A stretch of 43,765 nucleotides of DNA, taken from contig JAQCAB010000013.1 in the NCBI GenBank assembly GCA_027622375.1, positions 1 to 43,765 of the forward strand, written 5' to 3'. Under the pieces are notes generated by a model. That model ran no database searches and had not been told where the DNA came from. It worked only from the letters and a program-made list of their open reading frames with translations. Below are positions 1 through 43,765 of the stretch, one piece after another. Position 1 is the first letter of the stretch, and every line of letters starts with the position of its first letter. The position numbers were made by a program, and so were the translations under genes. The DNA comes from Bacteroidota bacterium (lineage in GTDB: Bacteria; Bacteroidota; Ignavibacteria; UBA10030; UBA8401).

Positions 1-261
1 ACTTTGATTTGTTTCTATTTTATTATCGGATTTTATTCAACTCAAATTTATTTGAAGTCAAATTCAATTTGGGATTCTTATTTTTATCGAGTTGGAATTA
101 TAGCATTTTCACAAATAATTAGTTCTTCTTTAATTTATAAAGGAACACCATACTTTATTACTTCAAATTATTTATTTATGCTTGAAGGAATTATATTTTT
201 AATTATTAATTTTATTTTAATTCAGCTTGTAAATAAAAAACAAAAATTACTATTTTCATAA
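1..261 (+). CDS. C-terminal part of an unidentified membrane protein (cut by window edge)
   Basis: The reading frame is open from the first base (ACT, then TTG) to a TAA at 259-261, so the gene very probably starts outside the window. The visible 86 codons are rich in Phe, Ile, Tyr and Leu. At least two hydrophobic stretches are visible, one near residues 1-15 and a strong one near residues 57-77 (LFMLEGIIFLIINFILIQLV), followed by a basic tail with KK. This fits the end of a polytopic inner-membrane protein with a cytoplasmic C-terminus. The stop lies 3 nt before the Rieske oxygenase ATG, so the two are likely co-transcribed. I do not recognise the family and give no function. Confidence 0.6.
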   Translation, partial: TLICFYFIIGFYSTQIYLKSNSIWDSYFYRVGIIAFSQIISSSLIYKGTPYFITSNYLFMLEGIIFLIINFILIQLVNKKQKLLFS

Positions 262-264
262 GCC

Positions 265-1356
265 ATGATAAAATATTCGGTTGATAAAGATATCTCAAAA
301 GCAAAAACGATATTGAAGGATGTTTACACCTCTAATTATTTATTTGAATTACTCAAACAGAAAATTTTTGAAAATAGTTGGCATTTTATCGGACAAGAAA
401 ATTTAGTAAAAAATATTGGAAGCTGTTTGCCATTTACACTTTTAGAAGGATATTTAGATGAACCTTTATTATTAACAAAAAATAATAAGGGTAAATTAAA
501 TTGCCTTTCAAATGTTTGCACTCATCGTGGAAATTTAGTTGTTGCTGAATCTTGTAATTTACATCAACTTAAATGTGGTTATCATGGAAGATGTTTTGAT
601 TTGGATGGAAAATTTAAAGGCATGCCTGAGTTTAAAGAAGTAAAAAATTTTCCAACTAAAAAAGATAATTTAACTCAACTCCCAATTTATAATTGGAAAA
701 ATTTATTATTTACAAACTTAAACAATAAATATGGTGCAAATCTTTTTTTTAAAGATATGGTTGCAAGAATTAATTGGCTTCCAATTGATGAATTTATATT
801 TAGTAAAGAAAAATCAAAAGAGTATTTTGTTGATGCTAATTGGGCTTTGTATGTTGAAAATTATCTTGAAGGATTTCATGTTCCATTTGTTCATGAAGGT
901 TTAAATGCCGAAATAGATTTTACAAATTATACAACTGAACTATTTTATCCCTTTTCAAGTTTGCAAATAGGAGTTGGCAGAACAAATCAAAATTGTTTTG
1001 AGATCCCAAAAAATTCTGAAGATTATGGAAAAAATATTTCTGCATATTATTTTTGGGTGTTTCCAAATTTGATGTTCAATTTTTATCCGTGGGGATTATC
1101 AATAAATATTGTAAAACCAATAAGTGTAAATAAAACTCAAATATCGTATTTAACATATATTTGGAAAAATGAATTATTAAATGTTGGCGCAGGTGGAGAT
1201 TTGGATAAAGTTGAATTGGAAGATGAAGTGATTGTTAAATCAGTTCAAAAGGGAATCCGTTCTAAATTTTATAAACATGGAAGATATTCAGTAACTCGTG
1301 AAAAAGGGACACATCATTTTCATAGATTATTATCGAAATTTATAAATTCAAAATAA
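265..1356 (+). CDS. Rieske non-heme iron oxygenase, alpha (catalytic) subunit, orphan
   Basis: A 363-residue protein with the two-domain layout of ring-hydroxylating oxygenase alpha subunits. The N-terminal Rieske [2Fe-2S] domain shows C85-x-H87 (CTHRG) and C104-x2-H107 (CGYHG). The C-terminal catalytic domain shows the mononuclear iron site pattern EN-x2-E-x2-H-x4-H at residues 198-210 (H205 and H210), with D320 in LEDEV as the likely third ligand. Such enzymes insert one or two oxygen atoms into aromatic or quaternary-amine substrates, using electrons from a reductase. No beta subunit, ferredoxin or reductase gene is next to it, so the substrate and electron donor are unknown. The ATG is 3 nt after the upstream membrane gene, and the permease begins 7 nt after the stop, which suggests one operon. 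The family call is firm; the substrate is not. Confidence 0.85.
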   Translation: MIKYSVDKDISKAKTILKDVYTSNYLFELLKQKIFENSWHFIGQENLVKNIGSCLPFTLLEGYLDEPLLLTKNNKGKLNCLSNVCTHRGNLVVAESCNLHQLKCGYHGRCFDLDGKFKGMPEFKEVKNFPTKKDNLTQLPIYNWKNLLFTNLNNKYGANLFFKDMVARINWLPIDEFIFSKEKSKEYFVDANWALYVENYLEGFHVPFVHEGLNAEIDFTNYTTELFYPFSSLQIGVGRTNQNCFEIPKNSEDYGKNISAYYFWVFPNLMFNFYPWGLSINIVKPISVNKTQISYLTYIWKNELLNVGAGGDLDKVELEDEVIVKSVQKGIRSKFYKHGRYSVTREKGTHHFHRLLSKFINSK

Positions 1357-1363
1357 AATTCTA

Positions 1364-2797
1364 ATGGAACCGAAGCTCGAAAGAAAAATTGGGAGTTGGG
1401 CTTCAATTTCAATTGTTGTTGGAGCAGTAATCGGGAGCGGAATATTTATGAAGCCCGCAATAATGGCAAGTCAAGTTGATTCACCAATTTTATTATTGCT
1501 TGTTTGGGTTGTTGCCGGAATTATTTCTCTTTTTGGCGGAATGATTAATGCCGAAATCGGAACAATTTTACCGAACACTGGTGGGCAATATGTTTATTTA
1601 AAACATATGTATGGCGAATTTATTTCTTTTATTTATGGATGGGCTTCATTAATTGTTATAAATACTGCCGCGCTTGCTGCAATTTCATTTGTGTTTGCAA
1701 GTTATGTTGAAACTTTTTTTTTACTTCCCCGATTTTCAAATGAAATTGAAACTACAATAAAAATTATTATTCCGGGGATTGGAACACTTTATCCTTTAGC
1801 AAATATCGGAGTTAAAATATTAGCAGCTTTTTTAATTTTGCTAATTACATTTATCAATTATAGAAGTTTGAAAGCAAGTAGCTTGATGCAAGTTTATTCA
1901 ACATTTCTAAAAATTTTATCTTTAATATTTGTAGTTGTGATTGTTTTTTCTTTTGGAAATGGATCTACAAATAATTTTGTTTACTCAAATTCTACAAACG
2001 AAAAATCTTTTTTTCTTTTATTAGGTGGATTTATTGCTGCAACATCTGGCGCACTTGCATCATATGATGGATGGAATAATTTAGGATTTGTTTCAGAAGA
2101 AATTATAAATCCCAAAAAAAATATTCCACTTGGATTATTGGTTGGGATCACAATTTGTATGGTGCTTTATATTTTAACCAATCAAGCATATTTATATTTA
2201 TTACCGATTAATGAATTAAAACAAAGTTCGTTAGTTGCTTCAGATGTTTTGCAAATTGCAGTTGGACCAATTGGTGCAAAAATAATTGCGATATTAGTTT
2301 TAATCTCAACATTTGGTGCTGTAAATGGAAATGCGCTCCCTTGTTCAAGAGTTACTTTTGCGATGGGACATGATAAATTATTACCAAGTTGGATTGGAAA
2401 TGTCCATCCAATTTACAAAACTCCCGGGAACGCATTAATTCTTCAAGCAATTTGGGCTTGCATTTTTGTATTTTCTGGCTCGTTTGATATGTTAACCGAT
2501 TTATTTGTTTTTGCAACTTGGATATTTTATGGGTTTGCTGCATATGGGCTTTTTATTTTGAGAAAAAAACTTCCAAATGCTGATCGTAAATATAAAGTTT
2601 GGGGTTATCCAATTATTCCAATTATTTTTATTTTATTTTCAATTTTATTTGTTGGATTAACTTTGTACAACGATATCCAAAATTTTTTAGATGGAAAAAC
2701 TGAATTTATCAATTCTGTTTATGGTCTAATTTTAACTTTCTCTGGAATCCCTTTTTATCTTTATTACAAGAAAAGATCTGTAAAAGCAGACCTTTGA
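1364..2797 (+). CDS. APC-superfamily amino acid permease
   Basis: A 477-residue, highly hydrophobic protein with about 12 predicted membrane segments. The first segment carries the APC signature GAVIGSGIF (near residues 20-28), preceded by the short basic N-terminus usual for this family. Length and the N-terminal motif fit the LAT/SteT-like branch, which exchanges or imports neutral amino acids through the inner membrane. Substrate cannot be read from the sequence. It lies 7 nt after the Rieske oxygenase, so it may import that enzyme's substrate or simply share its transcript. The 124-nt gap after it holds a T-rich stretch and probably the promoter of the histone-like gene; no convincing terminator was seen. 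Confidence 0.85.
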   Translation: MEPKLERKIGSWASISIVVGAVIGSGIFMKPAIMASQVDSPILLLLVWVVAGIISLFGGMINAEIGTILPNTGGQYVYLKHMYGEFISFIYGWASLIVINTAALAAISFVFASYVETFFLLPRFSNEIETTIKIIIPGIGTLYPLANIGVKILAAFLILLITFINYRSLKASSLMQVYSTFLKILSLIFVVVIVFSFGNGSTNNFVYSNSTNEKSFFLLLGGFIAATSGALASYDGWNNLGFVSEEIINPKKNIPLGLLVGITICMVLYILTNQAYLYLLPINELKQSSLVASDVLQIAVGPIGAKIIAILVLISTFGAVNGNALPCSRVTFAMGHDKLLPSWIGNVHPIYKTPGNALILQAIWACIFVFSGSFDMLTDLFVFATWIFYGFAAYGLFILRKKLPNADRKYKVWGYPIIPIIFILFSILFVGLTLYNDIQNFLDGKTEFINSVYGLILTFSGIPFYLYYKKRSVKADL

Positions 2798-2921
2798 ATT
2801 ATTAAAAAATAAATTTCTATTATTTTTATTTAACTTATTTATGTTAATATTGCAAAATCAATTTTAAATAATTTAGAATTGTAAAATTAATTATATAAAC
2901 TTAAAATAAGGAAAAAATAAA

Positions 2922-3116
2922 ATGAGTCGTTTTTCAGAATTAGTTTCACTCGTTCAATCGTTCGAACCAGATTTTGTAAAGTTTTATGATAAAGGAAATA
3001 AATCAGCAGGTACAAGAGTTAGAAAAGCAATGGGAGAATTAAAAAGGAAAGCTCAAGAAATCAGAATTGAAGTTCAAGATTTAAAAACAAAAGATAATTC
3101 AGCTCCACAAGCTTAA
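2922..3116 (+). CDS. Histone H1-like protein (Hc1 type), small nucleoid protein
   Basis: A 64-residue protein whose sequence (LVQSFEPDFVKFYDKGNKSA near residues 10-29, then GTRVRKAMGELKRKAQEIR) matches the short Hc1-like proteins common in Bacteroidota and relatives. The N-terminal half is a helix with alternating acidic and basic residues. The RVRKAMGELKRKAQ stretch is the basic helix expected to touch DNA. It lacks the long Lys/Ala-rich tail of chlamydial Hc1 and ends in a short KTKDNSAPQA. The start ATG has a weak AAGG about 10 nt upstream (TAAGGAAAAAATAAAATG). A TAATATTG at 2845-2852 is one mismatch from the Bacteroidota -7 element and may be its promoter. The dipeptidase follows after 21 nt. 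Confidence 0.85.
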   Translation: MSRFSELVSLVQSFEPDFVKFYDKGNKSAGTRVRKAMGELKRKAQEIRIEVQDLKTKDNSAPQA

Positions 3117-3137
3117 TTATCGTTGGAAATTATTTTT

Positions 3138-4331
3138 ATGAAAAGCAAAAATTTAATCTTTTTGCTTTTTTTATTTTTAAACTGTCAATGTTTATTTTCG
3201 CAGTTTGATTATAAAAAATTCCATCATGATTCATTTGTAGCTGATACACATAACGATGTATTGTTACGGATGATGGAAGGTGAAAATCTTTCAATAAAAA
3301 CTACAAAAGGGCATTCCGATTTAATCAGATTTAAAGATGGGGGCGTCGACGCTCAGTTTTTTTCTGTTTGGGTTGCACCTTCATTTTTAAATGTAAATGG
3401 AGTTGATGAATCTTTCAATCGCGCATCTGCTATGATTGATTCGCTGAATTCACTGATTAAAAATAATCCTGATAAAATTGGTTTGGCAAAAAATTATAAG
3501 GATGTTTTAAAATTAAATAAGCAAAATAAATTGGCTGCGTTAATTGGTGTTGAAGGGGGATATCCCATTTTAGATAATATTGATTTTGTTGATACACTTT
3601 ATTCAAAAGGGATGCGTTACATGACTTTAACATGGAATTTAAATACTCCATGGGCAACATCTGCAAGAGAAGAATCAAGAACAGATACAGTTTTACAATT
3701 TAAAGGATTGACAGAAAAAGGAAAACAAATTGTATCGCGGATGAATAGATTGGGTATTATTGTTGATGTCTCGCATATTGGTCCACAAACTCTTGAAGAT
3801 GTTTTACAAATTTCAACAAAACCTGTTATCGCTTCCCACTCTTGTGTTTATAATATTACACCTGCATTTAGAAATTTAAAAGATGATCAATTAAAAGCAA
3901 TTGCAAAAAACAGTGGAGTTGTTTTTATAAATTTTTATGCAGCATTTATAGATAGCACTTTTCATATTAAAGCTGATTCGATCTCCCAATTTTACAAACC
4001 TTCAATTGACTCTATAAAAAATTTAAAACTACATCCCGATGATGAAAGTTTAGCTGTTGAAACTTTTTTGTCGCCACATTATGAACCAATTCGTCCCGAA
4101 TTAAGTCAGCTTGTTGATCATTTTGAATATATTATAAAATTAATTGGGGTTGATCATGTTGGTATCGGTTCTGATTTTGATGGAGTTACTGCATTACCAA
4201 AAGAAATGGATGATGTAACTTTTCTTCCAAATTTAACAAGAGAATTATTTAAAAGAGGTTATTCAAAAAAAGATGTTAAAAAAATTCTTGGTGAAAATTT
4301 TTTAAGAGTATTAAAAGCTAATTCCCCATAA
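3138..4331 (+). CDS. Secreted membrane dipeptidase, peptidase family M19
   Basis: A zinc dipeptidase of the renal-dipeptidase family that cleaves dipeptides, including some with a D-residue at the C-terminal side. The ATG at 3138 is preferred over an in-frame TTG at 3123, because it gives a clean signal peptide (MKSKNLIFLLFLFLN... ending near LFSQ, residue 22) and 397 residues. Metal-site residues are visible: H38-x-D40 in DTHND, the bridging E139 in GVEGG, H213 in VSHIG, H234 in ASHS, and a late GSDFDG aspartate motif. A cysteine pair in NCQC could allow lipidation, but the lipobox is poor, so periplasmic or exported is the safer reading. It is followed directly by a terminator shared with the convergent rpsU gene. 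Confidence 0.87.
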   Translation: MKSKNLIFLLFLFLNCQCLFSQFDYKKFHHDSFVADTHNDVLLRMMEGENLSIKTTKGHSDLIRFKDGGVDAQFFSVWVAPSFLNVNGVDESFNRASAMIDSLNSLIKNNPDKIGLAKNYKDVLKLNKQNKLAALIGVEGGYPILDNIDFVDTLYSKGMRYMTLTWNLNTPWATSAREESRTDTVLQFKGLTEKGKQIVSRMNRLGIIVDVSHIGPQTLEDVLQISTKPVIASHSCVYNITPAFRNLKDDQLKAIAKNSGVVFINFYAAFIDSTFHIKADSISQFYKPSIDSIKNLKLHPDDESLAVETFLSPHYEPIRPELSQLVDHFEYIIKLIGVDHVGIGSDFDGVTALPKEMDDVTFLPNLTRELFKRGYSKKDVKKILGENFLRVLKANSP

Positions 4332-4333
4332 AA

Positions 4334-4372
4334 TAAAAAAACCCGAAATTTTACTTTCGGGTTTGATTTTTT
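4334..4372. terminator. Bidirectional rho-independent terminator
   Basis: A perfect 9-bp stem AACCCGAAA (4340-4348) pairs with TTTCGGGTT (4355-4363) around the loop TTTTAC. A T-rich tract follows on the plus strand (TGATTTTTTT) and an A-run AAAAAA precedes it at 4334-4339, which is a U-run for the minus strand. It sits between the convergent dipeptidase and rpsU genes and should serve both. Confidence 0.85.
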
Positions 4373-4387
4373 TGAAAAGAAAAAAAA

Positions 4388-4588
4388 TTAAGTAGCTTCT
4401 TCTTCAAGTATTGCGCGATGATTTCGTCTAATTGCTTTTATTTTGTCCATTCGTTTTTGAACAGATGGTTTTACAAACGCTGTTCGCTTTTTATATTCTT
4501 TTAAAACCCCTGATCTCTCGTACTTCTTTTTAAATCTGCGAATTGCTTTATCAATCGACTCATTTTCGGTAATTATAATACCAACCAA
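4388..4588 (-). CDS. rpsU: 30S ribosomal protein bS21
   Basis: A 66-residue basic protein with the S21 hallmarks IDKAIRRFKKKYERSGVL near residues 12-29 and KKRTAFVKPSVQKR near 33-46. It binds near the 3' end of 16S rRNA on the small subunit platform. The start is TTG at 4588-4586, fixed by a full AAGGAGGTG Shine-Dalgarno sequence (complement of 4597-4605) with an 8-nt spacer. That is the best anti-SD match in the window, where most genes have none. It lies 24 nt after the zinc-ribbon gene and is probably read from the same transcript. The last Tyr is at residue 32; the C-terminal helix ends RRNHRAILEEEAT. Autoregulation through the strong SD is plausible by analogy with Flavobacterium. Confidence 0.93.
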   Translation of the reverse strand: MVGIIITENESIDKAIRRFKKKYERSGVLKEYKKRTAFVKPSVQKRMDKIKAIRRNHRAILEEEAT

Positions 4589-4596
4589 TTTTAAAA

Positions 4597-4605
4597 CACC
4601 TCCTT
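4597..4605 (-). promoter_or_regulatory. Unusually strong Shine-Dalgarno site of rpsU
   Basis: Read on the minus strand this is AAGGAGGTG, a 9-nt match to the 16S anti-SD core, 8 nt before a TTG start. It decides the rpsU start, since no ATG is available in frame nearby. It stands out because neighbouring genes mostly have A/T-rich, SD-free starts. Confidence 0.85.
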
Positions 4606-4612
4606 AATTATT

Positions 4613-4990
4613 TTAATCTTCTTGTAAATTTTCAATTAATTTTTTATTTCCATTTTTTTGGAATTCAACAATAATTGCTTGTAACCCGCTAGATATTTTT
4701 ACTTTGGAAGTAACAATTCCCATATCATCCCAATCTGAGTGGTAAATTGAAGCGCCAACTTCATATTTATTTATAGGATTATAATTAGAGCATTCTTCTT
4801 TTACTAAGTCATTTAAATCTTTTTTTTCTTCAACATTTAACAAACCAGTATCAATTAAAAAATTATGGCGGCATCTTGAACATTTATGCCATACTTTTGT
4901 TTCGTTACCTTCAACCGCACCCAAGATTTGCATCTTTTTTTCGGCTTTGCAATTTTCGCAAAAATGAATTCTAAATTTTGATTTTGCCAT
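4613..4990 (-). CDS. Uncharacterised zinc-ribbon protein with a Tudor/CarD-like C-terminal segment
   Basis: A 125-residue protein. The N-terminus shows two CxxC knuckles, C11-x2-C14 (CENC) and C37-x2-C40 (CSRC), spaced as in a zinc ribbon. Residues 75-122 follow a pattern of small SH3/Tudor-like modules such as the CarD N-terminal or PcrA C-terminal domain: VGASIYHSDW, then GIVTSKV, a Gly turn, IIVEF, and NGNKKLIENL. That similarity is my reading of hydrophobic and Gly spacing, not a search result. Such modules usually bind RNA polymerase or other proteins. It is upstream of, and 24 nt from, rpsU, so a link to transcription-translation is possible. The ATG at 4990 gives MAKSK with no clear SD. 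Function unknown. Confidence 0.7.
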   Translation of the reverse strand: MAKSKFRIHFCENCKAEKKMQILGAVEGNETKVWHKCSRCRHNFLIDTGLLNVEEKKDLNDLVKEECSNYNPINKYEVGASIYHSDWDDMGIVTSKVKISSGLQAIIVEFQKNGNKKLIENLQED

Positions 4991-5133
4991 TAATTATTTG
5001 TCTGAATTTTAGCTTCGCAATATACATATTAAGAGTTAATTCTACTAATTAGAATTATCGTTAATAAATTACTCTTCTTATTTTAAACTATTTTTATTTA
5101 TTTTGTGGAATTACTTAAAAATAAAATTTTATT

Positions 5134-6525
5134 ATGACTGAAAAACAATACGATTTAATAATTATAGGTGGTGGACCTGGCGGATATATTGCAGCAATTC
5201 GCGCTGGTCAACTTGGTTTAAAAACACTGGTTGTTGAAAAAGATAAGCTTGGTGGAATTTGTCTTAATTGGGGATGCATTCCAACAAAAGCGCTTTTAAA
5301 AAATGCTGAAATTTATAATTTACTTAAACATTCAAATGATTTTGGATTTACATTTGATAATTTAAAAGTTGATTTTACGAAAGCTGTACAACGCAGTCGC
5401 GATATTTCTTCAAAATCTGCAAAAGGAATTGAGTATTTATTCAAAAAAAATAAAATTGAATATATAAATGGCACTGCAAAAATAATTGAAAAAAATATTG
5501 TTGAAGTTACACAACCCGGCAAAGTTAATAATTATTCTGCAAAAAATATTATTATCGCAACTGGCGCACGATCAAGAGAATTACCAAATTTAAAAATTGA
5601 TAATCAGAAAATTATTACAAGCTCCGAAGCAATGGTGCTCAAATCTGTTCCAGAAAAAATGCTAATTGTCGGTGCTGGTGCAATTGGAGTTGAGTTCGCA
5701 TATTTTTACAACGCTTACGGAACTAAAGTTACAATAATTGAAATGAAGCCAAATATTCTTCCAATTGAAGATGTTGAAGTTTCAAAAACTTTGACAAGAT
5801 GCTTTCAAAAATCGGGAATCGAAATTTTAACTGAAACAACTGTTAATTCAACTGAAGTTGGAAATGGTGTTAAAGTAAAATTATCAACCAAGAATGGTGA
5901 AAAAGAAATTGATGTTGATGTAGTTTTAGTTGCAGTTGGCGTTCAAGGGAATATTGAAAATTTAGGTTTAGAAAATATTGGTATTGTTACAGAAAAATCT
6001 CATATCAAAGTAAATGAATACTATCAAACAAATATTGAAACCATTTTTGCAATTGGTGATGTAATTGGCGCTCCTTGGTTAGCGCATGTTGCATCAATGG
6101 AAGGAATTGTTTGTGTTGAAAAAATTGCCGGCAAAAATCCACATAAAATAAATTACAATAATATTCCTGGTTGCACTTATTGCCAACCTCAAATTGCAAG
6201 TGTTGGTTTGACTGAAGAAAAAGCAAGAGAACAAGGATTGGATATTAAAGTTGGTAGATTTCCATTTAGATCTCATGGAAAAGCTTTAGCAATTAATGAG
6301 CCCGAGGGATTTGTAAAATTAATTATTGATGCAAATTACGGCGAAATTTTGGGAGCGCATATTGTCAGTACAGAAGCAACTGAAATGATTGCCGAAATTG
6401 TAACTGCTCGTAATTTAGAAGCAACCGCTGAACAATTATATAATTCAATTCACGCTCATCCAACTTTAAGTGAAGGAATTGCTGAAGCAGCGCTTGATGC
6501 TTACGGCCAGGGATTAAATATTTAA
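5134..6525 (+). CDS. lpdA: Dihydrolipoyl dehydrogenase (E3)
   Basis: A 463-residue flavoprotein that reoxidises dihydrolipoyl groups of E2 and passes electrons to NAD+. FAD site: GGGPGGYIAAIRAG near residues 12-25. Redox disulfide: C43 and C48 in GGICLNWGCIPTK. NAD site: VGAGAIGVEFAYF near residues 182-194. Second FAD contact: AIGDVIGAPWLAHVA. C-terminal catalytic His-Glu pair: HAHPTLSE near the end. It opens a run of eight lipoate-related genes with small gaps, so it likely supplies E3 to both dehydrogenase complexes. The 143-nt upstream gap is shared with a divergent gene; no strong promoter match was found there. It belongs to the LpdA branch rather than glutathione or mercuric reductase, because of the CLNWGC motif. 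Confidence 0.95.
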   Translation: MTEKQYDLIIIGGGPGGYIAAIRAGQLGLKTLVVEKDKLGGICLNWGCIPTKALLKNAEIYNLLKHSNDFGFTFDNLKVDFTKAVQRSRDISSKSAKGIEYLFKKNKIEYINGTAKIIEKNIVEVTQPGKVNNYSAKNIIIATGARSRELPNLKIDNQKIITSSEAMVLKSVPEKMLIVGAGAIGVEFAYFYNAYGTKVTIIEMKPNILPIEDVEVSKTLTRCFQKSGIEILTETTVNSTEVGNGVKVKLSTKNGEKEIDVDVVLVAVGVQGNIENLGLENIGIVTEKSHIKVNEYYQTNIETIFAIGDVIGAPWLAHVASMEGIVCVEKIAGKNPHKINYNNIPGCTYCQPQIASVGLTEEKAREQGLDIKVGRFPFRSHGKALAINEPEGFVKLIIDANYGEILGAHIVSTEATEMIAEIVTARNLEATAEQLYNSIHAHPTLSEGIAEAALDAYGQGLNI

Positions 6526-6531
6526 ATTGAG

Positions 6532-7239
6532 ATGAAACAGCATCCCACAAATGTTATCAATTTTGGTAAATCAAATTATGGTGAGATGTGGGAAATTCAA
6601 AAGCAATTATTTTCTGCTCGTTTAAAAAATGAAATTTCAGATACAATTATTTTTACCGAGCATGAAAATGTTTTCACATTTGGAAAAGCTTCAGATAAAA
6701 ATCATCTACTCGCAAATGAAGCTGAATTAAAAAATAAATCAATAGAAGTTTTTGAAATTGATCGTGGTGGTGATGTAACTTTTCATGGTCCGGGGCAAGT
6801 TGTATGTTATCCAATTTTATATTTGTCTAATTACAAAGAAGATGTACATTTTTATTTACGCAATCTTGAAGAAGTAATAATTAAAACTCTAGAAAATTTA
6901 AAAATATTTTCTAATCGGATTCCTGATTTAACTGGCGTTTGGATTGAAAATGAAAAAATTGCTGCAATCGGAATAAAAGTCAGCCGTTGGATTACAATGC
7001 ATGGTTTTGCATTTAATAATTTTACAGATTTATCAAACTTTGATAGAATTATCCCATGTGGAATTTTCCATAAAGGAGTTACCTCACTTAATCAATTGGG
7101 AATCCAAATTTCAAATTCTGAATTAATTAATTTATTTTGTAAAAATTTTTCTGAAGTATTTGAAATGAATATTTCTTTTATAAATAAAAATGAGTTGTTT
7201 AAAAATTCTTTTTACGAATCCGAATACATAAAAAATTAA
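6532..7239 (+). CDS. lipB: Octanoyl-[acyl carrier protein]:protein N-octanoyltransferase
   Basis: A 235-residue protein that moves an octanoyl group from acyl carrier protein to lipoyl-domain lysines, the first step of lipoate synthesis. The family signature RGGDVTFHGPGQ is at residues 78-89. The catalytic pair appears as K149 (GIKVSRW) and C176 (IIPCGI). It follows lpdA by 6 nt and precedes the fused E1 gene by 4 nt. The partner lipoyl synthase, lipA, lies further along the same run, so the operon encodes the whole endogenous lipoylation route for its own E2 proteins. No SD is visible before the ATG. Confidence 0.94.
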   Translation: MKQHPTNVINFGKSNYGEMWEIQKQLFSARLKNEISDTIIFTEHENVFTFGKASDKNHLLANEAELKNKSIEVFEIDRGGDVTFHGPGQVVCYPILYLSNYKEDVHFYLRNLEEVIIKTLENLKIFSNRIPDLTGVWIENEKIAAIGIKVSRWITMHGFAFNNFTDLSNFDRIIPCGIFHKGVTSLNQLGIQISNSELINLFCKNFSEVFEMNISFINKNELFKNSFYESEYIKN

Positions 7240-7243
7240 ATAT

Positions 7244-9253
7244 ATGAGTTCAATTTTATCGAACGATCAATTATTAAATGCATATCGTGTAATGCTTCTA
7301 TCAAGATTAATTGATGAAAAAGAAATGATTTTGTTGAAGCAAGGGAAAATATTTTTTCATATTAGCGGTCCTGGTCACGAAGCATGCCAAGTTGCAATTG
7401 CAATGGCAATGAAGCCTGGTCACGATTGGGCTTATCCTTATTATAGAGATTTGGCCTTCGCATTACAATTTGGTGTAACATCAAAAGAAATTTTGATGGA
7501 AAATATGAATCGAGCAACTGGCCCAAGTTCAAAAGGGCGTCAAATGCCATCTCATTATGGAAATAAAAATTTAAGAATCGTTGCACAATCAAGTCCAACT
7601 GGAACACAATATTTGCAAGCAGTTGGAACAGCAATGGGAATTCAAAAAGCAAAATCAAATGAAGTGGTTTATGTTTCATCTGGTGAAGGTGCAACAAGCG
7701 AAGGTGAATTTGCAGAAGCTGTTGGTTGGGCAAGTCGTGCAAAATTTCCGGTTATTTTTATGGTGCAGAATAATAAATATGCAATTTCAGTTCCTTTAAA
7801 AGATCAAGTTGCTGGTGGTTCAGTTTCAAAACTTTATTCTAATTTTCCAAATTTAAAATGTATTAAATATGATGGAACCGATTTTAATGAGTCGTATAAA
7901 ATTTCAAAAGAAGTAGTTGATTATGTTCGTTCTGGTAAGGGCCCAGCTTTAATGGAAGCTGATGTTGTTAGATTATTTCCTCACTCATCAAGCGATGATC
8001 AAAAAAAATATCGTGCTGAAGCAGAATTAACAGAAGAGAAAAAAAGAGATCCAATACAGTTATTAAAAAATTATCTGATTGAAAATAAAATTTTAAACGA
8101 TGCAGAATTAGATAAAATTTATTCTGAAATAAAATCAAGTGTAGATAATGATGCTGATTATGCCGAATCAAAGCCATTGCCTGATCCATCAACTGTAATG
8201 CGAAATATTTATTCTGAAAATATTATAGTTCCAAAAAATAATTTTGTTGAACCTGAACATTCAGGCAAATCAGTTGTTTTGGTTGATGCAATAAATCACG
8301 CATTGCACGAAGAGATGCAAAAAAATAAAAAAATTATTGTTTATGGCGAAGATGTTGAAGATGGAAAAGGTGGAGTTTTTACTGCAACAAAAGGTTTGTC
8401 AACTAAATTTGGGACTGAACGAGTTTTTAATTCTCCAATTGCAGAGGCAAGTATAGTTGGCACTGCTGTTGGATTATCTGTTCGCGGATTTAAACCTGTT
8501 GTCGAAATTCAATTTGGAGATTACATTTGGCCATCATTCATGCAATTTAAAGATGAAGTAGTTTGTCTTCGTTACAGAAGTGATGGAGATTTTTCTTGTC
8601 CGATGGTTGTGCGTGTTGCAGTTGGTGGGTATATTCGCGGAGGATTATACCATAGTCAATGCATTGAATCAATTTTTGCGCACTTGCCTGGTTTGTGGAT
8701 TGCTTTTCCATCAAACGCTGCAGATGCAAAAGGGTTATTAAAAACTGCAATGCGTGAAGAAAATCCTATTTTATTTTGCGAACATAAAGGTTTGTATCGT
8801 CAACAATTTGCAGCATCACCAGAACCGGATGAAAATTATTGTTTACCATTTGGTCTCGCAAAAATAAAAAAAGAAGGAACTGATCTTACAATTATTACTT
8901 ATGGATATTTAGTCCAGCGTTCTTTAGAAGCTGCACGCAAAATGGAAGCTGAAGGAATCAGTTGCGAAGTAATTGATTTGCGAACAATAATTCCTTGGGA
9001 TAAAGAAACTGTTCTAAATTCTGTAAAAAAAACTGGCAAAGTTTTAATTGCTCATGAAGATTCAAAAACAGCCGGCTTTGGCGCAGAAATTTCTGCAACA
9101 ATTTCTGAAGAATGTTTCCGATATCTCGATGCTCCAATTACTAGAGTTGCTGCAATTGATTCACCAGTTCCATTTGCACCAATTTTAGAAGATGTCGCTC
9201 TCCCACAAGAAAGAAATATTATTGAAGCAATTCAAAAGTTGGTTCAGTATTAA
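7244..9253 (+). CDS. 2-oxoacid dehydrogenase E1, alpha and beta subunits fused (branched-chain type)
   Basis: A 669-residue thiamine-diphosphate enzyme in which the alpha and beta chains are joined. Residues 1-320 are the alpha part, with the ThDP motif starting GEG at 147-149 (usually GDG) and ending QNNKYAIS near 175-182. After a linker near 320-345 comes the beta part (YGEDVEDGKGGVF, FNSPIAEASIVGTAVG, GGYIRGGLYHSQ, DLRTIIPWD). This fused layout is known in Bacteroidota, usually named 2-oxoisovalerate dehydrogenase E1. It should decarboxylate branched-chain 2-oxoacids and acylate the lipoyl group of the next gene's E2. Substrate is inferred from layout, not proven. The fusion is real: the frame is open with no frameshift sign at the junction. 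Confidence 0.88.
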   Translation: MSSILSNDQLLNAYRVMLLSRLIDEKEMILLKQGKIFFHISGPGHEACQVAIAMAMKPGHDWAYPYYRDLAFALQFGVTSKEILMENMNRATGPSSKGRQMPSHYGNKNLRIVAQSSPTGTQYLQAVGTAMGIQKAKSNEVVYVSSGEGATSEGEFAEAVGWASRAKFPVIFMVQNNKYAISVPLKDQVAGGSVSKLYSNFPNLKCIKYDGTDFNESYKISKEVVDYVRSGKGPALMEADVVRLFPHSSSDDQKKYRAEAELTEEKKRDPIQLLKNYLIENKILNDAELDKIYSEIKSSVDNDADYAESKPLPDPSTVMRNIYSENIIVPKNNFVEPEHSGKSVVLVDAINHALHEEMQKNKKIIVYGEDVEDGKGGVFTATKGLSTKFGTERVFNSPIAEASIVGTAVGLSVRGFKPVVEIQFGDYIWPSFMQFKDEVVCLRYRSDGDFSCPMVVRVAVGGYIRGGLYHSQCIESIFAHLPGLWIAFPSNAADAKGLLKTAMREENPILFCEHKGLYRQQFAASPEPDENYCLPFGLAKIKKEGTDLTIITYGYLVQRSLEAARKMEAEGISCEVIDLRTIIPWDKETVLNSVKKTGKVLIAHEDSKTAGFGAEISATISEECFRYLDAPITRVAAIDSPVPFAPILEDVALPQERNIIEAIQKLVQY

Positions 9254-9282
9254 TTTATAAATTTGTAAATTGAAAAACTTTT

Positions 9283-10503
9283 ATGGCTATAATTGAAGTT
9301 AAAATGCCCCAAATGGGCGAAAGTATTACCGAAGGAACAATCACAAAGTGGTATAAAAAAATTGGTGATAAAATAAATAAAGATGAAACTTTATTAGAAA
9401 TTAGTACAGATAAAGTTGATTCTGAAATCCCTTCTCCTGCTGCCGGAATTCTTGCAGAAATTATTGTTCAAGAACAAACAACCGTTCCAGTCCACACAGT
9501 TATTGCAAAAATTAATTCTGAATCATCAGTAGTAATTGAAAAAACTGCAACAGTTACAACTCCACAAGTTGAGATAAAACAAACAACTTCACAACCTGAA
9601 ATAAAAATTAATCAAACAAAAACAGAAAAAATTAATTCCGATAAATTCTTTTCGCCACTTGTAATAAATATTGCTCGTGATGAGGGAATCTCTTTAAGTG
9701 AATTGGAAACTATTGTTGGAACTGGTGGTGGTGGAAGAGTTTCAAAAAATGATGTTTTAAATTATTCTAATGAAAAGAAAAAAAGTAAATCATCTTCAGC
9801 AATTTCAGGAAATAATGAAGTTGTTAAAATGGATAATATGCGCAAATTAATTGCCGAGCATATGGTCAGGAGCGTTCATACTTCTGCACATGTTGGTTCT
9901 GTAACAGAAGCGGATGTAACTTCAATGGTTGAATATCGCGAAAAAAATAAATCTAATTTTGAAAAACAAAATGGATTTAAATTAACTTTAACTCCTTTCT
10001 TTTTGGAGGTTGTTGCAAAAAGTTTAAAAGATTTTCCTTATTTAAATTCTTCAATTGAAGGTGATAATATAATTTTACACAACGATGTAAATATTGGAGT
10101 TGCTGTCGCGCTTGAAAGTGGATTGATTGTACCTGTTATAAAAAATGCTGATAAAAAAAGTTTGAGTGAACTTGCAAAAACTGGAAATGATTTGGCAACT
10201 CGCGCAAGAAGTAAAAAATTATTACCAGATGAAGTTCAACAAGGAACTTTTACAGTTACAAATCCAGGAATTTTTGGAAATCTTTATGGATTCCCAATAA
10301 TTAATCAACCACAAGTTGCAATACTTGGTATTGGTGCTGTAAAAAAACGAGCTGTAATTATTAATGATGAAATTAAAATTCGTTCAATGGTTTATATTTC
10401 GATGTCTTATGACCACAGAATAATTGATGGTGCGCTTGGCGGACAATTTTTGCAACGTGTTGTTGAGTACTTAGAAAATTTTAATTCTTCGAGAAATATT
10501 TAA
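9283..10503 (+). CDS. Dihydrolipoamide acyltransferase E2 of the fused-E1 complex
   Basis: A 406-residue E2. The N-terminal lipoyl domain ([13 protein letters not shown]; lipoylated K44 in STDKVDSE) is followed by a Thr/Gln/Lys-rich linker (near 88-120). Next is a peripheral-subunit-binding domain ([15 protein letters not shown] to [11 protein letters not shown], about 122-161), then the acyltransferase core ending with the catalytic SYDHRIIDG. It forms the cubic or dodecahedral core and transfers the acyl group from lipoyl to CoA. The DKVDSE type of lipoyl motif occurs in branched-chain and 2-oxoglutarate E2 proteins; the fused E1 upstream favours branched-chain. Its TAA overlaps the lipA ATG by one base (TAATG), so translation is coupled. 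Confidence 0.9.
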
Positions 10504-11387
10504 TGGAATTTGTAATTCAAGAAATTCCTGTTGAACAGGAACCCAAATTAATTAATCGCAAACCAGAATGGCTTAAAGCAAAATTACCAGCTGGTGAAAA
10601 TTATTTCAGAATTAAAGAATTACTCAAAGAAAATAATCTTCATACAGTTTGCGAAGAAGCGCGTTGCCCGAATATTGGTGAATGTTGGAATTTGGGAACT
10701 GCAACTTTTATGATTCTTGGTGATACTTGCACTCGAAGTTGTGGATTTTGTGCGGTAAAAACTGGAAGTATGGGTTTTGTTGATGAAGATGAACCAAGAC
10801 GCGTTGCAGAAACAATTTCAAAAATGAATTTGCGGCACGTTGTTATCACTTCTGTAAATAGAGATGAGTTGGTTGATGGAGGCGCGCATATTTTTGCGAA
10901 CACAATTTATGAAATCAGAAAGCGAGATAATTTTTGCAAGATTGAAGTTTTAATTCCAGATTTTTTAGGAAGTGAAATTGCTTTAAATATTGTTCTTGAT
11001 TCTCAACCAGATATTTTAAATCATAATATCGAAACTGTTCCAAGATTATATAGAAGAGTTCGTCCGCAAGCGCATTTTCATCGGTCGCTTGAGGTTTTAT
11101 TTCGTGCAAAAGAGCGTGGCTTCAAAACTAAATCTGGAATTATGGTTGGTCTTGGAGAATCAATTGAAGAAGTTTTAAACACAATGACTGATTTACAAGC
11201 TGTTAATTGTGATATATTAACGATCGGACAATACTTACAACCAACTAAAGAACATTTGCCTGTTGAAAGATTTGTTCATCCAACTGAATTTGAATTTTTG
11301 AAATCAGAAGGATTAAACATGGGCTTCAAACATATTGAGTCTGGTCCACTTGTTAGAAGTTCATATCACGCTGCAGATCAAATTTAA
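10503..11387 (+). CDS. lipA: Lipoyl synthase (radical SAM)
   Basis: A 294-residue radical-SAM enzyme that inserts two sulfurs into octanoyl groups on lipoyl domains. The auxiliary cluster ligands are C50, C55 and C61 in [12 protein letters not shown]. The radical-SAM cluster is C76, C80 and C83 in CTRSCGFC. The C-terminal RSSY motif (near residues 285-288), whose serine binds the auxiliary cluster, is present. Length fits the family. It sits inside the dehydrogenase run, after one E2 and before pdhA, with a one-base overlap with the upstream stop. Together with lipB this makes lipoylation part of the same transcription unit as its substrates. Confidence 0.96.
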
Positions 11388-11404
11388 TTTTTTTCAAAAA
11401 TATT

Positions 11405-12427
11405 TTGGAATCTCAAACACTAAAAAATAAGCAATCTGAATTAGAGCAATCTAAAAACAAATTTTTAGATTTATCAAATGATCAACTAATTGAGATGTAT
11501 AAAAAGATGTTGCTCATTCGCAGGTTTGAAGAACGATGCGCCCAAGAATATGGCAAAGGAAAAATTGCGGGCTTTTGTCATCTTTATATTGGACAAGAAG
11601 CAGTTGCTGTTGGAACAATCCAAGCATTAAATAAAGAAGATTATATTTATGCTTCATATCGCGATCATGGCCAAGCATTAGCGCGAGGATTGGATCCAAA
11701 AAAAATAATGGCTGAGTTATTTGGAAAATTTACTGGCACTACAAAAGGGGTTGGTGGCTCAATGCATTTAATTGATGCTGATAAAAATTTTATGGGAGGT
11801 TATGGAATTGTTGGTGGACATATTCCACTTGCAGCAGGAGCAGCTTTTACTGCAAAATATAAAACAACTGGTGGAGTTGCAGTTTGTTATTTTGGTGAGG
11901 CAGCAATTAATCAAGGAATATTTTTTGAAACTTTGAATATGGCGCAAATATGGAAGTTGCCTGTAATTTTTATAATTGAAAATAATAGATATGGGATGGG
12001 AACATCTATTAAAAGAGTTTTTGCCGGAGAAAAATTATACGATACAGCAAATTATTTGGATATGAATCGGAATTCTTTTAATGGAATGGATGTCCTCGAT
12101 TCTTATAATGTAATGAAGTCGGCTGTTGAACTTGCACGGAAAAAATCTTTACCAACACTTTTAGAAGCGCAAACTTATAGATTCCGTGGGCATTCAATGT
12201 CGGACCCGGCAACTTACAGAACAAAAGAAGAAGTTGAACTTGAAAAAGGAAATGATCCAATTTCAATTTTTTTAAATCAACTTTTGGAAAATAAAGTTAC
12301 TACTCAAAATAATTTAGATGAAATCGAAATTGAAATTAAAAAAATTGTTGCTGATAGTGTTGAGTTTGCCGAAAATAGCGAACAACCTCCAATTGAATTT
12401 TTAACTGAAAACGTTTACACTGATTAA
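11405..12427 (+). CDS. pdhA: Pyruvate dehydrogenase E1 component, alpha subunit
   Basis: A 340-residue ThDP-dependent subunit. The conserved start of the family fold, LSNDQLIEMYKKMLLIRRFEE, begins near residue 23. Further motifs are FCHLYIGQEAVAVG, SYRDHGQALARG, GVGGSMHL, and the ThDP loop YFGEAAINQG (162-171) to ENNRYGMGTS (192-201). RFRGHSMSDPATYR is the phosphorylation-loop region in other PDH enzymes. The start is TTG at 11405, 17 nt after lipA; the next in-frame ATG (residue 31) would remove conserved sequence. The ThDP loop reads GE rather than the usual GD. With pdhB and pdhC it forms the pyruvate dehydrogenase complex making acetyl-CoA. Confidence 0.92.
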   Translation: MESQTLKNKQSELEQSKNKFLDLSNDQLIEMYKKMLLIRRFEERCAQEYGKGKIAGFCHLYIGQEAVAVGTIQALNKEDYIYASYRDHGQALARGLDPKKIMAELFGKFTGTTKGVGGSMHLIDADKNFMGGYGIVGGHIPLAAGAAFTAKYKTTGGVAVCYFGEAAINQGIFFETLNMAQIWKLPVIFIIENNRYGMGTSIKRVFAGEKLYDTANYLDMNRNSFNGMDVLDSYNVMKSAVELARKKSLPTLLEAQTYRFRGHSMSDPATYRTKEEVELEKGNDPISIFLNQLLENKVTTQNNLDEIEIEIKKIVADSVEFAENSEQPPIEFLTENVYTD

Positions 12428-12428
12428 A

Positions 12429-13409
12429 ATGACTCAACAATTACAAATAAGAGAAGCTTTAAATCAAGCCATGTGCGAAGAAATGGAACGTGACCAGAAT
12501 GTTTTTTTAATGGGTGAGGAAGTTGCTCAATATAATGGAGCGTATAAAGTTACTCAGGGGATGTTAAAAAAATTTGGATCTAAACGAGTAATTGATACTC
12601 CAATTTCAGAAGCTGGTTTTACTGGAATCGGAATTGGCGCAGCAATGACTGGTTTGCGTCCAATTGTAGAAATTATGACTTGGAATTTTGCAATTCTTGC
12701 ATTCGATCAAATTTTTAATAATGCAGCAAAATTAAGATACATGTCGGGTGGTCAATTTAAATGTCCAATTGTAGTTCGCGCACCAAATGGTCCAGCGCAT
12801 ATGCTCGGAAGTCAACACTCTCAAGCTTTGGAATCTATGTTAGTTCATGTTCCAGGTTTAAAAGTTGTAACTTGTTCAACAGCGTACGATGCAAAAGGAT
12901 TATTAAAATCTGCAATTAGAGATGATAATCCAGTTATGTTTTTAGAAAGTGAATTGATGTACAGTGTTAAAGGTGATGTTCCAAATGATGATTACACAAT
13001 TCCACTTGGTGTTGGTGATATTAAAAGAGAAGGGCGAGATATTACAATTGTTGCATGGACAAAAATGATTCCATTATCTTTAAAAGCTGCCGAGCAACTT
13101 TCGCTTGATGGAATTGAATGCGAAGTAATTGATCCGAGAACTTTACGTCCACTTGATGAAGATTTAATTTTTGATTCTGTAAAAAAAACAAATCATCTTT
13201 TAATTGTGGAAGATTCATGGCCATTTGCAAGTGTTGGTTCAGAAATTGCAAAGCGTGTTTCCACAAATATTTTTGATTATTTGGATGCACCAATTGTAAA
13301 TATTAATGCTGCTGATGTTCCGATGCCTTACGCAGAAAATTTAGAAAACGAAGCAATTCCATCTGTAGAAAAAATAATTGAAGAAGTTAAAAATATTTTA
13401 AATAGATAA
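12429..13409 (+). CDS. pdhB: Pyruvate dehydrogenase E1 component, beta subunit
   Basis: A 326-residue transketolase-like subunit. Visible family motifs are FLMGEEVAQYNGAYKVTQGM, RVIDTPISEAGFTGIGIGAA, RPIVEIMTWNF, the potassium-site region, HSQALESMLVHVPGLKVV, and the C-terminal EVIDPRTLRPLD and VEDSWPFASVG. It completes the E1 heterotetramer with the upstream pdhA, whose stop is 1 nt before this ATG, indicating translational coupling. It is clearly a separate paralog of the beta half of the fused E1 gene. pdhC begins 6 nt after its stop. Confidence 0.95.
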   Translation: MTQQLQIREALNQAMCEEMERDQNVFLMGEEVAQYNGAYKVTQGMLKKFGSKRVIDTPISEAGFTGIGIGAAMTGLRPIVEIMTWNFAILAFDQIFNNAAKLRYMSGGQFKCPIVVRAPNGPAHMLGSQHSQALESMLVHVPGLKVVTCSTAYDAKGLLKSAIRDDNPVMFLESELMYSVKGDVPNDDYTIPLGVGDIKREGRDITIVAWTKMIPLSLKAAEQLSLDGIECEVIDPRTLRPLDEDLIFDSVKKTNHLLIVEDSWPFASVGSEIAKRVSTNIFDYLDAPIVNINAADVPMPYAENLENEAIPSVEKIIEEVKNILNR

Positions 13410-13415
13410 AATTTT

Positions 13416-14600
13416 ATGGCAACTAGAATTGACATGCCCAAATTAAGCGACACAATGGATGAAGGAATTATTCTGAAGTGGCGTAAAAATGAAGGTGAAG
13501 AAGTTAAGCAAGGAGAAATTATTGCTGATGTCCAATCGGATAAAGCTGATATGGAACTCGAAGCATATGAAAGTGGTATAATTTTAAAATTATTTGCAAA
13601 AGAAAAAGAAGCAGTAAAAGTTGGAGCGCCACTTGTTATTATTGGTTCAAAAGGAGAAGATATTTCTGAGTTACTTTCAACTGAACCAAAAAAAGTTGAA
13701 AAACAAAAATCTATAACTCAAGAAAAAGTAAAGACCTCTAAACCTATTATTTCTAAAAAATTTTCAACAGATAGTAGAATTAAAGCATCACCACTTGCAA
13801 AAAAAATTGCTGAACAAAAAGGAGTTGCGCTAGGAAGAGTTATCGGTACTGGACCTTTTGGGAGAATTGTAAAACAAGATGTTGAAAATATTTCTCTTCT
13901 TTCAAATTTAAAATATTCAAGTGAAGATGTTGAAGTTGTTCCAGTTACAATGATGCGAAAAACAATTGCACGCAGACTTTCGGCAAGTAAAACTATTGCT
14001 CCACATTTTTATGTTACCTCTGAAATTAAAATGATGAAAGCTTCAAAGTTTAGAGATGATTTAATTTCAAAATTAAATTTTAAAATTAGCTTCAATGATA
14101 TAATTGTAAAATCAGTTTCACTTGCATTACAAAAACATTCTGAAGTAAATTCCTCATGGGATTATGATTCAATTTTAATCCATAAAAAAATTAATATTGG
14201 AATTGCAGTTGCAACTGATGATGGATTAACAACTCCAATTATTAAAAATGCAAATCAAAAATCTATTTTAGAAATATCTACAGAGATAAAAGAATTAGCA
14301 CAAAAAGCTAGAGAGCGAAAACTAAAACCTGAAGAATATCAGGGAAGCACTTTTACAATTAGTAATTTAGGAATGTTTGATGTAGAAAATTTTACTGCAA
14401 TTATTAATCCACCAGAATCAGCAATACTTGCAATTGGCTCAATAATTGAAAAACCAATTGTTGAAAATGGACAAATGATAATTGGTAAAACTATGAAAAT
14501 TACACTTTCAAGTGATCACAGAGTGATTGATGGTGTAGTTGCTGGCAAGTTTTTGCAAACATTGAAGCAAATTTTGGAAAACCCGAAAGAGTTAAATTAA
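13416..14600 (+). CDS. pdhC: Dihydrolipoamide acetyltransferase, E2 of pyruvate dehydrogenase
   Basis: A 394-residue E2 with one lipoyl domain (MPKLSDTMDEGIILKW; lipoylated K43 in QSDKADME), a Lys/Ser/Pro-rich linker, and a subunit-binding domain (KASPLAKKIAEQKGV to GRIVKQDVENI). The acyltransferase core has the catalytic SSDHRVIDG close to the C-terminus. The SDTM and DKADME forms are typical of pyruvate-specific E2, unlike the ESIT and DKVDSE forms in the other E2 of this window. It ends the superoperon. No hairpin terminator is visible in the 44 nt before the rplM promoter. Confidence 0.94.
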   Translation: MATRIDMPKLSDTMDEGIILKWRKNEGEEVKQGEIIADVQSDKADMELEAYESGIILKLFAKEKEAVKVGAPLVIIGSKGEDISELLSTEPKKVEKQKSITQEKVKTSKPIISKKFSTDSRIKASPLAKKIAEQKGVALGRVIGTGPFGRIVKQDVENISLLSNLKYSSEDVEVVPVTMMRKTIARRLSASKTIAPHFYVTSEIKMMKASKFRDDLISKLNFKISFNDIIVKSVSLALQKHSEVNSSWDYDSILIHKKINIGIAVATDDGLTTPIIKNANQKSILEISTEIKELAQKARERKLKPEEYQGSTFTISNLGMFDVENFTAIINPPESAILAIGSIIEKPIVENGQMIIGKTMKITLSSDHRVIDGVVAGKFLQTLKQILENPKELN

Positions 14601-14620
14601 TTTAATTTTAATAAATAATC

Positions 14621-14652
14621 CTTGTAAAAAAATAAAAAGAATGCTATTTTTG
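14621..14652 (+). promoter_or_regulatory. Bacteroidota-type promoter for rplM
   Basis: CTTG at 14621-14624, a 20-nt spacer, then TATTTTTG at 14645-14652. This matches the Bacteroidota housekeeping pattern TTTG-N19 to N21-TAnnTTTG except for one base in the -33 box. It lies in the only gap between pdhC and rplM and leaves a leader of about 22 nt. Confidence 0.65.
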
Positions 14653-14678
14653 TCCTGCTTTTTTAAGGGCAATAAATT

Positions 14679-15119
14679 ATGTTAAAAGAAAAAACTACAA
14701 AATATTTTAAAGAAACTGATATCATAAAGAAATGGTATTTAGTTGACGCTTCAGGTAAAACTGTCGGAAGATTTGCATCAAAAGTGGCACATTTATTAAG
14801 AGGGAAACATAAACCAACTTTTACACCAAATGTTGATTGCGGAGATTATGTTGTTATTATAAATGCTGACAAAATAAAATTTACAGGCAAACGAACAGAA
14901 CAAAAAAAATATTTCCGAAATACTGGATATCCTGGTGGAGCTATTTTTGAAAAATTTACTGAATTAATTAAAGATCATCCTGAACGAGTTCTTGAATATG
15001 CAGTTCATGGAATGATTCCAAAAAATAGACTTGGTAAAGAAATTATCAAAAAATTAAAAGTATATGCTGGCTCTGAGCATCCACATGCACCACAGACTCC
15101 AGAATCAATTAAATTGTAA
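14679..15119 (+). CDS. rplM: 50S ribosomal protein uL13
   Basis: A 146-residue ribosomal protein with the L13 motifs [38 protein letters not shown], and [13 protein letters not shown] near the end. It begins the usual rplM-rpsI pair and is followed by rpsI after 11 nt. Its own promoter is visible upstream. The leader contains a weak AAGGG about 11 nt before the ATG, too far to be a good SD. An N-terminal extension of about ten residues before the conserved start is usual in this group. Confidence 0.97.
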
Positions 15120-15130
15120 AAATTTATTTT

Positions 15131-15526
15131 ATGCAAACTGAACAAATAATTAATAAAGTTGGTAGACGTAAAACTGCAGTAGCGAGAGTTTATTTATCCT
15201 TAGGTGACGGAAAAATTACAGTAAATCAAAAACCTGTTGATGAATTTTTTAAATATCCTGGATTAACAACAGTTGTAAAAAAACCATTTGTTGTAACTTC
15301 AACAATTGATAAATACGATGTCTTCGCAAGAGTTGAAGGTGGTGGACCAAGTGGACAAGCAGGCGCAGTTCAATTAGGAATTGCAAGAGCACTTGTTGAA
15401 ATGAATGATGAGTTTAAATCTGAATTAAGAAAAAACGAATTACTAACACGCGACTCGAGAATGGTTGAACGAAAAAAATACGGCCGTAAAAAAGCTCGTA
15501 AACGATTCCAATTCTCGAAACGATAA
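15131..15526 (+). CDS. rpsI: 30S ribosomal protein uS9
   Basis: A 131-residue protein with the S9 signatures [32 protein letters not shown] and the C-terminal [13 protein letters not shown] tail, which reaches the P-site tRNA. It pairs with rplM in the standard order. The 106-nt gap after it holds a large RNA hairpin before rpsB rather than a classical terminator. Confidence 0.97.
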
Positions 15527-15540
15527 TTTTATAATAAACA

Positions 15541-15604
15541 TATTCTCGGACAAATTTGGAAGTGCTTCCAATTTTGGAAGTCCCAAATTTGAATGAAGAG
15601 AATA
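15541..15604 (+). ncRNA. Folded 5' leader element of rpsB (candidate cis-regulatory RNA)
   Basis: Three nested perfect inverted repeats build one long imperfect hairpin. TATTCTC (15541-15547) pairs with GAGAATA (15598-15604). CAAATTTGG (15551-15559) pairs with CCAAATTTG (15583-15591). CTTCCAATTTTGGAAG (15565-15580) forms the tip. A competing fold, TTGGAAG/CTTCCAA (15557-15572), overlaps the tip. No U-tract follows, so it is not an intrinsic terminator. It ends 17 nt before the AAGGAG site of rpsB. I infer a leader that could bind a ribosomal protein such as S2; this is not demonstrated. Confidence 0.5.
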
Positions 15605-15621
15605 GAAGAAAAAAACTAAAA

Positions 15622-15627
15622 AAGGAG
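15622..15627 (+). promoter_or_regulatory. Shine-Dalgarno site of rpsB
   Basis: AAGGAG, 5 nt before the rpsB ATG (spacer TTATC). It is one of the few clear SD sites in the window and directly follows the folded leader, so occlusion by the structure could control rpsB translation. Confidence 0.7.
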
Positions 15628-15632
15628 TTATC

Positions 15633-16367
15633 ATGCCAAGAGTTACATTAGAACAGCTTATGAATGCAGGTGCCCATTTCGGTCACTTAGTTAGCCGTTG
15701 GAATCCAAAAATGAAACCATATATTTTTATGGAAAGAAATGGAATCCATTTAATCGATCTTAAAAAAACACAAACATTGCTTGAAGAAGCTGCAACTGCA
15801 ATTTCAAAAGTTGTTGCCGATGGGAAACGGATTTTATTTATCGGTACAAAAAAACAAGCTCGCGAAGTAATTGTTGAACAAGCTCAACGTGCTGGTGAAT
15901 TTTGGGTTTCGGAAAGATGGATGGGTGGAGCATTAACAAACTTTACAACAATTCGCAAAAGTGTTAAAAGATTTACCAATATCCAAAAAATGGAATTGGA
16001 TGGCACGTTTGATAAAATCACAAAAAAAGAAGCTTTACAATTAACTCGTGAAAAAGAAAAACTTCATCAAACTTTAGCCGGTGTTGTTGAAATGAATCGT
16101 TTGCCAGGTGCATTATTTGTTATTGATGTAAAAAAAGAAATTATTGCAATTAAAGAAGCAGCACGACTACGAATTCCCATTTTTGCAATTGTTGATACAA
16201 ATTGCGATACAGAAAATATCGATTATATAATTCCATCAAACGATGATGCTATTAAAGCGATTAACTTAATTACATCAGCAATTGCTGATGCCATAATTGA
16301 AGGTAAAGTTGCAGCAAAAGAAGTTTTAAATGAAGAACAAGTTAAGATTGAAGATAAAGCTTCCTAA
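15633..16367 (+). CDS. rpsB: 30S ribosomal protein uS2
   Basis: A 244-residue protein with the S2 motifs LMNAGAHFGHLVSRWNPKMK at the start, GIHLIDLKKTQTLL, SERWMGGALTNFTTI, and IPIFAIVDTNCD. It starts the conserved rpsB-tsf-pyrH-frr order seen in many bacteria. It has a clear SD and a structured leader, unlike most genes here, which hints at feedback control. The last 15 residues are a charged, variable tail. Confidence 0.97.
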   Translation: MPRVTLEQLMNAGAHFGHLVSRWNPKMKPYIFMERNGIHLIDLKKTQTLLEEAATAISKVVADGKRILFIGTKKQAREVIVEQAQRAGEFWVSERWMGGALTNFTTIRKSVKRFTNIQKMELDGTFDKITKKEALQLTREKEKLHQTLAGVVEMNRLPGALFVIDVKKEIIAIKEAARLRIPIFAIVDTNCDTENIDYIIPSNDDAIKAINLITSAIADAIIEGKVAAKEVLNEEQVKIEDKAS

Positions 16368-16397
16368 AATTAAAAATTATATTTCAGAAAATTGATA

Positions 16398-17258
16398 ATG
16401 ACAAATATTACAGCAGAAGCAGTTAAAACATTACGTACTAAAACTGGCGCAGGAATGATGGATTGTAAAAAAGCGCTTGAAGATGCAAATGGTAATTTAG
16501 ATGAAGCAGTTGAACTTTTAAGAAAAAAAGGAATTGCAACAGCTCAAAAACGCGCTGATAGAGTTGCTAAACAAGGAATTGTAATTACAAAAATAAATCC
16601 TGAAAAAAATAAAGGAATAATTTTAGAAGTAAATTGTGAAACTGATTTTGTTGGCAAGAATGAAGAATTTATTTCAATTGCAACACAAATTGTAAATATA
16701 ATTCAAGAAAAAAATCCACAAAATTTAGAAGAGTTACTTTTACAAAATTTTGGAAATGGAATTTCGATAGAAGGAAAAATTACAGAGTTAATTGGTAAAA
16801 TTGGCGAGAAAATTGCAATTCGTAGATTTGATATAATTAATTCTACAAATGGATTAATGAATTGTTACACTCATATGGGAAACAAAATTGGTGTTTTGGT
16901 TGAACTCAGTACTTCAAAAAATGAGGAAACAACAATTACACTTGCTAAAGATATTGCAATGCAAGTTGCTGCAATGAATCCAACTTTTATTAACAGATCA
17001 CAAGTAACAAAAGAAGTAATCTCGCAAGAAATAGAAATTTATAAAACTCAAGCTGTAAACGAAGGCAAACCAGAACAAATTGCAGAAAAAATTGCTTTGG
17101 GTAAATTAGAAAAATATTATCAAGAATTTGTTTTAGATGAACAAAGTTTTATTAAAGATGCAGGTAAAACAATTACGGATATTGTAAAAGATGCAAGTCT
17201 AAAACTTGGAGAGAATGTTACAATAAAACGCTTTATAAGATATCAATTAGGTGAATAA
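16398..17258 (+). CDS. tsf: Translation elongation factor Ts
   Basis: A 286-residue guanine-nucleotide exchange factor for EF-Tu. The N-terminal UBA-like domain is clear (VKTLRTKTGAGMMDCKKALE, NLDEAVELLRKKG), followed by LEVNCETDFVGKNEEF and the dimerisation core with MGNKIGVLVEL. The ATG at 16398 is preferred over an in-frame TTG six bases earlier, because it gives the family's usual MTNITAEAVK start. It is 30 nt after rpsB and is closed by a strong terminator hairpin. Confidence 0.96.
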   Translation: MTNITAEAVKTLRTKTGAGMMDCKKALEDANGNLDEAVELLRKKGIATAQKRADRVAKQGIVITKINPEKNKGIILEVNCETDFVGKNEEFISIATQIVNIIQEKNPQNLEELLLQNFGNGISIEGKITELIGKIGEKIAIRRFDIINSTNGLMNCYTHMGNKIGVLVELSTSKNEETTITLAKDIAMQVAAMNPTFINRSQVTKEVISQEIEIYKTQAVNEGKPEQIAEKIALGKLEKYYQEFVLDEQSFIKDAGKTITDIVKDASLKLGENVTIKRFIRYQLGE

Positions 17259-17265
17259 CCAAACT

Positions 17266-17302
17266 AAGGCCTCGGTTGTTGAAACTTGAGGCCTTTTTTT
17301 TT
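17266..17302 (+). terminator. Rho-independent terminator or attenuator between tsf and pyrH
   Basis: An 8-bp perfect stem AAGGCCTC (17266-17273) with GAGGCCTT (17288-17295), loop of 14 nt, followed by a run of T to 17302. Only 17 nt remain before the pyrH ATG, so no full promoter fits after it. pyrH must be reached by readthrough or by a promoter inside tsf. Confidence 0.85.
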
Positions 17303-17319
17303 ATCATTAATAAAAATTT

Positions 17320-18030
17320 ATGGCAAAGTATAAACGGATACTTCTAAAATTAAGTGGCGAAGCTTTAATGGGGAATAAAAATTTTGGTATTGAATCTGCA
17401 GTATTAAAAAAATATGCCGAAGAAATAAAATTAATTCATGATCTTGGAACACAAATCGGCATTGTAATCGGTGGTGGTAATATTTATAGAGGAGTTGAAA
17501 ATTCATCTGATGGAATTGATAAGTCAACTGGCGATCATATGGGAATGCTCGCAACTGTGATTAACGCACTTGCTTTACAAAATGCACTTGAACGGGTTGG
17601 AATTAAAACTCGTTGCCAATCTGCAATTTCGATGGAGCGAATTGCAGAACCATATATTCGTCGCAAAGCAATTCGTCATTTTGAAAAAGGAAGAGTTGTA
17701 ATTTTTGCAGCTGGAACTGGCAATCCATATTTTACAACTGATACTGCCGCAGTTTTACGTGCAATTGAAATTGATGCTGAATTAATTATTAAAGGTACAA
17801 GAGTTGATGGAATTTATTCTGATGATCCTGAAAAAAATTCTTCAGCCGAAAAATTTAAATCTTTAAGTTATAGTGATGTGTTATCTAAAAATTTAAAAGT
17901 AATGGATTTAACTGCAATCACTTTGTGTAAAGAAAATAATTTACCACTTGTAGTTTTTAATATGAATATTTCTGGAAATCTAAAAAAATTAATTTCAGGT
18001 GAGGAAGTTGGAACTTTTGTAAATAGCTAA
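17320..18030 (+). CDS. pyrH: UMP kinase
   Basis: A 236-residue amino-acid-kinase-fold enzyme that phosphorylates UMP to UDP. Family motifs are [14 protein letters not shown] at the start, [30 protein letters not shown], and the acceptor-site [16 protein letters not shown]. The [11 protein letters not shown] loop is typical. It lies 17 nt after a terminator and 12 nt before frr. The bacterial UMP kinase is usually hexameric and regulated by UTP and GTP. Confidence 0.96.
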
Positions 18031-18042
18031 TAAATTAATTTT

Positions 18043-18600
18043 ATGATACAAAATATTTTAAAAGATACTGATTTGCGAATGCACAAAGCAATTGAAGCTG
18101 CCAGAAATGAATTGCAAAAAATTAGAACCGGGAAAGCTTCAACAGGTTTGCTTGATACTGTAAAAGTTGATGCGTATGGTTCACAAATGACATTAACTCA
18201 AGTTGGAACTATAAATATTTCTGATGCTCATTCACTGTCAGTTAGTCCATGGGATAAAAGTTTAATTGGCGCAATTGAGAAGGGAATTTTATCAGCAAAT
18301 TTAGGATTGAATCCACAAAACGATGGAAGTGTTATCAGAATTCCAATCCCACCATTAACCGAAGAACGAAGAAAAGAATTAATTAAGCTTGTTAAAAAAT
18401 TTTGTGAAGAGGGAAAAATTTCTATTCGTAATATTCGCCGTGATGCGAACGAGCATATCAAAAAATTATTGAAAGATAAAAGTATTTCGGAAGATGATGA
18501 TAAGCGCGGTGAATCTGAAATTCAAAAAATGACTGATAAGTTCACGAAAGAAATTGATAATATTTTAGTCGTGAAAGAAAAAGAATTAATGGAAATTTAA
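18043..18600 (+). CDS. frr: Ribosome recycling factor
   Basis: A 185-residue protein that splits post-termination ribosomes together with EF-G. Family motifs are LRMHKAIEAARNELQKIRTGKAS, the beta domain around VDAYGSQMTLTQVGTI, IPIPPLTEERRKEL, and RNIRRDANEHIKKL near the end of the three-helix bundle. It ends the translation gene block. Its stop is only 6 nt from the stop of the convergent polA gene. A 15-base near-palindrome, GGAAATTTAATTTCC (18591-18605), spans its stop codon. Confidence 0.97.
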   Translation: MIQNILKDTDLRMHKAIEAARNELQKIRTGKASTGLLDTVKVDAYGSQMTLTQVGTINISDAHSLSVSPWDKSLIGAIEKGILSANLGLNPQNDGSVIRIPIPPLTEERRKELIKLVKKFCEEGKISIRNIRRDANEHIKKLLKDKSISEDDDKRGESEIQKMTDKFTKEIDNILVVKEKELMEI

Positions 18601-18606
18601 TTTCCG

Positions 18607-21399
18607 TTAATGTGCCTCAAACCAATTATCACCAACACCAACTTCAACTTCAATCGGCACTTTTAATGGGAGTGCATTTATCATTTCATCTGAAATAATA
18701 TTTTTAACTTTTTCTAATTCGTTTATTTCAACTTCAAAAACCAATTCATCATGAACTTGTAAAAGCATATTGCTTTTAACTTTTTGTTTTTTGAATGAAT
18801 TAAAAATATTTATCATTGCAATTTTAATCATATCGGCAGCAGTGCCTTGTATCGGCATATTGATAGCTTGTCGCTCAGCATTTTGTCTAATAAATGCATT
18901 CGCGCTTCTTATATCTGGAAAATATCTTCTTCTTTTTAAAAGTGTTGTAACGTAGCCATGTTGTTTTGCAAAAGAAATTGTATCAAAAATATACTGACGC
19001 ACTTTTGGAAATCTTTTATTATAAGTTGAAATAATTTCTTTGGCTTCATGGTGTGTAATTTCTAATCGATTTGATAAACCGAAAGCACCGATTCCATACA
19101 TAATTCCAAAGTTAACTTCCTTTGCTTTGCGGCGCATATCTTTTGTAACATCAATATTTTTTACATTAAAAATTTTTGCAGCTGTAGTTGTGTGAATATC
19201 TTCTTTTGCCATAAATGCTTCAATTAGTCCACTATCTTCAGAAATATGTGCCATTATTCTTAATTCAATTTGAGAATAATCTGCAGAAACGATTTTCATT
19301 CTATCGTTTGATGGGATAATTGCTTTTCTAATTTCGCGACCTAATTCAGTTCTAATTGGAATATTTTGCAAATTTGGTTCACTCGAAATTAATCTACCGG
19401 TTGATGCAATTGTTTGATTAAATGATGTATGAACTTTTCCTGTTCGGGGATTTATTAATTCGGGTAATGCATCAATATATGTTGATTTAAGTTTTGTAAT
19501 TTGACGATAATCAAGTAATTGAGTAATTATTGGATGAGCATTTTTTAATCTTTCTAAAACTGATACATCAGTTGAATATCCGCTTTTAGTTTTTTTTACT
19601 GGACTAAGTTTTAAAACATCAAATAAAATTGCAGCAAGTTGTTGAGTTGAATTTATATTAAATTCTTCGCCAGCAGTTTTATAAATTTCTTTTTTAATTT
19701 TTGATAATTCGTCTTCAAGTTTATCAGACATTTTATTTAAAAATTTTTTATCAATTGTAATTCCTTTTAATTCCATTGAAATCAAAACTTTAATTAATGG
19801 AAATTCAACTTTGTTGCACAAATCCAACATATCTTGTGCGGAAATTTTGTTATGCAAAACTTCATAAAGTTTAAAAGTTATATCTGCATCTTCGGCTGAA
19901 TAGTTTCCAATTTTTTCAAGTGGAATTGTTCTGAGATCAATATTTTTTTTCTCTTCGGTTAATTCTTCAAAAGTGATTGTTTGATAACCCAAATATTCTT
20001 TTGCAAGTGAATCTAAATTATGTTGACTATCAGAACGCGCTACATAAGATGCAACCATTGTATCAAATTCAATTCCTTTTATTTCAATTCCATAATTTGC
20101 AAGTACAATTGAATCGTATTTAATATTTTGCCCAATTTTTAAAATAGTGTGATCTTCAAAAATTGGTTTTAGTTCATTCAAAACAAATTCAAGATCTAAA
20201 TATTTAGATTTTTTATTCTCTTTTTTATCTTCAAACTCGAAACCAAATTTAAGTTCTTCGAAATCTTGATGTAAAGGAATATAAAATGCTTTTGAAGATT
20301 TAGTTGAAAATGAAATTCCAACTAATTGTGCGTTATGTGGATTTGCAGAAGTTGTTTCTGTATCAAAAACAAAACGATGAGAATTTTTTAATTCAGTTAA
20401 AAGTTTTTTAAGTTCATCTTTTTTGGTAATAAATAAATATTCATGTTTAGTGTTGTGAATATTTGATAAATCAGTCTCAGGAATTATAATTGGTTCAATT
20501 TCTGTAGTTTTAGAAATACTTTTTTCAGATGAAAGCCGAGTGTAAAAAGTTTTCATTTCTAAATCTTTAAAAAGGGACAATAATTTCGGAGTATTTTTTT
20601 CTTTAATTTTCAAATCATCAAGAATAATATTTAATGGCACATTAAAATGTGTTGTAACTAAATCCTTTGAAATAAAAGCAATTTCTTTATTATCCTTTAA
20701 TTTCTCACTTAGACTTTTTTTATCAATCTTTTCTAAATTTTTATAAATATTTTCAAGTGTTCCAAATTTCTGAATTAATGGCAACGCGGTTTTTGGACCA
20801 ACTCCTTGAACTCCCGGAACATTATCAGATGCATCACCAACAAGAGCTAGATAATCCGTGATGTGATGTGGTGGAATTCCAAATTTTAATTCGACACCTT
20901 TTTCATCAATAATTTCATCATTCTCATTAAATTTTCCAGGTTTATAAATTTTTGTTGATGGATTTATTAATTGCATTAAATCTTTATCACTTGTTACAAT
21001 AAAAATTTCAAGATTTGGTTGTTGAAAATCACGAGAAATTGTTGCAATTAAATCATCTGCTTCAAATCCTGCTTTTGACAAAATTGGGATATTAAATGCT
21101 TCGATTACTTGATTCAATTTTGGCAACATTGCAGATAAATCCTCTGGCATTTTTTGTCGATGAGCTTTATAATCTTTAAAACTTTTATGGCGAAAAGTTG
21201 GTTCTGCAGTATCAAATATTACTGAAATATAGTCTGGCTTTTGTGTGTTTAAAATCTTAAAAAGGAAATTTGTAAATCCATAAATTGAACTTGTGTTTTC
21301 ACCTTTAGAATTTATTAAAGGATTTTTTATTAAAGCAAAATATGCTCTATAAACTAATCCCATTCCATCTAAAAGAAAAAGTTTTTCCTGTTTTTCCAT
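18607..21399 (-). CDS. polA: DNA polymerase I with 5'-3' and 3'-5' exonuclease domains
   Basis: A 930-residue three-domain polymerase for Okazaki-fragment processing and repair. The 5' nuclease domain (1-290) shows D115 and D116 in GFEADD, D138 and D140 in SDKDL, and GDASDNVPGV. The 3'-5' proofreading domain has the complete DEDDy set: D346 and E348 (DTETT), D429, Y500 and D504, unlike many thermophile PolA proteins where it is lost. The polymerase domain has motif A D707 (DYSQIELRIMAH), the O-helix KAKEVNFGIMYG with F764 (the ddNTP-discriminating position), and motif C H883-D884-E885. It converges with frr at 6 nt with no clear terminator between them. The start ATG gives MEKQEKLFLLDGMGLVYRAY, typical of the family. 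Confidence 0.96.
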   Translation of the reverse strand: MEKQEKLFLLDGMGLVYRAYFALIKNPLINSKGENTSSIYGFTNFLFKILNTQKPDYISVIFDTAEPTFRHKSFKDYKAHRQKMPEDLSAMLPKLNQVIEAFNIPILSKAGFEADDLIATISRDFQQPNLEIFIVTSDKDLMQLINPSTKIYKPGKFNENDEIIDEKGVELKFGIPPHHITDYLALVGDASDNVPGVQGVGPKTALPLIQKFGTLENIYKNLEKIDKKSLSEKLKDNKEIAFISKDLVTTHFNVPLNIILDDLKIKEKNTPKLLSLFKDLEMKTFYTRLSSEKSISKTTEIEPIIIPETDLSNIHNTKHEYLFITKKDELKKLLTELKNSHRFVFDTETTSANPHNAQLVGISFSTKSSKAFYIPLHQDFEELKFGFEFEDKKENKKSKYLDLEFVLNELKPIFEDHTILKIGQNIKYDSIVLANYGIEIKGIEFDTMVASYVARSDSQHNLDSLAKEYLGYQTITFEELTEEKKNIDLRTIPLEKIGNYSAEDADITFKLYEVLHNKISAQDMLDLCNKVEFPLIKVLISMELKGITIDKKFLNKMSDKLEDELSKIKKEIYKTAGEEFNINSTQQLAAILFDVLKLSPVKKTKSGYSTDVSVLERLKNAHPIITQLLDYRQITKLKSTYIDALPELINPRTGKVHTSFNQTIASTGRLISSEPNLQNIPIRTELGREIRKAIIPSNDRMKIVSADYSQIELRIMAHISEDSGLIEAFMAKEDIHTTTAAKIFNVKNIDVTKDMRRKAKEVNFGIMYGIGAFGLSNRLEITHHEAKEIISTYNKRFPKVRQYIFDTISFAKQHGYVTTLLKRRRYFPDIRSANAFIRQNAERQAINMPIQGTAADMIKIAMINIFNSFKKQKVKSNMLLQVHDELVFEVEINELEKVKNIISDEMINALPLKVPIEVEVGVGDNWFEAH

Positions 21400-21461
21400 T
21401 TTGATTTTATTTTTTTATAAATGAAAACAATTTAGAAAAAATGATTTAGAATAAATAATTG

Positions 21462-21492
21462 TTTGAAGAAAATATCTTTTTCCATATTTTTG
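21462..21492 (+). promoter_or_regulatory. Bacteroidota-type promoter of tRNA-Ser and the envelope genes
   Basis: TTTG at 21462-21465, a 19-nt spacer, then TATTTTTG at 21485-21492. This is an exact match to the Bacteroidota consensus TTTG-N19-TAnnTTTG. The tRNA starts at 21497, so transcription should begin at or within a few bases of the mature tRNA 5' end. No other convincing promoter lies between it and the envelope genes downstream. Confidence 0.75.
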
Positions 21493-21496
21493 GCTC

Positions 21497-21579
21497 GGAG
21501 AGCTGGCAGAACGGCTAATGCACCAGTCTTGAAAACTGGCGTCCCAACGGGCTTGGGGGTTCGAATCCCCCGCTCTCCG
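21497..21579 (+). tRNA. tRNA-Ser (anticodon UGA)
   Basis: An 83-nt class II tRNA. The acceptor stem is GGAGAGC with GCTCTCC and the discriminator is G21579. The anticodon stem CCAGT/ACTGG encloses the loop CTTGAAA, with anticodon TGA at 21530-21532, reading UCA and probably other UCN codons. A long variable arm follows (around CGTCCCAACGGGCTTGG), as required for tRNA-Ser. The T arm is GGGGGTTCGAATCCCCC. The 3' CCA is not encoded and must be added after processing. Confidence 0.96.
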
Positions 21580-21590
21580 CAGAAAAAATT

Positions 21591-23879
21591 ATGAAAATAA
21601 AATTAATTACTTATTTATTGGTGTGTATCTCACTTTTTAGCAACAATTTATTTGCTTTATCAGACACTTTAAGAGTAAAGCAAGATACATTATTCATTCA
21701 AAGATCAAACCAAACTTCAATTTCCGAAGATGAAGTTGCGGTAGATTCACTTTTAGAATTGGCTCGAGAATATTATAACGATGCAGTTGATTCTGAAAAT
21801 GAGAATGATTTAAATCGAAGTCAAAAATTATTTGAGTCGGCAATTAATATTTTGAACGACATTAATAATATTGATGACCAATCGCAAAACAAAGAATATC
21901 TCGATCTTGTAAATACAGTTATTGAAGCTTACAACCGTGATATTTCTCTTATCGATAAACTTCCAGTTGATGCACCAGCATATGTCTTAAGAGTAAAACT
22001 GAGTGAAGAAATTGAGCGGACGACGAATCCAACTGTACCAAATATTTCTAATGAACTTTCTACAAGTTCTGTTCCTTTAGAAGTTAATGAATATGTCAAT
22101 AGAAGTATTTCATATTTCATGACAAAAGGAAGAGAAGTTTTTGAAAAATGGATTTTCCGTTCTGGAAAATATTATCCAATGATGGAAAAAATATTTGAAG
22201 AGGAAGGGACGCCAAGAGAGATAATATACCTTTCGATGGTTGAAAGCGGATTAAATCCAAACGCAAGATCATGGGCTAGTGCAGTTGGAATGTGGCAATT
22301 TATTAAAGGAACTGGTTCACTTTACGGTTTAAGGTCAAATTATTGGTACGATGAAAGAAGAGATATTGAAAAATCAACACGAGCTGCTGCAAGACATTTA
22401 AATGATTTATATTCTAAATATAATGATTGGTATTTAGCTTTGGGTGCCTATAATGCAGGTGGTGGAAGAATAAATCGCGGAATTCGTATAAGTGGTTCTA
22501 AAAATTATTGGGAAATGAGAAAATATTTACCACGAGAAACTAGAAATTATGTTCCGCAATATATTGCAGTTACAATGATGGCGATGAAGCCAGAAATGTT
22601 TGGATTTCGAAATGTTGAAAAAGATTTACCGTTACAGTATGAAATTGTTACAATTGAAGATTGCGTTGATTTAAGTATTATTGCAGCTTGCGTAGGTTCA
22701 ACTCTTGCGGAAATTAAAAGTTTAAATCCGGAATTGTTAAGATGGTGCACGCCTCCAAATTTTCCGAACTATCAACTTAAAATTCCAATTGGTACAAAAG
22801 AAAAATTTTTAGCCGAATACCAATTAATTCCCGATGATAAAAAATTAAATTATGTTGTTCACAAAGTTAAAAGGGGAGAAACAGTTTCGAATATCGCAAG
22901 AAAATATGGACTTGTATCTTCTGTTATAATTGATGCGAATGGAATTTCAAAAAAAACGCGACTTTCAGTTGGTCGTGAACTTGCGATACCAATTCCAAAA
23001 AATGGATCAATTGTTCATAATGCAGTTGAAACAGAAATCGACAAACCTTCGATAGCTAAAACTATAAAACCCAAAAAGAAAACTACATTAAAGGATCGTG
23101 AAAAAATTTATGCAGCCGATGATAAAGTAAAAGTTCGATATAAAATTAAAAAGGGAGATTCTTTAGGAGAGATTGCAGAATTGTTTGATGTTAGAATGAG
23201 TGATTTAAGAAATTGGAACGATTTATCATACAGAAATAAAATTTTTGTAGGAACTTCTTTGGAAATTTGGGTACCGCAAAGTCAGAATAAATATTATAAA
23301 GATTTAGCATCAAAAGGAATTGAAAAAGAAATTAGTTCTATAAAAAATTCTTCATCAACAAATAATAAAACTCACAGAGTTAAACGTGGTGAAAATTTAG
23401 AATTAATTGCTGATAAATACGACTTGACCGTTGATGAATTGAAAGAACTAAATAATTTGAAAACAGACAAAATAATGTCTGGAACAAATCTTAAAATTAA
23501 ACAAGTTGTTGTAGAAAAGAATAAATCAAAACAAGCTCAACCGAAACAAGTTAAAAAAATAATTGCTTTGAAAAAGAACCAAGTTCAGATTAACCACATT
23601 GTAAAACTAGGTGAGACGCTTGGATTAATTGCAAGAAGATACAATGTTGAAGTTGGTGAAATTCAAAAATGGAATAATATTGCTTCTCAAAAAATTTTAT
23701 TAGCAGAAAGATTAAAAATTATTTTACCAAAATCCAAAGTAAAAACTCACACAGTTAAAAGAGGTGAATCACTTTGGTCAATTGCGAAAAAATTCAATGT
23801 TCCATTTAATGATTTGCAACAATGGAATAATTCGAAGAAAAACACGAACGTTGGAGATTTGATAATTATAATTCTTTAA
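21591..23879 (+). CDS. Membrane-bound lytic transglycosylase D-like protein with five LysM domains
   Basis: A 762-residue exported peptidoglycan-cleaving enzyme. Residues 1-22 are a signal peptide ([22 protein letters not shown]). A poorly conserved helical region follows, then a family-1 lytic transglycosylase (SLT) domain near residues 195-335: catalytic E218 in MVESGLNP, then [14 protein letters not shown] and [13 protein letters not shown]. Five LysM peptidoglycan-binding modules follow near 422-468, 515-561, 594-637, 668-712 and 719-762, more than the two of E. coli MltD. The ATG is 11 nt after the tRNA-Ser 3' end, leaving no room for its own promoter. The linkers are Lys-rich. It is the first protein gene of the envelope run. 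Confidence 0.9.
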
Positions 23880-23890
23880 AAGTATTTCCT

Positions 23891-26020
23891 GTGAATTCAA
23901 AAAATAATTTATCAAAAATATTTCTATTCACAGTTTTAATTCCATTTACATTATTATCTCAACAATATAACGAGAAAGACCAAAAAGCTACTTCAATTGG
24001 TCGTATTGGTCTTTCAGTTTCTTCAAACGGAGTAATCGGAAATTCTTTTCGTGGTCCATATGTTACAAAAGGTGAAAGTTCTTGTGAATATCCGATTGGT
24101 TCTGGAATTGAGCATTTATTTGATGGTGGAATTTGGATTGGCGCAAATGTTCGTGGACAAAAATTAGTTTCAACTTCCGCAGCGGGTGATGATGCAAACG
24201 GTTATGATGCAGGCAACGCAGGTTACGAATTTACCTCAACTAAATTATTAATTGAAAGATCCACAATTGAAAATGCATCAAATTATTCCCCACTTGCAAT
24301 TAGCCATCAAGATTTTGTTGCTGAATATTCTGATAGTTCTACAAGAATTCCAAATGGTGGACCCATAATTGATCAACATACAACACCTTTAAAAATAACT
24401 ATCAAACAAGAATCTTATGCTTGGAATTTTCCATTTGCAGATTATTTTGTTTTACTTAATTATAAAATCACAAATAAAAATTTAGATACTTTAAAAGATT
24501 TGTTTGTCGGACTTTGGGGAGATTTTATTGTTCGGAATGTAAAAATTACACCACCTCGAGGAACTGAATTTTTTAGTCATTCAGCTTTTGGTTACGATGA
24601 TGCTTCAAACTATTTTTATGCATACGATTATAATGGTGATCCGGGATTTACTGATAGCTACGTTGCTGTAAAAGTTATTGGTGGTGATTGGCGTGGTGGT
24701 TTAATCCAACCAAAAGCATTTTCACTTTGGTCATTAGATTTAAAAAAATATTTTACAGGAAGAGAAGTTCCATTTGATTCATTAAGAAGTTTCATCCAAT
24801 TTTGGGGATATAGAAGTACAGATTTGAATTTAGGTTCACCAAAAAATGATGCTGAACGATATTTAAAAATGAGTTCTTCAATTAATAAAACAATTTACGA
24901 TCAAGAAGTAAAAGATAAACCATCAAATTTACTTTCATTCATTTCAATTGGACCGATTCCTGAATTAGCTCCGAATGAAACAATGAGTCTTGTATTCGGA
25001 ATTGTTGCAGCTAAAAAATTTGGAGATCGTCCAAGCAGTGTTAATGATTCTACTTCTCGGATAACTTTGAGTGAAAATATTCAATGGGCGCAGCGAGCTT
25101 ATAATGGTGAAGACTCAAATGGAAATGGAAAACTTGATGATGGAGAAGATTACAACAACAATAATAAACTCGATAGATATCGTTTACCCGAGCCACCATC
25201 TCCTCCAAAAATTAAAATAATCCCTTCAAATAAAAAAGTTACAATTTATTGGGATAAGAATTCAGAAAATAGTATTGATCCAATTTCTCGCTTAAAAGAT
25301 TTTGAGGGTTATAAAATTTATGGATCTGTTTTAACAAATTTATCTTCCCAAAGTGCTTCAGATAAATTAGTTTTACTTGCTGAAATTGATTCAATCGGAA
25401 ATTCAGTTGGTATAAATAATGGTTTTAATTCAAAAGGGGCATTCACAAAATATTCTGAACCAGTAAAATTTGAAAATGACACAACAAAATATTTTTATAG
25501 TTTTGTTTCCGAGAATTTATTAAATGGTTGGCAATATAGTTTTAGTGTAACTTCATTTGATGAAGGGGATGAAATTCGTGGCATTCCTTCTCTTGAAACA
25601 AGTCGTGAACAAAATTTATTGCGTGTTTATCCCGGTGTTGTCGCAAATAATAATTTTGAAAGTGGTGAACCATATGTTTATCCAAATCCGTTTTACGGAA
25701 ATGCAAAATGGGATGGTAAAACAGAACGTGAAAAGAAAATTTATTTTGCTAACCTTCCACTTAATTCTGAGGTAAAAATTTATACTTCCTCTGGCAGAAT
25801 TGTTGATTCGTTCAATCATAATGGTTCAAATTATCGTGGAGAAGATGTTCGTTGGTTTCAACAATCTGGAAAAGAAAATGTGCAACTATCTGGCGGTGAA
25901 CATGCTTGGGATTTAATTTCAAAATATGATCAAAGTTTGGCTACAGGTTTGTATATTTACACTGTAAAAGATTTAGAAACTGGTAAAATTCAAACAGGAA
26001 AATTTGTTATTATTAAATAA
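23891..26020 (+). CDS. Secreted protein with calcium-loop-like repeat, FN3-like region and T9SS-type C-terminal domain
   Basis: A 709-residue exported protein. The GTG start, 11 nt after the previous stop, gives a signal peptide (FLFTVLIPFTLLSQ). Residues about 30-400 are a large domain I cannot name, with many aromatic and Gly residues (for example GPYVTKGESSCEYP, HLFDGGIWIGANV). Near 408-428 is an EF-hand or dockerin-like run DSNGNGKLDDGEDYNNNNK, a likely calcium loop. A fibronectin-III-like region follows (KKVTIYWDKNSEN, FEGYKIYGS). The last 85 residues start with PYVYPNPFYG and end GLYIYTVKDLETGKIQTGKF, the pattern of a T9SS sorting domain. It is probably carried to the surface by the type IX system. 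Function unknown. Confidence 0.7.
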   Translation: MNSKNNLSKIFLFTVLIPFTLLSQQYNEKDQKATSIGRIGLSVSSNGVIGNSFRGPYVTKGESSCEYPIGSGIEHLFDGGIWIGANVRGQKLVSTSAAGDDANGYDAGNAGYEFTSTKLLIERSTIENASNYSPLAISHQDFVAEYSDSSTRIPNGGPIIDQHTTPLKITIKQESYAWNFPFADYFVLLNYKITNKNLDTLKDLFVGLWGDFIVRNVKITPPRGTEFFSHSAFGYDDASNYFYAYDYNGDPGFTDSYVAVKVIGGDWRGGLIQPKAFSLWSLDLKKYFTGREVPFDSLRSFIQFWGYRSTDLNLGSPKNDAERYLKMSSSINKTIYDQEVKDKPSNLLSFISIGPIPELAPNETMSLVFGIVAAKKFGDRPSSVNDSTSRITLSENIQWAQRAYNGEDSNGNGKLDDGEDYNNNNKLDRYRLPEPPSPPKIKIIPSNKKVTIYWDKNSENSIDPISRLKDFEGYKIYGSVLTNLSSQSASDKLVLLAEIDSIGNSVGINNGFNSKGAFTKYSEPVKFENDTTKYFYSFVSENLLNGWQYSFSVTSFDEGDEIRGIPSLETSREQNLLRVYPGVVANNNFESGEPYVYPNPFYGNAKWDGKTEREKKIYFANLPLNSEVKIYTSSGRIVDSFNHNGSNYRGEDVRWFQQSGKENVQLSGGEHAWDLISKYDQSLATGLYIYTVKDLETGKIQTGKFVIIK

Positions 26021-26036
26021 TTAAAAAGGAGAAGCA

Positions 26037-28082
26037 ATGAGAACTAAAATTACAATTTTTATTTTAACAATAATTTCTTTTGTAAATATTGAAGCACAAT
26101 ATTCAAAACGGAGTATAAAACAAATCCAATTTGTTTCTGATAGTTTGCTGAACTTAACTCCTTCCCAAGATGCGAGTCCATATAAAGACAGCACAGTTTG
26201 GGTCAAAGGTGTAGTTGTTACACCAGTTCGTGTTGAAGGTGGAAGACATCAATTTTATACTGGTGATCGTTTCAGATTTGTTATGAAAAATCCATCTGAA
26301 ACCGACTATAATTATATATCAGTAGTTGCCACAGACTCAGTATGGTTTAGAGATAATATTGGAATTGATTTACTTGTTCCGGGCGATTCGGTGGAAGTAT
26401 TAGGAGTAGTTACTGAATACAGAGGTTTAACACAACTTGAAGTTATAAAACAAGCTGGTTGTTTAAATTTACTTGGAACTTCAACTGCAAATTTAAATTC
26501 AACAACAGTTGGTTTGGATCAATTTTTTAATCAAACAACAATTCTTAAAAAAACTTCTGAAAAATATGAAAGTGGGTTTATAAAACTTTTAAATTTAACA
26601 GTCATTAGTACCAACGTTGCAGAATTTTCTGTTGCAGATAGTTTAGGAAATAAAATTACTGTTGATGATCAGTCAAATTTAATTTATGGAACAATTCCAC
26701 CACCAGCAGGAACAAAAATTGCAAGTGTTCAAGGATTTATTTTTACAAATTCAGCGAGTGCTTGGACAATAAATCCCCGAAGAACAAGTGACTATACAAT
26801 TTCTGGTGCAGCACCAACAATAATAAATGTAACAAGATCAGATTCTTTTCCAACTTCAACTTCAGCTGTTACAATTAAATCAAAAATTTATATTACTGGT
26901 TTAACAATTACATCAGCGGAGCTTCATTATAAAATTCAAAACGAATCACCAAATAAAATAATTATGTCAACAAGTGGTGATTCAATTTATTCTGGAATAA
27001 TTCCCGCTTCATCAAAAGACACAGCATTTGTTTCATATTATATTTTAGCAAAAGGATCAAATACAAACATTACAACTTTCCCAACAGATACAGTACGAGA
27101 AAAATTATTTTATTTAACTTTAAATCGTCCACTTACAATTCAAGATGTTCAATTCAATCCATTTGGTGGAGGATCAAGTTATACAAATATGAAATTAACT
27201 TTAAAAGGGATTGCCACAACTGATAGAAAAATTTATGGTGCAATCAACATACAGAATGGAAAAGGGAAGTGGAGTGGAATCCGCATTCGTGCTTCAAATG
27301 ATTCTTTGATAAAGCGTGGTGATGAAGTTCAAGCATCGGGGCTTATTCGCGAAATAAATGGTTTAACAATTCTTGACTCAGCAAAAGTGACAATTTTGTC
27401 ATCTAATAACCCTTCGCCAGAGGCAACAAAAGTTAAAACATCGATTGTTTTGACTGGCTCAAATGATGCCGAACAATATGAATCGGTTTTGATAAAATTG
27501 GACAGCGTTTATGTCGTTAATTTAAATGAAGATTCGCCGAGCAATCAAAATTTTGGTGAGTTTGGAATTAGTGAGAATAAAAATAATAGTGTTGGACTTC
27601 GTATTGATGATTATAGTACAAAGTTGCCATTTACAAATGATACTGCCCGAGCTGCCGGGAAAGGAAAAATTCAACTTAAAAAAGGAGATTATTTCGCTTC
27701 GGTGATTGCACCACTTGATTATTCATTTAATAACTTTAAATTAATTCCGCGTGATAGTGCTGATTTTGTTGGATATAAAACTACAACTTTTGTAATACTT
27801 GAAAATAATTTTATACCTAAAATTTTAAAACTTGATCAAAATTTTCCAAATCCATTTAATCCTTCAACAACAATCAGATATCATTTGCCATTAAAAGGTG
27901 AAGTAAAAATTACAATTCATAATTTATTGGGACAAAATGTTCAAGAATTAGTGAACTTAATTCAAGAAGCTGGTAGTTACGAAGTTAAATTTAATGCAAA
28001 CAAGTTGCCAAGTGGAATTTATTTTGTAAAACTAGATCAGAATAATAAAATCTTGACTAAAAAAATTCTGTTCTTAAAATAA
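26037..28082 (+). CDS. Secreted OB-fold protein with T9SS sorting domain
   Basis: A 681-residue exported protein with a clear SD (AAGGAG, 26026-26031, 5 nt before the ATG) and a signal peptide (MRTKITIFILTIISFVNIEAQ). Two segments look like OB-fold modules of the DUF5689/YhcR kind: VWVKGVVVTPVRVEGGRHQF (near residue 55) and LKGIATTDRKIYGAINIQNG (near residue 390), the latter followed by GDEVQASGLIREINGLTIL. A third similar strand set begins near 465 (NDAEQYESVLIKLDSV). The C-terminus is a textbook Ignavibacteria-style T9SS domain: LDQNFPNPFNPSTTIRYHLP, then LPSGIYFVKL and KILFLK. Such OB modules are often found in extracellular nucleases, but no nuclease motif is visible here. Confidence 0.78.
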   Translation: MRTKITIFILTIISFVNIEAQYSKRSIKQIQFVSDSLLNLTPSQDASPYKDSTVWVKGVVVTPVRVEGGRHQFYTGDRFRFVMKNPSETDYNYISVVATDSVWFRDNIGIDLLVPGDSVEVLGVVTEYRGLTQLEVIKQAGCLNLLGTSTANLNSTTVGLDQFFNQTTILKKTSEKYESGFIKLLNLTVISTNVAEFSVADSLGNKITVDDQSNLIYGTIPPPAGTKIASVQGFIFTNSASAWTINPRRTSDYTISGAAPTIINVTRSDSFPTSTSAVTIKSKIYITGLTITSAELHYKIQNESPNKIIMSTSGDSIYSGIIPASSKDTAFVSYYILAKGSNTNITTFPTDTVREKLFYLTLNRPLTIQDVQFNPFGGGSSYTNMKLTLKGIATTDRKIYGAINIQNGKGKWSGIRIRASNDSLIKRGDEVQASGLIREINGLTILDSAKVTILSSNNPSPEATKVKTSIVLTGSNDAEQYESVLIKLDSVYVVNLNEDSPSNQNFGEFGISENKNNSVGLRIDDYSTKLPFTNDTARAAGKGKIQLKKGDYFASVIAPLDYSFNNFKLIPRDSADFVGYKTTTFVILENNFIPKILKLDQNFPNPFNPSTTIRYHLPLKGEVKITIHNLLGQNVQELVNLIQEAGSYEVKFNANKLPSGIYFVKLDQNNKILTKKILFLK

Positions 28083-28092
28083 ATTTTTAAAA

Positions 28093-29730
28093 TTGATTAA
28101 TAAAAAAAATACTTGGAAGGCTTTTTCCATTTTATTTTTTTTAAGTTGTCAGCAACCAATTGATATTGAATTAAAAAAAAACAATCCGCCACAAACACAA
28201 CTTTGGGCTGATTCAATTTCAAAAATTGTTACAAGTACAATAAAACTTTATTGGTCTGGTGCAGATCCAGATGGATTTGTAAAAGGCTATTTTTTAACTA
28301 CAAATTCTAAAAATTGGACTTGGACTACTTCAACTGAATCAACTTTAACTTTAATGTTGGGGAATAAATCTTTAGACACATCAAATATTAAAGTTAGCGC
28401 AGCTGATAATGAGGGGAATGGAATTTGGGATTCTAAAATTGAATTTGGAAATATTTTATTTGGAAGCGAGCCATTTGTTGATGCCAATAAAAATGGAATT
28501 TATGATTTCGGAGAATCCTTTACAGATATTGGTTTAATTGATGAAACCCCTGCACAAATTAAATTAGTTGTCAAAAATTCTCCACCATCAGTTAGTTTTA
28601 ATATTTCATCAACAATTCCCCAAATAACTTTACCAGTTGCAACATTTGATTTTAAAGGAACTGATCCTGATGGAGATGCAACTATCAAAAATTATTTTGT
28701 TGCATTAAATGATACTTTAAATTGGACTCAACTTCCAACCGCAACTTCGTTAATTACAATAGTTGCAGATTTAAGTGATACATCAAAAAATATTGTCACT
28801 GCAAAAATATTAATTGGTAAAAAACTTGAAGATTTAGGAATTACAATTCCAAATTTTAAATTAAACAATAATAACAGATTGTACATTTATTGCCAAGATG
28901 GAACTGGAGCAAAAAGTAAAATTAAAAATATGCCTGATTCATCAAAAACATGGTATGTTCAAAAACCAAAAGGAAGAAAAAAATTATTATTGGTCGATGA
29001 ATTTGGTATTTCTTCCCCCGATCCAGATCAAGTTTATTATAATATTTTAAATTTAAGTTTAGATAAAAATGGAAATACTTTTTCAGATTATGATGTAGTC
29101 GAATTATCAACAAACCCGATTCCAAAAACAATTGCCAATCTTATGTTAGTTGAAACTTTTAAAATGTATAAAATTGTTTTTTGGTATGGCAAAGTTGTAA
29201 ATTTTGATTTAGCTCAACAAATAATCCCTGAATATGTTAATAAAGGAGGAAATGTACTTTTATCAACTGGTTTCCAAAATTTAAGTGTAGCTGGAATTGA
29301 TCCATCACAACTTAGTTTGGATTTTGCACCAATTGATAGTTTGATTACTTATTATAAAAGTGATACAATTTCTATAAGTGGATTTATCCCGCGAGTTTAT
29401 TCTCAATCTAAAATATTAGCAGTGGATTCAACTTCTCAAAATAAATTTCCCCAACTTATTTTTGATCGAACAGCATTATTCGGAACTTATGCTTTGCAAA
29501 ATGGATTTAATGAAAATGTTCTTTATAGATTTGATTCTGCAAAAGCAACAAATCCAAATAATTCTGAGGAAAAATGGATTGGCAAACCAGCTGTAATTAC
29601 ACAATCTCAAAATAAAAAAATAATATTTTCTTCAATCCCGCTGCATTTGTGTAATTCACTTGATTCTCAAAATAATCCGAGATTAAAATTATTTTTTGAA
29701 AGAATTTTTAAGGATGAATTTGGACAATAA
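28093..29730 (+). CDS. Exported lipoprotein-like protein with Ig/FN3-like repeats, unknown function
   Basis: A 545-residue protein that starts at TTG (28093), 10 nt after the upstream stop. The N-terminus KAFSILFFLSCQQP suggests a signal peptide ending in a lipid-modified Cys, though the lipobox FLSC is not ideal. Two related repeats are visible: WSGADPDGFVKGYFLT (near residue 55) and KGTDPDGDATIKNYFVALND (near residue 195), the D-P-D-G pattern of Ig/FN3-like surface domains. A D-x-N-x-N-G loop (DANKNGIYDFGESF, near residue 130) may bind calcium. From residue about 290 a different domain starts with RKKLLLVDEFG and contains YVNKGGNVLLSTG, similar in flavour to class-I glutaminase-amidotransferase-like folds. 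No function is assigned. Confidence 0.65.
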   Translation: MINKKNTWKAFSILFFLSCQQPIDIELKKNNPPQTQLWADSISKIVTSTIKLYWSGADPDGFVKGYFLTTNSKNWTWTTSTESTLTLMLGNKSLDTSNIKVSAADNEGNGIWDSKIEFGNILFGSEPFVDANKNGIYDFGESFTDIGLIDETPAQIKLVVKNSPPSVSFNISSTIPQITLPVATFDFKGTDPDGDATIKNYFVALNDTLNWTQLPTATSLITIVADLSDTSKNIVTAKILIGKKLEDLGITIPNFKLNNNNRLYIYCQDGTGAKSKIKNMPDSSKTWYVQKPKGRKKLLLVDEFGISSPDPDQVYYNILNLSLDKNGNTFSDYDVVELSTNPIPKTIANLMLVETFKMYKIVFWYGKVVNFDLAQQIIPEYVNKGGNVLLSTGFQNLSVAGIDPSQLSLDFAPIDSLITYYKSDTISISGFIPRVYSQSKILAVDSTSQNKFPQLIFDRTALFGTYALQNGFNENVLYRFDSAKATNPNNSEEKWIGKPAVITQSQNKKIIFSSIPLHLCNSLDSQNNPRLKLFFERIFKDEFGQ

Positions 29731-32518
29731 AATTATCAAAATATTATTTTTCGGATTTATTTTTGTGATAAATATTTTTTCACAAGAAAAAGGGAAACTC
29801 GAAGGTAAAGTTTTTGATTCTAAAACTAACGAACCATTAATTGGTGTTTCAATTAAATTAAAAGGAACTTATTACGGAGCAGCAACTAATATTGATGGAA
29901 GTTTTTCAATTCAAAATATAAATGTTGGCGAATATATAATCGAAGCTAACTCAATTGGTTATAAAACTTCGCAATATACTGGAATAAAAATTTTTGCGGA
30001 TAAATCTACTTCGCTTGATATAAAATTAATTGAAACAATTTTATCACTTGATAAAGAAGTTGTTGTTATCGGCGAAAAACCTCTTTTTGATATTGAAGAA
30101 GCATCAAGCATTCGCACAATTACAGCGGATGAAATTCGCGCAGCACCAGTTATGGGAATTCAGGATATTGTTTCAAAGCAAGTTGGTGTAACAAAAACTG
30201 CAGAAGGAATTTATATTCGTGGCGCGAGAAGTTATGAAACCAGTTATTTGGTTGATGGAGTTTCGGCAAAAGATCCACTCGCTGGCACAGGTTTTGGTAT
30301 TGAAGTAAATCCACTTTCGATGAAGGAAATTGAAGTTATTACTGGAGGAATTGGCGCTGAATATAGTTCAACAGCTGGTGTAATTTCTGTTACAACTTTA
30401 AGTGGAACAGATGAATTTCAATTTTCATCATCCTATAAAAGAGATAATATAAATTCTAATTCAAAAAATTTATCCAATTTTAATCAAGATCAGATCGATT
30501 TAAGTTTTAGCGGGCCAATTTTTTCAGATAAATTTACATTTTATTCTTCATTTTCAGGATTTGTTTCGGATGAATTTACACAATCACCAGCGAATCAATT
30601 ATTTTCTTCAATCGCGAATGGAAAAAATTTTGCCCCACGACAAGATAATAGATTGAATGGTTTAATAAAATTAACTTTTCAAGAATCGGGCTCGAAATAT
30701 GAAGTAACTTATCGCAGATCTATAAAAATAAATCAGAATACAAGAATGTTGCAAATGGGAGGCAATGATGTTGTCTTAAGTCCAGGTTATCAATATGCAT
30801 TTGCACTACAACCTGATAATGCTAACACATATACACATGATGCAAATTTATTAAGTTTTAAATATTCAGTTTCGATTGACGCGAAAAGTTTTTTTGATTT
30901 TCAAGTAAGTAGATTGTTCACAAGACTCAGAGCTGATGCAAATGGAAGAGAATTTCGCCCAGATTCATTTACAACAATTTTTGATCCGCAAAGTATAATT
31001 ACAAATCCAATTAGTTATTGGAAGTATTCACTACAAGATAGTGTGATGTATGTAATTATAAGCGATCCAACAATTGCAGGTTTATACAATAATGGTGGTA
31101 TAGCAACTTTGTGGCACGATCACTTTGCAGAAGAAATAACTTTAAAAGGAGATTACTCGCTTCAACTAAATAACGAAAATAAATTAAAAACTGGAGTTGA
31201 AATAAAATTTCAAGAATATCAATGGATTGATGTTAACAGACCTTGGATTGGTGCGCCAATAAAAGTTGGAGATCTTTCCCGCTCACTTGGTGAATCATTT
31301 GATATTTGGCATGTGTGGCCATCTCAAGGTGGCGCTTATATTCAAGACCAAATTAATTACAACGGATTAATTGCATTTATCGGTTTGAGATTTCAATATT
31401 GGATGCCTGGAAAATTTATAGAAAATGTTGTTGGTGATTCTGAAAGTATTTCTAAAAAAATATTAACAGATAAAATTGTAGATGAATTTTATGCTTCAAC
31501 TTTTTCTATTTTTGATCGAAGAATAAAAGGGAGATTAATGCCTCGCTTAAAAGTTTCATTCCCTGTTAGCGATAATCAAGTTTTATTTTTTAATTATGGA
31601 CATTCTGTTGATTGGCCAAATGCTTATCAAGTTTATTCTGGTTTGGATATAACTCGAATTGATCGATCACCACTTTCAAGGATTGGAAATCCCGCGCTTG
31701 AACCCGAAACAACTGTTGAATATGAGATAGGTTTAAAAAATCAATTCAATATTAATGATGTTCTAACTTTAACTGCTTTTAGTAAAGATAAATTTGATTA
31801 CGTAGTCAGAAGGTATTTGTATGAACTTGATAAAACAACTTATATAAATGAAGATTACGCCAGAATAAATGGTATTGAATTTACATATTTGAGAAGATTT
31901 TCTCAAAATTGGCAAACTACTTTTATGTTTTCATATCAAATTGCAAAAGGGAAAAGTAATTCTGCTGAAGCTTCTTTTTTTAGATTTACTGATGAACAAA
32001 CTACTAAAGAAAAATATTTAGCATGGGATAGACCATTACAAATTAGATTGACTTCAAATTTAAGATTAGATGATGAATTCGAATTCCCAGAATTTTTACA
32101 ATTTTTATACTCCACTAGAATTTTTACTCAAGCAAACTTTCAATCTGGCAAGCGTTACACGCCGTATATCAAAACTGGTTATGATTATAATTTAAAAAGA
32201 GATTTGTATCGAGAAGATTTAAGTCGCGAATATCAATCAATCGGAGAAAATTGGTTTTGGGTTGATTTAAGTATTCAAAAAAATTTGGAATTCTTAAAAA
32301 GAGAAATAATGTTTTCTTTGGAGGTGACAAATCTTTTTAACAATAAAAATTCTACAATTATAAATCCATTAACAGGAAGAGCATACGAGTTGGGAGATTT
32401 AACACCATTTCGTGATCCAACAAAACCTCATCCTGAAGATACAGGTTTGCCACCATTTGATCCTGCAAGATATTTAGAACAGCGTCATATTGTTTTTGGA
32501 TTGACTTTAAAATTATAA
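29714..32518 (+). CDS. TonB-dependent outer-membrane receptor with carboxypeptidase-like N-terminal domain
   Basis: A 934-residue outer-membrane barrel. The ATG at 29714 is preferred over an upstream in-frame start at 29696, because it gives a standard signal peptide (residues 1-24, ending FSQ). It overlaps the preceding gene by 17 nt. A carboxypeptidase-regulatory-like beta-sandwich lies at 28-105 (GKVFDSKTNEPLIGVSIKLK, IGYKTSQYTGI). The plug follows at about 130-228 (IYIRGARSYETSYLVDGVSA; GGIGAEYSSTAGVISVTT), then a 22-strand-size barrel to the end (RHIVFGLTLKL). It resembles SusC-type receptors, but no SusD partner is next to it. The cargo is unknown; polymer, peptide or metal chelate uptake, or an export role, all remain open. 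Confidence 0.88.
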   Translation: MNLDNKIIKILFFGFIFVINIFSQEKGKLEGKVFDSKTNEPLIGVSIKLKGTYYGAATNIDGSFSIQNINVGEYIIEANSIGYKTSQYTGIKIFADKSTSLDIKLIETILSLDKEVVVIGEKPLFDIEEASSIRTITADEIRAAPVMGIQDIVSKQVGVTKTAEGIYIRGARSYETSYLVDGVSAKDPLAGTGFGIEVNPLSMKEIEVITGGIGAEYSSTAGVISVTTLSGTDEFQFSSSYKRDNINSNSKNLSNFNQDQIDLSFSGPIFSDKFTFYSSFSGFVSDEFTQSPANQLFSSIANGKNFAPRQDNRLNGLIKLTFQESGSKYEVTYRRSIKINQNTRMLQMGGNDVVLSPGYQYAFALQPDNANTYTHDANLLSFKYSVSIDAKSFFDFQVSRLFTRLRADANGREFRPDSFTTIFDPQSIITNPISYWKYSLQDSVMYVIISDPTIAGLYNNGGIATLWHDHFAEEITLKGDYSLQLNNENKLKTGVEIKFQEYQWIDVNRPWIGAPIKVGDLSRSLGESFDIWHVWPSQGGAYIQDQINYNGLIAFIGLRFQYWMPGKFIENVVGDSESISKKILTDKIVDEFYASTFSIFDRRIKGRLMPRLKVSFPVSDNQVLFFNYGHSVDWPNAYQVYSGLDITRIDRSPLSRIGNPALEPETTVEYEIGLKNQFNINDVLTLTAFSKDKFDYVVRRYLYELDKTTYINEDYARINGIEFTYLRRFSQNWQTTFMFSYQIAKGKSNSAEASFFRFTDEQTTKEKYLAWDRPLQIRLTSNLRLDDEFEFPEFLQFLYSTRIFTQANFQSGKRYTPYIKTGYDYNLKRDLYREDLSREYQSIGENWFWVDLSIQKNLEFLKREIMFSLEVTNLFNNKNSTIINPLTGRAYELGDLTPFRDPTKPHPEDTGLPPFDPARYLEQRHIVFGLTLKL

Positions 32519-33487
32519 ATGAAAAAATATTTTTTAATAATTTTTATTTTCTTTCAAAATATTTTAAATGCTCAAAATATTTTCCCAATTTTTGGAAGTC
32601 AAAGAACAGGGACTTCTGCATTTACATTTTTGCAAATTAGTGCTTCGCCTCGCGGATTGGCAATGAGTGATGCATTTAATTCTTTAAGTGATGACGCATC
32701 GTCACTTCATTACAATCCTGCAAGAGCGGTTTTATTTCACAGAAGTCAAACTATGGTTTCGCACGGATTATGGTTTGCCGGTTTACAACATAATTACTCT
32801 GCATTTATTTATAAATATTCTGAGAATGAAGCAATTGGGCTTGCGATAAATTCATTAATGTCAGAACAAATGGAAAAAAGAACCGAATTTTTGCCTGAAG
32901 GAACAGGCGAAAAATTTATTTTTAATGATTTCTCTTTGGCTTTAACTTTCTCAAAAAGATTAACTGATCAATTTAGTTTTGGAATTACAAGCCGTTACAT
33001 AACTGAAACTTTGGCTGAATATAAAATGGATAATTTGCTTTTTGATTTGGGAATTTCGTATGATCTTGGAAATGATAAATCGCAATTTGCAATTACTTAT
33101 TCAAACTTTGGTGGCTCATCAAAACCAAAGGGAACAAATAAAAACTCTGAAAAAGAATTTGAAGAATTTTTGCCTCCATCAATTTTTGCAATTTCGTTTG
33201 CTAATAAATTGATAAAGGAAGATGATTATAATTTAATTACAGTTGTGCAATTAAATCATCCTAATGATAATTCAGAAAATTTTGCAATTGGTGCAGAGCT
33301 TGAAATTCATAAGATGTTTTATTTACGCAGCGGTTTTAGAATAAATTATAAAGAGCAAAATTTTCCATCTTTTGGAGTTGGATTTGTAATTCCGTATGAA
33401 ATATTTTTTGGCAAATTTGATTATGGGGTTGCAAAATATAACGAGCTTGGTTTAACACATAACTTTTCATTAAATATTATTTTGTGA
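32519..33487 (+). CDS. PorV/PorQ-like outer-membrane beta-barrel protein
   Basis: A 322-residue exported protein with signal peptide MKKYFLIIFIFFQNILNAQ. The early segment FTFLQISASPRGLAMSDAFN, followed by SLSDDASSLHYNPA, is typical of PorV/PorQ and UPF0164 proteins: FadL-like barrels, some of which shuttle T9SS cargo to the attachment machine. The rest shows alternating beta-strand pattern and ends NELGLTHNFSLNIIL, with a terminal hydrophobic strand. The ATG directly follows the receptor stop with no gap, and its TGA overlaps the next GTG start. Its presence beside T9SS-tagged genes supports a surface-assembly role, but a lipid-transport barrel is also possible. Confidence 0.75.
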   Translation: MKKYFLIIFIFFQNILNAQNIFPIFGSQRTGTSAFTFLQISASPRGLAMSDAFNSLSDDASSLHYNPARAVLFHRSQTMVSHGLWFAGLQHNYSAFIYKYSENEAIGLAINSLMSEQMEKRTEFLPEGTGEKFIFNDFSLALTFSKRLTDQFSFGITSRYITETLAEYKMDNLLFDLGISYDLGNDKSQFAITYSNFGGSSKPKGTNKNSEKEFEEFLPPSIFAISFANKLIKEDDYNLITVVQLNHPNDNSENFAIGAELEIHKMFYLRSGFRINYKEQNFPSFGVGFVIPYEIFFGKFDYGVAKYNELGLTHNFSLNIIL

Positions 33488-34716
33488 AAAAAGCAATTCT
33501 AAAATACATTTTTATAATTCCGATTTTTATTTTTGGTTGTGATTCAATGCTCGGCATTAAAGAACCAAATATTGCGATTGAATTTCCTGAGCTTCCACAA
33601 ACTGATTTGAAGTCAATTGAGTTTATACAATTATTACCTGTCTGGACGGGATTTAATCAACCTGAAGATGTATTAATTGGATTTGATGATTTAGTTTATA
33701 TTGCTGATACAAAAAATAATAGAGTTCTTCAGCTTGATGTAAATGGAAAAATTTTAGGATCAATAAATATTCCTGAACCAACTTCAATCGCGCAAGATCG
33801 GAGATTAGATTTATTGGTAATTGGAAAATATGATTCAACATTTGGAGCAATAAAATTAAAATTATCTTGTTTGTACAGAATTAAACTAGTAAAAAATAAT
33901 CATCAACTTTCAAATTCAACTGCGCAACCTGTCATAATTCATCCCGGTTATGTTCTTGGTAGAAATCTTAAAACAAGTGATACTTCAGTTTCATTTTCTG
34001 GTGTGGCTGTCTTGAGTGATAATCAATATTTTATTTCTCGAAGAGGAAATGAAAATTTATCAATCACGCAAGCTGGTGGTCCAGATAATAATGTACTTTG
34101 GTTTGATAAAAATGATAAATTAGTAACTCCACTAACTGCATATTTAAATCCACTCGGTAGTGGAAAAGCATCAAGTTTTGGAATTACAAATATTGCAACT
34201 TATGCAACACCACCACAACGCTCAAATGTGGATGAGCGAAAACATTTTTTAATCACATTAAATGGTGAAACAAATTTTCGGGTTCAAGGAATGCGATACT
34301 CATCAGGTAGAGAAGATGTTGCGTTTATGCCAGATCCTCAACTTGAAAGCATTGATACAACAATTGGTAAAAGATTTTTGTACGATTCTGATCCAACTGA
34401 TGGATTATTAAAATCTGGCTTTCAAAATCCCGAAGAAATTATTTATACTGCTGATAGAGGTTATTTAGTAGTTGTAGATAGCGGAACAGATAGTTTGTAT
34501 CTTTTTACTTCAAGTGGAGTTGAAGGGATTTTGCCCCCGACATATTCAACTGAAAGGAAAAATATTTTGGTCTCTTTTGGTGGATTTGGTAGCGGAAACA
34601 AACAATTTAACAATCCTATGGGAATTGCATATTTTCAATCAGATAGAATTTTTTATGTTGCAGATACAGGCAATAACAGAATTGTGAGATTTAAATTATC
34701 AACGGATTTTAAATAA
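33484..34716 (+). CDS. NHL-repeat lipoprotein
   Basis: A 410-residue protein starting at GTG, with a 4-nt GTGA overlap with the upstream stop. A good lipobox, FIFGC (Cys near residue 19), marks it as a lipoprotein. NHL-type beta-propeller blades are visible at FNQPEDVLIGFDDLVYIADT with KNNRVLQLD (residues about 57-85) and again at the end, FNNPMGIAYF with YVADTGNNRIVRF. A middle blade-like piece is TADRGYLVVVDSGTDSLYLF. NHL propellers are binding scaffolds. It ends the envelope run. The 67-nt gap after it holds only a weak A/T hairpin and a poor promoter candidate for ctpA. Confidence 0.78.
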   Translation: MKKAILKYIFIIPIFIFGCDSMLGIKEPNIAIEFPELPQTDLKSIEFIQLLPVWTGFNQPEDVLIGFDDLVYIADTKNNRVLQLDVNGKILGSINIPEPTSIAQDRRLDLLVIGKYDSTFGAIKLKLSCLYRIKLVKNNHQLSNSTAQPVIIHPGYVLGRNLKTSDTSVSFSGVAVLSDNQYFISRRGNENLSITQAGGPDNNVLWFDKNDKLVTPLTAYLNPLGSGKASSFGITNIATYATPPQRSNVDERKHFLITLNGETNFRVQGMRYSSGREDVAFMPDPQLESIDTTIGKRFLYDSDPTDGLLKSGFQNPEEIIYTADRGYLVVVDSGTDSLYLFTSSGVEGILPPTYSTERKNILVSFGGFGSGNKQFNNPMGIAYFQSDRIFYVADTGNNRIVRFKLSTDFK

Positions 34717-34783
34717 TTTAAATTTTACTTTATTTAATCCACAAAAAAAAGTAAATTATGTTTCTAATAAACTTATTTTAAAA

Positions 34784-36406
34784 ATGAAAAAATATTTAAA
34801 AAGAATTTTAATTGTATTTGGAATTTTGATTTCATTTGTACTCGGAACACAATTTAATGTATTAATTTCAAGTGATAATATTTACGAAGCATTCGGAAAA
34901 TTTAGAGATGTTTTAGTTCAAGCAGATAAATATTATGTAGATGATGTAGATGCAAAAAAATTAACCGATTCTGCAATTGAAGGAATGTTAAATTCGCTCG
35001 ATCCTCATTCAATCTATATTAAACCCGATCAATTAAAAAGAGTGAATGAAGATTTCAAAGGAAAATTTGAAGGTATCGGAGTTGAGTTTGTAATCGTAAA
35101 TGATACGATTACAGTTGTTCAACCTGTTGGTGGCGGACCATCGGCATTGGTTGGAATTCTTTCAAATGATAAAATTGTAAAAATCGATGGAAAGTCTTCA
35201 GTCGGATATACTAATGATCAAGTAATGAGATCATTAAAAGGAGCGAAGGGAACAAAAGTTAGTGTTTCTATTTTTAGAATTGGTGTAAAAGAATTAATTG
35301 AGTTCGAGATAATTAGAGATGTAATTCCACTTTATAGTGTTGACGTGCATTTGATGTTGGATAAAGAAGTTGGTTATATAAGTGTTTCAAGATTTTCAGA
35401 AACCACACTTGATGAAATGAGAAAATCTCTTCAAGAATTGCAAAAAGAGGGAATGAAGAAATTAATTTTAGATTTAAGATTTAATCCTGGTGGATTTTTG
35501 GATCAAGCTGTTAAAATGAGTGATTTATTTTTAGATGGTGGAAAAGATGGCGCACGAAAAATTGTTTATACAAAAAGTAGAAAAACTGAATTTGATGAAG
35601 AATATTTTGCAACTACAAATAGTGAGTTTGAAAAAATTCCAATTGTAGTTTTAATTTCAAATAGTTCTGCCTCGGCAAGCGAAATTGTTTCTGGCGCAAT
35701 TCAAGATTGGGATAGAGGATTAATTGTTGGTGAAACAAGTTTTGGAAAAGGATTAGTTCAACGTCAATTTCCACTACAAGATGGTTCGGCATTCCGTTTA
35801 ACAATTGCAAGATATTATACTCCAAGTGGAAGATTAATTCAACGCGCATATGATGCCGGCAAAGACAAATATCAACGTGAGGCGTTTGAGCGTGAAGAAG
35901 TTGAAGGTCAAAATGTTGATCACAAAAGTGGCAAAGCTGACACTACAAGACCAGTTTATTATACTCTGTTAAATAAACGTAAAATTTTTGGTGGCGGTGG
36001 AATTTCTCCAGACTTTGTAGTTAAATCTTCGAGCAGTACTGAATATACAGTTTCGCTTGTGAGGAAAAATATTTTCTACGAATATATTGTAAAATATTTA
36101 TCTACAAACACAAAAGATTTTAGTGAAGCATTAAAATCATCATTTGAAGATTTTGATAAAAATTATACTTTTTCAAATGAAGATTTGAATAGCTTTGTTA
36201 AATTTGCCGAAGAAAAGGGAGTTAAATTAAATACTGAACAATTTGAAAAAGATAAAAAATATATTGGTGGAAGATTAAAAGCATATATTGCTAGAAATTA
36301 TTTTGGAAATGTTGGATGGTATAAAGTGATACTTGATTATGATAATCAACTTCAAAAAGCTGTTAGCTTATTACCAGAAGCATCTAAAATTGCAAATCTC
36401 AATTAA
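34784..36406 (+). CDS. ctpA: Carboxy-terminal processing protease (S41, CtpA/Prc type)
   Basis: A 540-residue protease anchored or exported by an N-terminal hydrophobic segment (residues 8-24). It trims or degrades periplasmic proteins from their C-terminus. The PDZ domain is at about 95-165 (FEGIGVEF, SALVGILSNDKIVKIDG). The S41 catalytic core shows DLRFNPGGFLDQAV, the catalytic Ser S297 in SSASASE, and Lys K322 in SFGKGLVQ; the 25-residue spacing equals that of Prc. A C-terminal helical extension of about 130 residues follows. The DUF3108 gene overlaps its end, so the pair is co-translated. Confidence 0.93.
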   Translation: MKKYLKRILIVFGILISFVLGTQFNVLISSDNIYEAFGKFRDVLVQADKYYVDDVDAKKLTDSAIEGMLNSLDPHSIYIKPDQLKRVNEDFKGKFEGIGVEFVIVNDTITVVQPVGGGPSALVGILSNDKIVKIDGKSSVGYTNDQVMRSLKGAKGTKVSVSIFRIGVKELIEFEIIRDVIPLYSVDVHLMLDKEVGYISVSRFSETTLDEMRKSLQELQKEGMKKLILDLRFNPGGFLDQAVKMSDLFLDGGKDGARKIVYTKSRKTEFDEEYFATTNSEFEKIPIVVLISNSSASASEIVSGAIQDWDRGLIVGETSFGKGLVQRQFPLQDGSAFRLTIARYYTPSGRLIQRAYDAGKDKYQREAFEREEVEGQNVDHKSGKADTTRPVYYTLLNKRKIFGGGGISPDFVVKSSSSTEYTVSLVRKNIFYEYIVKYLSTNTKDFSEALKSSFEDFDKNYTFSNEDLNSFVKFAEEKGVKLNTEQFEKDKKYIGGRLKAYIARNYFGNVGWYKVILDYDNQLQKAVSLLPEASKIANLN

Positions 36407-37223
36407 AAGAAGATTACTTTTTTTATTTTTATTTTTGATTGTTTTAAATTTTATTGATTTAAATTTAAAAGGGGATGTTCTCGTAAATAATTTTGAAGAT
36501 GAAGTTAAAATTCATCCACCGCAAGTTGGTGAAGAATTATTGTACGAGGTCAGTTATGGATTTATTCCGATTGGAACAATAAGATTGCAAGTTTTAGAAA
36601 ATATTGAAAAAAATAAAATAGAGCTTCATACAGTAAAATGTTTTATTGATTCTTATAATTTGCCTTTTGTAAATTTACATTATGTAATGTATAGTGAACT
36701 TGATCAAAATTTATGGAGCCATTATTTTTGGTTTGGGAATACATCAGATCCAAAAAGTACCTGGTTTGTTGAATATGATTTTGATTACTCTAAAAAGAAT
36801 ATTCAAGCTAAGCATGGAAACATGCAATCAAAAAAAATACATTTAAATTTTAAAGATTCAATTTCAAATTTGTATCAAGATGGACTTTCACTTTTCTATT
36901 TTGCGAGACAAAATATAAATTCAAATCAAAATCATAGTTTGCCAACTTATATGAATGAGAAAAAATTTAAAACTTATATTAATTATTTTGGACAAAATTC
37001 TGAATCAAAAATTGATGCAATTAATTATCCGATTGCTACAAAATATTTTAATGGAAATATCGAGTACAAAGGTATTTATGGTTTAACAGGAAATTTTGAA
37101 GGTTGGTTTTCTCGCGATAACGCTGCGATCCCAATAAAAGCAAAAATGAAAGTATTAATTGGTTCAGTAAATATTGAATTAATAAAGTGGCAAAGAAAAA
37201 ATTGGACACCACCAAAAATATAA
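36390..37223 (+). CDS. DUF3108-like exported protein
   Basis: A protein of about 277 residues whose likely start is TTG at 36390, overlapping ctpA by 17 nt. This start leads directly into a signal-like segment (IKRRLLFLFLFLIVLNFI); the frame is open further upstream, so the start is uncertain. The body matches the DUF3108 pattern: VGEELLYEVSYGFIPIGTIR, the DPKSTWFVEYDFDY strand pair, DGLSLFYFAR, and the C-terminal GWFSRDNAAIPIKAKMKVLI. DUF3108 proteins are predicted periplasmic beta-rich proteins of unknown role. Coupling to ctpA suggests an envelope job. The next ATG follows after 1 nt. Confidence 0.75.
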   Translation: MQISIKRRLLFLFLFLIVLNFIDLNLKGDVLVNNFEDEVKIHPPQVGEELLYEVSYGFIPIGTIRLQVLENIEKNKIELHTVKCFIDSYNLPFVNLHYVMYSELDQNLWSHYFWFGNTSDPKSTWFVEYDFDYSKKNIQAKHGNMQSKKIHLNFKDSISNLYQDGLSLFYFARQNINSNQNHSLPTYMNEKKFKTYINYFGQNSESKIDAINYPIATKYFNGNIEYKGIYGLTGNFEGWFSRDNAAIPIKAKMKVLIGSVNIELIKWQRKNWTPPKI

Positions 37224-37224
37224 A

Positions 37225-37749
37225 ATGAGTATTTTACAATTCGAAAATAGTTTTCCAAAAATTCATCCAACGGTTTTTATTGCCGAAGGAGCGCACATTA
37301 TTGGTGATGTTGAAATCGGAAAAGATTCAAGTATTTGGTTCAACTCTGTTGTGCGTGGCGATGTAAATTTTATCAGAATTGGCGAGAGGACAAACATTCA
37401 AGATAATGTTGTTGTTCATGTAACTCACGATATTTATCCGACTATAATAAAATCTAATGTCACAATTGGTCACAGCGCAGTTATACATGCTTGCACAATT
37501 TTGGATTTTTGTTTAATCGGGATGAATGCAACAATTCTTGACAATGCAACAATCGGGCAAAATAGTTTAATTGCAGCAGGAGCATTAATTTTACAACATT
37601 CAAAAATTCCTGAGGGAGTTTTGGTTGCGGGAGTTCCTGGTAAAATTATTCGAGATTTAACACAGAATGAAATTGATGGATTAAAAGAATCTGCAAATAA
37701 TTATGTTAATTATGTAAAAAGATATTTAGGAACTTCTAATAAAAAATGA
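37225..37749 (+). CDS. Gamma-carbonic-anhydrase-like hexapeptide-repeat protein
   Basis: A 174-residue left-handed beta-helix protein of the YrdA/PaaY/gamma-CA group. Hexapeptide repeats run from GDVEIGKDSSIWFNSVVRGD to IPEGVLVAGVPGKIIR. The three zinc-ligand histidines are present as H65, H83 and H88 (VVVHV; IGHSAVIHAC). A C-terminal helix (EIDGLKESANNYVNYVKRYL) packs on the trimer. It may hydrate CO2 or act as a thioesterase like PaaY; the sequence alone does not decide. It overlaps ybeY by 4 nt (ATGA). Confidence 0.9.
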   Translation: MSILQFENSFPKIHPTVFIAEGAHIIGDVEIGKDSSIWFNSVVRGDVNFIRIGERTNIQDNVVVHVTHDIYPTIIKSNVTIGHSAVIHACTILDFCLIGMNATILDNATIGQNSLIAAGALILQHSKIPEGVLVAGVPGKIIRDLTQNEIDGLKESANNYVNYVKRYLGTSNKK

Positions 37750-38177
37750 GTCAGATTGAAATATTTAAACATCCTGAGAATATTAAAATCCCGAAGCAAC
37801 TAAATAAAGAATTCATAATTAAATTTATAAATGACTGTGTAGATTATTTTTTGATAAAAACAATTTGCATTTCTATTGTTTTTACAAACGATGAGCAAAT
37901 TAAATTTCTTCACAAAAAATATTTCAAAAAAAATACAATTACAGATGTAATAACTTTAGATTGGAGTGAATCAAAAAATATAGATGGCGAAGTTTATATA
38001 AATCTTGATCAAACAAAAAGGCAAGCAAAACTTTATAAACAAACTTTTTTGCAAGAAGTTTCAAGATTAGTTTTACATGGATTTCTACATTTGATTGGTT
38101 ATGATGATTCAACTTCAAAAAAACAAAAAATAATGTTAAGTCAACAAGAATTATTAATTTTAAAATTCCTTAAATAA
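37746..38177 (+). CDS. ybeY: Endoribonuclease YbeY (16S rRNA 3'-end maturation)
   Basis: A 143-residue metalloprotein of the UPF0054 family. The core motif is HGFLHLIGYDD (111-121): H111 and H115 are the first two metal ligands, but the third canonical His is D121. Substitution at this place is seen in the wider Bacteroidota group as I recall, so activity is probably kept. NTITDVITLDWSE is the usual N-terminal family motif. YbeY works with the ribosome in rRNA maturation and quality control. The 65-nt gap to topA shows CTTG-N21-GATTTTTG as a weak promoter candidate. Confidence 0.88.
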   Translation: MSQIEIFKHPENIKIPKQLNKEFIIKFINDCVDYFLIKTICISIVFTNDEQIKFLHKKYFKKNTITDVITLDWSESKNIDGEVYINLDQTKRQAKLYKQTFLQEVSRLVLHGFLHLIGYDDSTSKKQKIMLSQQELLILKFLK

Positions 38178-38184
38178 GTTTTCT

Positions 38185-38217
38185 CTTGACTTTATATCTA
38201 ATTATTTTAGATTTTTG
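38185..38217 (+). promoter_or_regulatory. Possible Bacteroidota-type promoter for topA-xer-hprK
   Basis: CTTG at 38185-38188, a 21-nt spacer, and GATTTTTG at 38210-38217, each one base off consensus. It lies in the only gap before topA. The match is imperfect, so this is tentative. Confidence 0.35.
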
Positions 38218-38242
38218 CAAAATCAATATTTAAAAAACATAC

Positions 38243-40513
38243 ATGACAAAATCATTAATTATAGTTGAATCGCCATCAAAAGCAAAAACAATAAATAAAT
38301 ATTTAGGGAAACAGTTTGTAGTAAAAGCTTCTGTTGGCCACATAAAAAATCTTCCAAAATCAAAACTCGGTGTAGATCCTGAAAATAATTTTGAAGCCAC
38401 ATTCGAAATTATGGAAAAAAAGGAAGCTGTGATAAAAGAGCTTCAAAAAGCCGCTGAGGGAGCTGATAAAATATTAATTGCAACTGACCCTGATCGTGAA
38501 GGTGAAGCAATTGCTTATGATATCGCTGAAGAAATTGTAGGAATAAATAAAAATATTCAAAGAGTTTTATTTCACGAAATAACTAAAACTGGAATTGAAG
38601 AGGGAATTCAAAATCCACGTGCAATTGATATGAATATGGTTGAATCTCAACGCGCCCGTAGAGTGATGGATAGAATTGTTGGATATAAATTGAGCCCATT
38701 TATTTGGAAAACAGTTTATTACGGGCTTTCAGCTGGAAGAGTTCAATCTGTTGCTGTTAGATTAATTTGCGAAAGAGAAGAAGCAATTAGAAAATTTATT
38801 CCAACAGAATATTGGAGCATGATTGGTGAGTTTACAAGTAATCACTCAGATCCATTTTATGCAAAACTTGTAAAAATAAACGGTGCACCTTTAAAAATCT
38901 CAAATAAAAAAACTGCAGATGAAGTTAAATCGTTAATTGAAAAAGAAAATTTTGTAATTACAAATGTTACAAAAAAAGAAACGCTTCGTAATCCATATGC
39001 GCCATTTATAACTAGTACACTTCAACAAGATGCTTCTTCAAGATTAAGATTCTCTGCAAAACGCACAATGATGCTTGCGCAAAAATTATACGAAGGAATT
39101 GATCTCGGTGATGAAGGAACTGTTGGTTTGATAACTTATATGAGAACCGATTCAACTCGCGTTAGCGAAAATATGATTTCGGATGTAAGAAATTATATTT
39201 ACAATTCTTATGGCTCGGAATATATTCCGAAAGTACCGAGAATTTATAAAAAAGGTAAAGTTTCGCAAGATGCGCACGAAGCAATTAGACCAACTTCAAT
39301 TAAAAATAATCCCAAACATGTAAAAAAATATTTGGATAAAGATTTATTTGCTTTGTACGAATTAATTTGGAATAGATTTGTTGCATCACAAATGTCTTCA
39401 GCAATTTATGAGCAGTTGAGTGTAGAATTAACGGGTGGAAAATTTTTATTTCGCGCAACTGGTTCAACTCCATTATTTCGTGGATTTTTACAAGTTTATG
39501 ATGATTCAATAAAAAATAATGATAACGAAAAAAATAATAATATCGATTCAGATGAAGATGATGATCCGACTTCTAAAATCCCGAACACATTAAAAGTTGA
39601 TGATGTTGCAAATCTAAGATCACTTCTTGAGCGTCAACATTTTACAAAACCCCCTGCTCGATACACTGAAAGCTCACTTGTTAAAGAACTCGAAGCTCAG
39701 GGCATCGGCAGACCGAGCACATATGCGCAAATTATTTCTACAATTGTTGATAGAAATTATGTTGAACAAAATGAAAGAAAACTTTTTGCAACGGAATTGG
39801 GAATGCTTGTAACAAATATTTTAAAGCACAACTTCCCAAAAGTTTTAAATGTAAAATTTACAGCTTTGATGGAAGAAGAACTTGAAACTATTGCAAAAGG
39901 AAAAAATACTTATTTGCAAGTTTTGAATGATTTTTATCATCCATTTATTGATGCATTAAATCAAGTTGATAAAAAAGCAAATGAAATTAAAAAATCATTA
40001 ATTGAAAAAACTGATGATATTTGTGATTTGTGCGGTAAAAATTTTGTAAAAAAATGGGGACGCAATGGCCAATTTATGGCATGTAGTGGATATCCGAAAT
40101 GTAAAAACACAAAACCATTACCTGAAGACCAAGCAAAAATTGTTGAAGTTTCAAATGTTATGTGTAAGGAATGTGGGTCGCAAATGGTTGTCAAAGGTGG
40201 AAAATTTGGAACCTTTCTCGGTTGTTCAACATATCCAAAATGTACTTATACACAACCGATGTCAATTGGTTTAAATTGTCCAAAATGTAAAACTGGACAT
40301 GTGATAGAAAGAAAAACAAAACGCAAAAGAAATTTTTATGGATGCTCAAATTATCCAGATTGTGATTTTGCTTCTTGGGATAAACCTGTTGATATGGAAT
40401 GTTCAATTTGCAAACATGGATATCTTCTAAAAAAATATAATAAAAATAAAGGTGACTTTTTAAAATGCCCTGAGTGTAAAGAGGAGTTTGATTTAGTCGA
40501 AGAATCAACATAA
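38243..40513 (+). CDS. topA: DNA topoisomerase I (type IA) with four zinc-finger-like modules
   Basis: A 756-residue enzyme relaxing negative supercoils. The Toprim domain begins LIIVESPSKAKTINKYLG (E9) and has TDPDREGE (81-88). The catalytic Tyr is Y299 in LITYMRTDST. The C-terminus carries four cysteine-rich modules: CDLCG to YPKC, CKECG to YPKC, CPKCK to YPDC, and CSICK to CPEC, of the topoisomerase zinc-ribbon type. An acidic Asn/Asp-rich insertion (DDSIKNNDNEKNNNIDSDED) near residue 425 is variable and probably a surface loop. xer starts 1 nt after its stop. Confidence 0.96.
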   Translation: MTKSLIIVESPSKAKTINKYLGKQFVVKASVGHIKNLPKSKLGVDPENNFEATFEIMEKKEAVIKELQKAAEGADKILIATDPDREGEAIAYDIAEEIVGINKNIQRVLFHEITKTGIEEGIQNPRAIDMNMVESQRARRVMDRIVGYKLSPFIWKTVYYGLSAGRVQSVAVRLICEREEAIRKFIPTEYWSMIGEFTSNHSDPFYAKLVKINGAPLKISNKKTADEVKSLIEKENFVITNVTKKETLRNPYAPFITSTLQQDASSRLRFSAKRTMMLAQKLYEGIDLGDEGTVGLITYMRTDSTRVSENMISDVRNYIYNSYGSEYIPKVPRIYKKGKVSQDAHEAIRPTSIKNNPKHVKKYLDKDLFALYELIWNRFVASQMSSAIYEQLSVELTGGKFLFRATGSTPLFRGFLQVYDDSIKNNDNEKNNNIDSDEDDDPTSKIPNTLKVDDVANLRSLLERQHFTKPPARYTESSLVKELEAQGIGRPSTYAQIISTIVDRNYVEQNERKLFATELGMLVTNILKHNFPKVLNVKFTALMEEELETIAKGKNTYLQVLNDFYHPFIDALNQVDKKANEIKKSLIEKTDDICDLCGKNFVKKWGRNGQFMACSGYPKCKNTKPLPEDQAKIVEVSNVMCKECGSQMVVKGGKFGTFLGCSTYPKCTYTQPMSIGLNCPKCKTGHVIERKTKRKRNFYGCSNYPDCDFASWDKPVDMECSICKHGYLLKKYNKNKGDFLKCPECKEEFDLVEEST

Positions 40514-40514
40514 G

Positions 40515-41426
40515 ATGAATTTTAAAAAATTATCAAATGATTTCTTAAACTACATTTCAAATGAATTAAATTATACCGACAAAACAAAAATTTCGTACAA
40601 AACTGATTACGAAAAATTTGAACATTTTTTGGAGGATGAGTATAAATTTGGAAATAATGATATTTCGGTTATTTCAAAAAATATTATCAGAGAATTTTTA
40701 GCAAATTTATTTGAAATAGGAATCTCAAAAAAAAGTATTCGAAGACAATTATCATCCTTGCGATCACTTTTTAAATTTGCTATCCGAAAAAAAATAATTT
40801 CGATCAATCCAATAAGTAGTGTTCTCTTCCCAAAAGTTGAAAAAAAGTTGCCTCAGTATATACCAGAAAAACAAATGATTTCTTTAATTGATACTTATGA
40901 CCCCTCGTCGGAATTAAAATTGAGAGATAAAGCAATAATTGAACTTTTATATAGTTCGGGAATAAGACGAGGAGAATTAGTAAATTTGAATATGAAAAAT
41001 GTAGATTTTCATTCAAAACTTTTGAAAGTTTTAGGGAAAGGGAATAAAGAAAGAATTATTCCATTTAATACAACTGCAAAACAAAAACTTTTAGATTATT
41101 TGGATGAAAGAAAAATTTTTGCTGATGGAAATGAATTATCATTTTTTGTAGATAACCATGGAAAAAGAATTTTAGATCATAAAGTAAATAGAATTGTAAA
41201 AGATTTTTTTAAGCGCGCACCTGAAATTCAAAAAAAGAGCCCGCATATTTTTCGGCATTCATTTGCAACTCACATGTTGAATAATGGCGCAGATATTAGA
41301 ATTGTAAAAGAATTATTGGGGCATGTTTCACTTTCAACAACGCAATTGTACACAAGTGTCACTATAGAAAAATTAAAAAATATTTATAAACAAGCACACC
41401 CACATTCAAATGAGAGTGTAAAATGA
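40515..41426 (+). CDS. xerC: Tyrosine recombinase XerC/XerD
   Basis: A 303-residue site-specific recombinase that resolves chromosome dimers. The N-terminal SAM-like DNA-binding domain (residues 1-100) is followed by the catalytic domain with all six residues: R151 (SGIRRGEL), K175 (GKGNKER), H244 and R247 (HIFRHSF), H270 (LLGHVSLSTT) and Y279 (QLYT). Length and close fit to Xer, a housekeeping operon, and the absence of phage genes argue against an integrase. Whether it is XerC or XerD cannot be decided. Its TGA overlaps the hprK ATG. Confidence 0.9.
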   Translation: MNFKKLSNDFLNYISNELNYTDKTKISYKTDYEKFEHFLEDEYKFGNNDISVISKNIIREFLANLFEIGISKKSIRRQLSSLRSLFKFAIRKKIISINPISSVLFPKVEKKLPQYIPEKQMISLIDTYDPSSELKLRDKAIIELLYSSGIRRGELVNLNMKNVDFHSKLLKVLGKGNKERIIPFNTTAKQKLLDYLDERKIFADGNELSFFVDNHGKRILDHKVNRIVKDFFKRAPEIQKKSPHIFRHSFATHMLNNGADIRIVKELLGHVSLSTTQLYTSVTIEKLKNIYKQAHPHSNESVK

Positions 41427-42436
41427 AAAATTATTTAAGTTCATTAAAAATAAGTCGCAAATCGGATGTTACTGTAAATTTTTTGTATCAAAATCTAAAG
41501 AACAGATTAAAATTAAAAAAATTAAATAATGCCGGAGGCGAAAATAAAATCACTGATAAAAATTTACATCGTCCCGGTTTGGCAATTGCTGGTTATGTAG
41601 ATTTATTTACATATCAAAGAGTTCAAATAGTTGGCAATACGGAAATTAGATATTTAAAAACTTTAACGCTTGAAAAACAAATTGAAACTTTTAAAAAATT
41701 ATTTTCATTTAATTTGCCTTGTTTAATAATTACAAATCAAAATAAATTTCACAAAAATATTATCAAAATAGCACAAGAAAATAATATTGCACTTTTTTCT
41801 ACGCCAATTGAAACTACAAAAACAACTTATTTTGTTTCTGATTTTTTAGATGATCATTTTTCACCACAAACAACTATTCACGGTTCGTTTATAGATGTTT
41901 ATGGAGTTGGAGTTTTAATTATTGGTCCATCTGGAATTGGAAAAAGTGAAGTCGCACTTGATCTTGTAGAAAGAGGTCATCGTTTAGTTGCTGATGATGT
42001 AATTAAAGTTCATCAAAAAGGAGAAGGAATATTAATTGGAACAGGAACTGAATTAGTAAAACATTTTATGGAAATCAGAGGACTCGGTCTTGTGGATATT
42101 AGAAGAATTTTCGGAATTCGCTCAATTCGTTTTCAAAAAAGAGTTGAAGTAATTGTCGAACTTCAAGAATGGGATAGAAGAAAAAGTTTTACAAGAACTG
42201 GGCTTGATCTAAACACAGCAAAAATAATTGAAGTTGATATTCCCCATATTCAGTTGCAAATTTTCCCCGGTAAAAATATCACTGTAATTATTGAGGTAAT
42301 CGCATTAAATTATTTACAGACTCATTATGGATATAATGCTGCAAAAGCTTTTGCAAATAGGTTAGAAAAAGTCATTAAAAATAAAAACAAGCAAAATAAA
42401 CGTGCAATCAACTATTTCGAGCATGATTTTGAATAA
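41423..42436 (+). CDS. hprK: HPr kinase/phosphorylase
   Basis: A 337-residue bifunctional enzyme that phosphorylates or dephosphorylates a serine of HPr-like proteins. The N-terminal domain (1-145) is variable. The catalytic domain has H153 in IHGSF, the P-loop GPSGIGKS (168-175), RLVADDV, and the HprK signature EIRGLGLVDI (217-226). It sits in a topA-xer operon, with a 4-nt overlap upstream. No HPr or PTS gene is in the window, so its target is unknown. In Gram-negative bacteria such homologs often serve partial, regulatory PTS systems. Confidence 0.94.
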   Translation: MKNYLSSLKISRKSDVTVNFLYQNLKNRLKLKKLNNAGGENKITDKNLHRPGLAIAGYVDLFTYQRVQIVGNTEIRYLKTLTLEKQIETFKKLFSFNLPCLIITNQNKFHKNIIKIAQENNIALFSTPIETTKTTYFVSDFLDDHFSPQTTIHGSFIDVYGVGVLIIGPSGIGKSEVALDLVERGHRLVADDVIKVHQKGEGILIGTGTELVKHFMEIRGLGLVDIRRIFGIRSIRFQKRVEVIVELQEWDRRKSFTRTGLDLNTAKIIEVDIPHIQLQIFPGKNITVIIEVIALNYLQTHYGYNAAKAFANRLEKVIKNKNKQNKRAINYFEHDFE

Positions 42437-42443
42437 AATAATT

Positions 42444-42475
42444 GTTGATATGTGGAGTTATTTTTTATATTTTCG
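42444..42475 (+). promoter_or_regulatory. Possible promoter of the M23 peptidase gene
   Basis: GTTG at 42444-42447, a 20-nt spacer and TATTTTCG at 42468-42475, each one base from the Bacteroidota consensus. It falls inside the longer in-frame reading of the next gene, and so supports the ATG at 42494 as the true start. Confidence 0.4.
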
Positions 42476-42493
42476 CTCAAAATACAAACTGAA

Positions 42494-43429
42494 ATGAAGT
42501 TTTATAATAAAAAATATTTCAAATACATCCACGAAACAGGTAAAATTGTTCAAGGTGTAGACCCAAAAATTTATGGATTATTAATGGCGTTTGTTTCCAC
42601 ATTAGCTTCATTAGTAATTATTCTTTTCATCAATAAGTATTATGGAAATTTTATGAATATTGATTTTGGTGGAAATGAATTTTTATCTAACGAAAATAGA
42701 ATACTTAAAAATGAAGTTTTAAAACTTACAACTAATTATAAAGATATGACTGGCAAACTTCAAAGTTTGGAAAATAGAGATAACCAATTAAGGATGGCTG
42801 TTAATTTGCCAACTCTTGCAAATGATGAAAAACTAGTTGGTCAAGGTGGCTCGCTTGTAAACTCTGACGAAAATATTTATTCAAATGATTTAAAAAATAT
42901 AATTTCAGTTTCTAGTCAAATGATAAATGATTTAAAAAATAAAATTCGTTTTCAAAAATATAGTTATGAAGAAATAAATTATAAAATTTCTGAGAACAAA
43001 GATTATTTACTTTCAGTTCCGGCAATTCAACCAATGCAAGGTGTATTAATTAGACATGGAAGTTTTGGAATGAGAGTGCATCCAATTCTTAATGTTAAAA
43101 AAATGCATGACGGAATCGATATAAGTAATTCAAGTGGAACACCAGTTTATGCATCAGGTAGAGGTACTGTTTCCTTTGCTGGAAATTCATCAACTGGTTA
43201 TGGAATTTCAATTGAAATAAATCATGGTTACGAATTTGAAACTATTTACGCTCATCTATCAAAAATTATTGTACATCGAAATCAAAAAGTAAAGAGAGGG
43301 GATTTAATTGGTTATTCAGGTAATACGGGTTTATCAACTGGACCTCATTTGCATTACGAAGTGAGAAATAATGGTGTAAATATGAATCCTGTAAATTATT
43401 TTTTTGACGACAAAAAACTTTTAAATTAA
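42494..43429 (+). CDS. Membrane-anchored M23 (LytM) metallopeptidase with coiled coil
   Basis: A 311-residue protein from ATG 42494. A GTG 42 nt upstream is in frame, but a promoter-like element lies between them. A single membrane segment (YGLLMAFVSTLASLVIILFI, 27-46) follows a short basic cytoplasmic N-terminus. Then come a coiled-coil-like region (about 62-105) and a C-terminal LytM domain from residue 180. The zinc ligands H205, D209 and H287 and the catalytic H254 and H285 are all present, so it looks active rather than a degenerate activator. It should cut peptidoglycan cross-links or stems during growth or division. The DUF2795-like gene follows after 29 nt. Confidence 0.92.
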   Translation: MKFYNKKYFKYIHETGKIVQGVDPKIYGLLMAFVSTLASLVIILFINKYYGNFMNIDFGGNEFLSNENRILKNEVLKLTTNYKDMTGKLQSLENRDNQLRMAVNLPTLANDEKLVGQGGSLVNSDENIYSNDLKNIISVSSQMINDLKNKIRFQKYSYEEINYKISENKDYLLSVPAIQPMQGVLIRHGSFGMRVHPILNVKKMHDGIDISNSSGTPVYASGRGTVSFAGNSSTGYGISIEINHGYEFETIYAHLSKIIVHRNQKVKRGDLIGYSGNTGLSTGPHLHYEVRNNGVNMNPVNYFFDDKKLLN

Positions 43430-43458
43430 TTATTAAAATTTTATTAGAGGAGTAGTAG

Positions 43459-43683
43459 ATGATTTGGACAACACAACTTGCATCATATTTGGAAGATGCT
43501 CCTTGGCCAGCAACAAAAGATGAGTTACTTGAATTTTCAATCAGAACTGGTTGCCCCCGCGAAGTAATGGAGAATTTAAGGGAATTAGAAGATGGCGAAC
43601 AACTTTATGACAGTATTGAAGAACTTTGGATCGATTATCCTTCTAGCGAAGATTTCTATCCCGAAGACGAAGAAGAATATTAA
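43459..43683 (+). CDS. Small acidic DUF2795-like protein
   Basis: A 74-residue protein with a clear SD (GAGGAG, 43447-43452, 6 nt before the ATG). The body (QLASYLEDAPWPATKDELLE, then IRTGCPREVMENLREL) fits the DUF2795 pattern: a small helical protein in which WPATK-EL is a recurring motif. The tail DYPSSEDFYPEDEEEY is strongly acidic. Function unknown in the family. The motif spacing resembles small DNA- or protein-binding helical domains, but no role can be claimed. It is followed by a terminator. Confidence 0.75.
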   Translation: MIWTTQLASYLEDAPWPATKDELLEFSIRTGCPREVMENLRELEDGEQLYDSIEELWIDYPSSEDFYPEDEEEY

Positions 43684-43712
43684 TCAACAAAATTGAATAT
43701 AAAAACATTTAC

Positions 43713-43741
43713 AAGCCCAGTTTTTTAACTGGGTTTTTTTA
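43713..43741 (+). terminator. Rho-independent terminator after the DUF2795-like gene
   Basis: A stem CCCAGTT (43716-43722) pairs with AACTGGG (43727-43733) around a TTTT loop, extended by flanking A-T pairs, with seven T after it. It closes the topA-to-DUF2795 block 30 nt after the last stop codon. Confidence 0.85.
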
Positions 43742-43765
43742 TTTATTAATGAAAAACAAATTTAT

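Follow-up and report, generated by a model that had tools for sequence, protein, structure and literature searches.

A gene for tRNA-Ser(UGA), the MltD-like lytic transglycosylase gene that follows it and, probably, six further genes appear to form one transcription unit; we think it quite likely that this unit is read from the tRNA promoter and that it arose by loss of a spacer. The locus (Table 1) lies in a 43,765-nt stretch of DNA, called the window here, which is one contig of a fragmented assembly of 48 contigs. In the course of events that we propose, a spacer between the tRNA and mltD was lost in a genus with reduced genomes; in related genera, a terminator for the tRNA and small genes can be found in the corresponding spacer, which presumably also carries a promoter for mltD. 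RNA polymerase would start at the 5′ end of the tRNA, or 1-2 nt from it, and read through into the protein genes. A nuclease, possibly RNase E/G, would then cut in the A-rich 11-nt junction, and the freed mRNA would be translated from a short leader. The observation itself is confirmed. The tRNA-mRNA unit is likely real as well, and probably a product of genome reduction, in an arrangement of a known and mostly ordinary type.

Table 1. Features of the polA-tRNA-Ser(UGA) region and of the gene cluster downstream. Coordinates are positions in the window; G001 is the second genome of the genus.
Feature	Coordinates	Strand	Basis
polA, divergent neighbour	18607-21399	-	Pfam DNA_pol_A and exonuclease domains
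Predicted Bacteroidota-type promoter, TTTG-N19-TATTTTTG	21462-21492	+	Exact match; 9/10 positions shared with the corresponding site in G001
tRNA-Ser(UGA), CCA not encoded	21497-21579	+	ARAGORN, Rfam; 3′ end read
Junction CAGAAAAAATT (11 nt), tRNA trailer and leader of first protein gene	21580-21590	+	Identical in G001
MltD-like lytic transglycosylase, SLT and five LysM stretches	21591-23879	+	Pfam PF01464 and LysM
g3, conserved protein, probably exported, weak T9SS-type tail	23891-26020	+	TIGR04183 and PorZ-tail, below cut-off
g4, exported protein, T9SS type A sorting domain	26037-28082	+	PF18962 and TIGR04183 above cut-off
g5, probable lipoprotein, Ig/FnIII-like domains and ThuA-like part	28093-29730	+	Conserved Cys19; model, Foldseek
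g6, TonB-dependent receptor, carboxypeptidase-regulatory-like domain	29714-32518	+	PF00593, PF07715, PF13715
g7, PorV/PorQ-family outer-membrane protein	32519-33487	+	NF033709 above cut-off
g8, NHL-repeat protein, probable lipoprotein	33484-34716	+	PF01436; lipobox-like N terminus read from sequence

The predicted promoter ahead of tRNA-Ser(UGA)

ARAGORN called the tRNA-Ser(UGA) gene at 21497-21580, and the Rfam model RF00005 matched 21497-21579 (57.6 bits; gathering score 29). The first-pass annotation had reported an exact promoter box 4 nt ahead of this gene, and both box and tRNA were recovered when we measured them again: TTTG lies at 21462-21465 and, after N19, the −7 box lies at 21485-21492. 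Both parts agree exactly with the consensus of the primary sigma factor of Bacteroidota, which has TAnnTTTG at −7 and TTTG near −33 (PMC7366714). As the −7 box has been placed at −12 to −5 (PMC9723704), with which the 4-nt spacing is compatible, the predicted start falls on or close to the first nucleotide of the tRNA, and the precursor would have almost no 5′ leader. The divergent polA gene starts at 21399 on the opposite strand, which limits the space for the two promoters to 97 bp.

The motif alone was rejected as proof of a promoter, since it occurs at chance level in the window (30% GC), with one match of the full two-box motif against 3.0 expected and 82 TAnnTTTG sites against 82.5 expected. 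It is the position before a tRNA, rather than the motif itself, that makes the box meaningful. The probability of a full match at most 25 nt from one given tRNA is about 9 × 10−4. Among the 38 tRNAs of this genome, taken from stretches fetched from it, TAnnTTTG is present at most 25 nt upstream of 14, where about 0.9 would be expected (Poisson P about 2 × 10−12), and the full two-box motif precedes three (P about 6 × 10−6).

It had also been claimed that no second good promoter is present. Scans for the consensus of the primary sigma factor agreed with this: the best site in the tRNA and leader scored 6/10 compared to 10/10 for the upstream box, which is below most random 100-nt windows, and the sites ahead of the later cluster genes scored 7-8/10, the same as random windows. 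From these scans, the tRNA promoter appears to be the only credible promoter ahead of the transglycosylase gene.

The junction between the tRNA and the transglycosylase gene

The tRNA and the transglycosylase gene lie on the same strand, and no intrinsic terminator was found in the 11-nt junction between them; none would fit there, consistent with the earlier annotation. With no separate promoter for the protein gene in the consensus scan either, the locus has two sequence features of a mixed tRNA-mRNA unit. Because the upstream box is exact and neither a terminator nor a second promoter-like site follows it, tandem transcription of the tRNA and the transglycosylase gene is very likely, and transcription through all seven protein genes is plausible. 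The first-pass proposal that the tRNA heads a seven-gene operon stands as far as the promoter, the missing terminator and the same layout in a second genome are concerned, and goes beyond this evidence in positing a transcript that spans all seven genes and an output that follows growth rate.

Together with the leader that would be released, the junction is short and largely unpaired. The leader of the mltD-like gene has no Shine-Dalgarno sequence and carries A at −3 and −6, and the freed mRNA would be translated from it in this form. In Flavobacterium, A at −3 favours initiation (PMC6847099). Excision of the tRNA might in addition gate translation of the transglycosylase, as the fold of the unprocessed tRNA, 11 nt from the AUG, may hinder ribosome loading, although we regard such gating as improbable. 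If it did occur, the output of the envelope genes would reflect maturation of the tRNA in addition to its transcription, and would do so in an organism seemingly without canonical RNase Z.

Processing enzymes

The genome encodes RNase P RNA, Rho and RNase E/G. Canonical RNase Z (TIGR02651) had no match above the cut-off in any of 41 genomes (this one and 40 relatives), and RNase Z as the obvious nuclease for the junction is thus not supported. This genome has other metallo-beta-lactamase proteins, but they do not resemble RNase Z. A metallo-beta-lactamase protein of ~300 aa in the relatives was also considered and rejected, as its motif, judged by eye, is unlike that of RNase Z. Without the canonical enzyme, the cut in the junction may fall to RNase E/G or to another enzyme. 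Rho-dependent loss of read-through is possible.

Most of the tRNAs read in three of the 41 genomes nevertheless have no encoded CCA. Nearly all of the tRNA genes read (loci L001-L008 and L081-L158), ~36 of 38 in the genome studied here, carry a C immediately behind the discriminator base although CCA is seldom encoded in full; it looks as though its first C had been kept.

The seven-gene surface cluster

The transglycosylase has an SLT domain followed by five LysM stretches, as in MltD. Its score against the NCBIfam equivalog NF008050 was 243 bits with a cut-off of 508, and we therefore name it MltD-like only. The six genes behind it had been described as exported or outer-membrane genes, which holds for most of them. 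The structure model of g5 is of moderate confidence and had Foldseek matches, and the models of g3 and g5 point to general surface-protein folds only. The cluster from mltD through g3, g4, g5, the TonB receptor and PorV/Q to the NHL gene keeps its order in at least four families, as a unit without known function, and g3 is ~41% identical across the families that share it.

Measuring the gaps again gave the values of the first-pass annotation: 11 nt from the tRNA to ATG 21591, followed by 11 (GTG 23891), 16 (ATG 26037), 10 (TTG 28093), −17 (ATG 29714), 0 (ATG 32519) and −4 nt (GTG 33484). Gaps this short are the norm here, as 22 of the 31 same-strand gaps in the window are at most 20 nt and the coding density of the window is 95%. 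The short gaps might accordingly reflect genome compaction only. In that case, transcription of mltD and of the genes behind it would start chiefly at promoters within the preceding genes, either weak or non-canonical ones, and the tRNA promoter would add little because Rho stops most of the read-through. The presence of Rho is consistent with this, as is the fact that promoters of alternative sigma factors would escape a consensus scan. However, the tRNA and leader contain no promoter-like site, the GC-rich body of the tRNA leaves little room for one, and translation would begin 11 nt past the tRNA, which tends to protect against Rho. We consider this reading to be rather unlikely.

Comparison with relatives

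The only other genome of the genus that we compared (G001) has the same order from polA through the tRNA and mltD to the NHL gene, on a 166-kb contig. Its junction consists of exactly the same 11 nt, and its mltD protein is 95% identical. Its promoter reads TTTG-N19-TATTTTTA, where the −7 box ends in A and not in G. Although the window comes from a fragmented assembly, this second occurrence of both order and junction led us to reject an assembly artefact joining the tRNA and mltD, the chance of which is negligible.

Outside the genus, three other genera of the family contributed six loci (L045, L047, L049, L053, L061 and L064) in which tRNA-Ser(UGA) lies upstream of mltD on the same strand, at a distance of 0.4-1.65 kb. 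In three of these six, a hairpin with a U-rich tail follows soon after the tRNA. Two of the loci were checked for intervening genes, which were crcB and a DUF190 gene in L045 and a GNAT acetyltransferase gene in L049. In the other loci examined, from the family and from other families of the order, no tRNA-Ser(UGA) was found upstream of mltD in the stretches searched, some of which end early at contig ends. A scan of named genomes with mltD yielded only four relatives. The first-pass annotation had suggested following the synteny of tRNA-Ser and mltD across genomes, and this comparison does not show an ancient link. As the tRNA is upstream only within family f1, and there in just some of the genera, at a distance that varies and with mltD abutted in one genus only, we rejected an ancient functional link between the two genes.

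The order from mltD to the NHL gene is conserved in families f1, f2, f5 and f6, where the gap between mltD and g3 is 68-300 nt compared to 11 nt here, and the last two cluster genes are close together everywhere examined. Judging by this distribution, the order of the seven genes is old and widely shared, although the gaps are larger elsewhere, and the layout in which the tRNA abuts mltD is young. The genome is 1.73 Mb in size, compared to about 3-4.5 Mb in other genera of the family. Genome reduction with loss of the spacer seems to best explain the fusion of tRNA and mltD, and it is the simplest explanation; that the spacer was lost, rather than never present in this lineage, is an argument from parsimony, made without a tree.

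The gaps in relatives also bear on the extent of the unit. Their g5-g8 genes are tightly spaced, but mostly large gaps separate mltD from g3 and g3 from g4, suggesting that the ancestral units may have been separate. It is thus possible, if doubtful, that two or more units exist here too, with mltD (and perhaps g3 and g4) transcribed together with the tRNA from its promoter, and g5-g8 from an internal promoter. Against this, the internal sites score no better than random windows, and the gaps are too short for a promoter that would lie outside coding sequence.

Alternatively, the junction may be a selected control device that ties envelope synthesis to tRNA supply, and not an accident of deletion. 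The identical junction in two genomes whose mltD proteins share 95% identity would be in line with selection, and a tRNA promoter could plausibly follow growth rate, so that a coupling of envelope output to growth rate, while putative, is a reasonable expectation. Yet the flanking sequences are nearly identical too, the linkage is absent in most relatives, and the genus has further tRNAs directly ahead of unrelated genes, among them glmS and batA. As only two genomes of the genus are available, conservation of the junction may be due to common descent alone and does not show selection. A selected device seems improbable.

Read in this way, the locus allows one to trace how gene control can be rewired when a genome shrinks: a surface-gene cluster apparently came under a tRNA promoter once a spacer and a terminator had vanished. 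If the joint transcript is true, it would offer a simple system for studying the regulatory consequences of accidental coupling, as well as the cutting of tRNAs from mRNAs where canonical RNase Z seems to be missing.

Other tRNA genes and known mixed units

The first-pass annotation had set the layout against the usual case, in which tRNAs have their own terminator or are processed from tRNA clusters; the premise that the layout is odd is a weak one in this genome. A simple scan found an intrinsic terminator after two of the 38 tRNAs here; the count was 0 of 27 for G001 and 11 of 34 for a larger genome (G004). The contrast is only indicative since the fixed energy threshold is biased against AT-rich genomes. 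A same-strand ORF begins at most 35 nt after eight of the 38 tRNAs. In both genomes of the genus, tRNA-Ala(CGC) lies 9 nt ahead of a glmS-like gene and tRNA-Leu(UAG) lies 15-16 nt ahead of a BatA-like gene. In 26 of 30 genomes of the order, tRNA-Gln(UUG) directly precedes rpsE; it is absent in the four f6 loci (L094, L118, L156 and L171-L200 were the loci used). Wherever both flanks could be read, it lies between rplR and rpsE in the spc ribosomal operon, and excision of a tRNA from an mRNA is thus probably routine in this group. Together with the failure to find canonical RNase Z, this tRNA-Gln may interest specialists more than the mltD junction.

Mixed tRNA-mRNA units are known from E. coli, as in thrU-tyrU-glyT-thrT-tufB, and a passage in PMC3985628 cites secG-leuU as one. 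In these units as in the tRNA-Ser/mltD locus, tRNA and protein gene share one strand and are not separated by a terminator, and release of the mRNA requires a cut in a tRNA precursor. Unlike in the E. coli units, one tRNA on its own opens a surface-gene cluster here as its first cistron, with the start codon 11 nt away, and the joint transcript is a predicted one. The locus also resembles tRNA punctuation in animal mitochondria, where, in a compacted genome, tRNAs abut protein genes with almost no spacer and their excision frees the mRNAs. However, mitochondria use RNase P and RNase Z, whereas canonical RNase Z was not found here and only some tRNAs are placed in this way. A familiar bacterial arrangement is that of the tuf/tRNA-Trp/secE and tRNA-Thr-rpmG regions, in which tRNAs are likewise followed by close protein genes on the same strand. 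Both regions also occur in this genome (gene names read from the sequence). While they are widespread, the mltD junction was found only in this genus among the genomes examined. Our literature search on tRNA-mRNA operons and leaderless tRNAs returned little that was specific.

Other serine tRNAs also occur near the cluster, with anticodon CGA at L055, L066, L072 and L077 and GCU at L068, L074, L075 and L076. The CGA tRNA follows mltD in f3, and the GCU tRNA follows the NHL gene or mltD in f2 and f5. As both their positions and their anticodons differ, we rejected them as instances of the same device. In one relative (G010, L045:3180-3363), the 5′ part of the tRNA recurs as partial copies in tandem just upstream of tRNA-Ser(UGA).

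Follow-up and report, generated by a model that had tools for sequence, protein, structure and literature searches.

The locus described here raises the question of what six adjacent genes, which encode two T9SS-tailed proteins, two lipoproteins, a TonB-dependent receptor and a PorV-family barrel, may be doing together at the cell surface. The block occupies positions 23891–34716 of the window (the whole stretch of 43,765 nucleotides analysed) and consists of six ORFs, all on the + strand, referred to here as P709, P681, LP545, TBDR, PORV and NHL. No printed description of it was found in literature searches (subscription papers and preprints lay outside their coverage), so that the characterization of the locus as undescribed in an earlier note on this DNA stands within the literature searched. 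If the reading developed below is true, the block would represent a deeply conserved outer-membrane machine, nameless and of undescribed function, occurring across several phyla.

The block is a conserved six-gene unit

The gene for the T9SS-tailed surface protein P709 (23891–26020) is separated by 16 bp from that for the type A-tailed P681 (26037–28082), which in turn lies 10 bp from the gene for the lipoprotein LP545 (28093–29730). The genes for the TonB-dependent receptor TBDR (29696–32518, with a likely ATG start at 29714), the PorV-family (FadL-type) barrel PORV (32519–33487), proposed to be a dedicated carrier, and the NHL beta-propeller lipoprotein NHL (33484–34716) follow with overlaps or 0 bp at the junctions. 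This spacing matches the expectation for one operon and, together with the recurring gene order, bears out the tight coupling claimed previously. Upstream, an SLT/LysM gene (lytic transglycosylase) ends 11 bp 5' of P709; it is not counted in the unit, as it is retained only within the window's own order. Downstream, an S41 peptidase gene begins 67 bp 3' of NHL.

The exact six-gene order was found in 60 of the 120 loci fetched, the lineages concerned being Ignavibacteria, Flavobacteriales, Rhodothermales, Balneolales, Marinimicrobia and KSB1; Acidiluteibacter ferrifornacis S-15 (L141), a non-pathogen, is one organism that has the block. The 60 loci comprise 32 of the 80 P709 loci taken from genome contigs and 28 of the 40 class loci, the latter proportion being no frequency, since the 40 were picked for family diversity among good receptor matches; some genomes are common to both sets. 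Across the phylum, full-length P709 occurs in 49 of 158 genomes and strong LP545 in the identical 49, with the two genes in the same order and strand, 2.1–3.7 kb apart, in 47 of them (P709-profile matches occur in 60 genomes, 11 partial ones, including a broken fragment in G003, being omitted; LP545 occurs in 51, with the partial match in G086 (8.6e-10) and that in G224 (4.6e-6) omitted). Recurrence of the order in several phyla and the shared presence of P709 and LP545 in all 49 genomes take the observation beyond chance, and the six genes form a real conserved unit. As the full-length pair is absent from the other 109 phylum genomes, the block answers no general need of the outer membrane.

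Gene content keeps the parts together even after the operon has split. In a sample of 16 genomes, where the operon is split (11), lacks PORV–NHL (four) or is whole (one), LP545 and a PORV orthologue (250–345 bits) are always present, and 14 of the genomes have a TBDR orthologue (835–968 bits), a match above 367 bits being found in none of the 13 genomes devoid of P709. Neither of the two patterns that the earlier note had set against a functional unit emerged: the genes stay unscattered in most relatives, where they are scattered the parts are co-retained, and TBDR has no other constant partner.

In locus L064 PORV is intact in another frame, and in L051 the neighbour of LP545 is another protein. 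The long LP545 of L034 was considered as a possible fusion with P681, which was rejected, the extra segment being an inserted Ycf48-like propeller; the match in L035 shows the same gap. A ComF gene was seen by eye beside LP545 in two genomes of one genus (L049 and L054) and is not counted as evidence; a motif scan of the remaining loci found no ComF, with a pattern that also failed to find the one in L054.

Domains and predicted folds of the six proteins

None of the 22 P709 orthologues matched a Pfam family, and a PDB sequence search with P709 gave nothing significant. The predicted structure (mean pLDDT 75.5, built from 22 sequences) comprises a supersandwich N-domain (residues ~25–432, 23963–25186), an Fn3-like domain (residues ~441–580) and a divergent T9SS tail (residues 595–709, 25673–26017). 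The N-domain appears to have a galactose-mutarotase-like fold, its model resembling the N-domains of GH94, GH116 and GH15 (VIA Z 18–19 over 250–280 residues); whole-model Foldseek results were low-TM, and the fold assignments rest on VIA re-alignment. The two T9SS sorting domains reported previously are of unequal standing, that of P681 being clear (46 bits with the type A cargo model TIGR04183) and that of P709 scoring 19.4 bits, under the cut-off of 23. The type B model TIGR04131 was matched neither by the proteins of the block nor by the cassette tails discussed below.

In P681 an Ig-like domain precedes a region (residues ~384–577, 27186–27767) identified by profile comparison as DUF5689/OB-fold (hhalign against three DUF5689 domains, prob 98.1, E 7.6e-14), PF18942 itself scoring above its own cut-off in none of the P681 proteins scanned. 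The protein also shows a sub-threshold similarity to ExeM/NucH (40.4 bits) and a match to PDB 9sf8 (E 8.6e-6), and its orthologues include six out of 21 with the OB-fold PF01336 and nine out of 21 with CBM_56 matches. LP545 matched no Pfam or NCBIfam family; its predicted structure (pLDDT 80.3) has Ig/Fn3 domains (residues ~30–290) followed by a class I GATase/ThuA/IFT52-like C-domain (residues ~295–545; VIA Z 12–13 over ~180–216 residues). A class I glutamine amidotransferase is matched in fold only, with the catalytic Cys not conserved in the 22 orthologues, in whose alignment C19 of the lipobox is the sole invariant Cys. The structure predictions proposed in the earlier note thus yielded folds for both the 709- and the 545-residue protein, and its OB-fold, calcium-loop and Ig-like labels proved right, with DUF5689/OB in P681 and Ig/Fn3 in LP545.

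The receptor, NHL propeller and PorV/PorQ-like barrel recognized previously are likewise corroborated. TBDR comprises CarboxypepD_reg (residues 36–123), Plug (residues 135–227; 43.8 bits, cut-off 23.9) and barrel (68.5 bits, cut-off 27) domains, and its orthologues are 40–45% identical over the full length, with a mean column identity of 61%. NHL matches PF01436 with 50.8 bits (cut-off 20) and has C19 invariant across 22 orthologues. Lipobox-type N-termini in the block, FFLSC and FIFGC, were spotted by eye. A domain scan of nine genes found no SusD-family match at the locus, in agreement with the earlier note; a SusD-like lid was considered for LP545 and set aside as less likely, SusD not being among the structural matches listed for its fold. 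As in SusC/SusD (RagA/RagB) systems, a CarboxypepD_reg–Plug–barrel receptor and surface lipoproteins are encoded in one operon; the block differs in that TBDR reaches 62.9 bits against the SusC/RagA cut-off of 368 (TIGR04056), SusD is missing from the locus, T9SS cargo and a PorV-family carrier are added, and the locus is single-copy.

PORV belongs to the PorV/PorQ family (NF033709, 151.6 bits, curated cut-off 90), and its sole PDB match is the PorV of Flavobacterium johnsoniae (E 5.7e-19). It resembles in this the T9SS PorV that serves type A cargo, but it is associated with a single cargo and with a receptor, and it stays under the equivalog cut-offs for PorV (58.7 bits, 250), PorQ (80.6, 220) and PorV2 (43, 325). 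In a PorV tree the 22 PORVs of the block form one clade (support 0.67), with deep nodes poorly supported.

TBDR–cargo–PorV cassettes and a distinct class of T9SS tails

Paralogous cassettes of the TBDR–cargo–PorV type exist in the genome of the window and five relatives. Eight PorV-family genes of the window genome exceed the cut-off; three are canonical PorV, PorQ and PorV2-like genes, and the remaining five sit directly downstream of a TBDR. Among the 57 PorV-family genes of six relatives, 32 lie no more than 8.5 kb downstream of a TBDR on the same strand, against a random expectation of 1.3 on average and 7 at most (2000 runs, each genome's contigs being treated as one merged length).

The cassette cargos share homology with P709 in the Fn3 and tail regions, and all 24 tested score 35–65 bits with a model of the P709 tail and no more than 28 with that of the P681 tail. 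The reverse holds for 38 further T9SS tails encoded in the genome (31–132 and at most 17 bits with the P681-tail and P709-tail models, respectively; several lie on partial ORFs, duplicates are shown once, and the 38 exclude tail L230, which is over the cut-off and scored 11, and two further rows of 8 bits each). P709-type tails are thus a class distinct from the ordinary type A tails of the genome. All type A tails are described as handled by one PorV, and type B cargo as having its own tail class, with a dedicated PorP/SprF carrier encoded after it (PMC12618676). The logic of the block is the same as in type B, i.e. cargo of its own tail class and then its own carrier gene, but the carrier is of the PorV family, the tail is divergent type A-like and the cassette includes a TonB-dependent receptor.

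A P709-type tail next to a carrier gene in 24 of 24 cassettes implies dedicated PorV-type carriers, and PORV looks like one for P709-type cargo, with TBDR looking like a separate, receptor-like subunit. Given the homology of the cargos to P709, the linkage of tail and PorV may also reflect shared descent of the cassettes and not recognition. Ligand capture and export of the T9SS proteins by the barrel pair, posed in the earlier note as alternatives, need not exclude each other; the latter is unsupported as written, since the genome has canonical PorU, PorV (276.2 bits) and PorQ (240.9 bits) elsewhere. If our reading is true, TonB-dependent uptake and T9SS secretion would be joined in one cassette, and PorV paralogues would be dedicated carriers, contrary to the view of one PorV for all type A cargo.

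The putative ligand and competing explanations

We tentatively favour, at somewhat less than even chances, the explanation that the six products constitute one T9SS-delivered surface uptake complex with extracellular nucleic acid as its likeliest ligand. The complex would be assembled around TBDR. T9SS would export P709 and P681, with PORV, not the general PorV, collecting P709, which would then remain with the receptor, and LP545 and NHL would sit with the barrels at the cell surface, filling the role of SusD in SusCD. The complex would bind an extracellular polymer, most likely nucleic acid, and TBDR would import the polymer or its fragments using TonB energy. We infer carrier–cargo pairing, complex formation, TonB-driven import, the ligand and transport; the products probably make up a single machine, equipped with a secretion carrier of its own, for capturing something extracellular, perhaps DNA or RNA, the ligand being the weakest element of the explanation. 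The single surface machine envisaged previously thus holds as regards recurrence of the unit and co-retention of its parts, the complex itself being putative.

The neighbourhood of the block, which like the paralogous cassettes did not figure in the earlier note, possibly points to the ligand. T9SS-tailed PLD or DNase I-like phosphodiesterases flank it in 35 of 112 P709 loci and in one of 69 control loci. They belong to two unrelated families (19 PLD, 16 DNase I-like), and catalytic motifs, inspected in 16 of the former and 14 of the latter, are kept. No nuclease lies beside the block in the window itself, and 77 of the 112 loci, many of them short contigs, have no phosphodiesterase in view. 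The two families also contain enzymes that act on lipids or on other phosphodiesters. Nucleic acid is the likeliest ligand because the OB/DUF5689 region of P681 is like that of extracellular nucleases and because T9SS-exported phosphodiesterases from two unrelated families adjoin the block in several lineages; the P709 fold and the CBM_56 matches in P681 orthologues would suit a glycan equally.

A genetic screen in Riemerella anatipestifer revealed two surface genes essential for DNA uptake, with the mechanism lacking: the adjacent RA0C_RS04920 and RA0C_RS04915, encoding a DUF5689 protein and an outer-membrane protein with a carboxypeptidase regulatory domain, each indispensable for transformation (PMC8459023). 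Compared by description, the block has the same pairing of an exported DUF5689-type protein, P681 showing this feature by its three-domain profile match (prob 98.1), with such an outer-membrane protein; it differs in that the passages describing the Riemerella genes report no P709, LP545, PORV or NHL alongside (PMC8459023). A bolder version, which we consider improbable, would make the block the TonB-powered, T9SS-assembled outer-membrane DNA-import pore of Fibrobacterota–Chlorobiota–Bacteroidota, serving import into the periplasm in natural transformation with no competence pilus, and the PorV-type carrier a third T9SS cargo–carrier class. Should the ligand be DNA, the block would bear on DNA uptake by Bacteroidota that lack a pilus.

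That the block instead mediates SusCD-like uptake of another ligand (glycan or peptide), with P709 binding carbohydrate, the receptor importing oligosaccharides and the phosphodiesterases being incidental, is in our view rather unlikely. The GH94/GH116/GH15-like N-domain of P709, CBM_56 in P681 orthologues and the N-terminal SusC/RagA similarity of TBDR (well under the model's cut-off) are consistent with it. However, SusCD pairs are numerous and variable, whereas the block is single-copy and kept as a unit across phyla; moreover, no glycoside hydrolase was matched among the flanking genes scanned, and P709 is devoid of the (alpha/alpha)6 catalytic domain that trails this fold in GH94/GH116. 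We find it highly improbable that the six are co-transcribed surface proteins sharing no complex, their order being kept by common regulation alone. The presence of two T9SS cargos of different tail types in one operon would fit such an arrangement, as would the fact that physical contact among the products is something we infer, but the persistence of the parts after splitting of the operon, the perfect co-occurrence of P709 and LP545 and the recurrence of TBDR–cargo–PorV as paralogous cassettes argue against it.

An unlikely alternative is an assembly or anchoring machine, in which PORV, TBDR and the lipoproteins would form a canopy aiding export or folding, the receptor being no transporter. 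The core-like, single-copy distribution agrees with this, T9SS tails are bound by PorV-type proteins (PMC10994853), and the Bacteroidota BAM likewise unites a FadL-type barrel (BamG) and surface lipoproteins (BamH) in one complex (PMC12611786), as the block is proposed to do. Against it, the Plug domain of TBDR is retained above its cut-off and canonical T9SS carriers are already present in the genome. The block further differs from BAM in that the folds matched by LP545 and NHL are other than that of BamH (DNRLRE) and BamA and BamD are missing from the operon. PORV was considered as a BamG/BamH-type barrel owing to the apparent similarity and rejected, as it gave no match to the BamG model NF053685 (cut-off 250) at E <= 0.1. 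A gene elsewhere in the genome (at C30) scores 48.9 bits with that model, under its cut-off.

Conservation of the six-gene block

The genome harbouring the block (1.73 Mb, nearly complete, in 48 contigs, of which contig C14 is the window) has its nearest relatives by similarity in Ignavibacteria. The block itself occupies positions 23891-34716 of the forward strand and comprises the genes P709, P681, LP545, TBDR, PORV and NHL, spaced by 16 bp and 10 bp and thereafter overlapping or directly adjoining. The labels given to the six products in an earlier note (two T9SS-tailed proteins, P709 and P681; two lipoproteins, LP545 and NHL; a TonB-dependent receptor; a PorV-family barrel) are borne out by domain searches, with one refinement concerning the sorting tail of P709, which scores under the type A cut-off. 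A lytic transglycosylase with five LysM repeats is encoded immediately upstream (21591-23879), a position conserved in relatives only within families of the window's order.

Searching 149 genomes of the class for the receptor and LP545, we found LP545 in 93, and the exact order P709-P681-LP545-TBDR-PORV-NHL was recovered in 28 of 40 class loci that were selected for diversity and scored with profiles of the six families. The remaining 12 include one with P681 in two pieces, two without P681, one truncated at a contig end and eight from a single family, in which the receptor is unlinked from LP545 and the other members are not in view. A P709-profile scan of named genomes retained 80 loci, with the exact order in 32, labelled, among others, as Ignavibacteria, Flavobacteriales, Rhodothermales, Balneola, Neomarinimicrobiota and KSB1; the other 48 show less than the full order, many being on short contigs. 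It is nearly certain that the six-gene unit and its conservation are real and old. In one genus where LP545 and the receptor are not linked, a comF-like gene, recognised by eye, immediately precedes LP545 or overlaps it (L049:10171-12449, L054:8786-11007).

Of 158 genomes sampled from the phylum, 49 have full-length P709, and the identical 49 have strong LP545; the two share order and strand in 47, with a P681-sized space between them, and in one of the two exceptions both lie close to contig starts. The operon is split in some Bacteroidia. We took 16 P709 genomes (11 with P709 away from LP545, four without PORV-NHL after the receptor, one whole), each of which has a single LP545 and a single strong PORV orthologue. 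Fourteen also carry a receptor orthologue (835-968 bits), the receptor match being absent from G268 and G277, and none of 13 P709-less genomes yielded a receptor match above 367 bits. That the parts are kept after dispersal of the operon argues for a shared function beyond shared transcription alone.

A putative carrier for P709-type tails

Eight PorV-family genes exceed the cut-off in the window genome. Three of them are the canonical PorV, located next to PorU, together with PorQ and a PorV2-like gene; the other five each come after a TonB-dependent receptor, in four cases with an intervening gene for a product of 1109-1198 residues with P709-like Fn3 and tail regions. These four paralogous receptor-cargo-PorV cassettes lie at loci L084 (contig C40), L085 (C10), L087 and L088 (both C17), and ordinary type A cargo genes come after two of them. 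On contig C8 (L083:2-8070), PorU, the canonical PorV and a T9SS-dependent inactivated M6 metalloprotease-like protein are encoded consecutively.

In six relatives, a receptor precedes 32 of 57 PorV-family genes (random mean 1.3, maximum 7), and such pairs involve 28 of 46 receptors of at least 860 residues, against four of 78 shorter ones. We tested the four cassette cargos together with those of 20 cassettes from five of these relatives. Under a tail model built from P709 orthologues alone, all 24 reach 35-65 bits; a P681-tail model gives them no more than 28. For 38 other T9SS tails of the window genome the order is reversed, with 31-132 bits under the P681 model and 17 or less under the P709 model. 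A distinct tail class is thus associated with its own PorV paralogue and a receptor, and a dedicated PorV-type carrier for P709-type cargo appears likely, with the caution that common descent of cargo, carrier and receptor from one ancestral cassette may explain the same pattern. According to PMC12618676, one PorV serves all type A tails, and for type B cargos a cognate PorP/SprF carrier is encoded downstream; the cassettes resemble the latter arrangement while using parts of the type A/PorV system.

Predicted folds and the possible ligand

Residues 25-432 of the P709 model (pLDDT 75.5) match the supersandwich N-domains of GH94, GH116 and GH15 (VIA Z 18-19, 3-4 A, 250-280 residues). In those enzymes a catalytic barrel follows this domain, whereas P709 has none. 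In the LP545 model (pLDDT 80.3), Ig/Fn3 domains are joined to a domain resembling class I GATase, ThuA and IFT52 (Z 12-13), for which the orthologue alignment shows no conserved Cys. Region 384-577 of P681 is related to DUF5689 and to the N-terminal part of 9sf8, a solved EEP-domain (nuclease-like) protein (E 8.6e-6). Transformation of R. anatipestifer requires both a DUF5689 protein and the outer-membrane protein encoded next to it, which has a carboxypeptidase regulatory domain (PMC8459023); mutating either of two TonB genes inhibits it, one without an iron defect (PMC8383284). The block might serve transformation, which we consider unlikely.

T9SS-tailed DNase I-like proteins are encoded immediately before the block in Flavobacteriales and Marinimicrobia and, in three Ignavibacteria, downstream of it; T9SS-tailed PLD-family proteins occur downstream in many Ignavibacteria and beside the block in Balneolales. 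One or the other is in view at 35 of 112 P709 loci (window included), as opposed to one of 69 control loci, the sole match there being a PLD-family protein with two HKD motifs on contig C6 of the window's own genome (L226, C6:7000-9500), away from the block. The family motifs are retained in every protein read from block loci: all 16 PLD proteins have both HKD motifs, and all 14 DNase I-like proteins have GDxN and SDH. The presence at one locus of two phosphodiesterase families that are not related to each other suggests a polymer with phosphodiester bonds, the simplest candidates being DNA and RNA. Against a nucleic acid, 77 of the 112 loci have no such neighbour in view, in the window neither gene adjoins the block, PLD and DNase I-like proteins have other substrates, and the modelled P709 fold and the CBM_56 matches among P681 orthologues would also suit a glycan. 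Nucleic acid is our best single guess at the ligand, tentative and somewhat short of an even chance; receptor-based uptake is probable.

Variant forms were also seen. In one family that lacks P681, LP545 reaches about 880-900 aa, with a Ycf48-like propeller inserted in its GATase-like domain (L034:7781-10477). Four genomes (G106:C19, G130:C74, G043:C9, G086:C5) carry a shorter P709-like gene (about 600 aa) and a weak LP545-like gene (about 500 aa) within about 10 kb, which may represent a smaller second form of the block.
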